Assembly: GCF_000002865.3 (NCBI RefSeq)
Contig: NW_001865063.1
Coordinates: 370,398-434,397, forward strand
DNA from: Monosiga brevicollis MX1
Taxonomy: Eukaryota; Opisthokonta; Choanoflagellata; Craspedida; Salpingoecidae
Length of the DNA: 64,000 bases
Reading direction: 5' to 3'
The position numbers and the translations under genes were made by a program. Shown piece after piece: positions 1 through 64,000 of the stretch. The first letter of the stretch is position 1; each line of letters starts with the position of its first letter. Below the pieces are notes generated by a model. The model worked only from the letters and a program-made list of their open reading frames with translations. It was not told the DNA's origin and made no database searches.

Positions 1-173
1 CTGCCTTGAAGCGCATCGGTGTGCTTCACCAAGGAAGGCGCGCGATAGCTCAGGGCCTCTCCATCATCAGCGCTGCACAGCACACAATTGCCACAGTTCC
101 GGCAGTACTGGCCGAGCTGGTCGGTGGCCGTGCCACACTTGGGACAGTGCTTGTGATAAAGGGGTGAGGCCAT
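1..173 (-). CDS. Zinc-ribbon protein, N-terminal part (runs off the left edge)
   Basis: From the ATG at 173 the minus strand reads 57 codons without a stop to the window edge. The peptide begins MASPLYHKHCPKCGTATDQL and continues with a second cluster, YCRNCGNCVLC. CPKCG followed about 10 residues later by CRNCGNC is a zinc-ribbon-type metal site. Such ribbons bind nucleic acid, ubiquitin or proteins, and the specific role cannot be told from this fragment. Only the first exon, or part of it, is visible; the rest lies left of the window. The gene is divergent from the cysteine-rich gene at 863, so the 690 bp between them probably holds both promoters. Confidence 0.6.
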   Translation of the reverse strand, partial: MASPLYHKHCPKCGTATDQLGQYCRNCGNCVLCSADDGEALSYRAPSLVKHTDALQG

Positions 174-862
174 GTTGCTTGACGCTTCCAAAAACCAGCC
201 AAGAAAACCGTGAAACTTGGAGGTGTATGATCTTGCGACAAGATGGAGATGCGGAAAAATGCCGAGCCGAGCGCTCAAGTTGCCCCCATTGATGAACCAT
301 GCAGCGTGATCGTCTCACACCATTAACACATCGACTTTTGATTAACGCTTGTTTGTGCTTGTGAAGTTTTTTTGCTTGTAACGCCAACAAAATGCTTGTA
401 TCCTTATGCGTTACGTATTCAGGATGTGGCTGCCATGCCAAAAATGGCAGGTTGGGACCTAGAGTCATGCGGATGTGTGAGCGTGAATGAGTTCGATTGC
501 AAAAGTTTGGAGAGCATTTATCAACGAAAGCTCATCGTCTCCGCCTCCGCCATCACCATCACCAGCCAGGCGGTTTGTTCGTGTGCTCACTTGCTTGAAA
601 GCTTGTAGCTTGTTGCTCTCTTGCTTGCAACAGTGACATGTACCTCCGACCATTATTTCCGCTTGGGGCACACCTGTCAAAGGCGTCCTTCTTGAGAAAC
701 AGGCGCATTGGGAACAGCGTTGGTGAGCGTGCCCTGATTGTAGTGCTGCTCATTCAAGCGTGCGCCGGACAGCAATACTCTCCCCACGTGAGAGTGTGTC
801 TCGCAAGGATTGGTTCTTCATCATTTCTCTGGCACGTCTAAACGGCTAGAGACTGCGTCATC
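174..862. other. Intergenic region between divergent genes
   Basis: No gene is supported here. The open frames are short, lack domain sense and have no paired splice sites. The region presumably holds the 5' ends and promoters of the two divergent flanking genes. No clear TATA box was recognised. Confidence 0.5.
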
Positions 863-3299
863 ATGGGCCACAGTAGCAGCAAGCCCGGCCCAAGCTACTA
901 CAGACGCAGCGAAGAGATTCTCCGGGCCACCTATCACGAAGAAGCGATTGCCTTTGCCTTCCTGCCTGGTGCTGCCGAGGACATTGAATGCATTCCGGTT
1001 AGTTTTTGAACCATCCTTACTCGCTCGTACAGTCTCGCCACCCTTCTGACGCTACCGTGTGAGCTCAGGAGACAAAGCTAAAACCATGCCCACTCGGGCG
1101 GCATGCCTTTGTGCGATGCCCAAACCTGCGCGCCGAGACATCCGGGACGCACACCACCGGTATGCACAGTCAACCCTTGCTTGCAGATCGCAGAGAATGA
1201 TGATATTCCATGTTTAGCCCAGTTTACCCCGCGATGGCTCACTCGTTTGCATTTGTTTTCCTCCCCTTCGCTCCTTGTGTCGGAAAATATGCTTTTCATT
1301 TGTGTGGCCGCCAGTCCATGAAGTACCTGTGCTCGTGTGTCGCCGCTGTCTGCTGCAATGTACGCTGGGCTCGACACGGGAGGTGTGTGGTCGACCCTGC
1401 GGTTGTCCGCCGACCGCCACACACGACAAGCCCGAAGAGGGTGTGGTCTACTTTTGCTACCTCAAGGCCGGCCATCATGCCCAGTGCGCTTGTGTGCTGT
1501 GTGGACATGGTCGGACGGGTACCTACAGAGTCACGTTTGATCAAGCCACGCAGCAAGATTTTCCCCGGCTAGCCCAACAGCTTGCAGACCGCTTTGAAAG
1601 TGCAGATTGGGTGCCTGCACCCCTTGCTCCGCGCCACGGATCTGACCTCGATGAGCTCCTGCGTCAAAGAGAGGAAATGAATTGCGCTTTGAAAGAAACC
1701 GCTGCTCAGCAGCAAGAGATGGAACATACATTTGCTGCACAAGATGGACGTGCTCCTTCACGAAATCAGCAAGCCTTGCTGTGTGCCCGATCCCAATCTG
1801 TTGCAATCCCGTTTGATACATGTGTACCACAAGCCTTGGCCTACCACTCTGATCATCAAAATGAACGTGCTGTTTACATCAAGCAGCACCTGCAGCAGAA
1901 GTATGAAAAGAGAATTCTTTCAGAGGCCGGCTCGGATGGTTACACGTCCTATACGCGCCGCACAGTCGAGGAGAAGACCGATGGGCACATTCAGGCCGCA
2001 GCGGGCTCGATAATGGCGCATGTGGATCAGGATTCAGGCCAGCTGCAAATCAACGGCAACGCACCCGCCGCTCTTCTAGGAACACCCCAAGAAAAGGGCG
2101 ATGCCGACCCAACACCAGACCCAACGTCAGACCCATCGTCAGAGGATACTGTCAAAGTGATTCCTGCAGCCGATCTTTCTAGCCGGCTTCACGCATGCGA
2201 AGCCGGGCAGCACAATGGGAAGATCGTGCCCCAGGCTGTCTGCTTCAAGATTTCGGGCAAATACATGGACTCGAACGGGAAAACGCATAACGCCGAGGTT
2301 ACCGTCTGGGACTCTCTGATTGTCTGTCAAGACTGTAAACTGGCCACCACCCTGCTCGTGTCTCAAGAAGAGAGCTTGCGGGAGGTTGTGCCCGCGGAGC
2401 TATTGCAACATGATTGTGTCATCAACCTTAAAAGCATCTTGACAAACGCACCTAACATGGCTGCTGATGGAGCTTTGCGATCAAGCCCTGGTGCAAACCA
2501 TGCCATGGAGGCACGTGGTTTGGCCCTGCCAAACCGACCAGGCGCCATGACAACGCATTCACAAGCAGCCTCCCATGTGACCATGCGTCAATTTCAAGAG
2601 TTGGATGTCCCCGGCCTCGGTCGCTTGGTGCCCCACAACGTCATTTCTGTAGACGAGATGCAGCGCCTCAAGTGTCTCTGCCACGAGGGCTTGCACAATT
2701 TTTTGCACGTAGGTTGTCGTGTGTTTCGGGTGTTGGTTGCACGGGGGCGACCACTCATGTCAACCGTCGTTGTAGGCCACCCCGATTCTGCTGTTGACCG
2801 TGCAAGCCAAAGTGACAAGCACGAATACACACATGCAATTTCAGTCCGAGTCGCGCAAGGTCAAGCGTCGCCTCTTTGTGAAAAAGGTGACCATCACGCG
2901 ACACAAGGAGGAGCTTCGTCGCCAGTGCCATGAGATTTTGCTCGTGGAGAATCGAGTGGTCGTGTATTCGATGTCATGCCTCTTTTGCCAGAAATCTCGT
3001 GAGTCCATGTCTGCGCTGCCAGCTCTGCGCACCGTTCGGCCGGGTCAGAGGGAAATAAGTCACCGCAGCACCCGCTACCTGGCCCGTTGTGGTTCCTGCG
3101 CCCCTTTCCTCATGCTCTTCCTCATGCTTTTGCCACAGAACCCATGCCTAGCTGGTTGATGCAGACGTTGGAGACCATGACTTTTGACCACGAAGGCCGG
3201 AGCGACGAATTTGAAATTGAGGATATTGGTGATCTCGGCGCATTGGACACGTATCTCTATCAGCGATATCGCGAGCCCGTGCAAGCGCGCTTTGCCTAA
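863..3299 (+). CDS. Cysteine-rich protein of unknown function, possible N-myristoylation
   Basis: Five exons (863..997, 1069..1159, 1315..2708, 2845..2998, 3139..3299) join in phase with GT-AG borders and end at TAA 3297-3299. The N terminus MGHSSSK fits the N-myristoylation pattern MGxxxS, so membrane attachment is possible. Exon 3 opens with a dense Cys block (CRRCLLQC, VCGRPCGC, FCYLK...CACVLCGHG) that looks metal-binding. Low-complexity Asp/Pro/Ser sequence follows, then a long unrecognised region containing a C-x2-C pair (VCQDC). The last two exons hold a basic stretch (SRKVKRRLFVKK), another CLFC pair and an acidic tail. I do not recognise the family. The exon structure is well supported by phase, but the function is unknown. 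Confidence 0.7.
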
Positions 3300-4127
3300 G
3301 AAGACTCATGGCCTGCCAGCAGGGGCAGCTCCTGAAGAATGGCCGCACTATTGGATTCAGGCCTCGTAGCCTAAAGCAAGCGCAACATAGGGGAACCCCA
3401 TCGCAGCAATTGACTCTTTGCTTACCAAACCGACCCACTCACTACCCAGCACAAACATGATTCCCACCACTAGCCGTAGCCTCATCCACCCTGCATCTAC
3501 GCGGTCACTGACCATGAAGTGCCGCTGACACTGCCATAACGCTACCGGTTCTCTCTGTCTCGACATCACACTCCTCTTGTCCGCTAACTTTTGCAATTCC
3601 TTTTTGATCTCTCTCTCTCTCGATTTTTCTCTCTCAATTTCTCTCATTCTCTTTCCTCTCTCTCTTCTTCAGACCTAATCTCTCTCTCGCAAACTCTCTC
3701 ATCTCTCTCTCTCTCTCTCTCACTTCTCTCTCTCTCATGTGTGTGTGTATGTGTGTGTTGTTCCGAAATCGAATGTGCATTTTGGTGGTCGACGGCGACC
3801 ACTTGACCCGACGCGCATCAGCCTGTACGCAGGGTAGAAGTGCCTGTACCATTGCGATTCAATTATTCTGGGCCCGAGTAGCCCTCGGTTCTGCCGCCTG
3901 TGGCACCAGTCGACATCGAGTGCCAGGTATGTTCCGGTTGCCGGCTTGCTTTTGTGCAACAGCGCGCGCGTGTGTGCGCGTTTGGCATGTTTGGTCTCGA
4001 GGCTTGTGAAGTCACCGAGGCCAGCTGCCTGCTACTTCCGGCTCCCAGCTCAGATGCGCTTTGGTTATGTGCTTGGTTGTATCGCAGGGTTGCTTTGATC
4101 CGTCATCCTTGCCAGGTTCTCGCCATC
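3300..4127. repeat. Intergenic region with (CT)n tract at about 3604-3738 and a short (TG)n
   Basis: A pyrimidine-rich CT dinucleotide tract covers roughly 3604-3738 and is followed directly by a short TG run (about 3739-3758). Open frames across it are repeat artefacts. The rest (3759-4127) is the likely promoter and 5' UTR of the downstream signal-peptide protein. Confidence 0.7.
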
Positions 4128-7804
<3,677 letters not shown>

Positions 7805-8147
7805 GTCGTTGCAGCGTGATCGTGCCAGACGTTGATCCATAAGAACTTGTAATAATATATGGCTGATTTTCTGCTAATTTTCTGGCCTTTTTCCATCATT
7901 TTTTTTTTTTTTTTTTCCCTTCTTCTTCTTCTTCTTCTTCTTCTCCCTTGAGGTCTGCAGGCCCTTTTTCCGTACCTGTGCGCGTCGTGCTCGTGTGGTT
8001 GGGCTATGAGAGCCGGCATGCTCGTTCAGATGACCGGTGTTTGATCCAATTGGCCCGTAAAGTCAAATCGACATTCAATTTCGAATTCAAAGTGAGATCA
8101 GAGAGAGAGTAAGAGAGAGAGAGCAGAAAAAGAAGATCAAGTTGATA

Positions 8148-8185
<38 letters not shown>

Positions 8186-8223
8186 ATTTTTAAAAGACTC
8201 GGGGACACTGGCTGAGCGCGGAG
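7805..8223. repeat. Intergenic region with T run, (TTC)8 and (GT)n
   Basis: A T run at about 7899-7916 is followed by (TTC)n at 7921-7943. A GA-rich stretch lies near 8100-8125 and a (GT)17 tract at about 8150-8184. No coding sequence is supported. The first part is probably the 3' UTR and termination region of the polycystin-like gene, the last part the promoter of the dehydrogenase. Confidence 0.7.
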
Positions 8224-9791
8224 ATGGCGCCGTTTGTGACGTTTACGGAGGAGGATGTACCCGATCTGGCCGGTCGCGTGGCCGTGGTGAGGCGGGCAGC
8301 GTGGTCGGATTAGCGGGCAGCGTGGTGGGTAGAGAGGAGATCTCACGGCGATGGTGAGTGTGCGCGTAGGTGACGGGCGGCAATTCGGGCCTGGGCTTGG
8401 AGAACTGTCGCGTTCTCGCCGATCACAATGCCACCGTGTACATGCTCTCGCGCTCGATTGAGCGAGCCGAGCAAGCACGCGCAACCCTGGCTCGGGCCAT
8501 TGGCGAGAAAGCACAGCGCAACGTGGGTGCTAGGTCTCGGCTCCACTTCGACACCTCTGCTTGTCAGTGTATGCATGCTTCACCCCACCCCCGCTCAAGG
8601 CGCTCCTGCTCGCCGCTGCTGTAGATCAAGATCGTTCGGCTGGACTTGGCCGATCTCGAGTCTGTGGCAGCCTGCGCACAGCAACTGACACAGGAGCAGG
8701 AACACATCGACATTCTCATCAACAACGTAAGGTTGTCGCGATCCCGGCGCACTCGTGGCTTGACCTGGCTCTTGCTCACCAAAATCACAAGCAGGCTGGT
8801 GTTATGATGCTGCCCTTCGGCCAGACCAAGCAAGGATTCGAGCAACAAATCGGCATCAACCACCTGGGGCACTTTGTGCTAACAGCCAAGCTTCTACCCT
8901 TGCTCCGCGCGAGCCGTGAAGCACGCATTGTGCAGGTTGACTGCTCTTCCACCCCCACCTTCCCCCACGCACGATTGCCGTCAAGCTAGCTCCCAGATCA
9001 AACGAATCGAAACTCTCATATACACCCTGCTGTGGTGCCGCCCTTGCAGGTATCGTCCGTGTACCACTGGCTCGCGGCCAAGGGAATACAACTTGATCAC
9101 CTTGAAGGCGACGCCGCTTCATACAATCCTGACTTGGCCTACGGGTACGGAAGTTTCTCTCGAGGCCAGGACTGGTTCGGGTTCATGTTGCTCGCCGGCT
9201 GACTCTGGATTGCTTTTGTGCTTTGCTCTTGGTCAGGCAAAGCAAACTTGCCAACCTATTGTTTGTGCAGGAACTGCAGCGCCGATTGAATGCGGCGGGC
9301 ATTAACAACGTTACGGCATATGGCGCGCACCCCGGCTACTCCGCCACCAGCCTCCAGGGCAAGGCTGCCAGCTGGCGCGGTTATGTCTTTGGGGCTGCCA
9401 ATTATGTGAGTCGCACAGAGCCAAGGCGACGTGAAGATTGGAATACTGCCAAAATATCTGGCTCGGGGCAAAGAACAGCTCTATGGGTTTGCTCACTGAA
9501 CCTCTTTTTTACTCTCCCTGTGCTGCGTCGCTCCCTGCCGCGCTACGGATCAACTAGGTGTTTGCACAGCCTGCGGCCCGAGGAGCGCTGCCGCAGTTAT
9601 ATGCGGCTGTGGCACCAGAGGCCCAACCTGCACGGTACTATGGGCCCAATCTCATGTTTGGAGCCTGGGGCTGGCCTACCGAGGCCGCAATGGCCGGTGC
9701 AGCCACGGACCCGGAAGCCGCCTCTCGCCTTTGGGAGGTCTCCGTGCGCCTGACTGGCGAAAACTTTGCTTCTCTCGAAAACAGCCGCTGA
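8224..9791 (+). CDS. Short-chain dehydrogenase/reductase (retinol-dehydrogenase/WWOX-like)
   Basis: Seven exons (8224..8286, 8370..8522, 8625..8726, 8795..8935, 9050..9144, 9237..9405, 9558..9791) join in phase to give 318 residues. The classical SDR landmarks are all present: dinucleotide motif TGGNSGLG (residues 23-30), an NNAG motif (105-108) split exactly across the exon 3/4 junction, the catalytic Ser in VSSV (155/156), and YGQSK, i.e. Y184xxxK188. The HPGYSATSL stretch after the active site matches the RDH11-14/oxidoreductase branch. These NAD(P)(H)-dependent enzymes interconvert alcohols and carbonyls on lipids or retinoids. The substrate cannot be read from the sequence. There is no evident N-terminal TM anchor. 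Confidence 0.9.
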
Positions 9792-9975
9792 TCGCTTGGA
9801 TTGGTTTGATAACATACGACGGCGCGTCATTAGCCGGCGCTCTGCTTGGACGCGGCCACCCTGCGTGGGTAGACACGTGCCGCAAAGTCGTTCTACTCGT
9901 GCGTGTACACAAGATTCAAGTTCTAATTGATGTGTCTATGATGACAAGTCTCGGACAAGTCTTTAATACAATACT

Positions 9976-12900
9976 CTAAAGGTGGCCGGTGGTGCGGCCT
10001 GCTGCCCGAAGCGTGGCATGTGCATGCGCTTGTGTTCGCATGCGCCGCCCCACCAGGTATTGGGAATATTCCTCAAAAGTTGCCTGTCGACCTTGAGCCT
10101 CTGTCTGCCGCCTGCAGTGAGTTTGCGTGATCCAACAGTGAGAATGGCTCATTCGTTTGCTCAGTGTTTGCGACCCGACGACGAGAACATCCAAACATTA
10201 CCGGTTTTGGGCTATCGATGCACGATAGGTCGTGGTCAAGTGGGCGCTGGCGCGGGTCAATGCCTCACTACGCCAAAGCGGTCGTTTACACCACACAGTC
10301 ACTGAGCATCGCGGAGCAGAATGCATCATCAAACCGAGCCGCGAGGGTAGGCTTACCGCTCCGTGGCAGCGTGGTGTTGTTTTTGGGCACGCAGGCGCTG
10401 CACGCGGGCTTGGTGCTCTTGTTGCGCTTGCTGTCGCTGACGGGCCTCGGCTCGTTGCGTCGCCCGAGCCCGTTCACTTTACGTAGTCAGGTCAGCGCGG
10501 GACCAATGAGTGTGAGGGCAGTGCATTGGGCTGGGTGGCGCCCTGCGAGGCTCAAGGCTCACCTAATGCGCATGGCTTCTTGCTTTTGAGCTTGTTGTTG
10601 TTGAGCATGTGCCTCTTGCACTGCCGCTTGTTCGCGCCTTGGCCGCCACAAAGATCTCAATAAGTTGGATGCGTCAAGTGTGCGCAGAAAGCGAGGGCCG
10701 GCTGCTCACCGTGCTTCTTGCTGACGCCGCATGGATGATTCTATGATGCTGTAGTGCTGACGCGCGGCACGCTGCTGATGCAATTCGATTAACCGTTGCT
10801 GGTGCTGCCTCTGACGGCGCAGCGTCAAGCCGTCATCTGCCTTTTCCATGGAGCGTACTTGAGGGGGACGATTGCGTACAGGTGTGCCATGCTCTTGCCA
10901 ACGCGCCTGGTGGGCAATCTGGCGACAGGGGCAAGGGGTCAAGATTTGTGCGCAAAGGCAGCTCCAAGCGGACATCATGTGCAGGAGATGGGGACGTACA
11001 CGTTGGTTCTCAAGCCGTTGGGCGGCCGGGCTGAGCACCAAAGTGTTCCGACTGGAGGAGTGGGCACTGCTCTCCTCCATAGCAGCGAGAGACCTCTGTC
11101 CAAGGTTGATGGTGCTCTGACTCTCCTGTGTTGACCGCAACCCACCGAGCGAATGACTGTTCGCAAAGGGAGAAACACATGGATGAGGTATGTCGCTAGC
11201 CAAGAGGCACGACGGTCAGCACAGGAGGGGCCTGATCTGCAGAAAGAAAACAAAAAAACAAAACAAAAAACACACGCACACACACAGATGAACGGGTAAT
11301 TGCGCTTTGATCATACCTGCGCGATACATCCAGGCGAGTTCGATGGCGAAGCGGTTGAGAACGCGTCAGCGAGCGCGTCAAGCGAGGTTCGGGGTCAGAA
11401 GAGCTCAGTGGTGATGGCACGGGCACATTCTCGGAGGCGTCAGTGCGCGTAGCGGATGGGAGTGGGGTTGCATTGATGGCGGGGGTCGTCGGCGTGCTTG
11501 TCAGCCTCAAAGGGGTAGAGGGTGTCCGCTGTTGCGGCGAAGGTGAAGTGGTGGGAGCCTGAGCACCAAACGAGGTGGCTACATTTTGAATTGTGGTGAG
11601 GGCTGATCAGTTCTCGGTGGCTGAGAGCAAGTGGTGGTAGCTGTGGCTGCTGAAGCGTTTGGGGAAAGAAGATCACACACCTGGATAGCGGGCCATGTGT
11701 TGGACTGCTAGACAAAATTCCGGAAAGGTGAGTGTGGCCATGTGCTCAGTTGAGGCGTGGTCGATGACCCCCGTCCAAAATTCGATGCGGGGCTGACTGG
11801 CACGGGCGGGGTCAGCTTGGCGATGAAGCACAACACCGGGGAGAAACACGGGTGCTGCGTCAGAGTTGGCCAGGGCCGAAGGCACGGCCAACACGTAGTC
11901 GGCATCTAAAAGCGTGGGCACACAGACAAAAACGTGATATCAGTCCATTGGTGATAGCCGTTGTGGTCATGAGAAAACGCATGGTGCAAGTGAGAAGTCC
12001 AGACAGAGGTGAAGAGAGAGAGAGAGGGTGTGTGTGTGTGTGCGTGTGTGTGTATGTGTGGACAGCATGGAGCGTTAGGATGGACAGCATCGAGGCGGGC
12101 AGGGCCATGATCCAACCTATTGCATTGTCTGGGCTGGTGTGGACCGGTTCATGTGCAATGACTGCAGTCAGATCAAAGTATAGTTCAGGTCCACCAGTGG
12201 GCAGGCGAACCAAAAGCGCAGGCTGGTCGGTTCCAGTTGGCGCCTCAATGCCACGAACGACGGCGGGAAGAAAGCCTGTGGCGACGGGCACGAAAACGGA
12301 CTCGCCCACGATGGTGTCCAAGCTGTCTACAGCGAGAGGCGTGGTGCCGCTGCGTGGGGAGGAGGGCTTGATGCGGAGTGAGGGTGCAGAAAGGGTGGTA
12401 GCTACATCAATGGCGCTGTCTGCACCATCAGCTAGGTCCGGCGGGGCGTGGGTGCCGGCGTCAGCAGTAGGTATGGCCTCGTTAGAAGGGGCGGGCACGG
12501 TGTCTGCCGGCAGGGCGTCGTCTGCGGGCCCGTCGAGCAGCTGTTCATCTGTCCCTACGGCGCTGTCAGCTGGTGGCGGCATGTCGAACGTGTCTGCTGC
12601 TGTCATCGACGGAGGAGCAAGGTGCACTGGTGCAGAGCTGGAGGCCTGCTCATGCATATCGTGGAGAACACGATCGAGCTGGGTGAGCTGGTGGTCAGGG
12701 TAAAGGCGGGGGCTGAGCTGCTCTGCTTGTTGCAAAAGGCTGGGGGACATGCGGATGCAGGTGCCATTGGTGGCGGCTGGAAGCAGGACTGCAGGCGGGG
12801 CTATGGTAGCACTGGGTCCGATGCAAACGAGATCGAGGCGAAGGCCGCGTTTAGCATGGGCCTCAGCCAGCAGCTGCTGGCAGCGAGCGAGAGGGTCATC

Positions 12901-14090
12901 GGTGCCGTTGGCCTGGCCAAATTGAGCCTCGGTCAAGAACATAATGTGCTGTAGATCTTCTACTTGCAATGTGTCGGCCAAGCCTGGCTCCAGATGGTCC
13001 GTAGCAGGAGCGTTGGAGGTGGAACAGTCCTGCACCCAGTTTCGCAGTTCCTGCATCTGGGTGTGGGGGTTGGGCGGAGGAGTGGGGTGAACGGGATCGA
13101 GTCAAAATCAGCAGGACGGGACCAGACATTCTGCGCAAAATTTGAACAAAGGCCTGGTTGGGCTGAGCCACGAACCGCATTGGCGGGCGAGTCTTGAAGG
13201 GGAACAGGGGTGGGCGTAGCCCACGTGAGATTGGGCGCCAGTTTCCCGAGCCAGAGCCTTGTGGATAGGGGCCAGCAATGACGCAGAAGTGAAGGGGGGT
13301 TAGAGCCACGATGTACACGGGTGAGATGGCGTGTGACGATTGGGTTTGACCACTTGTGCGGCCTTGTCATACCGAGTGTCGGAAGTGTGGCACTGGGTAT
13401 GAACGGAGAGCCACAGGAGTAGTTCTTGCGTGACCAGGGCAAAGTCGGCTGCGCTTCCTGACGTCACGCAGTCGAGGATGATGGCCGTCTATGAAGCCAC
13501 CCGATGAGGCTTGTCAAGCAAGTCAAGACCAGATATCACCTTCAAGTGGAGCAGGGTACCGTGCTTACGGTGGTGCCGGGGCGTGGGGGAGGCAGGAGGG
13601 GGATGCGCTGGCCGTGGAGATGGGAGCTCCACGACTTGTGGCGTTCCAGGCGTCGGAGGAGGCGAGCGGCGTGCTGTTGGGTTGGTTCGCCATGCTCGGC
13701 CTCGTCTGCCTCGTCTGGCGTCGGTGATGGGGCAGCGACGGCGGAGAGCAGAGCAAGGTTGAAGTTGTCGAGGAGGATTTGCGCCTCCTCCATGACGGTG
13801 ATTTCGGACGAAGCCGGGGGAGCGGTGCTATCGGGGCTGGCGATGTCGTTCTGGTATTCTGGCGGTAGCTCCACAGCGCCCTGCCTTTGTAGCGAGGGCG
13901 AGGGACGTGGCAACTGCGCCATGTCCGCAGGCGTTCTCAATCTTCTTCCCGTCTCGTGTGAGCAGCAGCGGTGCGGCATCAAATGTGAGCCGAAAACGAC
14001 GCCCAGCTCTTGGTGCGTCCGAATGAGGCGGTTCCTATGCGCCGTGCATCCTGGCTTCCACAGCACGTGTTTCGACAGCATCCACACCAC
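9976..14090 (-). CDS. VWA-domain plus DUF4537-like protein with coiled-coil tail (VWA3B-like)
   Basis: Minus-strand exons 13569..14090, 13373..13488, an uncertain piece within 13093..13257, then 12117..13056, 11681..11905, 11317..11578, 10710..11195, 10563..10655, 10357..10476 and 9976..10111. The last seven are phase-perfect from the Met at 13056 (753 codons). AIILDCVTSGSAADF resembles strand 1 of a VWA domain with an incomplete MIDAS (D-x-S-x-S). QELRNWVQDC and HIMFLTEAQF match the later VWA helix and strand. A beta-rich segment (VGESVFVPVATGFLPAVV ... PELYFDLTAVI) looks like DUF4537. The C terminus is Gln/Arg/Glu-rich coiled coil. This combination is known from VWA3-type proteins, which are linked to cilia; that link is family knowledge. 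A 5' exon beyond 14090 is possible, and the 13093-13372 junctions are unresolved. Confidence 0.65.
12011..12060. repeat. (GA)n/(GT)n intronic repeat
   Basis: A short GA run grades into an imperfect GT run inside the intron between the 12117..13056 and 11681..11905 exons of the VWA gene. Confidence 0.8.
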
Positions 14091-14259
14091 GATCCGACTG
14101 GGAACGCAAGAATCAGACGAGCAGATGGATGGACTGTGGGGGCGGCCCCCGCACGGTCAAGGGGTCATGCAGAAGAGAGATCGAGAGAGAGAGATCGAGA
14201 GAGAGAGAGCGAGAGAGAGAGAGAGAGAGAGGGATTCGGCGCCAAATTCTTGAAAATTT

Positions 14260-14309
<50 letters not shown>

Positions 14310-15382
14310 TGTGTGTGTGAGTGTGTGTGCGTGTGTGTGTTTATTGGTGCCGCACTCTCTTGTGTTGCGAAGTGAGACAAATTATCTGACAATTCATCCA
14401 AGCTTGTTGATCTGTTGATACAGCTGCAACTACCTGATTGTCAGACTATGCTGTTGTAGTATAAAAGAGTCGAAAAACCGCAACATCTGTACGATTTGCG
14501 ACAATAACTCGGGTATTGTCTCTTGGCGTTGTAAAAACCACTTCTGAACACATGTTGTCAACACTCTATGTAGGAAAGAATGACGTTTCTCACTGCGTTC
14601 GTGGATTCATTCTTGCTGGACAAATGCGCACACCGCTGCGTATCTCTGCTTTTACGTCACACACCCATGAGTCCCTCTGAGATCACTTCTATCCCTTCTG
14701 CTCTCTCTGAAACCTTACCTCTTCCTCATTATCGCCACAGGCCATCTGATCACATCTCTTCAACAACCATTGATCTGATCCACCTCTCTTCTCAACTTGC
14801 CGCCAGCTCAACGTCCCTCTGTGTGCGCAAAGGCCATCGAGCTAGCTCAACTGCACCTCGACGTCGTCGTCCTCTGGCTTCTCCTCCTCTGCCTCCTCCT
14901 CTGCCGCCGCCGCCTCCTCCTCTTCCTCCTCTTGCCTAACTCAGTCTACCTTTGAAGCCCCCTGCGCCTCCGCGTCTTCTGCTTCCTCTCCCCTCTCTTC
15001 TTCCGCTCTCCTTGGCTGTACCAAGGCATCTAGCAGCTGTCGGTGGCATCGCGGCCCCGCAATGCCAGCTTGGATCGAGATCAGATCAGCTCGCCCGTCT
15101 TCTCCATCGACCAACAGCTGGCCGTCACCTCCGCAGCTTTAGCTCCAAGATTCTTTGGCTGACCGCTGCATCGGGCAAATTCATCCAAGTCTTGCTCAGG
15201 CCCCCTCCGTCTCTTGGCGCGCATGTTTGAGGGCCCCCTGCTCACCCGGGTTGAGCCCCCCACCCCCCCCGACCTTGCGGATCCAAATCATCCATCTGGT
15301 GTTTTTGGCCGCGCCCCAGGAGTGCAAGCGCTCTTTCTCTTCTCCCGCGGGTGTCCGCGCGCCCATCACCCACACCGGCATC
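14091..15382. repeat. Intergenic region between divergent genes, with (GA)n and (GT)n
   Basis: A GA-rich tract lies at about 14173-14232 and a GT-rich tract at about 14261-14341. The rest (14400-15382) is C/T-rich and fits the promoter and 5' UTR of the 7TM receptor. The 119-codon frame at 14580 ends in poly-Pro low complexity and has no homology sense, so it is not called. The receptor frame stays open upstream of its Met to about 15155, so a longer N terminus cannot be excluded. Confidence 0.6.
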
Positions 15383-17621
15383 ATGGGCAGCAACAACCTG
15401 TTTTTACAAATCTGCGGATCGATCGGCATCGTGCTCACCGCCATCAATTTACTGCCAATGCTCGTCATTGTTTCCTACCGCATGTGGATGTTTGCACGGG
15501 AGCGCTTTGTGCTTGTGACCCTGTTCTACGCCCTCGGTATCTCCTGCTACATGATCGTCGAGTCCTTTCCCACCGCCAGCACCGGTGCACTCGTGCAAGC
15601 ATCCAACACCAACAGTCTGAGCTGGTGCATCTTCCTCGCGACGGGCCAATTCTTCATCAACGGCTTTATCCTCGAGCTTACATGCATCCTCTCCTACACC
15701 TTTTACTCCATCAACACCCTTTCCAACTTTCCCATCAAATTTGAAGTCTTTATGCACACCGCCTCGGCCGTCATCGCATTGTCCATGGCCATCGTCTCTG
15801 GCTGGTGGTGCAGCAACCACTGCAAAACGGTATGCCCCGGTGTTTCCATCCGCCTGCTTCTGGCCCCAGCCCTCCTTTGAGCATCTGCTGAGAATTCCGA
15901 GTCGGGCAAGGCTTTCATGCTTTGAAGCTTGGGGATTGTGAGAACGCATGGGCTTTTTTCTTTTGCTGCCACTTCTGTCGTTGCCACTCATGCTTGCTGC
16001 TCGTGATCACTTTCTCTATTTCCGGACCAACTTCTTCCGGCCGGCAGGAACACCCGGGAAGCTGTTTGTATCCCATTTTGACGGCTACCAAGGTCCGGGA
16101 TGCCTTTATGGCAATCCCGTTCTTCCTCTTTTTTCGTGTGATTTTTGTTGTCCACACCCAGCACGCTCGCATCCGCACAGCCCAAACTGAGCTCATCGTA
16201 CGTTCCACGCGTTGGCTCTGGCGCGCTCATTCGCCCGTCGCTTGCACCGCTCTCCTCGCTCCGGGCCACCTGCACCATGCTCAGCCGCCGCGCGTCTTCC
16301 ACGATGGCTAGGAATGCAAGGCGTTGTCGCGCACTGAAAAGAGTCGTCACGAACAGCTCCTCACCATGTACAAGGCCACCATTAAAAGCGTTTACTCGCC
16401 CCTCAAGTTTTATCCATTGCTCTTCCTTTCAGTCCTCATCTCCGATGTGGTCATGCTCTCTCTCGTACGTTCTGGTTCCTACCCCTCCCACGCCCGCCTC
16501 GCCCGCTGGCGCTGGCTGAGTGTTCTGTGTCCAAGCTGCGGTGTTTCACATACCAGCATCTTTCTCATCGAGGGGGGTTTTCTTTGTTTGTCCCTTCACG
16601 TTGGCTCGTGAATGGCCGGTCTGGTTCGACTTGCTCATGGCCAGCTCCCACCGGCTGGGCTGCACGATGACGAAGCCGTTGGTCATTTTCACAAACGCAC
16701 CCCGATCATCCATCTGCTTTGGATTGTGGGTGTGGGCTCTGGCTCATTCGTTCTCTTTTTTAGCCAAAAAGAGCACCGGTGAGTAAGCACTGCACGCTAC
16801 CCAGGCAGTGAGGGTGCGCGGGCACCCATGTGTTTGGACTTTTACCCTGACGTCCCACTTGCGTTTGCCCAAACAGGGAGCGCCTCAATGTGCGCCGCCT
16901 ACTCCAGCGTTGTTACGGGAAGCGTGTGCGGGTTGCCAAAAGACATGTAAGTGTGCCCATATGCGTGTGCGTGTGCGTGTGCGTGCGATCGCGCATGACT
17001 TAGCCCTTTTGTTGATGTTTTGGATGTCGGCTTTTCAAATCTAATTGCTCCTTGTGTGCCTGTGGTGCTGTCTCGTGCGCGGGTCCAGAACTACATTGTG
17101 TACGAGAACCCAGATGATTCCGAAGATGACGAGGCGGATGCTGGCATGGGAGCTGTTGCTACCACGCAGTTGGCCATGAGTGGCCCAGACGCAACGCACG
17201 AGTCACGGCAGCGGCTCATCAGCTCGGCCGTACCACCCGACATGTTGTTGGATGATGAGGATTATGAAGATGCCTCAGGCCTCGCTGCCAAGGTCCTACG
17301 GGCCCAAGACACCATCAAGCGCAAGAGCCGCGATGGATCATATCAGCCCCCTACCCTTGGTTCCAGCAGCTCGCAGGTCAGTCATTGGTACCTTGCCACC
17401 ACCATGCGACGTGTAGGCGGGCGGCGTGTTCATGTTCTTTTGTTTCCATGTCTCGAATTGTACAGGAATCGGACCACGATTATGAAAACACGCCGATAAA
17501 TGACGACGAGAACGCGCCAGTTCACGACTACGAGAATGCGGTGGGCAGCGATTATGAGAATGCCGCTCCGGCTGTGTCAACCCAGGTGACAGATCGGGAT
17601 GATGCGCCAACGAATGCGTAG
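15383..17621 (+). CDS. Seven-transmembrane receptor with tandem DYEN repeats in the cytoplasmic tail
   Basis: Seven exons (15383..15829, 16048..16197, 16321..16464, 16645..16778, 16877..16946, 17089..17376, 17466..17621) join in phase to give about 462 residues. Seven hydrophobic segments are visible, starting ICGSIGIVLTAINLLPMLVI and ending IIHLLWIVGVGSGSFVLFF. The N terminus is very short, and a basic stretch (LNVRRLLQRCYGKRVRVAKR) follows TM7. The topology resembles cAMP-receptor-like or other compact GPCRs; the subfamily is not assigned. The tail is acidic and carries Y320EN, Y417EN, Y433EN and Y441EN. The last three belong to a tandem octapeptide repeat. pY-x-N is the established binding preference of GRB2-family SH2 domains, so phosphotyrosine coupling is inferred. 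Confidence 0.75.
17478..17573 (+). repeat. 24-bp coding repeat encoding DYEN octapeptides (4 units)
   Basis: Four consecutive in-frame 24-nt units in the last receptor exon encode DYENTPIN, DDENAPVH, DYENAVGS and DYENAAPA. The second unit has Asp in place of Tyr. The alternation GATTAT/GACTAC and the varied third positions show that the repeat is not a recent exact duplication. Confidence 0.9.
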
Positions 17622-18912
17622 TCGCCATTCCAACTGATGCGCGCCGAACGGTAGCAGAGGTGTCTCTGCGGTCCGGTAGATCTCTTTTAGCTTTTCACCA
17701 TGGCAATGAGTGTGCTTGTGGGCATGAGAACAGGCTGCTGTCCGTGGTTGCACTATTGTGCCACCCTCATGGCAAGCCGCTTTTGCTCTCGGTAGTTTTT
17801 TTTTTTAAACGACTCTTTACATTGTTTCGTCTCATTCGCTTTTTTTCCAAGCCTGTATGCTCACATTTCCCGGTCGAGACGGCGCTACAAGGAGAGAATT
17901 GCGCACTAAAATCAGCAGAGAAGGGGCATCAGGAAGAAAAGAGGGAGAGAGAGAGAGGGGGAGAGAGAGATTCAAGAGATTCAAGAGATTCAAGAGATTC
18001 AAGAGATTCAAGAGATTCAGAAAGAGAGAGAGGGAGAGAGATCTTTAGGGAATTTGAGATTAGAGAGATGCAGAGACGGGCAGATAGAGGACATGGACCT
18101 CGACTCAGACAGAGATACCGAGAGTAGTGGCAGCGACAAAAACAGAATTATAAAGCCAGAGGGCCACAGAGAGCCACAGAGAGCCACAGAGAGCCACAGA
18201 GAGCCACAGAGAGCCACATAGAGCCACAGAGAGCCACAAAGAGCCAGAGACCACAAGAGCACACACTCCCATAGAAAACACCCTCCCTCTCTCTCTTCTC
18301 CCCCAAGAAAAAAAAAAAAAAAGTCATCAAAATCGCACAATCCGTGAAAAAGGGTTGGAGCCCTTTCACGAATTTCCGTCATTTGCTTCTCTGGTGCTGG
18401 TGGTTGCTGGTGCTGGTGCTGGTGGTGGTTGCTTACGGCTGGTGGGTGCGACAGGTACTTGCTACTGGTGGTGGTGGTGCGCCTGGGTGTGCCTCGCCTC
18501 TCTCTCTCTGTCCAGTCACATTCGCACACACACACATTCACACACACACACACACCCCGCGTGTTAGCCAGTGCTCACAAGACGTGACTGTTGTGCTCTG
18601 TCGTCTGGCTGTTTCTCCCTTCTCTTGGTTTCGTTAGCTCGGTGCTCACACGCACGCATTTACCTCAAGGGTGCTGGTGGCGATTGCACTGCATCTTGAT
18701 CTCGTGGTGTGGGTCGTCCTTTAAGCTCCTTTTGTTGAGTGAACAGTGTGGCTGCCACATATGAGGTTGTCATCCGCCGACGCAGTGCTAGAACTTACTG
18801 GAACCAGGTCTTCTTGGCTGTTCTGTCTGCTGCACGTCGCTACGCTGCCAAATCGTGCCCTTGGCACACTCAGTCCCAACCATCGAAACCCAGCGGGTAA
18901 AGCATCGATAAG
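17622..18912. repeat. Intergenic region with a 9-bp and a 10-bp tandem repeat
   Basis: No gene is supported. A purine-rich tract (about 17935-18050) contains a 9-bp unit TTCAAGAGA repeated at 17971-18019. A 10-bp unit GAGCCACAGA is repeated about nine times at 18161-18250. Short CT, GGT and CACA runs follow to 18560. The stretch 18600-18912 is probably the promoter of the UBA-GH13 gene. Confidence 0.75.
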
Positions 18913-21900
18913 ATGGCAGACTCCGTACGCAGCCAGCTCCTGGAAATGGGCTATCCCACGGAGGACGTGGATCAGGCCATCCGTTCGGCCGGTCACGTCG
19001 AAACCCCCAGTGATGTGCTTGATGTGTACGTTGTGCTCGCATCGCCCCTAGCAGCCTCTTCGCATCAGTGCCTCACCGTGTCTTTCCCCGCCCTCCTCTT
19101 CCAGACTGGCCGGAATCGCTCGCTCACGATCCGAACATCAAGAGTTAGTCATGCTCCCACCCGCTCGTGTCGAACCCTCTTGCCCCTTGGGCTCCCGTTG
19201 TCGTCTGGCTGACATCTTTTGCTTTGACCGAATGGCCCGGTAATTAGACCGTACCTGGCCGTGGGCGAGGCCTGGTGCTGCGATCAGTGTCACACCATCA
19301 ACTCTGCCACAGCCTTCCCCTGCACCTCGTGCCAATACCCGCTCGTGGTAACCGATGCCATGAAGACGGCCCTGGGCTTCTTCGATGGCAACACATCCGG
19401 CACCTATGTCTCGCTGACCGCCCCGACGGCCCATCCGCGTCGTGAGCAGGACCGCCACCAGCATCTCACCGCCGCAGGGGATGCTGGAGCGCCGCATGCA
19501 GCCACCGATCAGGATAGCAACGCCCCACCACCACTCGTGCTCTCTCCCGATCATCACACGGGCACCGGTTCGTAGCAACAAGCTTCCACCTTGGTGCCCT
19601 CCTCCTGTCAGTCCACCTTTTCTGCCTCATCTCGACCCTGGCTGACCTCAACGCACCACATACAGGTGCCGTCTCTGTCCATGCCTTTCAGTGCCCCATG
19701 TGCTTTTTCGTGGGCGATCAGCCTCCCTGCATCCTTTGCACGTTTGACCCAAACACTGATGAGATGCCCCTGCAAGCCGACGAGCAGCAACAGCAACCGT
19801 CCGTCAGTTCTCTGTCGTACGTCATGCAGTCCTGACCCCCCCTGCCACTGCGGTCACCTCGGTTCCTCCTCACATCTGCTGAATCCATGGGCAGTGATGA
19901 TTTTGAGCTCTTGCAAATGGAGGTCGAGGCTCAAGCTAAGGTTGTTGGTTAGTTGATAGCTGGCTCCACCCACATTTCACTCTACTTGTGTATCATTATC
20001 TCACGCTCGCTGGTGCAGTCTTTGATACTGCCGCCGACACGGGTGCGGTATGCCTGGCCGAAGGCGGCTTTCGCTTTCGAGTCTACGCACCTCATGCCAC
20101 GCGCGTTGAAGTGGCCGGTGACTTTAACAAGTGAGTAGCGTACAGCAGAATCAAGGAGTGCCAGCCCTGGACCTTTAACCAGCTTGCTCAGGGCTTGCTC
20201 ATCGTGTCACTGCATCTTTGGTAGTTGGCATCCTGAAGCAACTGTCCTGTCCCGAGAGCACGACGGCCATTGGCGCGGCAATGTTCAAGAGGCACAAGCA
20301 GGTGTGGTTCATGACCCCACGTATCTTGCCAAGGCAACCCTGATGTGAATTGCCATCATGCCAACTCACCTTCCTTGCTTGCCGATCCATACCAGGCCAG
20401 CGCTACCGCTACCGTGTTCATTTCAAACGCAGCGCCCAAATGCCCTTGACTCCATCAGCCATCGATGTAAGCGCGTCACTTCTCGCGTGCTGCCCTGTCT
20501 CGAGTCATCTTGAGCTTATTTTTCCGCGCCCTTGGGTTGGTTTTTGCTTCCAATCCTACCAGCAACCCAAAAATACGGGCGGCACCATAGCTGCTTGGCG
20601 TTGCGACCCCCGTGCTCGTGTAAGTCTGCCCCCCCTGCCCGATATTTCAACTTGGCATCATATATCCTAGTTGGGCAAAGGGGAAAAAAAACCGGCGTGC
20701 TCAAAGTAAGGGCCAATCTTGCGGACTTGTTGAATAACGAGATGGATGTGATGGTGGACAGATTATCGAGCGAGATGCGTTTCAGCGTCGCCGATTCAAC
20801 GCCGTTCTTTACGACAACAGTGGCTTTACCTGGACGGTATGTCCATTGGCCGCAATACCGTCGATCGGCATACTGCTCTCTCTCTCTCTCTCCTGAAACG
20901 TGCATGGCTTCAGATTGGCTCATGTTTCAAACGCTGTGTCTGGGGGCAGGATGCCGGCTTTGAGCGCCCCAATTTGCAGGAACTTGTGTTGTGCGAAGTG
21001 CACGTTGCCTCCTTTTCCAGGTATCGAGCAGCACAATCGGTCTCTTCTTGAACTCGCATGTCTGTCCTCCCATCTCGTATCCGCTTACAACTGCATTGTG
21101 CGCCTCAACACAGTTCGGGCGATGCCATGGGCACCTTTGACAATGTGATTGAGCGTCTGGATTATCTGGTCGATCTGGGTGTCAACGGTCTGGCTCTCAT
21201 GCCCGTGTCCCAAGATTATCATCCCTGTGAGGAAGAGGACTTTCATTGTTGGGGGTAAGAAAGCACTCCAGCGAGCATGTGGTTCAAGTCAAATCGGGAT
21301 CCGGTCTCTGGCGCTCATCATGTCGTGTTTTGACTCAGGTACGATCCTCTGTCTCTTTTTGCTGTGCAAACAAGCTATGGCGGTCCGGATGGCCTGAAGC
21401 GTTTGGTGAACGAGGCCCACTTGCGTGGGATTGCGGTGGTCTTTGACTTTGTGCCCAACCACATGCATAATCGCAATGTTCTTCAATGGTTTGACGGCAC
21501 CAACCTGTACTTTGCCGATGGTGCGTTTCTGAGCCAAGCGCCCCTGTGACAGCCAAATTAATCATTCGCCATCACATCATGCTTTTTTGCCGTCGACGTT
21601 TCAATCCACAGAAACAACGGACTGGGGGCCGCGGCCGCAGTTTGATGATCCCGTGGTGCAAGATTACATTATCGACGCCGCAGTACGCATGCGACATTGC
21701 TTGGCGTGTTCGACGCACGGGCCAACCACGCCTAGCTCTTCAAGACCTCATCTTGCTCACCCACGCTGTTCAATGGCATAGCTCTCCTTTTTCCGTGATT
21801 TCCACATGGATGGCATTCGCGTGGACAGTACTCCCAACGTGCGCGGCATTGGCCGTGACTTGCCTGGTGGCTGGCAGCTATTGCAGGTCCGCGGCGCGTC

Positions 21901-24245
21901 CGCGCCACACGTGCTAAAACTTGCACGCGTAGCTGTCCGCGCTTTGCATGCGTTGTAGACTCTTGGGTTATCTCGTTCACCTTGAGATCTGGCATGTATA
22001 GGCGCTGAACGATGCCGTACACGAGCGTTATCCAGATGCATTTACCATTGCCGAGGATTTGTACGATGATCACCGCCTCAACACGGGCGGGGCTTGCTTT
22101 GACCTTCAGTGGTGCCAGGGCACCTTCAAGGTGTGTTCAACACGCTGATGCGTGAGCCCGGTCCTTTTTGCTTTCATGCAACAAGTATTTCGTCGGTTGT
22201 TAAGTCTTGTTGGGGTGAGAGCTCACCGTCGACATATCCTGCTGTGCCAGTCACTTTACCAAATTGCCACGGCCGTTGAGGACCGTACACGCGACTTGCA
22301 AGCCCTGGCCAGTACGTGTGGTCTTGCTTTTGCTCTTGCCCTTTGCCTTGCGCCTTTTGCCCAGGTCCAGTTTGTTTTCTTCCAACTTGATCCCTCTGCT
22401 GTTTCAACCGATATCAGATCATTTGGAGCACCCACATCCTGGGCCTATGGCTGGACGCATTCTTTTCACGGAAAACCACGACACCGTGCCCGGTGATCGC
22501 GAGCGGCGGATACCTTTGGCAATCACCCGTGGCGTGGCCGGCGTTGATCCACATCAAAACTTTTTTGCACAGCGTCGCACCACGGCCATTGCAGCGATCA
22601 TGTTGACGACACCGGGCGTCCCCATGCTCATGCAAGGACAAGAGCTTCTCGAGCTCAATTCACCCGTCTGGCCCGAAGGGCCAGCCATCGATTGGCACAA
22701 CCGTGTCAAAAACTTTGGCATCCATCGGTGCGTGTCCCAGCTATTGGTTTTACGCGTGGTTATTTAGCACGCACACCTCACAACCGACCACCATGCGTTG
22801 GTGGGTGTACGACAGCTTGTTCAAGGATATGATTGCGTTGCGCCGCAACCTCGAGGGCAAGACGCTGGGGCTGACGGCACCGAATGTTCGCGTTCATCAC
22901 TTGAATCCCGAGAATTCCATTATCGCCTATCATCGCTGGTCGCGTGTATGTATCTCCGTCAAGACCCCACATGTTACTGTCGCTTGCCTCTGCTTTTGCC
23001 TGCCTGTCTGCCAGCCTGCCTGTCTGCCAGCCTGCCTGTCTGCCGGCCTGTCTGTCTGTCTGTCTGTCTCCATCTGGATCTCATGAATGATTGTCGTACT
23101 TTGCGCAAATGCAGGGCGGCTGTGGTGACGATTGCATTGTGGTGGCCAATTTCTCCAACCAAAACTTCAGCTCGTACCGCCTCGGCTTCCCCCGTGACGG
23201 TATGTATAGTGCTTTGCCTTGATCTTATACGGCACACTGCGCGCAAATTTGATAGGAACTCTTGGCTACTACACGCGCAGGCGAGTGGCGTCTGCAGCTT
23301 GACACCTCTGATGACACGTACAGCGATCTGAATCTGGCAACACGGGAGGTCTTCCCAGTTGACAGCATTTTCGTCGACCACTACAATCCTCGAGATGGGT
23401 ACGCCAACAGCAAACTCATTGCAGTCAACTCTTTCGTTTGTTCCCATTCGATTCCGCTTATACTGTGCCGCCTCGCTTAATGTCACTGTGCTTTAGCTAC
23501 CCATTTTCTGGGGCCACACCCTTGCCACGCTATTCGGTGCTCATGTTTGCGCAGGTACGACCTGCAAGCACTGATTGCAGGCAATATCTGACCCTCCTCA
23601 TCAGGCGCCATTCAACTTATTAGGAGCCCATTGCGCGCCTCGTGTTTCGTGTGCAATACGAGACAGACTTTGGTGACCAAGTTTGCGTCTGCGGCAACCT
23701 GGAAGCCTTGGTACGCAGGGCATTATCACTACTGTTTTTTTTTTTAAATTTTTTTGCAGTCACCTTTGGCTAAAACACGGCACAATGTCTGACATGCGCT
23801 GCTGGTCCTCTTTTACGTCGTTCTTCCAGGGCTCATGGGAGCAGCCGGTGCCGCTCAACACCAACCTGGGTGACGCCCCAGTCAGTACTGCTTGCTGCCC
23901 TGGCAAATTGGTCTCGAGGGGCCATCGAGCTAGCATCTTTCAATACTCACCCATTGATGTATTTTGATAGTACCCTTGGTGGCAGAGCAATGAAATTATC
24001 GTGAGCGCCTACACACCACTTGAGTTCAAAATTGGTGAGTGTCGGAATTGGCGAAACCTGGTGGGCAGAGCTGATGATTTGTTGCGGAAGCTCTACCGCT
24101 GTTTGGCTTGCTTCTGACAAGAATGTGGTCACCGAACGAAATAGTTTTGCGCTGCGGCAATGGCGAGCTGGTTTGGGAGACCCGCGAAAACCGCACGCTG
24201 GTGGCTGGGCGGGGACGCCAGCTGGTCTTTTTGGGACGCAACTAA
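18913..24245 (+). CDS. UBA - RanBP2-type zinc finger - CBM48 - GH13 (branching-enzyme-like) - CBM20 fusion
   Basis: Twenty-six exons, from 18913..19025 to 24145..24245, keep phase at every junction and give 935 residues. Residues 1-45 form a UBA-type domain (LLEMGYPTEDVDQAI). Residues 60-79 match the RanBP2 zinc finger W-x-C-x2-C-x3-N-x6-C-x2-C exactly. A second C-x2-C...C-x2-C cluster lies at 167-182. CBM48 spans about 226-320 (RFRVYAPHATRVEVAGDFNN; QRYRYRVHF). GH13 follows with region I DFVPNH (455-460), nucleophile GIRVD518, acid/base IAE556D and stabiliser ENHD623. It ends with YSVLMFAQ. CBM20 fills 836-935 (VWETRENR). The catalytic part resembles alpha-1,4-glucan branching or trehalohydrolase-type GH13 acting on glycogen. 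No signal peptide is seen, so it is probably cytosolic. The N-terminal modules suggest ubiquitin-linked control of a glycogen enzyme (inference). Confidence 0.85.
22999..23070. repeat. Intronic CTGCCTGTCTGCCAGC tandem repeat
   Basis: A roughly 16-bp unit is repeated about three times, then decays into CTGT repeats. It lies within the intron between the exons ending at 22945 and starting at 23115 of the UBA-GH13 gene. Confidence 0.8.
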
Positions 24246-24674
24246 GAACGCCTTGCCAGAGCATCAGATTTGGGCTCGAGCCATCTCAAAGTTGGAACCG
24301 GTGACTTTTACACCATGTAGAGGCGAACAGCCGATTTGCTGTGAATGCTGATCGAGTGGAATCTTTTTCCATGTCAATAGTTGGTCTCCAAGTTTCGGTT
24401 GTTATTGTCGTGGGGTTTCGATTTTTGTTCTCTTGTAACGATGCACCTTCGAGTAACTACATGCTTGTGTCGGCTTCCGTGAGTTTTGATTAGAGTGCAG
24501 GCCAGCAACGGCCGATGTCGACGAGGTCAGGGATCAATTAAAAGGAAAAATGAAATGAGACTCAGTTTGGCAGAAAATTGCTGCGGTGGATGGTGTCGGG
24601 TGAGTGGGACGCCAAATAAAAATGAAAAGTACCCACGGGGCGCTATCGCCCATTGTTCATGTTTTGCCCGGCGG
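24246..24674. other. Intergenic region between convergent 3' ends
   Basis: No coding sequence is supported in this 430-bp spacer between two convergent genes. An AATAAA-like hexamer on the + strand at about 24615 could serve the GH13 transcript. Confidence 0.5.
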
Positions 24675-26774
24675 CTAGAGATTGTCTGGGGCAATCTCTA
24701 CGCTGCGGAGGCGCGGCGACATATCTGGTAGAGTTGAGCGCGCCGAATTTGCATCTGGATCAAAAGGCACGGTGCTACTCGCAGATACATGTGCACCCGG
24801 GGGAGCATATGTCCGCGGGCGCACCAAGGTAGCACCAGGCCGCGCCACGGCGCCGCTAATCGATGGGGCTGAGCTGACGATCTGGGGTATCACTGCATTG
24901 GGGAGGGGCCGGGACGTTGTGGTGGCGGGTGACAGGCCAGGCTGCAAGCGAGCTGCACCGAGCTGATTGAGCTGGCGGGCACTTGGCGCCTGATGTCGAT
25001 TGGGTGGGGCGGTGCTGGGCATCAGAAGACCATGGGGGTTGAGACTAGCTCCGACCGGCCCTTGACCCAGTCTGTGTGGGTGGCGCGTAGCGGGGTTGCC
25101 GTTGACATTGTATCCAGGGTGTGCTAGGGGGACGCCTGGCTCGCTGATGCGTGTGCTTATCCTGCCCATATTGCCGTGCTCATGACGGCCATGATGAAGG
25201 GGCTCGTTGCCCAGCTCATTGCCGTGGTGGTCGGTGTCGTCCTCCACGTCATCGTCGTCATCGTCATCGTCGTCATCCTCCTCCTCTTCCTCACCCTCGT
25301 CATCTTCGTCGTCGTCGTCGTCATCCTCATCGTCGTCACCACTGGCGTCATCCCGTGCATGGCTACCGGCGTAGATGTCCCCCCGTGCATCGAGAGCATC
25401 ATCGTCCGTGCCGGTGGCGCCGCCTGGGATGAAGGCATGCACTTGTGACCGTAGTTCATGGAGGAGCTGATCGGCTTGGTCCATGCGGTAGATGGTTTCC
25501 GTTTGCAAAGCCTGCAGGGCATTGACGTGGATGGTGACTTGCTTGTTGCAGCGTGCGAGGTGTTCCACGTGTTCCTCGGTCTTGCGCAGCAGAGCGAGGA
25601 CGCGGCCTTGTGGGGTGGTGAGGTCATATGTTAGAACGGCGCGACCTGCCGCGTTATGAAGGGGTTGGGGGTCGACCTGTTGAGCCACAACGGCATCTGA
25701 CGCGGCCTGGTCATGCTGCGCGGCCTGGAGCATGTGGTTAGCAGCAGGTAGGGCCATGGCACCGTAGGGGTCCAGGCGCGCACGCTTGGGGGCAGGCAGC
25801 GCAGCGACGGTGGCGTTGTTGTGGGTGGAAGCACTGGTGTCGGTTGGAAGTGGCGCAGCACTGAGTTCCAGGCTGGCGCCATCCTCAAAGGCCATGGCCC
25901 CCTCCATTCCCACGGGTTGGGTGGGCAGCAGGCGCTTGGGGTATGCCTCGATGGCGGGGCCACCGCTGACGGAAAAGGCCTGGGCGATGGGCGTGTTTTC
26001 GCGAGCGGAGGGCAATTTCATGGTGGAGATGATGGACCAGTCGAGTTTGAGCCAGGGGCAAATGTCCCGGCCCGGGCGCATGGTGTATCCAAAATGCTTC
26101 CAAACACCCTGAGAAGCACCGTACTGATGAGATGACGCCACGACATTTCTGTTCAGTCAGCAGCATTGTACCTGTGTGACGTAGGTGTGGCAGGCTTCAC
26201 AAAATACGCGAGTTCGGTCGGTGCGAAAGCCGATGCGTCGATTGCTGCCAGTGATGGTCACAGTGCGGAGGAGGTCAGGCAGCATGACGCTGTCCAGGCG
26301 GGCCTTGATGTCCATGCGTTGAAGCGCGGCCTTGACATCGTCTTTGCGTGCAATCTGTTGAAAATGCGCAGTCGTTTCAGAACGGTGAGCTGATGTCAAG
26401 TGCGGTGCAAAAAAAAAAAAAAAAAATAGAATGACGACCACCAACCTTGCGCTTGGGTAACTGGCCCACAATACCCAGCAAAAGAGCGTTGTGTGTGTGT
26501 GTGTGTGTGGTGGGTGACAGGCCGGTGCGATGAGTGATTGGTCATGGCAAAGGAGCACAGGCTCTCGGCTGCACGCACCGGTGGAGATTCGTCGCGCAGT
26601 GACTGAGCGGCTGGGGCAGGTTCATCGTTGACGTGTGCCGGCTGCACAGTCAGATGGGTAAAGCAAGTCACAAGTCAGGCCATGCGATGCAACGCTGCCA
26701 CGCGGACGCGCCACCAAAAAAAAAAAAAAAAACCAGATCAGACGTACCGCCGGCACGGCAGGTTCAAAGCTCAT
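24675..26774 (-). CDS. Acidic, nuclear-type protein with one Cys2-His motif
   Basis: Five minus-strand exons (26748..26774, 26579..26641, a 15-nt microexon 26446..26460, 26172..26354, 24675..26108) all join in phase 0 to give 573 residues starting MSFEPAVPA. The N-terminal third has a compact segment (LPDLLRTVTITGSNRRIGF ... VFCEACHTYVTQGVWKHFGY ... ICPWLKLDW). Its Cys-x2-Cys, Phe/Trp-x2-His and final hydrophobic strand recall SAND/TDBD-like DNA-binding folds; this is resemblance only. PKRARLDP could be a nuclear signal. A predicted helical/coiled-coil region follows, then a run of about 45 mostly Asp/Glu residues (coded around 25235-25345). The C-terminal tail is disordered and Pro/Asn/Arg-rich. 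Function unknown; a chromatin or transcription role is a guess. Confidence 0.65.
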
Positions 26775-27685
26775 GTCCGCGGTCCAGGCATCCGATCCAC
26801 CACGTCAAATGCATCCGCATTCAGCTTCAACAAGACGGACAATCCCCTCAATCAAATGCCATCCCTTCCCCCGCTCCCCCTTCCCTCTCCAGGTCCAGGT
26901 CTTGAACAGCGCAGCGCCGCCCGCCACTTTTAGATCCCGACGTGCACCTGAAAATAGAAAAAAATTTAATAAAAATGCGCGAGAGAGAGAGAGAGAGAGA
27001 GAGAGCCAAAGCAGGCAGGTGGCCAAGGTTGTTCTTCATAAAGGTAAAATACTTTTGATGTATCTAGTCGTGCTTGGTGTTGCTCGGAAGGGATTTGCTG
27101 TATGGGAGAAGAAAATACTTTGTCGGAGTTGGTCCGTTGCATCGAGAATACTTCTTCGGACAGCACGCCGCCCTTAAACGCACGACAAGTCAAATACATT
27201 ACTAATTAAGTAAAATACTATATAGTTCAGGGAAGTAGTATCATGTGGTAGCGCTATTCATAGCAACACAACATGACAACAAACAGCTTGACAAGTCATC
27301 CACCATCTCTACCATCACAACGCTCATCGCCTCCTGTCTCTGACTTTCCTTTGAAGCCACAGGCGTTTGTCCTTCAAGCCACACCTGATCGGGGTCAAAC
27401 CTCTCATTCCTCACGCCCAGCCATTACCCATCTCTGCACCATATATAACACCCTGACGAGCCCGCCCGTACAGCAGCAGCAGCCGCAGCAGCAGCAGGTC
27501 GAGTCGAGGCGCATCGGGTCGCTCCTGGTTCATTTGGGGTCCATCCAACGGACGGGACCGTTGATCAGGCTCGGGGTACCGCATTGGGCGTGGTGGGTCA
27601 AAAAATACCTTCTTCGAGCGGGTTTGGAGCAGGTGAGCCCGGGGGCTGTGCGGTGCAAGTTGATCACCGCACTCCGCCCGGCACC
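26775..27685. repeat. Divergent intergenic region with (GA)13
   Basis: This 0.9-kb spacer separates two divergent genes. It has a (GA)n tract at about 26980-27006 and an AT-richer block at 27160-27270. CAG-rich sequence near 27470-27500 precedes the QRICH2-like start. No exon with coherent phase was found. Confidence 0.6.
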
Positions 27686-30600
27686 ATGCTCGAGACGGAG
27701 CTCGCCGCGGGACTGTCCTCGCTGGCGACGCTGGATCAGGTGCAGCTGTTGGGCCACGAGCCCCTGCAACAGCTCTTTCGTGCCATCGCCGCCAAGTTTG
27801 ACCAGTATGACCGCCTCCTGGTGCCTGGCAAGGCACCGACAGCCGCCGGCACCGGCGGCAGCAGCAGCAGCGGATTGGTCGTACTCGAGCGTCAGCAATA
27901 TGAAGCGCTTGAGCATCGGCTCGAGACCCTGGAAAATGCTCTCGTGCAATCGCGCGTCCAAGCCATTGCTAGCTCCCCGCTGGCTCAAATGGCGGCCGAC
28001 AAGCGCCACAACCTCCGCCTGGAAGACCATGTGATCCCACTCATCAAACTCGATAGCCAGATCAAGGGCTGCCGCACCGGCGTCGAAGCCAACGCCGCTG
28101 GCGTCGAAGAAGTGCGCGAGAGCGTCGCCCAGGTCGCCGAGGCTCTGCATGCAGAGCTGCAGCGCGAGCTGGCCCGCATGGCCACCAAAGAGGAGCTCAG
28201 CGCTGTCGAAGCCCGCGTGGACGCCGTTGATACCCGCGTGACTCAGAATGAAGCGGCCGTGACTCAGATCAATCAACGCATCGTCAACCTCGAAAGCCAG
28301 ATTGCCGCCTTGGCCACTAGAGCTGCCAACTTGGAGGACGGCATGCTTGAAGTCCAGCGCGAAGCTCGCCAGCTGCGCGACACCGTTGACACTGTCACCG
28401 AACGCGTAGGCTCCATTGAACGCCAAATGCAGGGCCTGCAAACCCTCAGCGAGAAGCTGGCTGAGCTCGAAGACCTGGTCAACGATGCCGCCACAAAAAC
28501 AGATCTCGAACAACTTCGCCACGGTCAGGCACCTGGCCCATCTGGTTTCTCGGCCTGCCTCCCGTCGTGATGCGCCTCTGAGCTGACCACCGCTTGCGTC
28601 CCTGGGTAGACTTGACGCACACGATGACACAGCGACTGGACGGCATGCAGCGGCAGTTCAACACTTTGGAGAACAAACTGGAGGAGCACGATTCTGAAGT
28701 ACAGGTCCGTTGTCCTCGCCCACGCGCTACCCCAGTTGAGGCTTGAGCAGCGCTCACCCTGCTCACGACACACAATCCTCGCCATTCGGCAGGAAATCCG
28801 GCAAGGCCTGGACAAGGCCAACTTTAACATTCAGCGCTTGGGTCAGCTTACTCGCCTCGCGTCTGCTGCGCCAACTATGCTTGCCTCGTTTCATGTCGTT
28901 CCCTTTTCATCCATTTCATCTCGTCAACCTTTGGGCTGCCCTCTACAGGAGCCATGCAAAACAGCCTGCAACAAGCTATGGCAAGCAATGTGGCGGCTCG
29001 GCCCGCCTCTGGCCACGCCGGGCCCACAAACGCTAGCTCGCGCGCAGCTTCAGCTGCTACCGCAGGCGCCAGTACCCACGGCGGCAGCATGGGTGGCATG
29101 GCCAGCAACAGCGTCAGCGGAGGTACCAGCGTTGGCTTTGCCATGGGCGGTAGCAACCTGGGTGGCGGCAGTTTGGGTGGTGGTAGCCTGGGCGGCGGCG
29201 GCGGCGGCGGCCTGGGCGGCGGCGGCTTTTTTGGTGACGATATTTACAAAACCTTGGATGTCATGCAACGTGAAATTGTGGCGGTTCGTTCATCGCGCCG
29301 CAAGCGCAGATGCATGTCTCATGTGCTCTGCTAGAGGCCCTTGCCTGGTGTCGTTGTCTCATTGCCGTCACTGCACATCACGCCGTTCCGCACTTCTCAC
29401 TCCATAGCTGAAGGAAGCGGTGAGCCTTGTCTCGGAGGATTCGGCCGCTGCCACAGAGGAGGCCATTTCTGTATTACAGGCGCGGGTTGAGGAGCTTCAA
29501 ACGGCCAAGGCCGACCGTTCGGCGGTTGAACGTGCCCTGCAGGTATGGGTGTTTCCCCAGTCCCGGCGTACGATCCATGGCTACTGGCCTTTTGTGTTTA
29601 ACATCCTACCTGTCTTTGTTTGTGGTTAGGTCAAAGCCGATCGCGATGCGGTGGCTCGTGACACCGAGCGCAACCTGCGCGCGGTTGATGAGGCCCTGAC
29701 CGTCATGAATGCAGGCACCCAGGGCGTACAGCAACTTTTGGATCAACAGGTGCGCCTTGCCCAGCCCAGAGATTTGTGCTGCAGTCGTGTCCGCAAACGG
29801 CGCTCCCCCTCCCTTTTTGTTTTTTTCCACACCTGCCTGCGTGCCCCGCGGCCCATTTCTTTTTGAATTGACACATGCACCTTGGCATGTAGGGCGAGAT
29901 GGTGACGGCATTGACAACGCGTCTCGAAGACAAACTGGATCGCCGCGAGCTCGAGTCCCTCAAGGCCAAGCTGGCGGCCGTCAGCCAGGGCTCCCACAAG
30001 TCACCCGAGGAAATTCGTCAGCAACAAGAGGCCATCTACGGCCAGGTACGACCAGCCCACCGCGCACCCTTGGGTCCATGCTTTACCCACTCGATCGGCA
30101 CCTGATGAGTGCCTTTGATGCGAGTAGTATGGCATTTCGCCCGAGGATGCCGCTGGCATGGCACGGCAAATGGACCCATATCGATGCATTTCGTGTAACC
30201 ATCCACTTCAACCACGCGGCCAGGACAGCGCACCGAGTACGTCGAACATGTCCCGTGCAATCGTCAATGCCTAGCGACTGAAGCATGATTTTTTACACTT
30301 GCCAAGCCGAAACTTACCCTTGCATTTTTGCCGGGATGGCTAGCCTTGCCCTTGATGCCACCCACGGGCGATCGCAAGACGCCCTATGTGGCCGCACGCA
30401 AAGGTGGCACTCGGCCCAAGAGTGGTAGTGTCGGTAGCTCTAGCCAGGTACCCACAAGTCCCTTCTTGTTGTTTCCAAGTGGAAGAGGCGACCTTTTGCT
30501 CGACCGTTGATGGTTTAGAGAGAGGCTCTGAACTCATGTCGTGGGCGCCGCAGGGTCACCCGAGCAACTTGCGCTCCGCTGGCGGCAAAGCCTCCACTAT

Positions 30601-30978
30601 GGCGCGGGTGCGATCAGCCACCCGGAGACGGAGCGAACAGATTGAGGTAGGCAATGTGGTTCGGCCTCTTGCCCTTGGCGCGAGCCAGCCCCACGACCAC
30701 TCAGCTGGGAAATTTCTTTGTGCACTCTCGTGGTTGTCGGACTTCAGGTTCCCGTCGAGGCCTCTAGGACTGCGACGGCCGTGATTGGCGATGACGGCCG
30801 GGTCTACCATGGCATCATGCCCGGTGGTGGTGCACAAATTCTGCCCCGGCCCACCTCGGAACGGCCCTCGACCGCCTTGCGCCGCAGCAATAGCAACCAA
30901 GATGGCGGTTCAAATAACAACGCCACGGAAAAGCTCGGCTCCAGCCCCCGCGAAGCCAGCCTGCAGCTCCCGCCATGA
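27686..30978 (+). CDS. QRICH2/DUF4795-like coiled-coil protein
   Basis: Eleven exons (27686..28523, 28610..28704, 28793..28841, 28949..29283, 29408..29542, 29630..29749, 29893..30045, 30128..30236, 30344..30447, 30554..30646, 30748..30978) join in phase to give 753 residues. MLETELAAGL is the first in-frame ATG. Residues 60-350 are mainly heptad coiled coil. A Gly/Ser/Ala-rich linker follows (GGSLGGGSLGGGG), then more coiled coil. Next comes a compact C-terminal motif, YRCISCNHPL with a CxxC, followed by PLMPPTGDRKTPYV, and near the end VIGDDGRVYHG. The coiled coil plus CxxC plus the C-terminal 'GxDGxxYxG' strand is characteristic of DUF4795, found in QRICH2 (a sperm-flagellum protein) and C16orf96. 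A flagellar or axonemal role is inferred from that family. Confidence 0.75.
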
Positions 30979-31422
30979 GCAGCCATGTGCGACTCTAGTC
31001 GTGTAGCGTAGTGTACACATCCCTTTAGAGAGAACCAATCCCCCCCTTGTGGGCTTGTTTGTGTTGTTGCTTTGACATTCCCTAATCGACACCATCTTTC
31101 TCCTCTTTGCTTGCAAGCGCTTGCTTTTCTTGAATGTCAGACAACGTTGACGTCATCAGAAGCTGGGGGGGGGGGGGGGGCTCGAAATGCTGAGCTCAGC
31201 AATCATATCTGCTTACATGGTGCTGAGCTCAGCCAAATGTTGCTGAGCTCAGCACGATGCAACATAACATTTGGCTGAGCTCAGCACGATGCAACATAAC
31301 ATTTGGCTGAGCTCAGCAGGTGCGTGTGTGTGTGCGTGGGGCGTTGGGCGGATAAGTCGTTCATTTATCTTTTTCGTCGGATGGTGATCAAGTTGCTTCC
31401 GAGCTTTGAGTGACCGACCAGG
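30979..31422. promoter_or_regulatory. Upstream region of the UDG-like gene: CRE-type site, G16 run, five 12-bp palindromes
   Basis: Contains a perfect TGACGTCA octamer at 31148-31155, a run of 16 G at 31165-31180, and five copies of the palindrome GCTGAGCTCAGC (31189-31200, 31222-31233, 31242-31253, 31274-31285, 31306-31317). The last copies sit in a 32-bp direct duplication. The cluster ends about 105 bp before the ATG at 31423. A promoter role is inferred from position. Confidence 0.5.
31189..31317. repeat. Five copies of palindrome GCTGAGCTCAGC
   Basis: Identical 12-bp perfect palindromes occur at 31189, 31222, 31242, 31274 and 31306. Copies four and five share the flank AACATAACATTTG, forming a 32-bp direct repeat. 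No other copy was noticed in the window. Confidence 0.95.
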
Positions 31423-32949
31423 ATGGAGGGCTTGGAGCAGTCGTTGGCTGACTTGAACGTGAACGCACGCGATGGCAGCATTACCCTCTCCTTGAACCTT
31501 GATGTGCCTGTCACTGACGAGCAGAAAGAAGAAGCCAAGAAATTCGTGTTAAAGCACTTTCCAAAGGCTTGGGACAAGGTGGGCGAGATCAACCTCTTGC
31601 AAGCTGCCTATGAGGCGGTGGCCAAGACCCTTGGCGTGGCAGAAAGCCTAAACATCAGCCAAGACGACATCTATCCCAAAGAATGGTGGACCGAGGTGTT
31701 CAAGGTTGAGAAGCTTTTGAAAAAGCCGAGCAACGTCAAGGCCATTGTGATGGGGGCGGACCCACCGGGCAATTTATGGGGACCGCATGCGACGGGTGTC
31801 GCGTTTCATCTGCCATATGCTCAGAAGAAGAACAGCGTTCTACAGGCGATGTTGGAAGAGTACGGCATTGACTGTTTTGGCGACAATGCGCGCACATGGA
31901 CTAAGAACGGAGTTGCCTTTGTCAATTTTGTCCGGACGATCCCATTTGGTTCAAAGTCTTTGAATGCTAACCCGTTCCTTCCATGCTGGGAGGGTTACAC
32001 AATCAAGTTTCAGGGCTACACGGCTGACAACAAGCTTCAGGTCATCTGGTTTAACCTGCGCAAAGCCGATCACAAGTTCAACTACGACTTGGGCTCAAAA
32101 CTTGGTGAAGACCGTCTTGATGTCATTCGATGTGCGCACCCAAGCGACAAAGTCGTGAATTCTGGGTCCATCTCAAAATTGCTTGCTTTTTTCGACAAGT
32201 TAAAGAGCAAGAGCGGTTCCGCTCACCTGCTCACGGACAAGACAGTGGCAATGCTGAAGGCACTGAAGGCGTTGTCCGCAGCAAGTCTGAAAGAAAATGA
32301 TGATGCTGCAAAGGTGAAAAATGCACTGCCAATGATCTGCCAGCAAATGATGCTTGCTTCTGCAGCCAGTCAAATGCAAGCGACACTCGGCGAATTATCA
32401 AAGTCGACGGCGGACAAGGGACTGCAATTTGTTTATCTTCAAAGCTTAGCGCAACCAACAGTCTTTTCGGAGACTCAAAAGGAGGCTCAACGATATTTTA
32501 CGAACAGACAATTGGCAGCAACTACAACAGATGCAGAAGCAGCAGCAATAGCGGCAGAAGCAGCGGCAAAAGCGGCAAAAGCGGCAAAAGCGGCAAAAGA
32601 TGCAGCCGGCACCTTATACGTTAGAGCAATGCTCGCAGCAGATGACGCAAATGCAACAGCAGCAGCAAAAGCAGCAAAAGCAAAAGCAACAAAAGCAGCC
32701 AAAAAAGCAGCCAAAAAAGCAGCAAAAGCAGAAGCAGCAGATGCAGCAGAAGCAGCACAAAATTCAGCAGAAAAAGTACTACAACAAGTGACAAATTTTC
32801 ACAACTCTGTCACTCCAATGGTCATTGCTGATTTGAAAGCAGCCAAAATCGCTCTTGATCCTCAAATAAGCGATGATGAAGACAAACGCGCTGTTGTTGA
32901 TGCTATTGATGGTTTGTTGACAGTTGCACAAAGCTTCCGTTCACCATAA
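31423..32949 (+). CDS. Intronless uracil-DNA-glycosylase-like protein with Ala/Lys-rich tail
   Basis: A single exon of 508 codons, unlike nearly all neighbours. Residues 105-245 follow the family-1 UDG layout. IVMGADPPGNLWGPHATGVA aligns with the GQDPYH active-site loop; the catalytic Asp is kept and Tyr is replaced by Pro. GVAFVNFVRTIPFG then NPFLPCWEGYTIKF matches the LLLN...GWE..T strand-loop. LQVIWFNLR fits the LLWG strand. CAHPSDK matches the HPS leucine-loop motif with its His. UDGs remove uracil from DNA in base-excision repair. Substitutions in motif A make activity uncertain. After residue 350 the protein is Ala/Lys/Glu-rich and helical (KAAKAAKAAKDAA repeats, H1-like), which could bind nucleic acid. 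Lack of introns and A/T-richer codons suggest lateral acquisition or retroposition. Confidence 0.6.
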   Translation: MEGLEQSLADLNVNARDGSITLSLNLDVPVTDEQKEEAKKFVLKHFPKAWDKVGEINLLQAAYEAVAKTLGVAESLNISQDDIYPKEWWTEVFKVEKLLKKPSNVKAIVMGADPPGNLWGPHATGVAFHLPYAQKKNSVLQAMLEEYGIDCFGDNARTWTKNGVAFVNFVRTIPFGSKSLNANPFLPCWEGYTIKFQGYTADNKLQVIWFNLRKADHKFNYDLGSKLGEDRLDVIRCAHPSDKVVNSGSISKLLAFFDKLKSKSGSAHLLTDKTVAMLKALKALSAASLKENDDAAKVKNALPMICQQMMLASAASQMQATLGELSKSTADKGLQFVYLQSLAQPTVFSETQKEAQRYFTNRQLAATTTDAEAAAIAAEAAAKAAKAAKAAKDAAGTLYVRAMLAADDANATAAAKAAKAKATKAAKKAAKKAAKAEAADAAEAAQNSAEKVLQQVTNFHNSVTPMVIADLKAAKIALDPQISDDEDKRAVVDAIDGLLTVAQSFRSP

Positions 32950-33630
32950 AAATTGAGGACACCCGACGCATCAGCGCGTTCATCTTAGTCTGTGGGCGTG
33001 TGCATATTGACACAAGGACAGCTTGCGGCACTGGCCGAGAGGTGCTTAAGGACACAAAGTTAGAGGGGCCGACCATATCTGACATTTAACATCCAAGAGG
33101 TCAATCAAGTGTGAATCAAATCACAGTATCTCTTATGAGTCGTTGACAACATCACAACATTAACACACACAACAACAGAGAGAGAGAGCGCGCACACACG
33201 CAGTTGCCTTCGCTGTGTCTCTCTGCTGCGTGTGTGTCAGCGGCTCTGCTCCTCCCTGGCGCGCGCGCGGTGTTGATCGTCTCCGCCTGGAGGAGTACAC
33301 TTGATTTCCAGCTTTTGCTGGTTTCCGTCGCCTGCTGTTAGGTGTTGGTTGTCGTCTTGGTGTCTTCGTCGTTCTCGTCTGCGCAGCACTTGCTGTCGCC
33401 TGCTTTTGTCGCCGGTGAGACCTTTTGGCTCGAGGTTTGGTGCTGCGCGCCGTCTCTCCTCTGGCTTTTGGGCTGCGGCAGATGCTGGCAAGAAAAGAGC
33501 GTAGCAGCATCAACAGTCAGCTTCACCGTGAGTCCTGGCAATGGCATCTCGCTTCGCATGCACCAATTCTTATGCGGCACGCCCCCTTATTCTGTGCGCG
33601 CGTGCACATGTGCCGTAGGACATCGATCAA
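32950..33630. other. Intergenic region, likely 3' end of the UDG-like gene and 5' UTR of the CSPP1-like gene
   Basis: No supported coding exon. The ATG-containing frame at about 33481 (MLARKERSSINSQLH) is followed by a GTGAGT donor, but its phase does not fit the next exon, so it is treated as 5' UTR. An AG/CA-rich patch lies at 33176-33200. Confidence 0.5.
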
Positions 33631-34764
33631 ATGGACGTGGATCGCCTCACGTCGCGCGCTCGCCGTGCCATCGAGATGGATCGGCAACAGCTCCAGCGTT
33701 GGTTTTATTTTTTTGTCGGAATCCCACCCCCTCTTGTCGCCATCACCCTGTCACAGGCGAGAAAACTCATGCCATTGATTGCCCACAACATTTTCCAGAG
33801 ACCAACCCTCTGCTGGGAGGCAGTGAGCGTGCAGGTGCAACCCCTTCGCGAAATCGCCATGCAGGTGCGGCAGCGCAGAACCCAGGCCAAGCCGTGCTTG
33901 GATCCGACCCTTTGTCTCAACAGCTCCAGAACCAGTCTAGCCCTGCTTACTCGAGTGGCACCGCATTTTAGCCGACGCACACGCTGGCCAAAATCCCTTG
34001 CTCGGAGGAAGCGAGCGCCAAGCAGCCCCTCCTGTCCAACCAAACGCAGCCCCGGCCGCCAACGCCAGCCCAGCTCGTGCGCATGACCAAGTAAGTTTGG
34101 TGCTTTAACAAAGCTACCTCGCACGCCACCTCCCCCTTTTGACCGCGCCATGGTGCCGCTGATCAACTTTGCTGTCCTTGTTGTTGCCTGGGGAAACCTT
34201 TGTAGCGTCAGCACTACCGTGCCCAAGAGGAAGCATATCGATCCAAGTGCGTGTCTTGGTCGTTTTTTATTTATTTATTTTTGTATCTGTTTTCTTTGAA
34301 AATCCTTGTTTCCTCTGTGGATGGATCATCACATGCACGCCTTTCTCACAAGACCCATGGTTCTTCACTTTTCAGCTTTGAACTTCCCACCGAAGCGCTG
34401 GGACGGTAGGCTCTTGCTCTTTTCCCGTCTTACACATTTGCTTACCGACTGGACGCTAAAAGCTTGTCCGCACCATGCATGGCACCTGTGCGATGATCAG
34501 CTCGCAGAGCCCGCGTCAAGAGCCCGCTCCCCGCAGCCAGAGCAGCTATGGGCCTCGCTCGTGCGTTTATTCAGCCTGCTGCTCCAAATTTCTCATACGG
34601 CCCCGGAGCATCTCTCACTCGCGCGCCCTCGCTTAATCTAATAGCCACGAGTTTAACGAACCCCCGCGCCCTTCTTCTGATCGACACGTGCGTTTTGAGG
34701 GCCAAGAGAGCATGCATGATCTTGACTTTGGACTTACCGAACTCGAGCAGCTCTTACAAAGGCA

Positions 34765-34807
<43 letters not shown>

Positions 34808-37800
34808 AACTTCACATGTCGTGGGGTTCGGCCCCATCATACATACCAACCCTCGTGATGGACACCAATCATTAGGCGGCGCCAACAACGACGCCAACCG
34901 TCGCGTGATTATTATGAGCCATCACGCCGGGGGGACGAATATCCTCCGCCCTCATCGGGCTATCGTGAGCGCGAGCGCTACGACTACGCCCCTCGCCCCA
35001 GCTCACGCGACTATCGCGACTCACGCGACTATCGCGACTCACGTGACTATCGCGATTCCCGAGACCCCCGCGACCGCTTTGATCCACGGGACCGCCGTGA
35101 CTACCATGAGCCACGCGAAGAGCGTTATGATTCTCGCTCAGCTCGAGATGATAGGCAGAGTCGAGGCGGAGATGAGCGATCCGGTCCAGGTTATCAGTTT
35201 GAGCCGGGCCGCCAGCCGTCCCGGGGCGCTGCTCGTCCTGGCACCGTCTCAGGACGCGCAAAGTACGTCTCTTCTGCTCTCCGGCTGCTTTTTTTCTCTT
35301 TTCTTCCTTGCTCTGGCCAACTTGAGCCGTGCACCATCTTTAGGTCCCCCGCCCGTGAAGAGCCACAAGCACGCAGCACGCCTCAAGCTGACAGCTACTT
35401 TGGTCCCTCTGGTGGCGCTCAAAATGCCCGCTCCAAGAAAGAGGCATACGCTGAAGAACTTCGACAGCAAATGGAGCTGGAAAAGCAGCGCCGCGAGATT
35501 GAGAAACACGGAGGCGTTGCGAGCCGTGATCCCTTTCATCCTGAAATGGTGAGTTCCCCCAAGCCATACATCTTGGTACACACGAGGATATGGCTCTGTT
35601 AACACACCGTTGTCTTTGCTTGAGCAGAGCAAATTTGTTGATCGCACGGCAGCGGCACCTGAGCAGCCGAGCAACCATCAACCGCGCAACGGCCGCCGCG
35701 AGCCCGCGTCCCCAGCTGCATATCGTCCCTCTTCACGGCCCACCTCACGTCAAGGCGGCGAGCGCCCGCCCTCACGCCCCATGTCACGACAAGGCGCACC
35801 ATCGCGGGGCTACATGGGTGCAGACCCTTATATGCAAGCCCCACCGGGCTACGGTGGCATCGGTCAAGGCTATCCCGCCCCTTACATGCCCATGAACATG
35901 CCACCCCCCATGAACCCCATGGGCGGCATGCCGTACATGAACATGTACATGCAAGGCATGCAGGGCATGCCTGGTAATCCCTACTTGGGTGCGCAGCCGT
36001 CGGCCATGGCCATGAACGGTGCGCCCCGCGAACATCTCATTTTGCCCCAGCGCCAATGCCAGTGCCTGAAAATTCATCCTCCTTTGTCTGGACGTTGCAG
36101 GCATGTATGGAGGCAACGGCATGGGCATGCCTCCAACATCTTTTTCAGGCAATGGTTCAAATCAAGCAGACCCGCGCCAAATGGCTGCTCACATGAATAT
36201 GGGTGCGCCATCGCGCAAATCCAATCAACCTGATGGTCGTCCCATGTTTTGACTCGGTTGAGCCTCTCATACAAAACTCCTCTCGTTGATGCACAGCTCC
36301 TCAAGCGCCAAATTCCATGGCCCCTGCCGCAGCACCAGAGGCCCATGCTCAACACGCAGATAATGTGCACGGTGCCGACCACGGTCAGGCTCACCTCGAT
36401 TCACCACAACATCGTCGCGGTCCTGGGGAGGGGCGTGCGCCCCAGTCCAAGATGTCCTATGCCGAGGAATTACGGGTACGCCTGCGCAGGCCGTACGCGT
36501 GGTCTTGTCCACCGGTCTCTCATGCTTGTCACTGAAACTCAACTTTTGAATGCAGGCTCAGATGCAAGCCAAGCAGGCTCGCGACCAAGCGCGAAAGACG
36601 GAGCAAGAAAAATGGGAATTGAAGAAAGAGCAGGAGATTGCGGTAAACTTTTCGCTCCCCTCGCCTCCCCCGATTTAAAAAAAAAAAAAAAAGAAAAGGA
36701 AAAGAGAAGGGAAAAGAAAAACGAGAAAAACGTTTTGCCATCTTTTTGTTTCAACTGAATGAATCAGAACGTGGTGACTCATGTGACTGCGCACTAGGAG
36801 TACAATCCCTGGGGGCGGGGAGGTGCCGGTGCTCCCGTCAAGAAGAACGGCGTCGTGCAGACCATGCGCGTACGAGCATGTTTCTGGCTGTATCCCTTCG
36901 TCTGGCCTTCTCGCCGTTGGTCGCTTTTGCTAACGATTGCGTCGTTTTGCTTCACATGCCGTCAGGGTGGACATGATCGCCCCTCCACGCCAGATGGCGC
37001 TCCAGCCCAACATGCAAATGCGGCTGCAGGCGCAGGTGCTCCGAATCAAGGTCAGCAAGCTTCTGAACTCGTCACTCGCCCAGCGCACGGTAATTCTCAT
37101 TCACAACAAACAATGTGCAGCCTATGCGCCAGGTCCGGGTCAGCCCCAGCAATCGATGCAACAAACCGCACCCCCTCCTGCTGACGGCGTAGCGCCAAGC
37201 GGTGCTGGGCCGGCGGGCAACAAGTACGTTGCTTATTCATCCTGGCTTTGTTTCATATTTTTTTTTTTTTTTTTTTGCTGTCTTTCTAGCCAAAGAGAAC
37301 GGTCGAGTGCTTGGGCGGTTGTAGATCTCGTCTCAATCAGGGTTGTCGTTGCAGGATTACCCAATTGTCGCAGCCAGGTGATGACGAAAAGCGCCGGGCC
37401 AAGGAGCAAAATCAGGTGCGTGCCTCTCTGGTGCTTTTTGGCTGCTTCGCTCGTCACCCATGATCCGACGTGCGGTCACATGAGCTCACGACGAACATCA
37501 GGCCTTCTTACGGCAACAAATCGAGGAAAAAGAGCGGCGCAAGAGGGAGGAAGAAGCCCGTATCAAATTGGAGGAGCAACGGGAGGCCGAGCGCCTCGAG
37601 CGCGATCGCGCCCGGCTTCAGGAACAGTTTGAAGAGGAGCAGCGCAAACTGCGTGAAAAGGAAGAGCAAACTCGTCTGGAGAACGAGAAACAGAAGCAAG
37701 GTGCGTGCGAACAGGCATTGGCGCATTTAAATTGCGCCTGACAGGTTTTTAAATGCCGGGTCGAGGATCACCGGGCATTATCTTGTGCTGACCACTTTGT

Positions 37801-40076
37801 TGATGCATGCTTGTAGCGGCCGAGGAAAAGCGTCGGAAGATGCAGGAAATGCAGCAGCAGCGGGAGGCCGAGGCTGAAGCGGTGGGCTACCGCACGCTGT
37901 TGTGTATCGCGCTGGAGGTGGCATGGCTCATTTCTGTTTTCACCGGGGTTTGGAATGAAATCCATATTAACAATGCGCAGAAACGACAACGCGAACAAGA
38001 GGAAATGCGCAAGCAACAAGAGGCAGAGATGGCCGCAGAAAAAGGTCAGGCTGAAATTCATGCTCGTGTTTGACGACTCTGTGATCGCATTTGCATGCGC
38101 GCGTGCTCACCGTCTCAATGTTTCCCTTACCAACAGCACGCCAGGCGGCCCCATCTGCGTCGCAACGGCCTCGATCGCCGCCCATTCCTACCATGCAGCA
38201 AAACAACGCTGCAGCACAGAGGCCCGCCTCACCACCGATTCCGGCCTTGCAAAAGGCGGTTCAACGCCCGGCCTCGCCTCCAATTCCTGCATTGCGGGAG
38301 CGCAATAGCCGCCCGGCCTCCAAATCATCCCGGCCTCCCTCGCAGCCACGCGTGAGTCACCACATCGGCACCTCTCTTTTGTTTGTTGCCCGTTTTATTT
38401 CGTGCCGCAAATGCGCCACCGGCCAAGCATTCACGCTGCCAACGCCTACGCCAACCGCAGAACATGGCTGCCCAACGACCGCCTCCACGCCCGCCAAGTC
38501 AGACCGCATCTGCGCGGGGCGGCAACATGTCGCGTCAGGGGACGCTCAGCTCCAGTTTGACTCAGGTATGGCCTCGGCATTGCTCTGCATTTTGGCGCAA
38601 ACCTAGTAGGGCCTTTCTGGCATGTGTGTGTGTGTGTGTGTGCGTGTGTGTGTGCGTATGTGTGTGTGCTGAATTGTGGGTGCTCAACTGGTGGGACGTG
38701 GTTAGGATACGGCAAACGTTGTGTCAAAGCTGTCTGAGCTGCGTGCCAAGTTGGCTGCGGAACAGCGCAAGGTGGATATAACGGTGAAGCAAAATCAGGA
38801 GCATGTGCACAAAATTCAAGAGAGGCAGCGGCAACCCTCAGCTGGGCCAGCGCAGGTACTTTTGAGATCGCCACAATGATGCGCAAGTATTCCAATGCTT
38901 CACTAAAGGTGCTGTTGCTCCATGTCTAGGCGCCGGTGGACATGTTTGAGCGTGCGCGCCGCTTGACCCGTTCGCGACAGGCCGCGGGGGAGCGACAGAC
39001 CAATGGCCTCGGGGCTACGCAGCCCAATGGTGGTGTGTCAAAAATTGCTTTGTCCTGTATGAAGAATGCTTGCCGCTGAGCGCGCATCAGTGGACCGGGG
39101 CAGATCTCACGACGTGCCGGGTTTGGCTACCGTGGGTACCGCAGATTCGAAGGCACTGGACGAGTTTAACCGTTTGAAATACGGCAAAGGGGAGGACTCG
39201 GCAGCCAATCGTGAACTCAAAAAGGTTCGTGCCTTTAATCTGCTCTATTTTTTTGAATGCATCAAATGTTGTCCAAACGCACGTTCAAAAGCGCCCCGCC
39301 TCACATGGGGACTGGATGGGGAGCACAGATGTTTCCGACGCCGCCTTCCGATCAGAGTTCGCTCGACATTCAGCAAAAGGCACTCATTGACCAACAGGTC
39401 GGCATTCACGGCATGCATCCAGCGCTCAGAGTGTGGGTTGGTTGTGTGTCACGCTTTGCTAAACGGCATTGGCCTGGCTTGGTGCAGACGCTTGAATTGG
39501 ATCGCCTCCGGCAAGCACTGAAGGAGTCGGAGCAAAATATCACCGAGGTACGTTGAAAACGTCCTACATGAATTGGTATTGGAAACTTGCACAACTTGGT
39601 CTGTGTACTGAAACGAGGTGTCAGACTGACGTCTTTGGGCCTGGTTGTGCAGCCTCTGCCCTTGGCAGATCGTAGCGTCACGACGTCTTCCTTCAATGTG
39701 GATGCTGTGGAACAGCACAACCTCGAGCGGTGCGACGCGTGGTGCTTCCCAAGCGAGTGTTGTGTGGCAAGGTTACCTCACATGCACCATGCTTTGAATT
39801 AGCCTTCGCAAGTTGACACGAGAGCAGCAAGGGGCGCGTGCGGAGGATCCGGAGGCGTTGATTCAACGGTTCTTGAATCGACAACGGGTGAGTCTGACAA
39901 GCAGCGGTCATGTTTCTCCCTCTTGAAGGCGCGATTCGTGCGACCCGCACCGTCTCACGTGGTCTCCTGCATGGGTCGATGCACAGTTGGACGATGACCA
40001 GGATCTGGCCTTGAATCTTAATGCCGATGATACGCGTAGTCTGCATGCAGATTCATCCTTTTCGCCCGTCAATTAG
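33631..40076 (+). CDS. CSPP1-like centrosome/spindle-pole protein
   Basis: About 30 small exons, the first being 33631..33697, 33757..33864, 33972..34090, 34206..34246, 34376..34405, 34501..34560, 34645..34761, 34876..35262, 35344..35548, 35628..36018, 36101..36202, 36297..36475, 36556..36642 and 36798..36869. The stop is TAG 40074-40076, and the product is roughly 1200 residues. Landmarks in order: an early NPLLGGSER repeat; FELPTEALGR; an Arg/Asp-rich SRDYRD repeat block; KKEAYAEELRQQMELEKQRR and a second MSYAEELRAQMQAK; EYNPWGRGGAGAPVK; long Glu/Arg/Lys coiled coil; a triple RPxSPPIP(A/T)L repeat; LSELRAKLAAEQRK; and EFNRLKYGK. YAEEL...NPxGRGGxGAP and the SPPIPAL repeats are typical of CSPP1-type microtubule/centrosome proteins. 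Exon borders after 36870 are less certain than those before. Confidence 0.75.
34762..34875 (+). other. GC-AG intron with a T38 tract in the CSPP1-like gene
   Basis: The exon ends ...CTC TTA CAA AG and the intron begins GCAAGT instead of GTAAGT. The phase to the next exon (from 34876) is correct only with this GC donor. A homopolymer of about 38 T lies at 34767-34804, almost touching the donor. Confidence 0.7.
38623..38669. repeat. (GT)n intronic repeat
   Basis: Imperfect GT tract with single C and A interruptions, within a CSPP1-like intron after the exon ending SSSLTQ. Confidence 0.85.
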
Positions 40077-40251
40077 TGATAACCCACGGTTCACCGCGTA
40101 GCAGTGTTTCCGTCCCACATCCAAATCTAAATGAGCATATCATGATGTGTTTGACAATGGTCAACCCCGAGTCCTCGGGACTCAAAGTGTATGTACAAGG
40201 CTATCTTGTTGAAAAAATATGCAAAAGAGCGGCGGTGGGGGGCTCGTGGCG

Positions 40252-41544
40252 TTAGCGGAGGACATCGAGCATGACACCGAGAAACTCGGGTACGGCAAAC
40301 ATGTCGGCGTGGCCACAGTTGTCTAGCTCGTGGAAGGTGACCCGCGGGCAGCAGTCACGCATGCGCTGGAAGCAAGCTTCATAAGACACGGTGTGGTCTT
40401 GCTTGCCCCAAATCACGTGTGCTTTTGCAGCACGATGGCGAGCCAGTGTTTCCTCGAGTTGTTCGTAGAGGGCTTCACAGCCGCCAAATGGAAAAGATTG
40501 AAGAGTATCAACCAGAGTGCTGCCAAATTCTGTCAAGCCAGGTAGCCGGCAGGACGAGGAGAGAAGCCAAAAGGTCGATGAGAGCAACGGGGATGACATT
40601 GTTATTGGGCAGATTGCATGCCATGGCTAAATACGCACCAGGGCGCGTGTCAAAGAGTTCACCGAGTCGCTCCTGGGCGGCAGCAACGGCCGCTAGGTTG
40701 GCCGGGTGCTCTTTCTGTTCAAAGCCTACCAAGGTCGATTGTGGGCGAGCGTCAACAGGAGCGTCAGCAGGCGAGACAAGTGCTGCGGGCCGACTTTAGC
40801 CTGAACTTTTTTTTTGGCTCATTCGAGGCGGTCCTTCAGAATGCTATGCTTGTTGAGCGCAGGGGCTGGGCCAGAAGGTGATTGCGGCGAGGGAGGCTGG
40901 TGCTCGGTTTTTGGGCGAACCTTCAATGATGTGTGATTGCATACTGCTGCGAGCAGCCAGATGAAAGAGGAGGTTGCCCAAGATTGGGGTCTGAACGATT
41001 TGCGCCGTGAGCGGCAGAGGAGAGGGCAGGCCGGCCGGGGCCACCAAAACCAGCTTTTGCAGCATGGTCGGGTGCAGGACGGCAAAGTTGGCAACGATCG
41101 GGCCACCCATGGAATAGCCGACAATGGTGAGGTCATGCGTGCTGCGGCCTCGGGTCTGGGGCGCCAAGTGAAAGAGGACATCAGAGATCTGGCTCGAGAA
41201 GATCTCGAGTGTGTTATGGTGGTTCTGCAGGTCGAGGGCAGCTGAGGCGCCACGACCGTACAGGTCGATGCTCACGGCGCCAGCGCCCGGCTGATCTGCC
41301 AGCAGCGTCTGCAAGATCTCATCGTAGATGGCTGCTTCCGTGGAAAAACCATGCACGCAGACATAAAAGGGTGCCGCCTCACGCAGGGTCGCGCCGCCAT
41401 ACAGCCAACAGGCCACCTAAACGGCAAAGCCGATCGATGATGAGATATGCGCGCATATGCATCGATCCATGCAAGCACATGCCATACCTCTCCAAAGCTG
41501 CACGGTAGGCGCAGCTCCACCCGTGCTTTTGCTGCTGTACTCAT
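40252..41544 (-). CDS. Alpha/beta-hydrolase fold protein
   Basis: Four minus-strand exons (41488..41544, 40921..41416, 40639..40725, 40252..40529) join in phase to give 305 residues from MSTAAKARVELR. The oxyanion segment VCVHGFS (38-44), nucleophile elbow GYSMGG (Ser121), acid WGKQDHTV (Asp258) and NCGHADMF (His287) form a complete Ser-Asp-His triad with normal spacing. The dialkyl-substrate family (esterase, lipase, C-C hydrolase, epoxide hydrolase) cannot be narrowed, but a Ser nucleophile excludes haloalkane dehalogenase or epoxide hydrolase chemistry. No signal peptide or TM is seen. Its 3' end faces the CSPP1-like gene across 175 bp. Confidence 0.85.
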
Positions 41545-41621
41545 ATCCCCGTTGCCAGTTAAGACAGTCGCCAACGCAATCGCTCAGCCCGCTGCCGTCC
41601 ACTGATCTGTGTGCAAAATTC

Positions 41622-41682
<61 letters not shown>

Positions 41683-41747
41683 TTGAGAAGAGAGAAGTAA
41701 AGAGCAAAGACACAAAGGAAAAGCACAACTACCACAGAGAGAAAGTT

Positions 41748-41788
<41 letters not shown>

Positions 41789-42110
41789 CGAGAGAAAGAC
41801 TACAATGACTTACACAGTCTTTCTGTCTGCTCTGCGCGCGCTCTCTCTCTTTCTGGCTCTCTCTCTCTGGTTCTCTGGTTCTCTGGCTCTCTGTGTCTGG
41901 TCGCCTCTCTTCTCTCTTTCATCCAGTTCAACGATCAACTCCATCCGTCTCTGTCTTCGTAAACCTTAGGGGCATATGGAAACCTGGCCGTATTAGTTTC
42001 TTACGTCACGATGGACGAGCCGGACATGCGACGTGCGGTTGTGTGTGTGTGTGTGCGCGCGTGCATGTGTGTGTGGTTGATACAATATCGTAAATTCCGT
42101 CGGTGCGGTG
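41545..42110. repeat. Intergenic region with two (GA)n tracts and CT-rich sequence
   Basis: (GA)n tracts cover about 41631-41679 and 41753-41786, with CT-rich sequence at 41840-41930 and a GT run near 42038-42075. The tracts give spurious RERERE/SLSLSL frames. The left part is the promoter side of the hydrolase, the right part the 3' flank of the alpha-galactosidase. Confidence 0.75.
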
Positions 42111-44761
42111 CTATGGGAGGCGGGTCGGGGGTGTGAGCACGAGGTGGCGGATGCCGTGGGCCGGCACAGAGAGGGATAAGCTGGTATTGAAGATGCCCAG
42201 AGCACGATGCTGGAGAATGTCTCGGACAGCGTAGGGAGTGTTAGGGGACATGCCGGCCGCCGTAAAGTCGAGAGTGATTTGATCATCGACGGGGCTGCGG
42301 TTGAAGAGGATGGCCGTGTGGCGGTCCTCGCTGAGCGGACCTGCATACACTTCCAGCGTTTCTGCCAGCGTGAGGCACTGCTCCCCCAGCTGGTTTTGGA
42401 TGGTGCCGTCCCCACTCACTAGCATTTGTTGGCGTCGATGGTCGGTCGACCAGCCACACTTGTCCACCTCCACATGACTGCCCTACACTCGGATGCAACG
42501 CCGCCCGCCACCGGTTAAAACCAACGGGTGCAACCCAGTCAAGCTATCATATTGCATGCACCGTTCACACCTCTGCGTCCAGACAGCACGTGGCAAGGCC
42601 CGAGACAGTTGTTCCTGAGCTCGGCCAGCAGGAAGTGCCAGCCCCCATTGACTGAATGGTCTGATTCTCAGCATGAATCTATGATCAAAATCGTGAGACG
42701 AAAGCGCACTGCCGGGGAAGAATCCGGACGAACCCCCCCCCTCCCCTCAAGCACAAGCTCATAAGAATGTGTCCTCCAAACGTGCCTGCCATTGCTGAGC
42801 CGTGTAGGCGTTGCAACTGTCAGCGTGTGTAGTCTGTGAGGACTCATCGACGCAGTTTTCCACGGTGACCCACCAAGGCCAGGTGGTGGCACATGCATAG
42901 AGTGAAAGGCAACGACCATCTCCAGATCGAATCTGCACAGGAAGACGACTGAGATGAGATTGCAACAAAAAGGGGGTAACGCTGCACCACTGCGCCATCG
43001 AGCATTTGTGGTCCATTTCTGGACAAATTGCCAACAGACCTGCGTGCCATTGATGGACCACATTTGAAGTTGGCGTACAGGGTCATCCGATCGATGCGCA
43101 CACGGCGCCAGATAGACCTGATGGATCCCGTCAAAGCCAGTGAGCCACAAGCCCAGGCCAATGCCCAACGAAAAAGTGTTCAAAGAGCCTCAGCCTAGGG
43201 ACAGATGCACTGTGATGCCTCACTTTTGTGGCCGAGGAAAAAGATCGGCCCGGTGCGAGCGCCACACGGCGCACACTCTGACCCAGGTCATCTGTGTCCG
43301 GTTCCAGGCGTGAAGCACGTGTGATGATTCATGACTTTGCTTTGCAGCAGAGAGCTCTCTGCGTGTGCCAAGGCAACCCACCTTGATTGACGGCAATGAC
43401 CTCGGTATTGTTGAGAATGGCCAAAACCTGAGCAATGCGAAAGCATATGAGGCCCGCATCGTTGAGCGTTGAAAATCAAATGGCCCGGCATACCTCTGGG
43501 GCCATGGTGCGGACGTCATTGCCAAGTTGCAAGGGCGACTTGAAAGCAGCCCATAGCGAGAAGTGGGCCTGCCACTCGGTAATGTTCATGGCAGCTTGGC
43601 CGTGCCCATCGTTTCCATTGCCCACCTCCAGCATGTCGAGATCCTGGAAGAAGCCACTTTCGGGTCCCGTCACGTCCATGTAGCGTTGGTCGTTGGCCGT
43701 ATCCAGCACGCGCGTCATGTCTTCCCACGTGTTCTTGAGGTCTTTGGCCACGCGGCGAAATTGCGACTGGTAGCATACAAAGTTACACCCACTGAAGTGA
43801 GGAGCAGGAGGCAAACTCGTCGTGTCATGCCAGGGCAATACCCCGACTCGCCTGGGCAGACTCACCACATTGACGGCTTGCTGAGGGGTGAGATCAGGGG
43901 CCTTGACGTTGTGCAATATGGGTCGGGGCACTGCAGACAGTGCTTGCTCCATGGCGCCGTAATCATGAGCGGCATCTGCATAGACGACGCGACAGTCGTC
44001 GTTCTTGAGCCAGTCGGCACCGTACGCAGCAAAAGTGGCGGCATCCAGCGGCTCGTGGCCCAGACTACCCGGCATCTTGCCCCCACAAGTCAAGTTGCTC
44101 CGTGCCGTGTCTACATATCAAAAGCAGGGCCAAAGATGACGACGTCAAAGCCGGCACCAGTGGAGAGCAGGTGCGACACCGTGGGCTAGCCTCTCACACA
44201 AGCCGTAGAGAAAGCCGTTGGCATGGATGGCATCACCGAGCGCTTTCATTCCGGCGGGGAACTTGACAGGATCGCCGACAATGCAACCAGAAGCGTTGCG
44301 GTTCTGGGCACCCCACCCATCGTCCAAAGCAATCAGCGTATAGCCCTGAGCGGTAGCACCCGGGCATGAGAACAGCGCCTGAGGCCGCGGGGTCAGCCAT
44401 TGGGGCCCAAACGCACGGCATCCCGCAGTCCCGAATCGATGAGAGCTTGCATGATGGCCTCGATCAGCTTAGCATCAATGTTCTGGCCGTAGGCGTTCCA
44501 GGTGCTGTACGTGCGAGCGCGGTGTGTGGTGTGTGATATGTGCGCGTGTGTGGTGTGAGGCGTGCTCGAGTCAGCTTTTCATTGAGCGAGTGAGAACGAT
44601 TGGCTTGCGACGTACGAAAGGCCCAAAACGGGGCGCCGAGGGCGCTGGACATGGGCCTGAACCCCCCGAGGGACCCCATTCCCCAGCATCTGTATAAGAA
44701 CCACCACCGCCAGGCCCATGGAAGCGCACCATCGGGTGCGTCGCCGCTCTGTCCAGGCCAT
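42111..44761 (-). CDS. Secreted/lysosomal GH27 alpha-galactosidase with lectin-like insertion
   Basis: Ten minus-strand exons (44616..44761, 44417..44504, 44198..44345, 43866..44110, 43494..43766, 43382..43427, 43224..43291, 43040..43117, 42782..42932, 42111..42418) are in phase and give 516 residues. A signal sequence (CASMGLAVVVLIQMLG) starts the protein. The barrel then shows LSTWNAYG, ALDDGWGAQNRN, YGADWLKNDDC (nucleophile Asp165, aligned with KYDNC) and FFQDLDMLEVGN (acid/base Asp253). VIAVNQDDLGQ follows. A stretch at about 355-425 has a QMW and a QQW with CLSL/CLTL strands, resembling a beta-trefoil (ricin-B-type) lectin module. It sits before the C-terminal beta-sandwich (VYAGPLSEDRHTAILFNRS ... 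VRDILQH). The family hydrolyses terminal alpha-galactosides or N-acetylgalactosaminides. Specificity is not resolved. Confidence 0.88.
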
Positions 44762-46998
44762 GATCGAGCTCGGCTCGACCCGTTTCTACAATAAATGACC
44801 ATATCGATGCATTAACTTGTTGAGGAGACATTATGAGATATGCAATTAGTGTAGTTATCACTGCAAATAACACGACTTCAACTGGTGGAATAAAACATCA
44901 ACAAACGCACTTGGGAATTGTCAGCACAGAGTCAACCTTTTGCACAAACGCGTATTATTTACAGCATATTTTATGCCTTTTAACAAATAGAAAAATAAAC
45001 ATAAAATGTAATCATCACTACCTTCGTCTGCATTGAAAATGCGGACAATTTTGGGGTGAGGACTTTCAAAATTTTGCATGTTGGAAAAATGGACGGGTGG
45101 AAAAGTTTTGTATAGGTGGAGGCTGGTTTTTCATGTTTCAGAAACATTCAATCTTTTCAAAATGAATGAGACTAACCCTATTTTTTCAGCTATATCAATA
45201 GGCCCACAGTTTCACTGTTGCAAGACCCAGGCCCAGGTGATTGTTTGTGATGACAAGCACCCAGCAGAGACGAAGCAGGACCGCCAAACTCCCCACGACG
45301 GGAAATCAAGCCAAACCCAGAGATACAGCCAAACCTCGTTGAATGAATGGAATCAACCCCACAAAGCAAGACACGAGGTCAGATGTTACCGTGTGTGTAT
45401 ATGTGTGTGTGTGTTTGGCGCGTTTGGTGCTACTACAAGACGAGAGGATGCACGTGGTGATGCCCTGTGTGAACAAGCAAAAAAGGGCAGCGCCGTGCGC
45501 TGAGCGTTGAATGTGTGAGGGAAGGAGAAGACGGGGGAGAGACACACGAGGCTTATGGGCTTGGGATCAAATGGCGGCGGGCGATGCCAAATTTAATACT
45601 TTGACGGCGTACGGGCGACCAATCGCCCCCCTTAAGGCCTTAAGGCAGTATGTTCAAGTTGAAACCTACCCTTCTCGTTGAGAAGGACATGCGCTCTCTA
45701 AGGGCAGGGTGTGTCCCTTTGCGAAACGTCAGGTGTATGCACCGTCCATCAACAGCGTGAATGATGATCCCTTTGGAAGGATCAGAGACAGATGCGTGTA
45801 ATGAGGGCCTGTGTGCGCCCATGCGTGTCAGCGGTACCGGCAGCACTGCATCAGCGACCGCCATATGACTCGACGGCAGCAAATCTCTTCACATATGGTG
45901 TTGTTGTTTTTTTCAAAGGACTCTACTCAGATTTCCGGTTTTTCACCTTTTGATACTTTTCAACCGTTTTCCCTTTTTTTTCCCCTTTCCTTACTGATTT
46001 ACCTTTGTTTGAATCCTCTTTGTTTCATCCCAACACACACACGCGCACACACGCACATGTTTGCTCCTACAATGAAATGAAACCACCGTTGCTTGGTGTG
46101 AAAAGCCAAAAGTGGATAAGCTTAAGGTTAAGGAATTTATTTCCACCCGTCTCCCCCCCTCCTCTCTCTTCCCATAAGGCATAAGGTAGCACAAGGTATG
46201 TGAGGCATAAGCAGAATAAAGGGGGAAAAAAAAGCCGTTTGGTGCGGTTTGGAATGAGTGTGTGTGTTTGCGCGTGTGTGGGGGTCAGTAACTGCATTTC
46301 GAAGGTGAGCCTCGGACCAACGTGGACCAGGTGCGGAGGATATGCTGCCTGCTGCCTGCTGCCTGCTGCCTGCTGCCTGCTGCCTTGTCAAGAAGAGGGT
46401 GCTTCCCTGCCGTTCTGGCTGCTCTCCGTGCCTTCCATATCAAATGATCGTTCGGGGAGGTTATTGGTTGCCTGGTTGTTCGGCTGGATCTGGCGGCAGT
46501 CTGGTTGTTTCCATGAACGTTTGAGTGCGGGTGATCTGCCATTTTGATCGTGTGCCTCGAGTCCTTGCTCAACGTTATTCTCCCTTCGTTCGTGCGCTTT
46601 GTTCACAACACCGTCTCGGCTTTTTGAGCGGGAGCGTGCGGCCTAGAATCGCAGCGCATGCCTTTTCATTTTGTTGTTGGGTTTGATTTATCAAGATGCA
46701 ATCGCTCAATCTGTTATCGTTGTCGGTACAATTGCTTTGCGGTGTCAAAGACCTTTCTGAATCATGCATGATATGATGTTTTGTAAGCTGGGCGAGCATC
46801 TTCTTTCATCCACAGGAAAGACTCAACCGTGCGTGTGTGTGCGTGTGTGTGTGTGTGTCACATTGTGTCGACTCAGCTTCTAGTTGCCTTGATCCTCTTG
46901 ACCAAAAGACCCGATGAGCCAACTCATTTCAATAATCTTTGTTGTCGCTTTCCGTGTCATGGCAGAGTCCGGAGATCTTTCCTTTGCCTCCCATCAAA
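44762..46998. other. 2.2-kb intergenic region with an AT-rich block and a 7-bp tandem repeat
   Basis: An AT-rich block (about 44815-45060) contrasts with the GC-rich surroundings. The (TGCTGCC)6 repeat covers about 46343-46385, and GT runs lie near 45390-45410, 46255-46280 and 46833-46859. Open frames here (for example 45078-45503) show no domain sense or partner exons. No tRNA or rRNA was recognised. The last part is the promoter of the secreted-protein gene. Confidence 0.5.
46343..46385. repeat. (TGCTGCC)6 tandem repeat
   Basis: Six exact copies of a 7-bp unit, intergenic. The GQQAAGSR-type frames on the other strand are artefacts of it. Confidence 0.9.
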
Positions 46999-48075
46999 AT
47001 GCTTCTCCGTACTGTTCTGGTTTTGGGCTTCCTCGCCACACTGGCGACAGCCCGTGATTCCTGCTCATCGGAGAGCTGCACTGGCAACGAGTTGCTTGGC
47101 AAGCCCTATTCCCGCCGCCGCGCTTGTGTTGAAGAGCAGCTGGAGGACTTTGTTATGGACGCCATTCCCGTTACAGAGACCTTTGATGACTATGGCATGA
47201 GCAAGACCTGCGACATTGCTCAGATCCCTATGCGCAACAAACCCCTGATCATGGAGTCGAATGACAAAATCATTGTGGCTGGTGCTGACGCCACCCTGAT
47301 CCTGGATGCCAATGAGCCCGGCTACTATTCGTTCCGTCGTGACGGCTCTGCTGGCATGTCTTCTGACTCGCTTGTTAGCATTCTGCCTTATATGGTGTTG
47401 GACGATTCTTGCTGCTCTGAGTGGAAATTTGTGCCTGACACCAACAACACCGACTTCATCACGCTTGTTTGGGCCCGCATGTGCGACTATCAGGATGTGG
47501 ATGTGCCCATCTTAACACAGGTTTCGATTCACTTCTTGGGTCAACTCTTTGTCGTTGAAGTGTCTGCTCCTTTCATGTCCACTTATGCTACTCTCTTCCA
47601 CCCTGAGGAACCTGAGGCTGCCACCTACTCTCCTGTGCCCCGTGCGTACGAGTACACACCTCCTAATATCTCTGCCACTTTCTACAGCGCAAATGATACA
47701 GATAGCTATGCCCCTGTTCCTCCACATTCTTTCGTGGTCGGCTGGGAGCATGGCTATGGCACCAATGCCCATGTGGCCATCATCGGCAGCCCTTACCAAG
47801 CCAACATGGACTCTGTTGTCACCTATGTCCAGCCTCAGGATGAGCGCCGCGGATTTGCCGGCCCTCCTCCAGGTTCCATTGTCGCGTTCACGGGTGGCGC
47901 AAAAGAGCTGTCTTACATCGTGTGGCCTTTCCATGGCCCGGCAGCCGCCTTCCAGCGTACGCTCGACTTTGCCGACAAGAGCTATTTTGACAGCCTGAAG
48001 GACAGCTGCCCCATCCTTTACAACCTTCTCAAGGACAACTGGATTGTTGAGCACGAACAGTGCAACCTTGCTTAA
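46999..48075 (+). CDS. Intronless secreted glycoprotein of unknown family
   Basis: A single-exon frame of 358 codons begins MLLRTVLVLGFLATLATARD, a clear signal peptide. The mature part holds about a dozen Cys (SCSSESC, DDSCCSEW, MCDY, DSCPILYN, EQCNLA) and N-glycosylation sites (NNT, NIS, NDT). There is no later TM segment or GPI-type tail. The sequence looks compact and beta-rich (long hydrophobic/Thr/Ser strands). I recognise no family. The frame is open 20 codons upstream of this Met, but the signal peptide decides the start. Codons favour C in third position. The upstream gap carries a GT run at 46833-46859. Confidence 0.7.
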   Translation: MLLRTVLVLGFLATLATARDSCSSESCTGNELLGKPYSRRRACVEEQLEDFVMDAIPVTETFDDYGMSKTCDIAQIPMRNKPLIMESNDKIIVAGADATLILDANEPGYYSFRRDGSAGMSSDSLVSILPYMVLDDSCCSEWKFVPDTNNTDFITLVWARMCDYQDVDVPILTQVSIHFLGQLFVVEVSAPFMSTYATLFHPEEPEAATYSPVPRAYEYTPPNISATFYSANDTDSYAPVPPHSFVVGWEHGYGTNAHVAIIGSPYQANMDSVVTYVQPQDERRGFAGPPPGSIVAFTGGAKELSYIVWPFHGPAAAFQRTLDFADKSYFDSLKDSCPILYNLLKDNWIVEHEQCNLA

Positions 48076-48410
48076 GCTATGGTCACGTTCGAAAACAAAC
48101 TACCATTTCAACCCAGGGCGGTTCTGCGTCACATCATTCGTTCTGCCTGAGCGTAGCTATTCTGCCTTGATCGGTTTTTCTTTTTATTCTTTTTTTTTTT
48201 AATTTTCTCTTCCCCGTGTATCGTGGTTCTCTCTGTATTCACTCTTCTTCGGCGAAGGGAATGTCCTGAACTTTCAAGAAAATTTAATTTTTGCTTTGCA
48301 ACAGCACGCTGTTATCCCTTCGTTCAACCCTCGCATCTCCCTTGAAGAAAAACTAAAGAGAGCTGCAGTTTTGTACATCGACTCACACAGCACCTCTGAG
48401 CGACGCCTTT
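48076..48410. other. Intergenic region between convergent 3' ends
   Basis: T-rich sequence (48175-48215) typical of 3' flanks; no coding sequence seen. Confidence 0.5.
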
Positions 48411-49625
48411 CTAGCTACTCGATGAAGAAAGATAACCAGCGCCCAAGCGAGTCTGAACCTCAAGAATTTGTTGAAGTATTCGGGCTTCACAAAGACCCAG
48501 ATCTTGAAAGTCAGTTTGAGTCATGTGCAAAAAGGTATAAGTGTCAATCTCCTCCTGCTCCAAAATACAGGCGCTTTCATGGAGACCCATCGCATGCAAA
48601 TCTTGCACATGGTCAGCGCTACCCACACTGCGCAAGGATACCGCCTGTGCAAAGCTGGTTGAACCGGTGTGTGCGGCCTGATTGGCGTTCGTGTTGTACG
48701 GCATGCTAGCAGACAGACTTGTGGAATCACCACCATGGCCCTCAGGTCGCGACTCTTTTTCAAGGCCAGCTCGAACCTGTTGATTCAGATTCTTCCAACC
48801 TATTCCCATAGCAGTTCAAAGCAGCAGACACAGAAAGTTGAGGCTGCTATATTGAGCGATCTTTGAGAGGGATTGAGCAATACGGGATCACAAGGATCTA
48901 GCAAAAAACTAAGAGGGGTACTTGTAAGCACATGCGCGCATTCAACATACGATACAAAGCCGAATCGTGTCCCGGCTTGGGCATGACAGGTGGTGCACGC
49001 ATTGCCAACTTTGGCACGGGCTGAAAAACAGGCTTGCGCGCGACTGGCAATTTTGGCGTTTTCAGAGGAAAAGGAGTGGAGCGTGCGCTTGAAGCCGAGC
49101 CTAGTCTTGCTCGCCCCCCCTCGTCCGGGCCCCGTGAACGCGAGTGACTGTCATTCTGCGGAGCAAGGAGCTGCTGGCGAGCGTGGTCCAGTTCGCCACT
49201 CGTGGGACGCGACGAGCCACCTTCTGCGTCAAAGGTCTCAAGCTCCATGTCCACAATGGCACCACGTGAGTGAACCCGTGAGCCGTGGTTTGAACCAGGG
49301 TTCGACGCTGGGGGAGAGTCGAGCGAGGAAGAGGCATCCGAGGCCGTCGAGTCATGCGAGGCCAACAGCTGGGGCTCTTTGTGTAACATGGATTTGAGGC
49401 TGAATCGGCGGCGACGGGCGTTCTTGGAGGGTTGGCGCGTAAGCGGAGGTCCTCCATCCGGCAGCGGGCTGTCAGGCGGCGCCACTGGCGCAGGGGGTGG
49501 AGGTTGTGGTGAGGGCCCTGTTGTGGCTGTGTTCGGGCTTGGTGTGACGGGCGAGGACCGAGCGCTTGTAAAAACAAGCGTAGGGCGAGTCCCATTTCTG
49601 TTACCGCACAATGAAGCAGCCGCAA

Positions 49626-49685
<60 letters not shown>

Positions 49686-51989
49686 ATCGTGAGACTTTGA
49701 GTTCAGCAATATTGCAACGGCTCAAGGTGCTCACGAACCACCGGCAGTGGGTTTGATTCGGGCAAGTTTTGCGCACTTTGAAGTAAGAGAGTGGCGCCGT
49801 GCATAGCGGCGAACGCTGCTATTCATGACCACAAGCGCCGCGGGTTGACTTGTCACCTCGAGGTGTTGCGGTGACTTGGATGAGGTGGCGGAGCGGGGTG
49901 GGGGTGGAGTCGCTACCAGCCTCTCGCCCTCGGGTGGAATCGACAATGAATTCTAAAGACGCGGATCAGGCATCGCGCTCAATCAGCTGTCATGATCAGG
50001 ATTGCCAGGCCGTCTTGCAATGCAATATGTGCACTAGAGAGTCAACAGAAGATCACAAAAAGGTTTGCTCAAGTCGCTTGGCACCACATACCCGTCGCGA
50101 GGCAGGGCGAGCTTGAATGGACGGAGCAGACCTGTCCAGATTCAAGCCGGCATGAGCAAAGGACGAGACAGCTCGCCAAGAGACAGCTCGCCAACATTCA
50201 CAGCACGATCCTCTTGGGATTGATCAACATCAGATACCTGGATTGACGGCTCAGGCGCCGCGCACGCCGCGAAAAGCCCATGACGCGTAGCAAGGTCTCG
50301 TGGTGTGGCAGATCAAACGTTGGGGATCTGTGAACGAGCATGCAGGTACATGGGGCAAGGGTTGATTTGAACGGGAAGAGGTCCTCAAGAAGGGCTGGAA
50401 AGGGGCAAAACTTTGACGCTGTCTATAGGTCCGACGTACTCAGGACGATGGGCGAGACTCATGCGCTTGATGAGGTGATCAACCACCGCAGCCCGACCAT
50501 AAGCCGTTGCAAAAGCCAGGGCGGTCCATTCGGTGGTATGCCAAAGGGCAGTGGCTAAAACATTGGCTTGCACATCATCGACTAGAAAGCGGACGACCTT
50601 CAAATGGCCGTACCAGCTAGCCAACATCAGCGGGGTCAGGCCATCCCGAGCCCGAGGTTGGTCAAGGGACACGCCAGCTGCATGGAGCACCTGGAGGAGG
50701 ACATTCGGATATCCACGGAAGCCCGGGTATGAGGCTGTTCCCAAGCGATGCACCATGGCTGGCGCGCGTCGTGTGGCCAACTGAAGAAAGTGACCAAGGG
50801 CGATACCTTGAGCCGATCGAGATTGTCAGCAGAAGCTGCGCTGTGTGGATCGCAGGTGCATTTGCCGCGTCGAGCACCGCAGCCCAAACATGATTTGTGA
50901 CCATCTAAGCCACAAGATCGGGAGCGGAGTGGCAGTAAAATGAAGGAACCAGGCTCCGTGAGCTCGAGAGGAGCATGGTGATGGATCACATATGGTTTGT
51001 GGTTTTCGTGCGATGCGGACCTTTGCAGAGGAGTTTACTCATATCAGGATTGGCCAGAAGGGCATGGCGACTAGGCTGCCAACCAAAATTTGTGGTTGTG
51101 GCTCGTCGAGCCCCAGCTCGTAGAAGGGCCTCGGCCACTTGCTGGTGTCCACGCAATGCTGCAAAGTGCAAAGACGCAAAGCCTGCAAAGCTTTGCACGT
51201 TTGGACTGGCGCCGGCAGCGAGTAGCTGCTGCACCACTGAGGGTACAGAGCAACGCAAGGGTTACCGTGGGCTATGAGTTGGTATTCTTGCCCTTGGAAA
51301 ATCAGACATACCCCCCCGATCTGTGCACGACGTAAGGGTCTCAACCCGCCGACATACCAGTAAGGTTGCCAGCCGCAGCAGCCATGTGCAATGGCGTGAG
51401 GCCATGCGCAGAGAGCTGAGCGCCAACATAGCATAAGCGGGGGCAGCTGAATGAGATGTTCTAGCAAAGCATTGGCCAAGTGCTTGACCAAAGGATTCAA
51501 TGAAGTCAAGGCGTAGATACAAACCATTTCCAACGGGGCACTGCATGCCAGGAGATGGCCCACAAGGCATTCGTGCCCTGCGTGGGCTGCGCGGTGTAGC
51601 AGAGTTTGCCTTGGAAGGATCAGTTTTGCTGGTGAGCCCACCACATAGAGCAATGCACTAGGCAACGGCAGTCATATGCAATAGCACCTTACCCATGTGA
51701 ATCAACCACAGAAGGGCTGGTGAGCTGTTTCGTCAGCTCAATCGCTTCCTGGTTCCGGAGGGAGCCATCAAGCACACGCGGAGAGCGTTTGATCGTGAGA
51801 CGGAGAGAGGGCAGGGCCAATGTGCACAGGGGCGAGCGAGCTTACCGGACCATCCCCAGCAGCCAGGATCGCATCCATGATTCGCGTAACCTTCTGTAGT
51901 GTGACGCGATTGTCGTCTCCTACAGCAGTGCCCTCAAGGCTGTCCCGGCTAGGCGCCCGCAGCCGGGCACCGGGACTGGTCGCTGCCAT
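48411..51989 (-). CDS. Ankyrin-repeat and SAM-domain protein
   Basis: Minus-strand exons start 51846..51989 (MAATSPGARL), 51693..51748, 51525..51609, 51358..51415, 51021..51236, 50807..50904 and 50440..50780, all in phase. Further exons lie at about 49735-49950 and 49000-49580, and the last ends at TAG 48411. Ankyrin units are visible: GQTLLHRAAHAGHECLVGHL, SAHGLTPLHMAAAAGNL, GFASLHFAALRGHQQVAEAL, DGLTPLMLASWYGHLKVVRF and EWTALAFATAYGRAAVVDHL. A Cys cluster (CLGCGARRGKCTC) interrupts the array. A Pro/Ser-rich linker leads to a C-terminal SAM domain (LHAMGLHESACILEQEEIDT ... LGLCEARILQQI). Ank+SAM proteins act as scaffolds (ANKS-type). Exons between 50000 and 50330 are unresolved, and the (TTG)n near 49650 is taken as intronic. 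Confidence 0.7.
49624..49686. repeat. (CAA)n trinucleotide repeat
   Basis: About 20 CAA units on the + strand (TTG on the coding strand of the ankyrin-SAM gene). It is probably intronic. If exonic it would encode poly-Leu or poly-Val. Confidence 0.9.
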
Positions 51990-52415
51990 CGTGCAAAGGC
52001 TGTTGTTGTCGTCGAGAAATGCCAACGGATTTGTTGTGTCATTTCCGAGATGTAAATTTTAATTTAGAGACCCTTTTTGTTTCGGAGGGGGTCGGCGCGT
52101 ATATGTGGCGTCTTGTACTGCCAGGTCTGTAGCCCTCAAAATCGTTGTTGTTGTTGTTGTCGTCGTCGTCGTCGTTGTTGTTGTTGTTGTTGTGATGGTG
52201 GTGGTGTTGGTAGTGGTGGTGCGTTGAAGGAAACGTCTTTCATCGACATGAACTTTTCTCGGATGGCGATGGTGGAGAAAGCGAGAAAAGAAAAATCAAA
52301 TTTGCACACGGTGCCTGAAGACTAAGGTAGGTGCGAAGGGTCAGGCGTGCCTGACGGCCTCACGGAGAAAAGCGAGACACGGGATCAGTGTTTCAAACAG
52401 CATGCAATATGGCAG
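51990..52415. repeat. Intergenic region with (GTT)n/(GTC)n/(GTG)n
   Basis: A compound trinucleotide repeat covers about 52143-52230. It lies between the 3' end of the carrier-like gene and the 5' end of the ankyrin-SAM gene. No coding exon seen. Confidence 0.7.
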
Positions 52416-54469
52416 CTAGTCCACCTTTTCCGCCTCCCGCACAGCCGAAGAGGACGCGGGCTGCGCCGCCTACATGTGCACAAAGGGTATGAGCCGCCAC
52501 GAGGTATGCCTTGCAATGTGGTTTAGGACGGTGTGCTTGTGAGGTGCGCGCGCGGGAGGCAAAGACATACCACAGATAGCGACACCGTCTCTAGGGCACT
52601 GATACAAGTATTGAGTAAGGTCATAAAAGGAAGGGCATTCCAGAAGTGGATGGGGCAGCGCGTCGTAATCAATAGATGTCCGTAGGCCCCCCCTGACATG
52701 GGGCCATCGTCTAAAGAAAGCAGCAGACGTCAACGGATAGAAAGCACGGGATTAGGACTTGGGAGATGCTGTCACAGGCGTTGCCTAGTTTGGGAGCAGG
52801 ACGTACAGAGAGCGACGCGGCAGGCTACAGCCTGAAGGGGAATGGTCAAGAGCTCGCAGAGGTTGGAGGCTGACCACGACCACGCAAAATGCTTCAGCAG
52901 GAAGGGGGTCAAGCTACAAACGGTGAAAGGGCAAAATCAGCGCATGGAGGACGACGAAGCAAAGGCTGAGATGCGGGGCTACGCACGCGCGAAAGAAACA
53001 CAAAAGGAGCAGGACAAAAACAAAACAAAACAAAACAAGCAAGCGAGTGAGGGCGCTTTGGTACCTCGTTGGTTCTGAGTTTCCATCAACAGGCGGCGGG
53101 GAGGGTTTGCATGTCTCCATGCCAAAGCGCACAACAGAGAGAGCCAGGCAACGCATTGCGGTAAATTGGACTCCATAGAAAAGTCCCAAAATGCCGCGTT
53201 CTGCCACAATCTGGAAATCGAACCCGGGGGGATGAGCGAATGAGAGACGCGGTTCTGATGGATGTGTATGAGCGAACGTTCCTTCCGTAAATCATGAAGA
53301 AATCGGAACATGCGCGAAAAACATGGTCATCAGGGTGGGGGTGGCTTACGCTACGGTAGGCGGCAAACAGGGAGCTGGCAGAGCCAGCCGTGACTATCAC
53401 GAAAGGCAGCAGAAAGGACTCGTGAGGCCGACTAAAAGCCAACGAGTTGCACCACAAGGAGCCGAGCACGTGGGTTGTTGGGAAAGTGCCTGGTGGATTG
53501 ACATACATTTTTGGCAGACCATGCGGGTTTGAAGCATGAAAATGGGGTGCACGGCCATGTAGGCAATGCTGCCGGCCACGGTACCAATCACAATCTTGCG
53601 GAGCACGCGATGCAATTTGCCATGTCTGGTAGTGGGCGTATGGGAATGGGAAACGGGGGTTGTAGCGTGAGCAAAGGGCTCGCGCGAGTCTGACTTCTGA
53701 GGGTCGGTGCTCGTGGTGGTAGACACAAGCTCTGTTGTCGTACCGGTTTGGTTCAAAAGGGCCAATGATCATGTCCATGAGGTTCGAGGTCTTGTGTGAC
53801 AGCCAGGGCATGACGAGCTGAAGGATGAGATCACGTGTACAGCCAACCAGAGCGCCGTGCCACATGCTGGTCCATCTGAAAAGAGAATGCGAAGGACAAA
53901 CGCCACAAAGGTCATTGATTCGAGATCAACATGACCAGGAACCATGAAGAACTTGAGCCAGCGTCGGCCTGTGAGGCCCCGTCAAGGGACTGCGCGGGGT
54001 TCTTACCCGCCGGCATAAAAGCGGGCCACATGGATAATGTTTCCCAAGGAGTTGAGGGGGCGAGGGTCCTTGGGCAAGTCCGGGCTCGCGTCCAACAAGG
54101 TGACGGTATTCTCAATCGGGGACACGAAAATCAGCTGTCCACAACCGGCGAGAACTTGCGTGAGGGATGTGTACTGAGACGACAACCGTTGGGCTTTGCC
54201 ACATCACCTCTTGCAGGTGCGCAGAGGCAAATTATCTTACACGTGGCAGTTCCTTGATCGCAGCCCAGACGATGCCGCGAACGGCCAGTGCACCTGAACG
54301 GGCAACATTCAACTTGATGAGCGCAAATGAGAGCGGAAAAGTACACAAGCCAAGGTGAAGTGGACGTACCGAGGGATTCAAAAGTCACCTCACTGGGCAT
54401 GGCGCCCATGCGATCAAAGGCTCCCGCAGGGCCCACTGGCGGCGACGCCATTCCCGTCGGCAAGTCCAT
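52416..54469 (-). CDS. Mitochondrial-carrier-like (SLC25/MTCH-type) protein
   Basis: A minus-strand, multi-exon gene from MDLPTGMASPP (54469) to TAG at 52416-52418. Coherent exons encode LAVRGIVWAAIKELP, then VLAGCGQLIFVSPIENTVTL ... GNIIHVARFYAGG, then GWTSMWHGALVGCTRDLILQ. A matrix-type segment follows: RKIVIGTVAGSIAYMAVHPI then FMLQTRM, a carrier signature P-x-x-x-x-Q-T-R-M in place of P-x-D/E-x-x-K/R. IVAERGILGLFYGVQFTAMR fits the G-(L/I)-x-G-x-x-x-G/R element after it. A final Tyr/Pro-rich exon lies at 52560-52715. Two of three carrier repeats are recognisable and their signatures are degenerate, as in outer-membrane members such as MTCH2 or SLC25A46. Several internal borders (53300-53700) are uncertain. 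Confidence 0.5.
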
Positions 54470-55488
54470 TGCAACCTTCTGCAACAGCACACACACACAC
54501 ACACATGATGTGTCAGTCAGCCACCTCTTCGGCATGGCGGTCTTTTGACAGAAAAAAGAAAAGGACGACCCGCCATGGATAGGCCATTCCTACACCCGAA
54601 CCTCCCTCTCCCTCTCATCCTCTCTGCACCGCCGCCTTCCCATGCACACCGCCGCCGCCACCTGCGTCGCCGCCACCTGCGTCGCCGCGTGATCGAACCA
54701 CTCTTCAACTCACAGAAATGTAGAGAATGTAAAATACTTTGTCACTCACACAACAAATTGTTGCAGAGAGAGAACAGTCGAGAACATTTGTTGTGACCAT
54801 TTCGCGTAGTATTACGTAATCGGCCATCGGTTCTGCCTGAGATCTTTGCTCGTATGAACTGGCTGTCGAGCCCCTCTGCCATTGGCGAGGTCGGCATGGC
54901 TCTGGGTAATGGCCACAAAACCGAGCAGGATGCACCAAACGTGAGAGTCAAGATTTGGAATGTGATGGCTCACCATTGCGACGACCACCACGATCATACG
55001 AGCCGCTAGGGTTGCTGTCTTTCACAACGGCAGGACAGACGCGAACGTATAGATTCCCGCCAACGTTGGTGATGTTCCTGTCAGCTCGTCATTGTCCTGC
55101 AGCAGAAGACTCATGACGCGCCGGGCAGATCGTGAGACGCGACCTCCGACCGCAACCGACGCGAACAATACAGGCCGCTACGCTTGTTCTCTTCCACGAC
55201 GGCAGACATACGGCAATGCAGAGATCCCCGCCAACGCTGGTGATGCTACCGAGACCGTCAAAATTGACCCCTCGATGTTTTACGTGTTGGACTTGAAGAG
55301 ACTATCGCCTGCGGTGTCGCTTCGTTGAAGGATGATTAACATTAGAATATTGTTTAGACGAGTGAATTTGGCGAAGGCATCCAAGGCACCTGTGTGCCAC
55401 ATGAGAGGAGAGCTGAAAAACGACCACTAAAGAAAATCTATCTAATTGACACAATCAATCTACGTGCATTTGTTTCTACACACTGAGC
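54470..55488. other. 1-kb intergenic region
   Basis: CA repeats near 54488-54504 and a short CCGCCACCTGCGTCG duplication at about 54650-54685. No phase-coherent exons. It separates two genes of the same orientation and should hold the 3' end of the LYST-like gene and the promoter of the carrier-like gene. Confidence 0.5.
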
Positions 55489-58400
55489 CTAAACCACTCC
55501 ATAACCTACGAGCAAGCCGCCTGTTGGAACAAATCACCCCACCCGGTTCCAACAAAGGCGACCAAACAGAGACCGTGAGGACGAGCCCACAACAGCAGCA
55601 CAGACAACCCCATGAACGACGTACCTTCAGTGGCAACGTAAAAGCGGTGGTCTTCCTCGGCCACCGCAAGTGCTTGTATGCCGCAGATGCCTGTGTCTGG
55701 AACCGAGAAGTCTTGCATGACGTGACGTCCAGATACGCTCCAAAGCTCGTTCAGGTCATGGGCTCTGAGAATGGTGACACCGGCATCAGCGTTGCCCACT
55801 AACAGCCCACAGTCATTGGCCAGGTTGCGGTAGTTGATATAGGCCAATGCCGTTACTTTGCTTGGGCTCTTCCAGCTTGTGACTGATTCGCCGTTGATTG
55901 TCACAATTTCGACAGCTGCCGCCGGAGATGTTCCACCCTGCGCGCGCGCGCGACCCACAGCAATATCCCCGGTGATGGCTGAGACCGCAAGGGCTGTGAT
56001 CGTTTCATCTGGAGCCGTCAAGAGCACATGAAGTAGACTGAGTTGATGCAGATCCCAGATGAAGACCCGTCCGTCCTCGTCAGCGGTCACCACAACGCCA
56101 AATGACGTGCACATGGCAATGTGCACCATGGGTGCGCCTCGACCGTACAGAGATCCCATGTGCGCGAGTGAGACTTGGTTGTTTGCCACATGGAGTTGAA
56201 GCACGTGAACCACACCGGAAGCGCCGGCTAACGCGGCAAAGGCTCCACTGCTTGCCAGTGCACGCCCGCCATGATCATACCATGGTAAATTGCAGCCGGT
56301 TGGGTGGCCTCGTGCGTCCAACACGTGCAGGTTGCCATCCCAGCAGTCGGCATCCAATTGGAAAATTTGGCCATCCCGAAGTAAGGGGCAACGCAGGCGG
56401 CGATACACCTTAATCACGCGCCCGGGCAAGAAAGCGAGGTGATGTACATCTTTGTTGACGGTCCGACGCAAAATTTCACCAATGACCTTGCGTCCACCAA
56501 CGTGTGTCAGGTTCACGGGCCAATTGCACGCACTGGCCAACCGGCGAGGATGTGCGTTTTGAAAGAGCTGGATGGGTGTTTGTCCAAAGTGCTTGGCTGA
56601 ATCGAGTACTCTTTTCCGAAGGCTTGGGCTCTGCTCCTTCTCGAGGTCGACGACGCCCTCGTAGCTTGCGGCCACGAAAACATTGCTTGCTTCCACTGCT
56701 GCTGGCCCGCGCTGCTTGGTGCCAAAGATCAGGTCGATCCACTCATGAAGATGAGCCGACACGTAAGGTGACTCAAGGGCCCGCATTTGCAAGTAAACAA
56801 AAGTACGTGGTGAACCACCGGCCCAGGGCGGGAGACAGACATCTTCCAACACTTGGCCATCCTGTCGACGACCCAACTCGTAATGGTTGATATTGCGCAA
56901 AAATTCCGGCAAGGTAAAAAACTCAGGGATGAGCTCCTTGACGTCCGAAGAGGAGCGCTGCGTGCAATAAAAGGGTCGATGGGAGTAAAAAAAAAAGGTG
57001 CAGAGGAAGAAACAAAGAAAGGACATGAGCAAATTTTCAAGCTTAGAAAAAAAAAGTCACACAACCTCAAAGTCAAGAAGCTTTACATGGCAATCGTTTC
57101 TTTACTACTGTCCATGCCTTGAGACCAGCGTGCCGACGGGACATTTCGCAACAATGACAGGGTAAAAGGCTTTACCTCGGAGCAAGATAGCCAAGTATCG
57201 GCCATGTCATGGAACATGCGGTCAGGGATATCCAGTTTGCCACCTTGCAACTCGACAGCCAATTGCGTGAAAGGTTCCAACCTGAGCAAACACCAGTAAT
57301 TTCCACATGCTGACATGAAAAAACACCTTGCCACGCGCAAAAACACCACATGACCCCCAAACTTGAAATACTTTAATAACAAGGAGTCCAAGGCAAGAAT
57401 TTGAAGAGCAAGCACCACCTCATTGCGATCGCTTACCGTGACATGTAGAACAACACAGCGGCGGCCGACGAGTAATGTGTGCCGTACATGAACGGCATGG
57501 TGTTGATATCAGGTTCTTCACCCCGAAGATGTGCCATCTCCAGTTCCATCTCCCAATTTTCCTTCAGGTCTGCGTAGCGCCGCAAAATCGACTCCAAGCG
57601 TTGCTCGCCCAGGGCACCCATGGGTTTGCTCAAGTCACGAAATACCTCCTCATTCTGCAGATCGAGCCGCGCCGACGTGTAGTCTCTTAAAACGTGTGGC
57701 ATTACAGGGTACTGTGTCAGGTCGTTAAAAGTACGGCCGGCCAAGGTGTTGAGGTGCATGAGGTACTCAAAGTTTGAGATGTCTCCACGTATCCATTGCT
57801 GTGTGATGGCCGATCGTGGCTGACGATCGTTGCCCGAGACCCGGAACACGGATAGTTTGGGCGTGGCATCTGCGTCCTCTGATCCGTTGATTTCCATGAC
57901 TGTCAGCATGCACAGCGATGGCAGCTTCTGTTGCATAAGGCAGGTATGCGCTTCGCGGCAAAGCTGCGACGACCCAAAAGCCAGCATCAGAGTAACGCCC
58001 GAATCAAAGAAAATCTCCAATCCGACATGCTGAAGCAGGTAGCGCCGTCGTAGCACCTGCGTGATGCCTGCGTAGGGCCAGCAGGGCAGCTGATTGGGGT
58101 CGTGGGAAAGCGCAGCTAGTTCTTTGACTGAGCGCAATTGGGTGAGGCCGGGCGCCTTTTGCTGTGTACGATTGATCTGAAAGTAGAGATGGCGATCACC
58201 AAGAATCACCTCCCCGCTCAGAGATTCGTATGGAGTGACGATTTCGCAGGCCAAGACAGCCTGAACGCGCTCGTGGGGCTGCATGCTGCCCATGTTGTCC
58301 TCGGCGGCCTCTGGCACGTCCGTGCTCTCCGTAACAGTGCTGCGCGGGTCGATACTTGTACTGAGTCCGCCCTCGTTAACGTCAGTTCCAGGTGCAGCGG

Positions 58401-61400
58401 CATCATCGAGCGTGCCGGCGCCGCGGTGCTGATGATGCAGATAAGCCAGCGAATTTGCAGACACGGGGGCGAGGGCAGTGGGGCAGAGGAGCAGTGGTCG
58501 CAGTGTCAATGCCTCGGCACTGGATATTGCGCCAGCGTGGCCACGCTGCTCCACCAATGCGGCCAGCCCGCGCACATCCATCTGCCCTGCGCTGCAGGTC
58601 GGTAAATCTTCCATCGCTTCGACCAAATGCAGCAGCTTGGAGGCGGCTGCCAGCATAGGATCCTCTTGTGAAGCGTCAGTAGCCTCGTTGCCGAGCACTG
58701 ACGCACTGCTGCCAACATGTGCGAAAGGCCTTTCGAGCTCTGCTGTCTCCTCGTCCACGGGAGCTAAGCACGCCGTGCCTCGACGCAGGGTGCCTGCTGT
58801 CAAGGTCAGGGGGGTGTCTGGCTGAGGAGTGATGAGACTCAAGCCACTTGCAAAGCGAGTCGGGGTCTGAGTCAAGCTAGCCTCAAGTGACCAATTGCTA
58901 GTCATGGACTCGTTGACGAGCCGAGTATGCTCAAGTGCGTCATCATCAGGCGATTTAGCACTAGACGCGTTTGCTGCGTGCGTGGCCAGGGCCTCATCCG
59001 CGGCAGGGTTTCCTGGGTTCTCTTCCCAATAGTCATGGGCCCGATTGGCCATGTCCACGGCCACACGCAGGGGTTGCAGCTTGCGGCGCATGCGCAAGAG
59101 GCCCTCACGCGGGTCCAGCATCCACTTGCGCCCTTGTTCGGGCCGATACCAGATGCTGCCCGGCTGCTGAGCACGTTCCTCGATGCGATGCCAGAGGGTC
59201 TGGCACAAGTTGAGCTCATGGCTGTGGTTCGTCACGTGTTCCAGGTATGCCTTGCGATGCAAATCGGCCAACTGGAGTGCACGCGTGACCATGGCTGTGA
59301 GATGGGTTGTGATACGACGCTGACCAAGCAACACCTGTTCCACGCGCTCTGCTTCGTCTGCCGCGCGTGCCTCAAGCCAGTTTTTGCGTGCCAGCTCGAT
59401 TTCAGTCGAAAAGGTTTCGTTCTCCGTGAGACGGTAAAATTTGAGGTACCATCCACCCCGCGTGGCGCCTAGCCGCGAACCATCCAAATCCACGGCCCCC
59501 TGGAGGTTTGGCTTATGGTGGCGAATCACGTAGCGAAAGGCAAGCTCACACTTGTCAAGCATTACATCGATGCTATGAACTACGGCATCAGCATCAGGGC
59601 TTTTGTCAGGCAGATCAGGATCATCTCGTAGGCGGCGTAGACGATGATAGGCCGAGTGGAGCGATTTGAGCACGAGCACAAATGATGAGTCAAAGTGAAC
59701 GAGGCGAGCCCACAAGCTGCCACTGGCTGTCAGTTGATCGATGCCGAGACCAAGCTGCTGCAAGCGCTGCGGAAGTTTTTGCCAGATGGGCTCCTGCAGA
59801 GTGGCGTCCAACTCGCGATTGGGAAGGAGGTCTAGATGCAGTAGCCACAACAGAAGGCGCAGCAGCTGTTCACTTAGCATGCGTTCCACCACGCGGGCAT
59901 CAGCATACTGGGTTGAGTTTCGTGGCAGAGCGTGGCGTACGACACTGCTCGTCCCCAAACCAAGCAATGCGCGCACGTGATCAAGCATGTCCTGGAGCCA
60001 GCGGATCAGAAGCCAGACAAAGCCGTGATCCGAGAGGGTTGACCAGTTCTCGCGTAGCACATCGCTGACTACCATCCACGAGGCCTCATCACTATCAGGA
60101 CCGGAGGTCATGGGGTCGGAGGAGTCTGAGGCAAATGTTGCCGCCGCGGCCACAGTAGCGCAGGCTGCGGCCACTTCGGCGCTGTTTACGAGGCTAGTAT
60201 CAGGTAGCGTAGCTGCCACTCCCGAGTCGTAGAGGACAAGATCCACAGCCATACCACAGAGAGTCGCCACTGCTCCATGGAGTGGCACATGAGTAGCCTC
60301 CACTTTTGTCCCCCGCCCCGGCTGGCAGATGGCAGCTTGCATTTGATCCAACAAAGTCAGAAGCATTGAGCGCTGAAGGTGCTTGGCGTGCTCATGCGGC
60401 AGGCCCCACACAGTCAAACAGTTGATCATGCTCTCTAATCGAGCAAGACCCGTGGGTGCTGAGCGGGGTTGGAGCAACAGTGGGCCAACGTGAAGTGAGG
60501 AGAGCTCGGTTAAGAAGGTTTCGGCAACGATCAGCAGGGCTTTGCGGGCTGATAGAGAAAAGCAGCCCACGTGGCTAACTGCTGAGCTGGCCGGTGTCGA
60601 GGGCCGCGAACGCCACGAAGGCTGCTCGGCATGAGCTGCACTTGACGCAGCGGCGATTCTTGAATCGGGGTCCGGGTCGTTAGCCAGAAGGTCCGCGTCC
60701 AAACTAGCATTGGCAGTGGGCGATCCAGACTGCACATTCTCGCTGGGACTCGGGGGCTTGGAAGGAGCGCGCAAGGTTGCAATGGTCAAGATCTCGCACA
60801 GGACCGCGACAATATTTGCATTGAGCAGGGGCTCGCGTAGATCATCGCGCAGCCGCACGAGGTGAGTCAGTGTCCCTAAGGCTTCATGGCATAAGGTGGC
60901 ATCCGAGACCAAGTGTGCAAATAGTGCTGCAATCAGATGCGCTGCAGAGCCGGCGTCAGTTGCGCTCAAGGGCTGTGTGCCCTGCAGAGCGTGCTCGACT
61001 GGTTGACCGGCACTAGAACTCGTCGCAAACGATTGCAGATCCTCACGAGAGCTGCGATGTGAAGAAAAGCTGGGTCGGGAGGGGCTGTTTGCGGTCGATG
61101 GGACGCGCGACGCTGATGTCTTGGTCGAGGCGCTGCGGCGCAGGTCGACGCGTCCGATAAAGACATTCAGGGCGGCCATGAAGATGGGACGCGTAACAAC
61201 ATGCTCTGTGAGCTGCTTTGCCAAAACATGAAACCCCTCTGCGCGTCGAAAGAGCTTGGTGAAATTGGGGAGTCCGCGCTGCAGGCAAAATATGATCAAG
61301 CGCAAAACCATCAAACGCGTTGTGGAATCTTCGTGATCAGCCATGGCAAGAAGAGTGTCGGGAACGAAGATAATGTCCAGGTTTTCGCGAGACAGGACGT

Positions 61401-64000
61401 TGTCATCATATCCCGTGCGGCACAAGCAGTCTAGCACGAGAGACAGAAGACCTACGCGCACATCCACTGCGTCAGTCGGCCCGGGCGAATCTGTATTTGA
61501 GGGCTCAGAGGCGTCCTCCGTATTCCCTGCAGGGTTGGAGTCTACATTTCTGTATGGCTGGTCATGCGCGTCGACATGACGATCCGTGCTGCTTGTTGAT
61601 GATTGAGACAACAGAGGAAGTGGGGAGAGGCGGCGCCGCAAAAGAGTGGACTCGATGGGATCAACCATGGCTGCTTCGCCCGGCTGGCGGCTGGCAGGAG
61701 AATCGGGCTCAAAGTCGGAACCTTCCTCTGCGATGGCAGCAAAGGGCGAGTGCTGCGACCACCCCAAGTTTGAGCGTTTGATGCGACGTGGCGGGCTGCG
61801 TGCTTTGTCCGAAATAGCACCCAGACCAGCCATATCCGCATCAGGGGCAGTTCCTTTCTCAAAAGCCCCGGAAGGTGATGCCCACGAAGTGGTGCCTGAC
61901 TGCGGGAATGTAGCCCATGCCGATTATCAAGATGGCACAAGCAAAGCGTGAGTATCTGACGTGCCAACAGAAAAGGCGAAGAAAAGGAGTGGCAGAAAAC
62001 AGAGAAAAATGGTTGGATCCACAGTCAAGAACAGTAGCAAGGCATATCAGCTGCATGCCACATACCCTTTGGGCTCGTGGCGAGGGCGTTAAGAACGAGA
62101 GACGTCGCTGTGAATAGCCAGATGCAGGTTCATCTGCCTCGTCCTGATCCTTGTCATCCTTGGAAGATTTCTACAACACAAGCCACGTGCCCGGGCATGA
62201 GGCGCGAGGTGCATGAAGATGAGGTCAGCTGATGATGTGTCAAACAATACAGTCACTTGGGGCTCCTTCCCTTCTCACACCACCGCCACCACCGGGGAAA
62301 AGGGTGCCATGAAAGCGAGCTTCTACCCACCTTGGCCCGTTTCCAAAATGTGCCCTCTCGAATCTAAGGGATATGCATGCACATTTGGGCAATTTGGGCA
62401 TGAGTGCATAAGAATTGAAAATTTTGTGTTGAGCGGTCCAAGTACAGCCAGGCAATCACCACGGAAGCCGATCACACCTTGAGTTTTTGTGCTGGGTGGG
62501 TGGCGGTAAGAAAGTTGACGAGAGCGCGGAGATCCTCCACCAGCTCAGCTGGAGACTCCAAGATGATACCGCGGACGAGTTGAACATAGGCATGGGCAAG
62601 CTCTTGACTTTGAACTTGCGCTTTTGATTGCCACTCAAGAAGCAGGGCGTTTAAAAGGCCGGCACTCCTACATGGGCCCCAACATGTGAGATATGTACGG
62701 CCAAGAAGCAAAATGTCGTAAGTCGTGTGAGCTCACCGATACTGCATTGAGTTGAGGTGAGCAAAGGAGCACAAATCGCCATTGACAAGCCGAGCCAGCG
62801 CATGAACACGGTACAAGCGAACAGTATGAGGCGCACGGCGCCAAATGCGTGGCTGCATCAAGGTAAACTCCAACAGCGGAACGTTGCATACAACGGCTTC
62901 GCGATTGATCCAAAGGTCTTGGCCTGGGATGGATGGGCCCCCAAAAAAGGCAATGGCGGGTTGTTTAGTGATAAGCGGCGAGCAGATGTGCAGGCATGCG
63001 ATCTCAAGGCTTCATACCAATCGATTCCTTGTTTTGAGAGCCGCTGTAGTTGACGCAAAAGCGAAGTAGACAGCGCAAGAGGGCTTCTGTCAGTTCGCAG
63101 CGGGATGACGCCAAGAAGTGACCCAGAAGCCTGTAAACGTGCTCATTTTTGGACTGGTGCGCGAGGTGTGGATCCTGGCAGGCAATCAAAGGCAAGAGCA
63201 GTGTTGAACGTAAGCAAACAGGCCCATGACCAGCCAGCGTTGGCAGGTTGTGCAAACGTCCTATCAACGCACTTGTTCAACGACGGAGAGAATGGTTTCG
63301 ATCAGCTCAAGCTGATGCTCGCCTGAGGGTGCTGCATCAGCAAGCAAAAGTAAAAGTGCTTGAACGCCACTGAACTCCCCCAAGGCACGTAGCACGTCAC
63401 GGCGATCGCTGATAAGGGGCTGCAGACCAGCTGCCTGGTCCAGCAAAGTGCTCTTGGTGTCAGCTCCTTCATCGACTTCGACGGTTTCGCGCAGCGAATC
63501 GGTTTCCGAGAGCGTTTGTTCGCCTGCAGAAGCTTGGGTGCGAGCCCCTACACATTCGATTATTGAGTTAATGAAAAAGGAACGGCAAGGACGATGCAGT
63601 CGTTGAGCCTCGCAGCATGGGGTAAACAGAAAGGTACCCAAACCACTGACCAGTGTCACTCTGCGACCCGACGATCGAGGATGCGACAGATGTTGTGCGC
63701 GAAGCGAGCCTGTTGTCCTCTGAAATACCCACATTCATGATTTGATTTGAGGAGGCCTGGCGCTGAGAGTCCACGTGCAGAGCAGGACTAAACGGCAACA
63801 GCATTTTGTCTGTGTAAGACAACGCCCCCTCAAAACCTTCAGGTGCTCGTGTGAGTTGAAGGGCATTGCTTTGAAATGAAGCCCGTCGCGCCACAAGGGC
63901 TACATCCCGAGGCCAGTTGGTAGCTGATCGACTCCGACCCTGTCCATGCAAAGGAGAGGCCGAGGGTGTGGTCGAATCTTCATCTTGATTGGCGTGGCGC
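55489..64000 (-). CDS. LYST-like PH-BEACH-WD40 protein, C-terminal part (5' end beyond the window)
   Basis: Minus-strand exons 63651..64000 (edge), 63273..63547, 63018..63174, 62737..62867, 62478..62667, 62066..62170, 57437..61899 (4.5 kb), 57176..57281, 55625..56957 and 55489..55520. The N-terminal visible part is helical-repeat-like. A PH-BEACH-type segment (YESLSGEVILGDRHLYFQI) leads to the BEACH domain: NFEYLMHLNTLAGRTFNDL, DLSKPMGALGEQRLESIL, YGTHYSSAAAV, KLDIPDRMFHDMADTW, VKELIPEFFTLPEFL, VSAHLHEWIDLIFGTKQ and FGQTPIQLFQNAHPRR. A WD40 repeat region follows (DEDGRVFIWDLHQ). The IPDR..FH..TW and FGQTP.QLF wording is closest to LYST/LvsB-type BEACH proteins, which control lysosome-related organelle size and fusion. 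The terminal 32-nt exon (GGLLVGYGVV) closes in phase. Confidence 0.85.

Follow-up and report, generated by a model that had tools for sequence, protein, structure and literature searches.

A predicted alpha-glucan GH13 enzyme with UBA-like, zinc-finger and CBM20 modules in one open spliced frame

Does a single gene join an enzyme acting on alpha-glucans to modules resembling those that recognise ubiquitin tags, and what might such a chain do? The question is raised by the forward strand of the window (the whole 64,000-nucleotide stretch of DNA analysed here), where one in-frame gene model without an internal stop runs from an ATG to a stop codon at 18913-24245. It comprises 26 exons and encodes 943 amino acids; all 25 introns (69-169 nt) have GT-AG junctions. 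A phase-coherent 26-exon model had been proposed in a preliminary description, and it exists at exactly these positions, with one boundary corrected. The first-pass model encoded 959 residues and included a 40-nt intron 18, which was rejected because it adds 16 residues missing in all eight aligned relatives (seven bacterial, one from a viral contig). The acceptor was therefore placed at 22815/22816, so that intron 18 measures 88 nt and the next exon begins at 22816. A last exon following the AG near 24117 was also discarded, being in the wrong phase (worked by hand); the acceptor at 24144 retains the CBM20. The resulting protein contains, in order, a UBA-like stretch, a RanBP2-type finger, a second Cys4 cluster, an acidic linker, CBM48, GH13, an amylase C domain, and CBM20. 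This order lies in one open spliced frame, and both the translation and the domain searches bear out the fusion order described earlier. Coding bias is present in exons 1-5 taken jointly (+0.21 bits per codon in the modelled frame vs -0.44 and -0.54 when the remaining forward frames are read) and absent from exon 2 alone (-0.08 bits per codon in the modelled frame). Introns 2, 4, and 5 have low-scoring donors (3.2-3.9 bits), which counts against the model: 19 of the 20 core donors score higher.

The deciding joint is intron 4 (19817-19894, forward strand), which was inspected in the sequence and by splice scoring. It contains an in-frame TGA at 19833 and an ATG at 19887, and because of these the main doubt about the model is a reading as two adjacent genes: a small UBA/zinc-finger protein ending at the TGA (19833-19835) and a CBM48-GH13-CBM20 enzyme starting from the ATG. 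The latter protein (MGSDDFELL...) would keep the LIR-like motif and have no ubiquitin-type module. Both codons belong to the modelled frame, flanking a gap of 51 nt, and 41 out of the 401 GT sites in the background score at least as high as the donor of intron 4 (3.64 bits). However, a 3' end and a promoter would have very little room in 51 nt, and the gap lacks both AATAAA and ATTAAA. Both words, which resemble poly(A) signals, are found by word search behind the stop codon of the whole model at 24245 (ATTAAA at 24537, AATAAA at 24615; 24537-24620). Moreover, intron 4 is in phase and, at 78 nt, typical of the gene's introns; it begins with GTACGT (model donors account for seven of the 11 GTACG words in 18001-25000, this one included), and CTCAC stands 25 nt upstream of its acceptor. 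Two separate genes are thus an unlikely arrangement.

The enzyme core comprises CBM48 (aa 234-300, exons 6-8, 20019-20466; Pfam 2.2e-14), the GH13 catalytic barrel (exons 11-19, 20950-22945; Pfam 2e-22), and Alpha-amylase_C (aa 741-840, exons 19-22, 22816-23554; Pfam 3.4e-10), all on the forward strand. In a Pfam search with the 943-residue protein, these three domains and CBM20 pass their cut-offs, in agreement with the two carbohydrate-binding modules assigned previously. The protein belongs to the GH13 superfamily, as seen from D526, E564, and D631 (at 21824, 22053, and 22480) within GIRVDS, TIAED, and TENHD, aligned in eight relatives. All three carboxylates had been recognised before, under numbers shifted by 8 (D518, E556, and D623). 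With its catalytic triad intact, the protein is predicted to be an enzyme acting on alpha-glucans. It is probably cytosolic, since no signal peptide is apparent by eye.

Which GH13 enzyme this is has a less obvious answer. The preliminary description called it glycogen-branching-type, and the best named matches are indeed GlgB models and GlgB structures; GlgB (GH13_9) and eukaryotic GBE (GH13_8) also have the CBM48-GH13-C layout and the catalytic triad in common with the core. With the GlgB equivalog model, however, the protein scores 193.5 bits (cut-off 577), almost equal to its score with TreZ (186.3), and the tree sets the core apart from three GlgBs and from the genome's own branching enzyme. 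Region IV reads ENHDT in this protein, whereas SHDE is found in all eight relatives and in all three GlgBs. The name GlgB/GBE was rejected on the score and the tree, and a second copy of such a branching enzyme is highly improbable. An ordinary branching enzyme of the GH13_8 type is encoded by a separate gene in the same genome (C55:404868-406781), which, together with two phosphorylase loci, indicates that the genome has glycogen metabolism.

The tree places the core among members of a GH13 clade that is unclassified and mainly bacterial (UFBoot 100; identity 33-40%); one member of this clade aligns across the entire core at 33.6% identity (E 1e-90). Bacterial CBM48-GH13 proteins such as those of Palleronia (WP_317377136.1) and Catenovulum (WP_268076729.1), annotated as 'alpha-amylase family glycosyl hydrolases', match the core (aa 233-843) over its full length and have every catalytic motif, but they lack the 232 N-terminal residues and the CBM20, and their region IV is SHDE instead of NHDT. 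Searches for a characterised member of the clade found none; the clade may itself catalyse a branching reaction. As the core belongs to this clade and the branching enzyme is encoded elsewhere, the gene seems to encode an additional alpha-glucan enzyme, probably acquired from bacteria and equipped with eukaryotic tethers; a bacterial origin of the CBM48-GH13-C core is the most likely one.

Membership in a mainly bacterial clade would also be expected of contaminating DNA or a chimeric assembly. Such an artefact is nearly refuted by the many spliceosomal-type introns that interrupt the core and by its position within a 655-kb contig, adjoining BEACH-domain sequence. When the genome contig collection was scanned with the core, 14 stretches matched the pattern and only one encodes a relative, weak and partial. 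The viral contig scan gave one relative with the Palleronia query and none with the core from the window. Matches are present in 60 phage records, the best 10 of which show 27-31% identity; two of the phage matches listed are annotated, as branching enzyme and GlgX. Annotated neighbourhoods of the Palleronia and Catenovulum relatives differ from one another, and no shared operon was seen among five bacterial relatives and the viral contig, judged from positions and first residues of unannotated ORFs.

The bacterial-type core stops at aa 843, and a phase-0 intron joins it to CBM20 (aa 844-943, exons 23-26, 23624-24245, forward strand; Pfam 1.3e-14) exactly at the domain border. The Pfam score of this domain is 54.1 bits (cut-off 23.3). 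Its PDB matches include glucoamylase (1.1e-8) and STBD1 (8x8k, 5.8e-6, third of 21 matches), and it contains LGSW, YPWW, and VWETRENR, whose aromatic residues we take to be the CBM20 binding residues. A PF00686 search of the genome returned no match, though the CBM20 of the window, split over four exons, is present there.

The front end is less clear-cut. The UBA-like stretch (aa 1-51, with MGY at aa 12-14; exons 1-2, 18913-19143, forward strand) matches Pfam UBA at 20.1 bits (E 6e-4) when aa 1-52 are searched alone and at 14.9 bits (E 0.025) in the whole protein. The UBA domain claimed earlier therefore becomes 'UBA-like': none of 10 shuffled versions of aa 1-52 matches the model, yet the score stays under the cut-off of 22.4 bits, and a PDB search with aa 1-52 gave no match at E<=10. 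Exon 3 (19248-19567, forward strand) encodes the first finger (W60 to P82, 19273-19341), followed by a low-complexity linker. From W60 to C79 it has the W-x-C-x2-C-x3-N-x6-C-x2-C spacing of RanBP2 fingers; its Pfam RanBP score is 12.9 bits (cut-off 27, E 0.068), and the unrelated DmmA-like_C model outscores it (E 0.0059), with neither reaching its cut-off. In a PDB search with aa 1-226, 14 of 15 matches are RanBP2/NZF fingers (best E 0.012), and those nearest to finger 1 are the fingers of Nup153, which bind Ran. Ubiquitin-binding NZF fingers follow a rule of a Thr-Phe pair plus a hydrophobic residue; the pair is missing from finger 1, as had been pointed out before. The second Cys4 cluster (C-x2-C-x8-C-x2-C, 19686-19739, in exon 4, 19666-19816, forward strand) is NZF-like. 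Phe-Phe and Leu occupy the NZF rule positions in a manual alignment, and the top two of eight PDB matches are the RBCK1/HOIL-1 NZF, at E values of only 0.10 and 0.11. Pfam lists RecR_ZnF (E 0.078) for this cluster and not RanBP. No further copy of the front end was found in the rest of the genome at E<=1.

A motif search of the acidic linker (exon 5, 19895-19947, forward strand) revealed the LIR-like DDFELL (aa 209-214, 19896-19913), which went unmentioned in the preliminary description. It is the same hexamer as the LC3-binding motif (LIR) of FAM134B, quoted as DDFELL in PMC6526285, PMC5538626, and PMC12431859. The strict LIR pattern arises by chance in 4% of N-terminal shuffles and 26% of whole-protein shuffles; the exact hexamer, chosen post hoc, occurs in 1 of 20,000 whole-protein shuffles. 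ATG8 is encoded in the same genome. The LIR stretch had no match in the PDB, and a literature text search for DDFELL by itself listed matches that are unrelated, judging by title. DDFELL may be an ATG8-binding motif, and as such a candidate adds to the autophagy idea.

The best explanation, held tentatively at a probability of about 0.4, is one gene combining a bacterial-type alpha-glucan GH13 enzyme with eukaryotic front modules of ubiquitin and autophagy type and a CBM20. The UBA-like stretch, two RanBP2/NZF-type fingers, and the acidic linker with its LIR-like motif would have been added ahead of the core, and CBM20 behind it. Glycogen would be gripped by CBM20 and CBM48, the UBA and/or the fingers would recruit the enzyme to ubiquitin-marked glucan or to a glycogen-bound protein, the GH13 domain would trim or rearrange the glucan on site, and DDFELL may pass the complex to ATG8. 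Ubiquitin binding, ATG8 binding, the reaction, and the role in glycogen turnover are each predictions drawn from the sequence. Given a glucan enzyme joined to modules of the type that reads ubiquitin tags and to a possible autophagy signal, the protein may couple glycogen handling to tagging and recycling. Counting against this, the UBA and both fingers score under the curated cut-offs, which also favours a single fused enzyme whose front end has another use (e.g., RNA or Ran-type binding, dimerisation, or regulation) and in which DDFELL arose by chance; the resemblance of finger 1 to Nup153 and the commonness of the loose LIR pattern point the same way. Nevertheless, the ubiquitin-type hints (UBA with MGY, NZF-like second cluster, LIR) agree with one another, and the FAM134B hexamer is rare among shuffles, even if picked after the fact. 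Another use of the front end is a serious possibility, at less than even odds. A stronger form of the preferred explanation, in which one chain reads and remodels ubiquitylated glycogen (UBA and NZF-like modules recognising ubiquitin, CBMs gripping glucan, a bacterially acquired GH13 domain, and a FAM134B-type LIR leading to ATG8), is doubtful.

Parts of this architecture are known from other systems. Selective autophagy receptors of the p62/NBR1 type carry UBA and LIR in one chain, a layout resembling the UBA-like stretch and LIR-like motif; unlike them, the present protein shows no PB1 or ZZ domain and has glucan-binding and enzyme domains. STBD1, the animal glycophagy receptor, likewise ends in a CBM20 but differs in its N-terminal hydrophobic anchor, and to our knowledge has no enzyme domain, CBM48, UBA, or zinc finger. 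Its ATG8-binding motif lies ahead of the CBM20, according to PMC12785236. LUBAC (HOIL-1, HOIP, and Sharpin) combines NZF-type fingers, a UBA (in HOIP), and a link to glucan, as described in PMC9016349; it is a ligase complex, whereas the protein described here has a glucan-active enzyme domain and no RBR domain. In the same paper, removal of the Sharpin NZF raised amylose binding, so NZFs are not the glucan binders there, a point against the best explanation. The literature search found no protein with this domain order; eukaryotic protein databases lay outside its scope.

New in this analysis are the DDFELL identical to that of FAM134B, the match of the second cluster to the HOIL-1 NZF (only E 0.1), and the match of CBM20 to STBD1. 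HOIL-1 ubiquitylates glycogen and maltoheptaose in vitro (PMC9016349), and ubiquitin occurs on glycogen in tissues, according to a 2026 review (PMC13270118). No protein named in the portions of the ubiquitin-glycogen literature covered has a glucan-active enzyme and ubiquitin-binding modules in the same chain. Should it prove real, the gene would supply a concrete candidate reader of ubiquitin marks on glycogen. The host, putatively a choanoflagellate, may be a relative of animals that is open to experiment, and straightforward assays of binding and activity would suit the claim. A count of 146 PDZ matches is consistent with a holozoan host; a DLG-like stretch with three PDZ domains, however, matches the solved chain of Monosiga brevicollis DLG (mbDLG, 6x1p) at only 65 bits, which argues against that species unless the stretch is a paralogue. 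A bacterial-type enzyme, apparently acquired, would have been wired into eukaryotic biology via exons added at both ends and, if true, its occurrence in a unicellular holozoan would suggest that the coupling of ubiquitin and glycogen extends beyond animals.

Hand splicing and a script check predict a gene at 18913-24245 (+) with 26 exons, 25 introns that are all GT-AG and an uninterrupted reading frame; an in-frame stop lies 12 nt ahead of its start codon. The phase-coherent 26-exon model of the preliminary description keeps its exon count and open frame, and the acceptor of intron 18 is placed at 22815/22816. A 40-nt intron 18 was rejected, since exon 19 would then carry 16 residues absent from all eight aligned relatives (seven bacterial, one from a viral contig). 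With the corrected acceptor, intron 18 measures 88 nt, the 16 residues disappear, all introns span 69-169 nt and the protein has 943 aa. Here the CBM48 (aa 234-300), alpha-amylase (best stretch aa 377-492), Alpha-amylase_C (aa 741-840) and CBM20 (aa 850-933) exceed the Pfam cut-offs, confirming the CBM48, GH13 and CBM20 proposed earlier, while UBA (aa 8-30) falls below. The catalytic carboxylates claimed for the GH13 domain are likewise intact. A phase-0 intron coincides exactly with the border ahead of CBM20, as exon shuffling would predict.

The whole region is most probably one gene (probability about 0.85). Alternatively, two genes could meet at the exon 4/5 joint (intron 4, 19817-19894): the exon 4 frame reaches a TGA at 19833, followed by an ATG at 19887, and donors 2, 4 and 5 score 3.15, 3.64 and 3.86 bits, compared with at least 4.98 for 19 of 20 core donors; 41 of 401 background GT sites score at least as high as donor 4. 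However, the TGA and the ATG are just 51 nt apart with neither AATAAA nor ATTAAA between them, and both of these words occur behind the true stop. Intron 4 itself has an ordinary length, a compatible phase, a branch-like CTCAC and the donor GTACGT; seven of the 11 GTACG words in the region, this one included, are model donors.

Several neighbours lie on the reverse strand. A 493-residue open frame (24678-26156) with a long acidic Asp/Glu run converges on the gene and has no Pfam match at 1e-5. Farther along are an alpha/beta-hydrolase exon (40850-41416; Hydrolase_4, E 1.5e-14), an exon of an alpha-galactosidase A-like gene (43479-44117; Melibiase_2, E 2.4e-17) and a BEACH-domain gene (55509-61923; PH_BEACH and both Beach halves in two adjacent open frames).

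The core (aa 233-843) does not bear out the earlier assignment to glycogen-branching-type enzymes. Its top curated-family scores, GlgB (193.5 bits) and TreZ (186.3 bits), computed on a 959-aa version, each reach about one third of their own cut-offs. In a maximum-likelihood tree of 30 sequences, the core groups with its relatives (UFBoot 100; 98 for the remaining members without it), separately from three GlgBs and the branching enzyme encoded elsewhere in the genome, as well as from a large group whose region IV is NHDQ and which we take to be TreZ-like. When 297 genomes were sampled from the phylum to which one Desulfobacterales MAG belongs, 215 proved to contain some match. Five of the matches are close, with E values of 8e-98 to 4e-72 (37-40% identity in the genome search; 33-35% over 588-646 columns by blastp), the next match being at 1.5e-38. 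The best full-length plasmid match is a Palleronia 'alpha-amylase family glycosyl hydrolase' (33.6%, E 1e-90); a relative sharing 53% identity with the Palleronia enzyme lies near the end of a 47-kb contig classed as viral (L022, IMGVR_UViG_3300025875_000772). From this comparison with bacterial and viral relatives, in a tree built without an outgroup that places the window core on a long branch (1.02), we infer a probable transfer of the core from bacteria. Region IV reads ENHDT, versus ESHDE in 8/8 relatives, so the reaction is not readable from sequence.

The main texts of two choanoflagellate gene-transfer surveys contain neither 'amylase' nor 'glycogen'; one survey counts thirteen acquired glycoside hydrolases, their families unnamed in the passage concerned. 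A literature text search found no alpha-amylase/GH13 enzyme with a UBA domain and no choanoflagellate combination of CBM20 and CBM48. The domain order is likely new.

The eight relatives begin at or near CBM48 and have no counterpart of aa 1-232, and the genome search found no other copy of this front end. Residues 1-52 score 20.1 bits against Pfam UBA (cut-off 22.4, E 6e-4), with MGY in the loop and a UBA match in 0 of 10 shuffles; the stretch has no PDB match at E<=10. Finger 1 (W60 to P82) has RanBP2 spacing and is closest to Nup153 in the PDB, where RanBP2/NZF fingers make up 14 of 15 matches to aa 1-226 (best E 0.012); in Pfam, DmmA-like_C ranks over RanBP, both under cut-off. For finger 2, encoded by exon 4, the HOIL-1 (RBCK1) NZF provides the top two of eight PDB matches (E 0.10 and 0.11); viral and RecR chains come next, and Pfam lists RecR_ZnF alone (E 0.078). 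The likeness to HOIL-1 may be a weak but suggestive lead, because HOIL-1 is described in part of PMC9016349 as attaching ubiquitin to glucans in vitro. In the same part, amylose is bound by full-length HOIP and Sharpin, not by HOIL-1, and more strongly by Sharpin without its NZF; an NZF would thus not itself be expected to bind glucan.

The exon 5 linker ahead of CBM48 reads SSLSDDFELLQMEVE. Its DDFELL, part of the enzyme under the one-gene and two-gene models alike, is given as the FAM134B LIR in a passage of PMC6526285. The LIR table of PMC5538626 has it within GDDFELLDQ, and an excerpt of PMC12431859 within DDFELLD. The protein contains a single instance of the strict LIR pattern [DE][DE][WFY]xx[LIV]; shuffling yields one or more instances in 26% of cases for the whole protein and in 4% for the N-terminal part. 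Exact DDFELL, a hexamer chosen post hoc, appears in 1 of 20,000 whole-protein shuffles. The genome encodes ATG8 and, at four places, IBR domains of RBR ligases. In STBD1, as excerpted from PMC12785236, the C-terminal CBM20 is preceded by an ATG8 motif; a predicted ATG8-type motif precedes the C-terminal CBM20 here too, and the STBD1 CBM20 ranks third among 21 PDB matches of the window CBM20.

Elsewhere in the genome, eight segments of a separate locus, C55:404868-406781, match a fungal-type branching-enzyme query with identities of 60-76%. The frames of this locus contain motifs typical of eukaryotic branching enzymes, and the cell's branching enzyme would accordingly be this one, not the window enzyme. 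A Desulfobacterales MAG (G001) encodes a branching enzyme (L037, C203:5797-6993) that groups with this eukaryote-type one (UFBoot 100), GFRFDG and SHDQALVGDK being common to both. Two phosphorylase loci and three further GH13 loci (G000:C51:808594-810191, C56:657055-657345 and C30:308945-309067) are also present. With a branching enzyme, phosphorylase and other GH13 loci in place, the window enzyme would add to ordinary glycogen metabolism. Its family strongly implies that the CBMs would grip glucan and that GH13 would act on the glucan so held. The front end offers three modules that score below threshold and a short motif, all in keeping with one theme; on this basis we hypothesize that it may link the enzyme to ubiquitin and, through DDFELL, perhaps also to ATG8.
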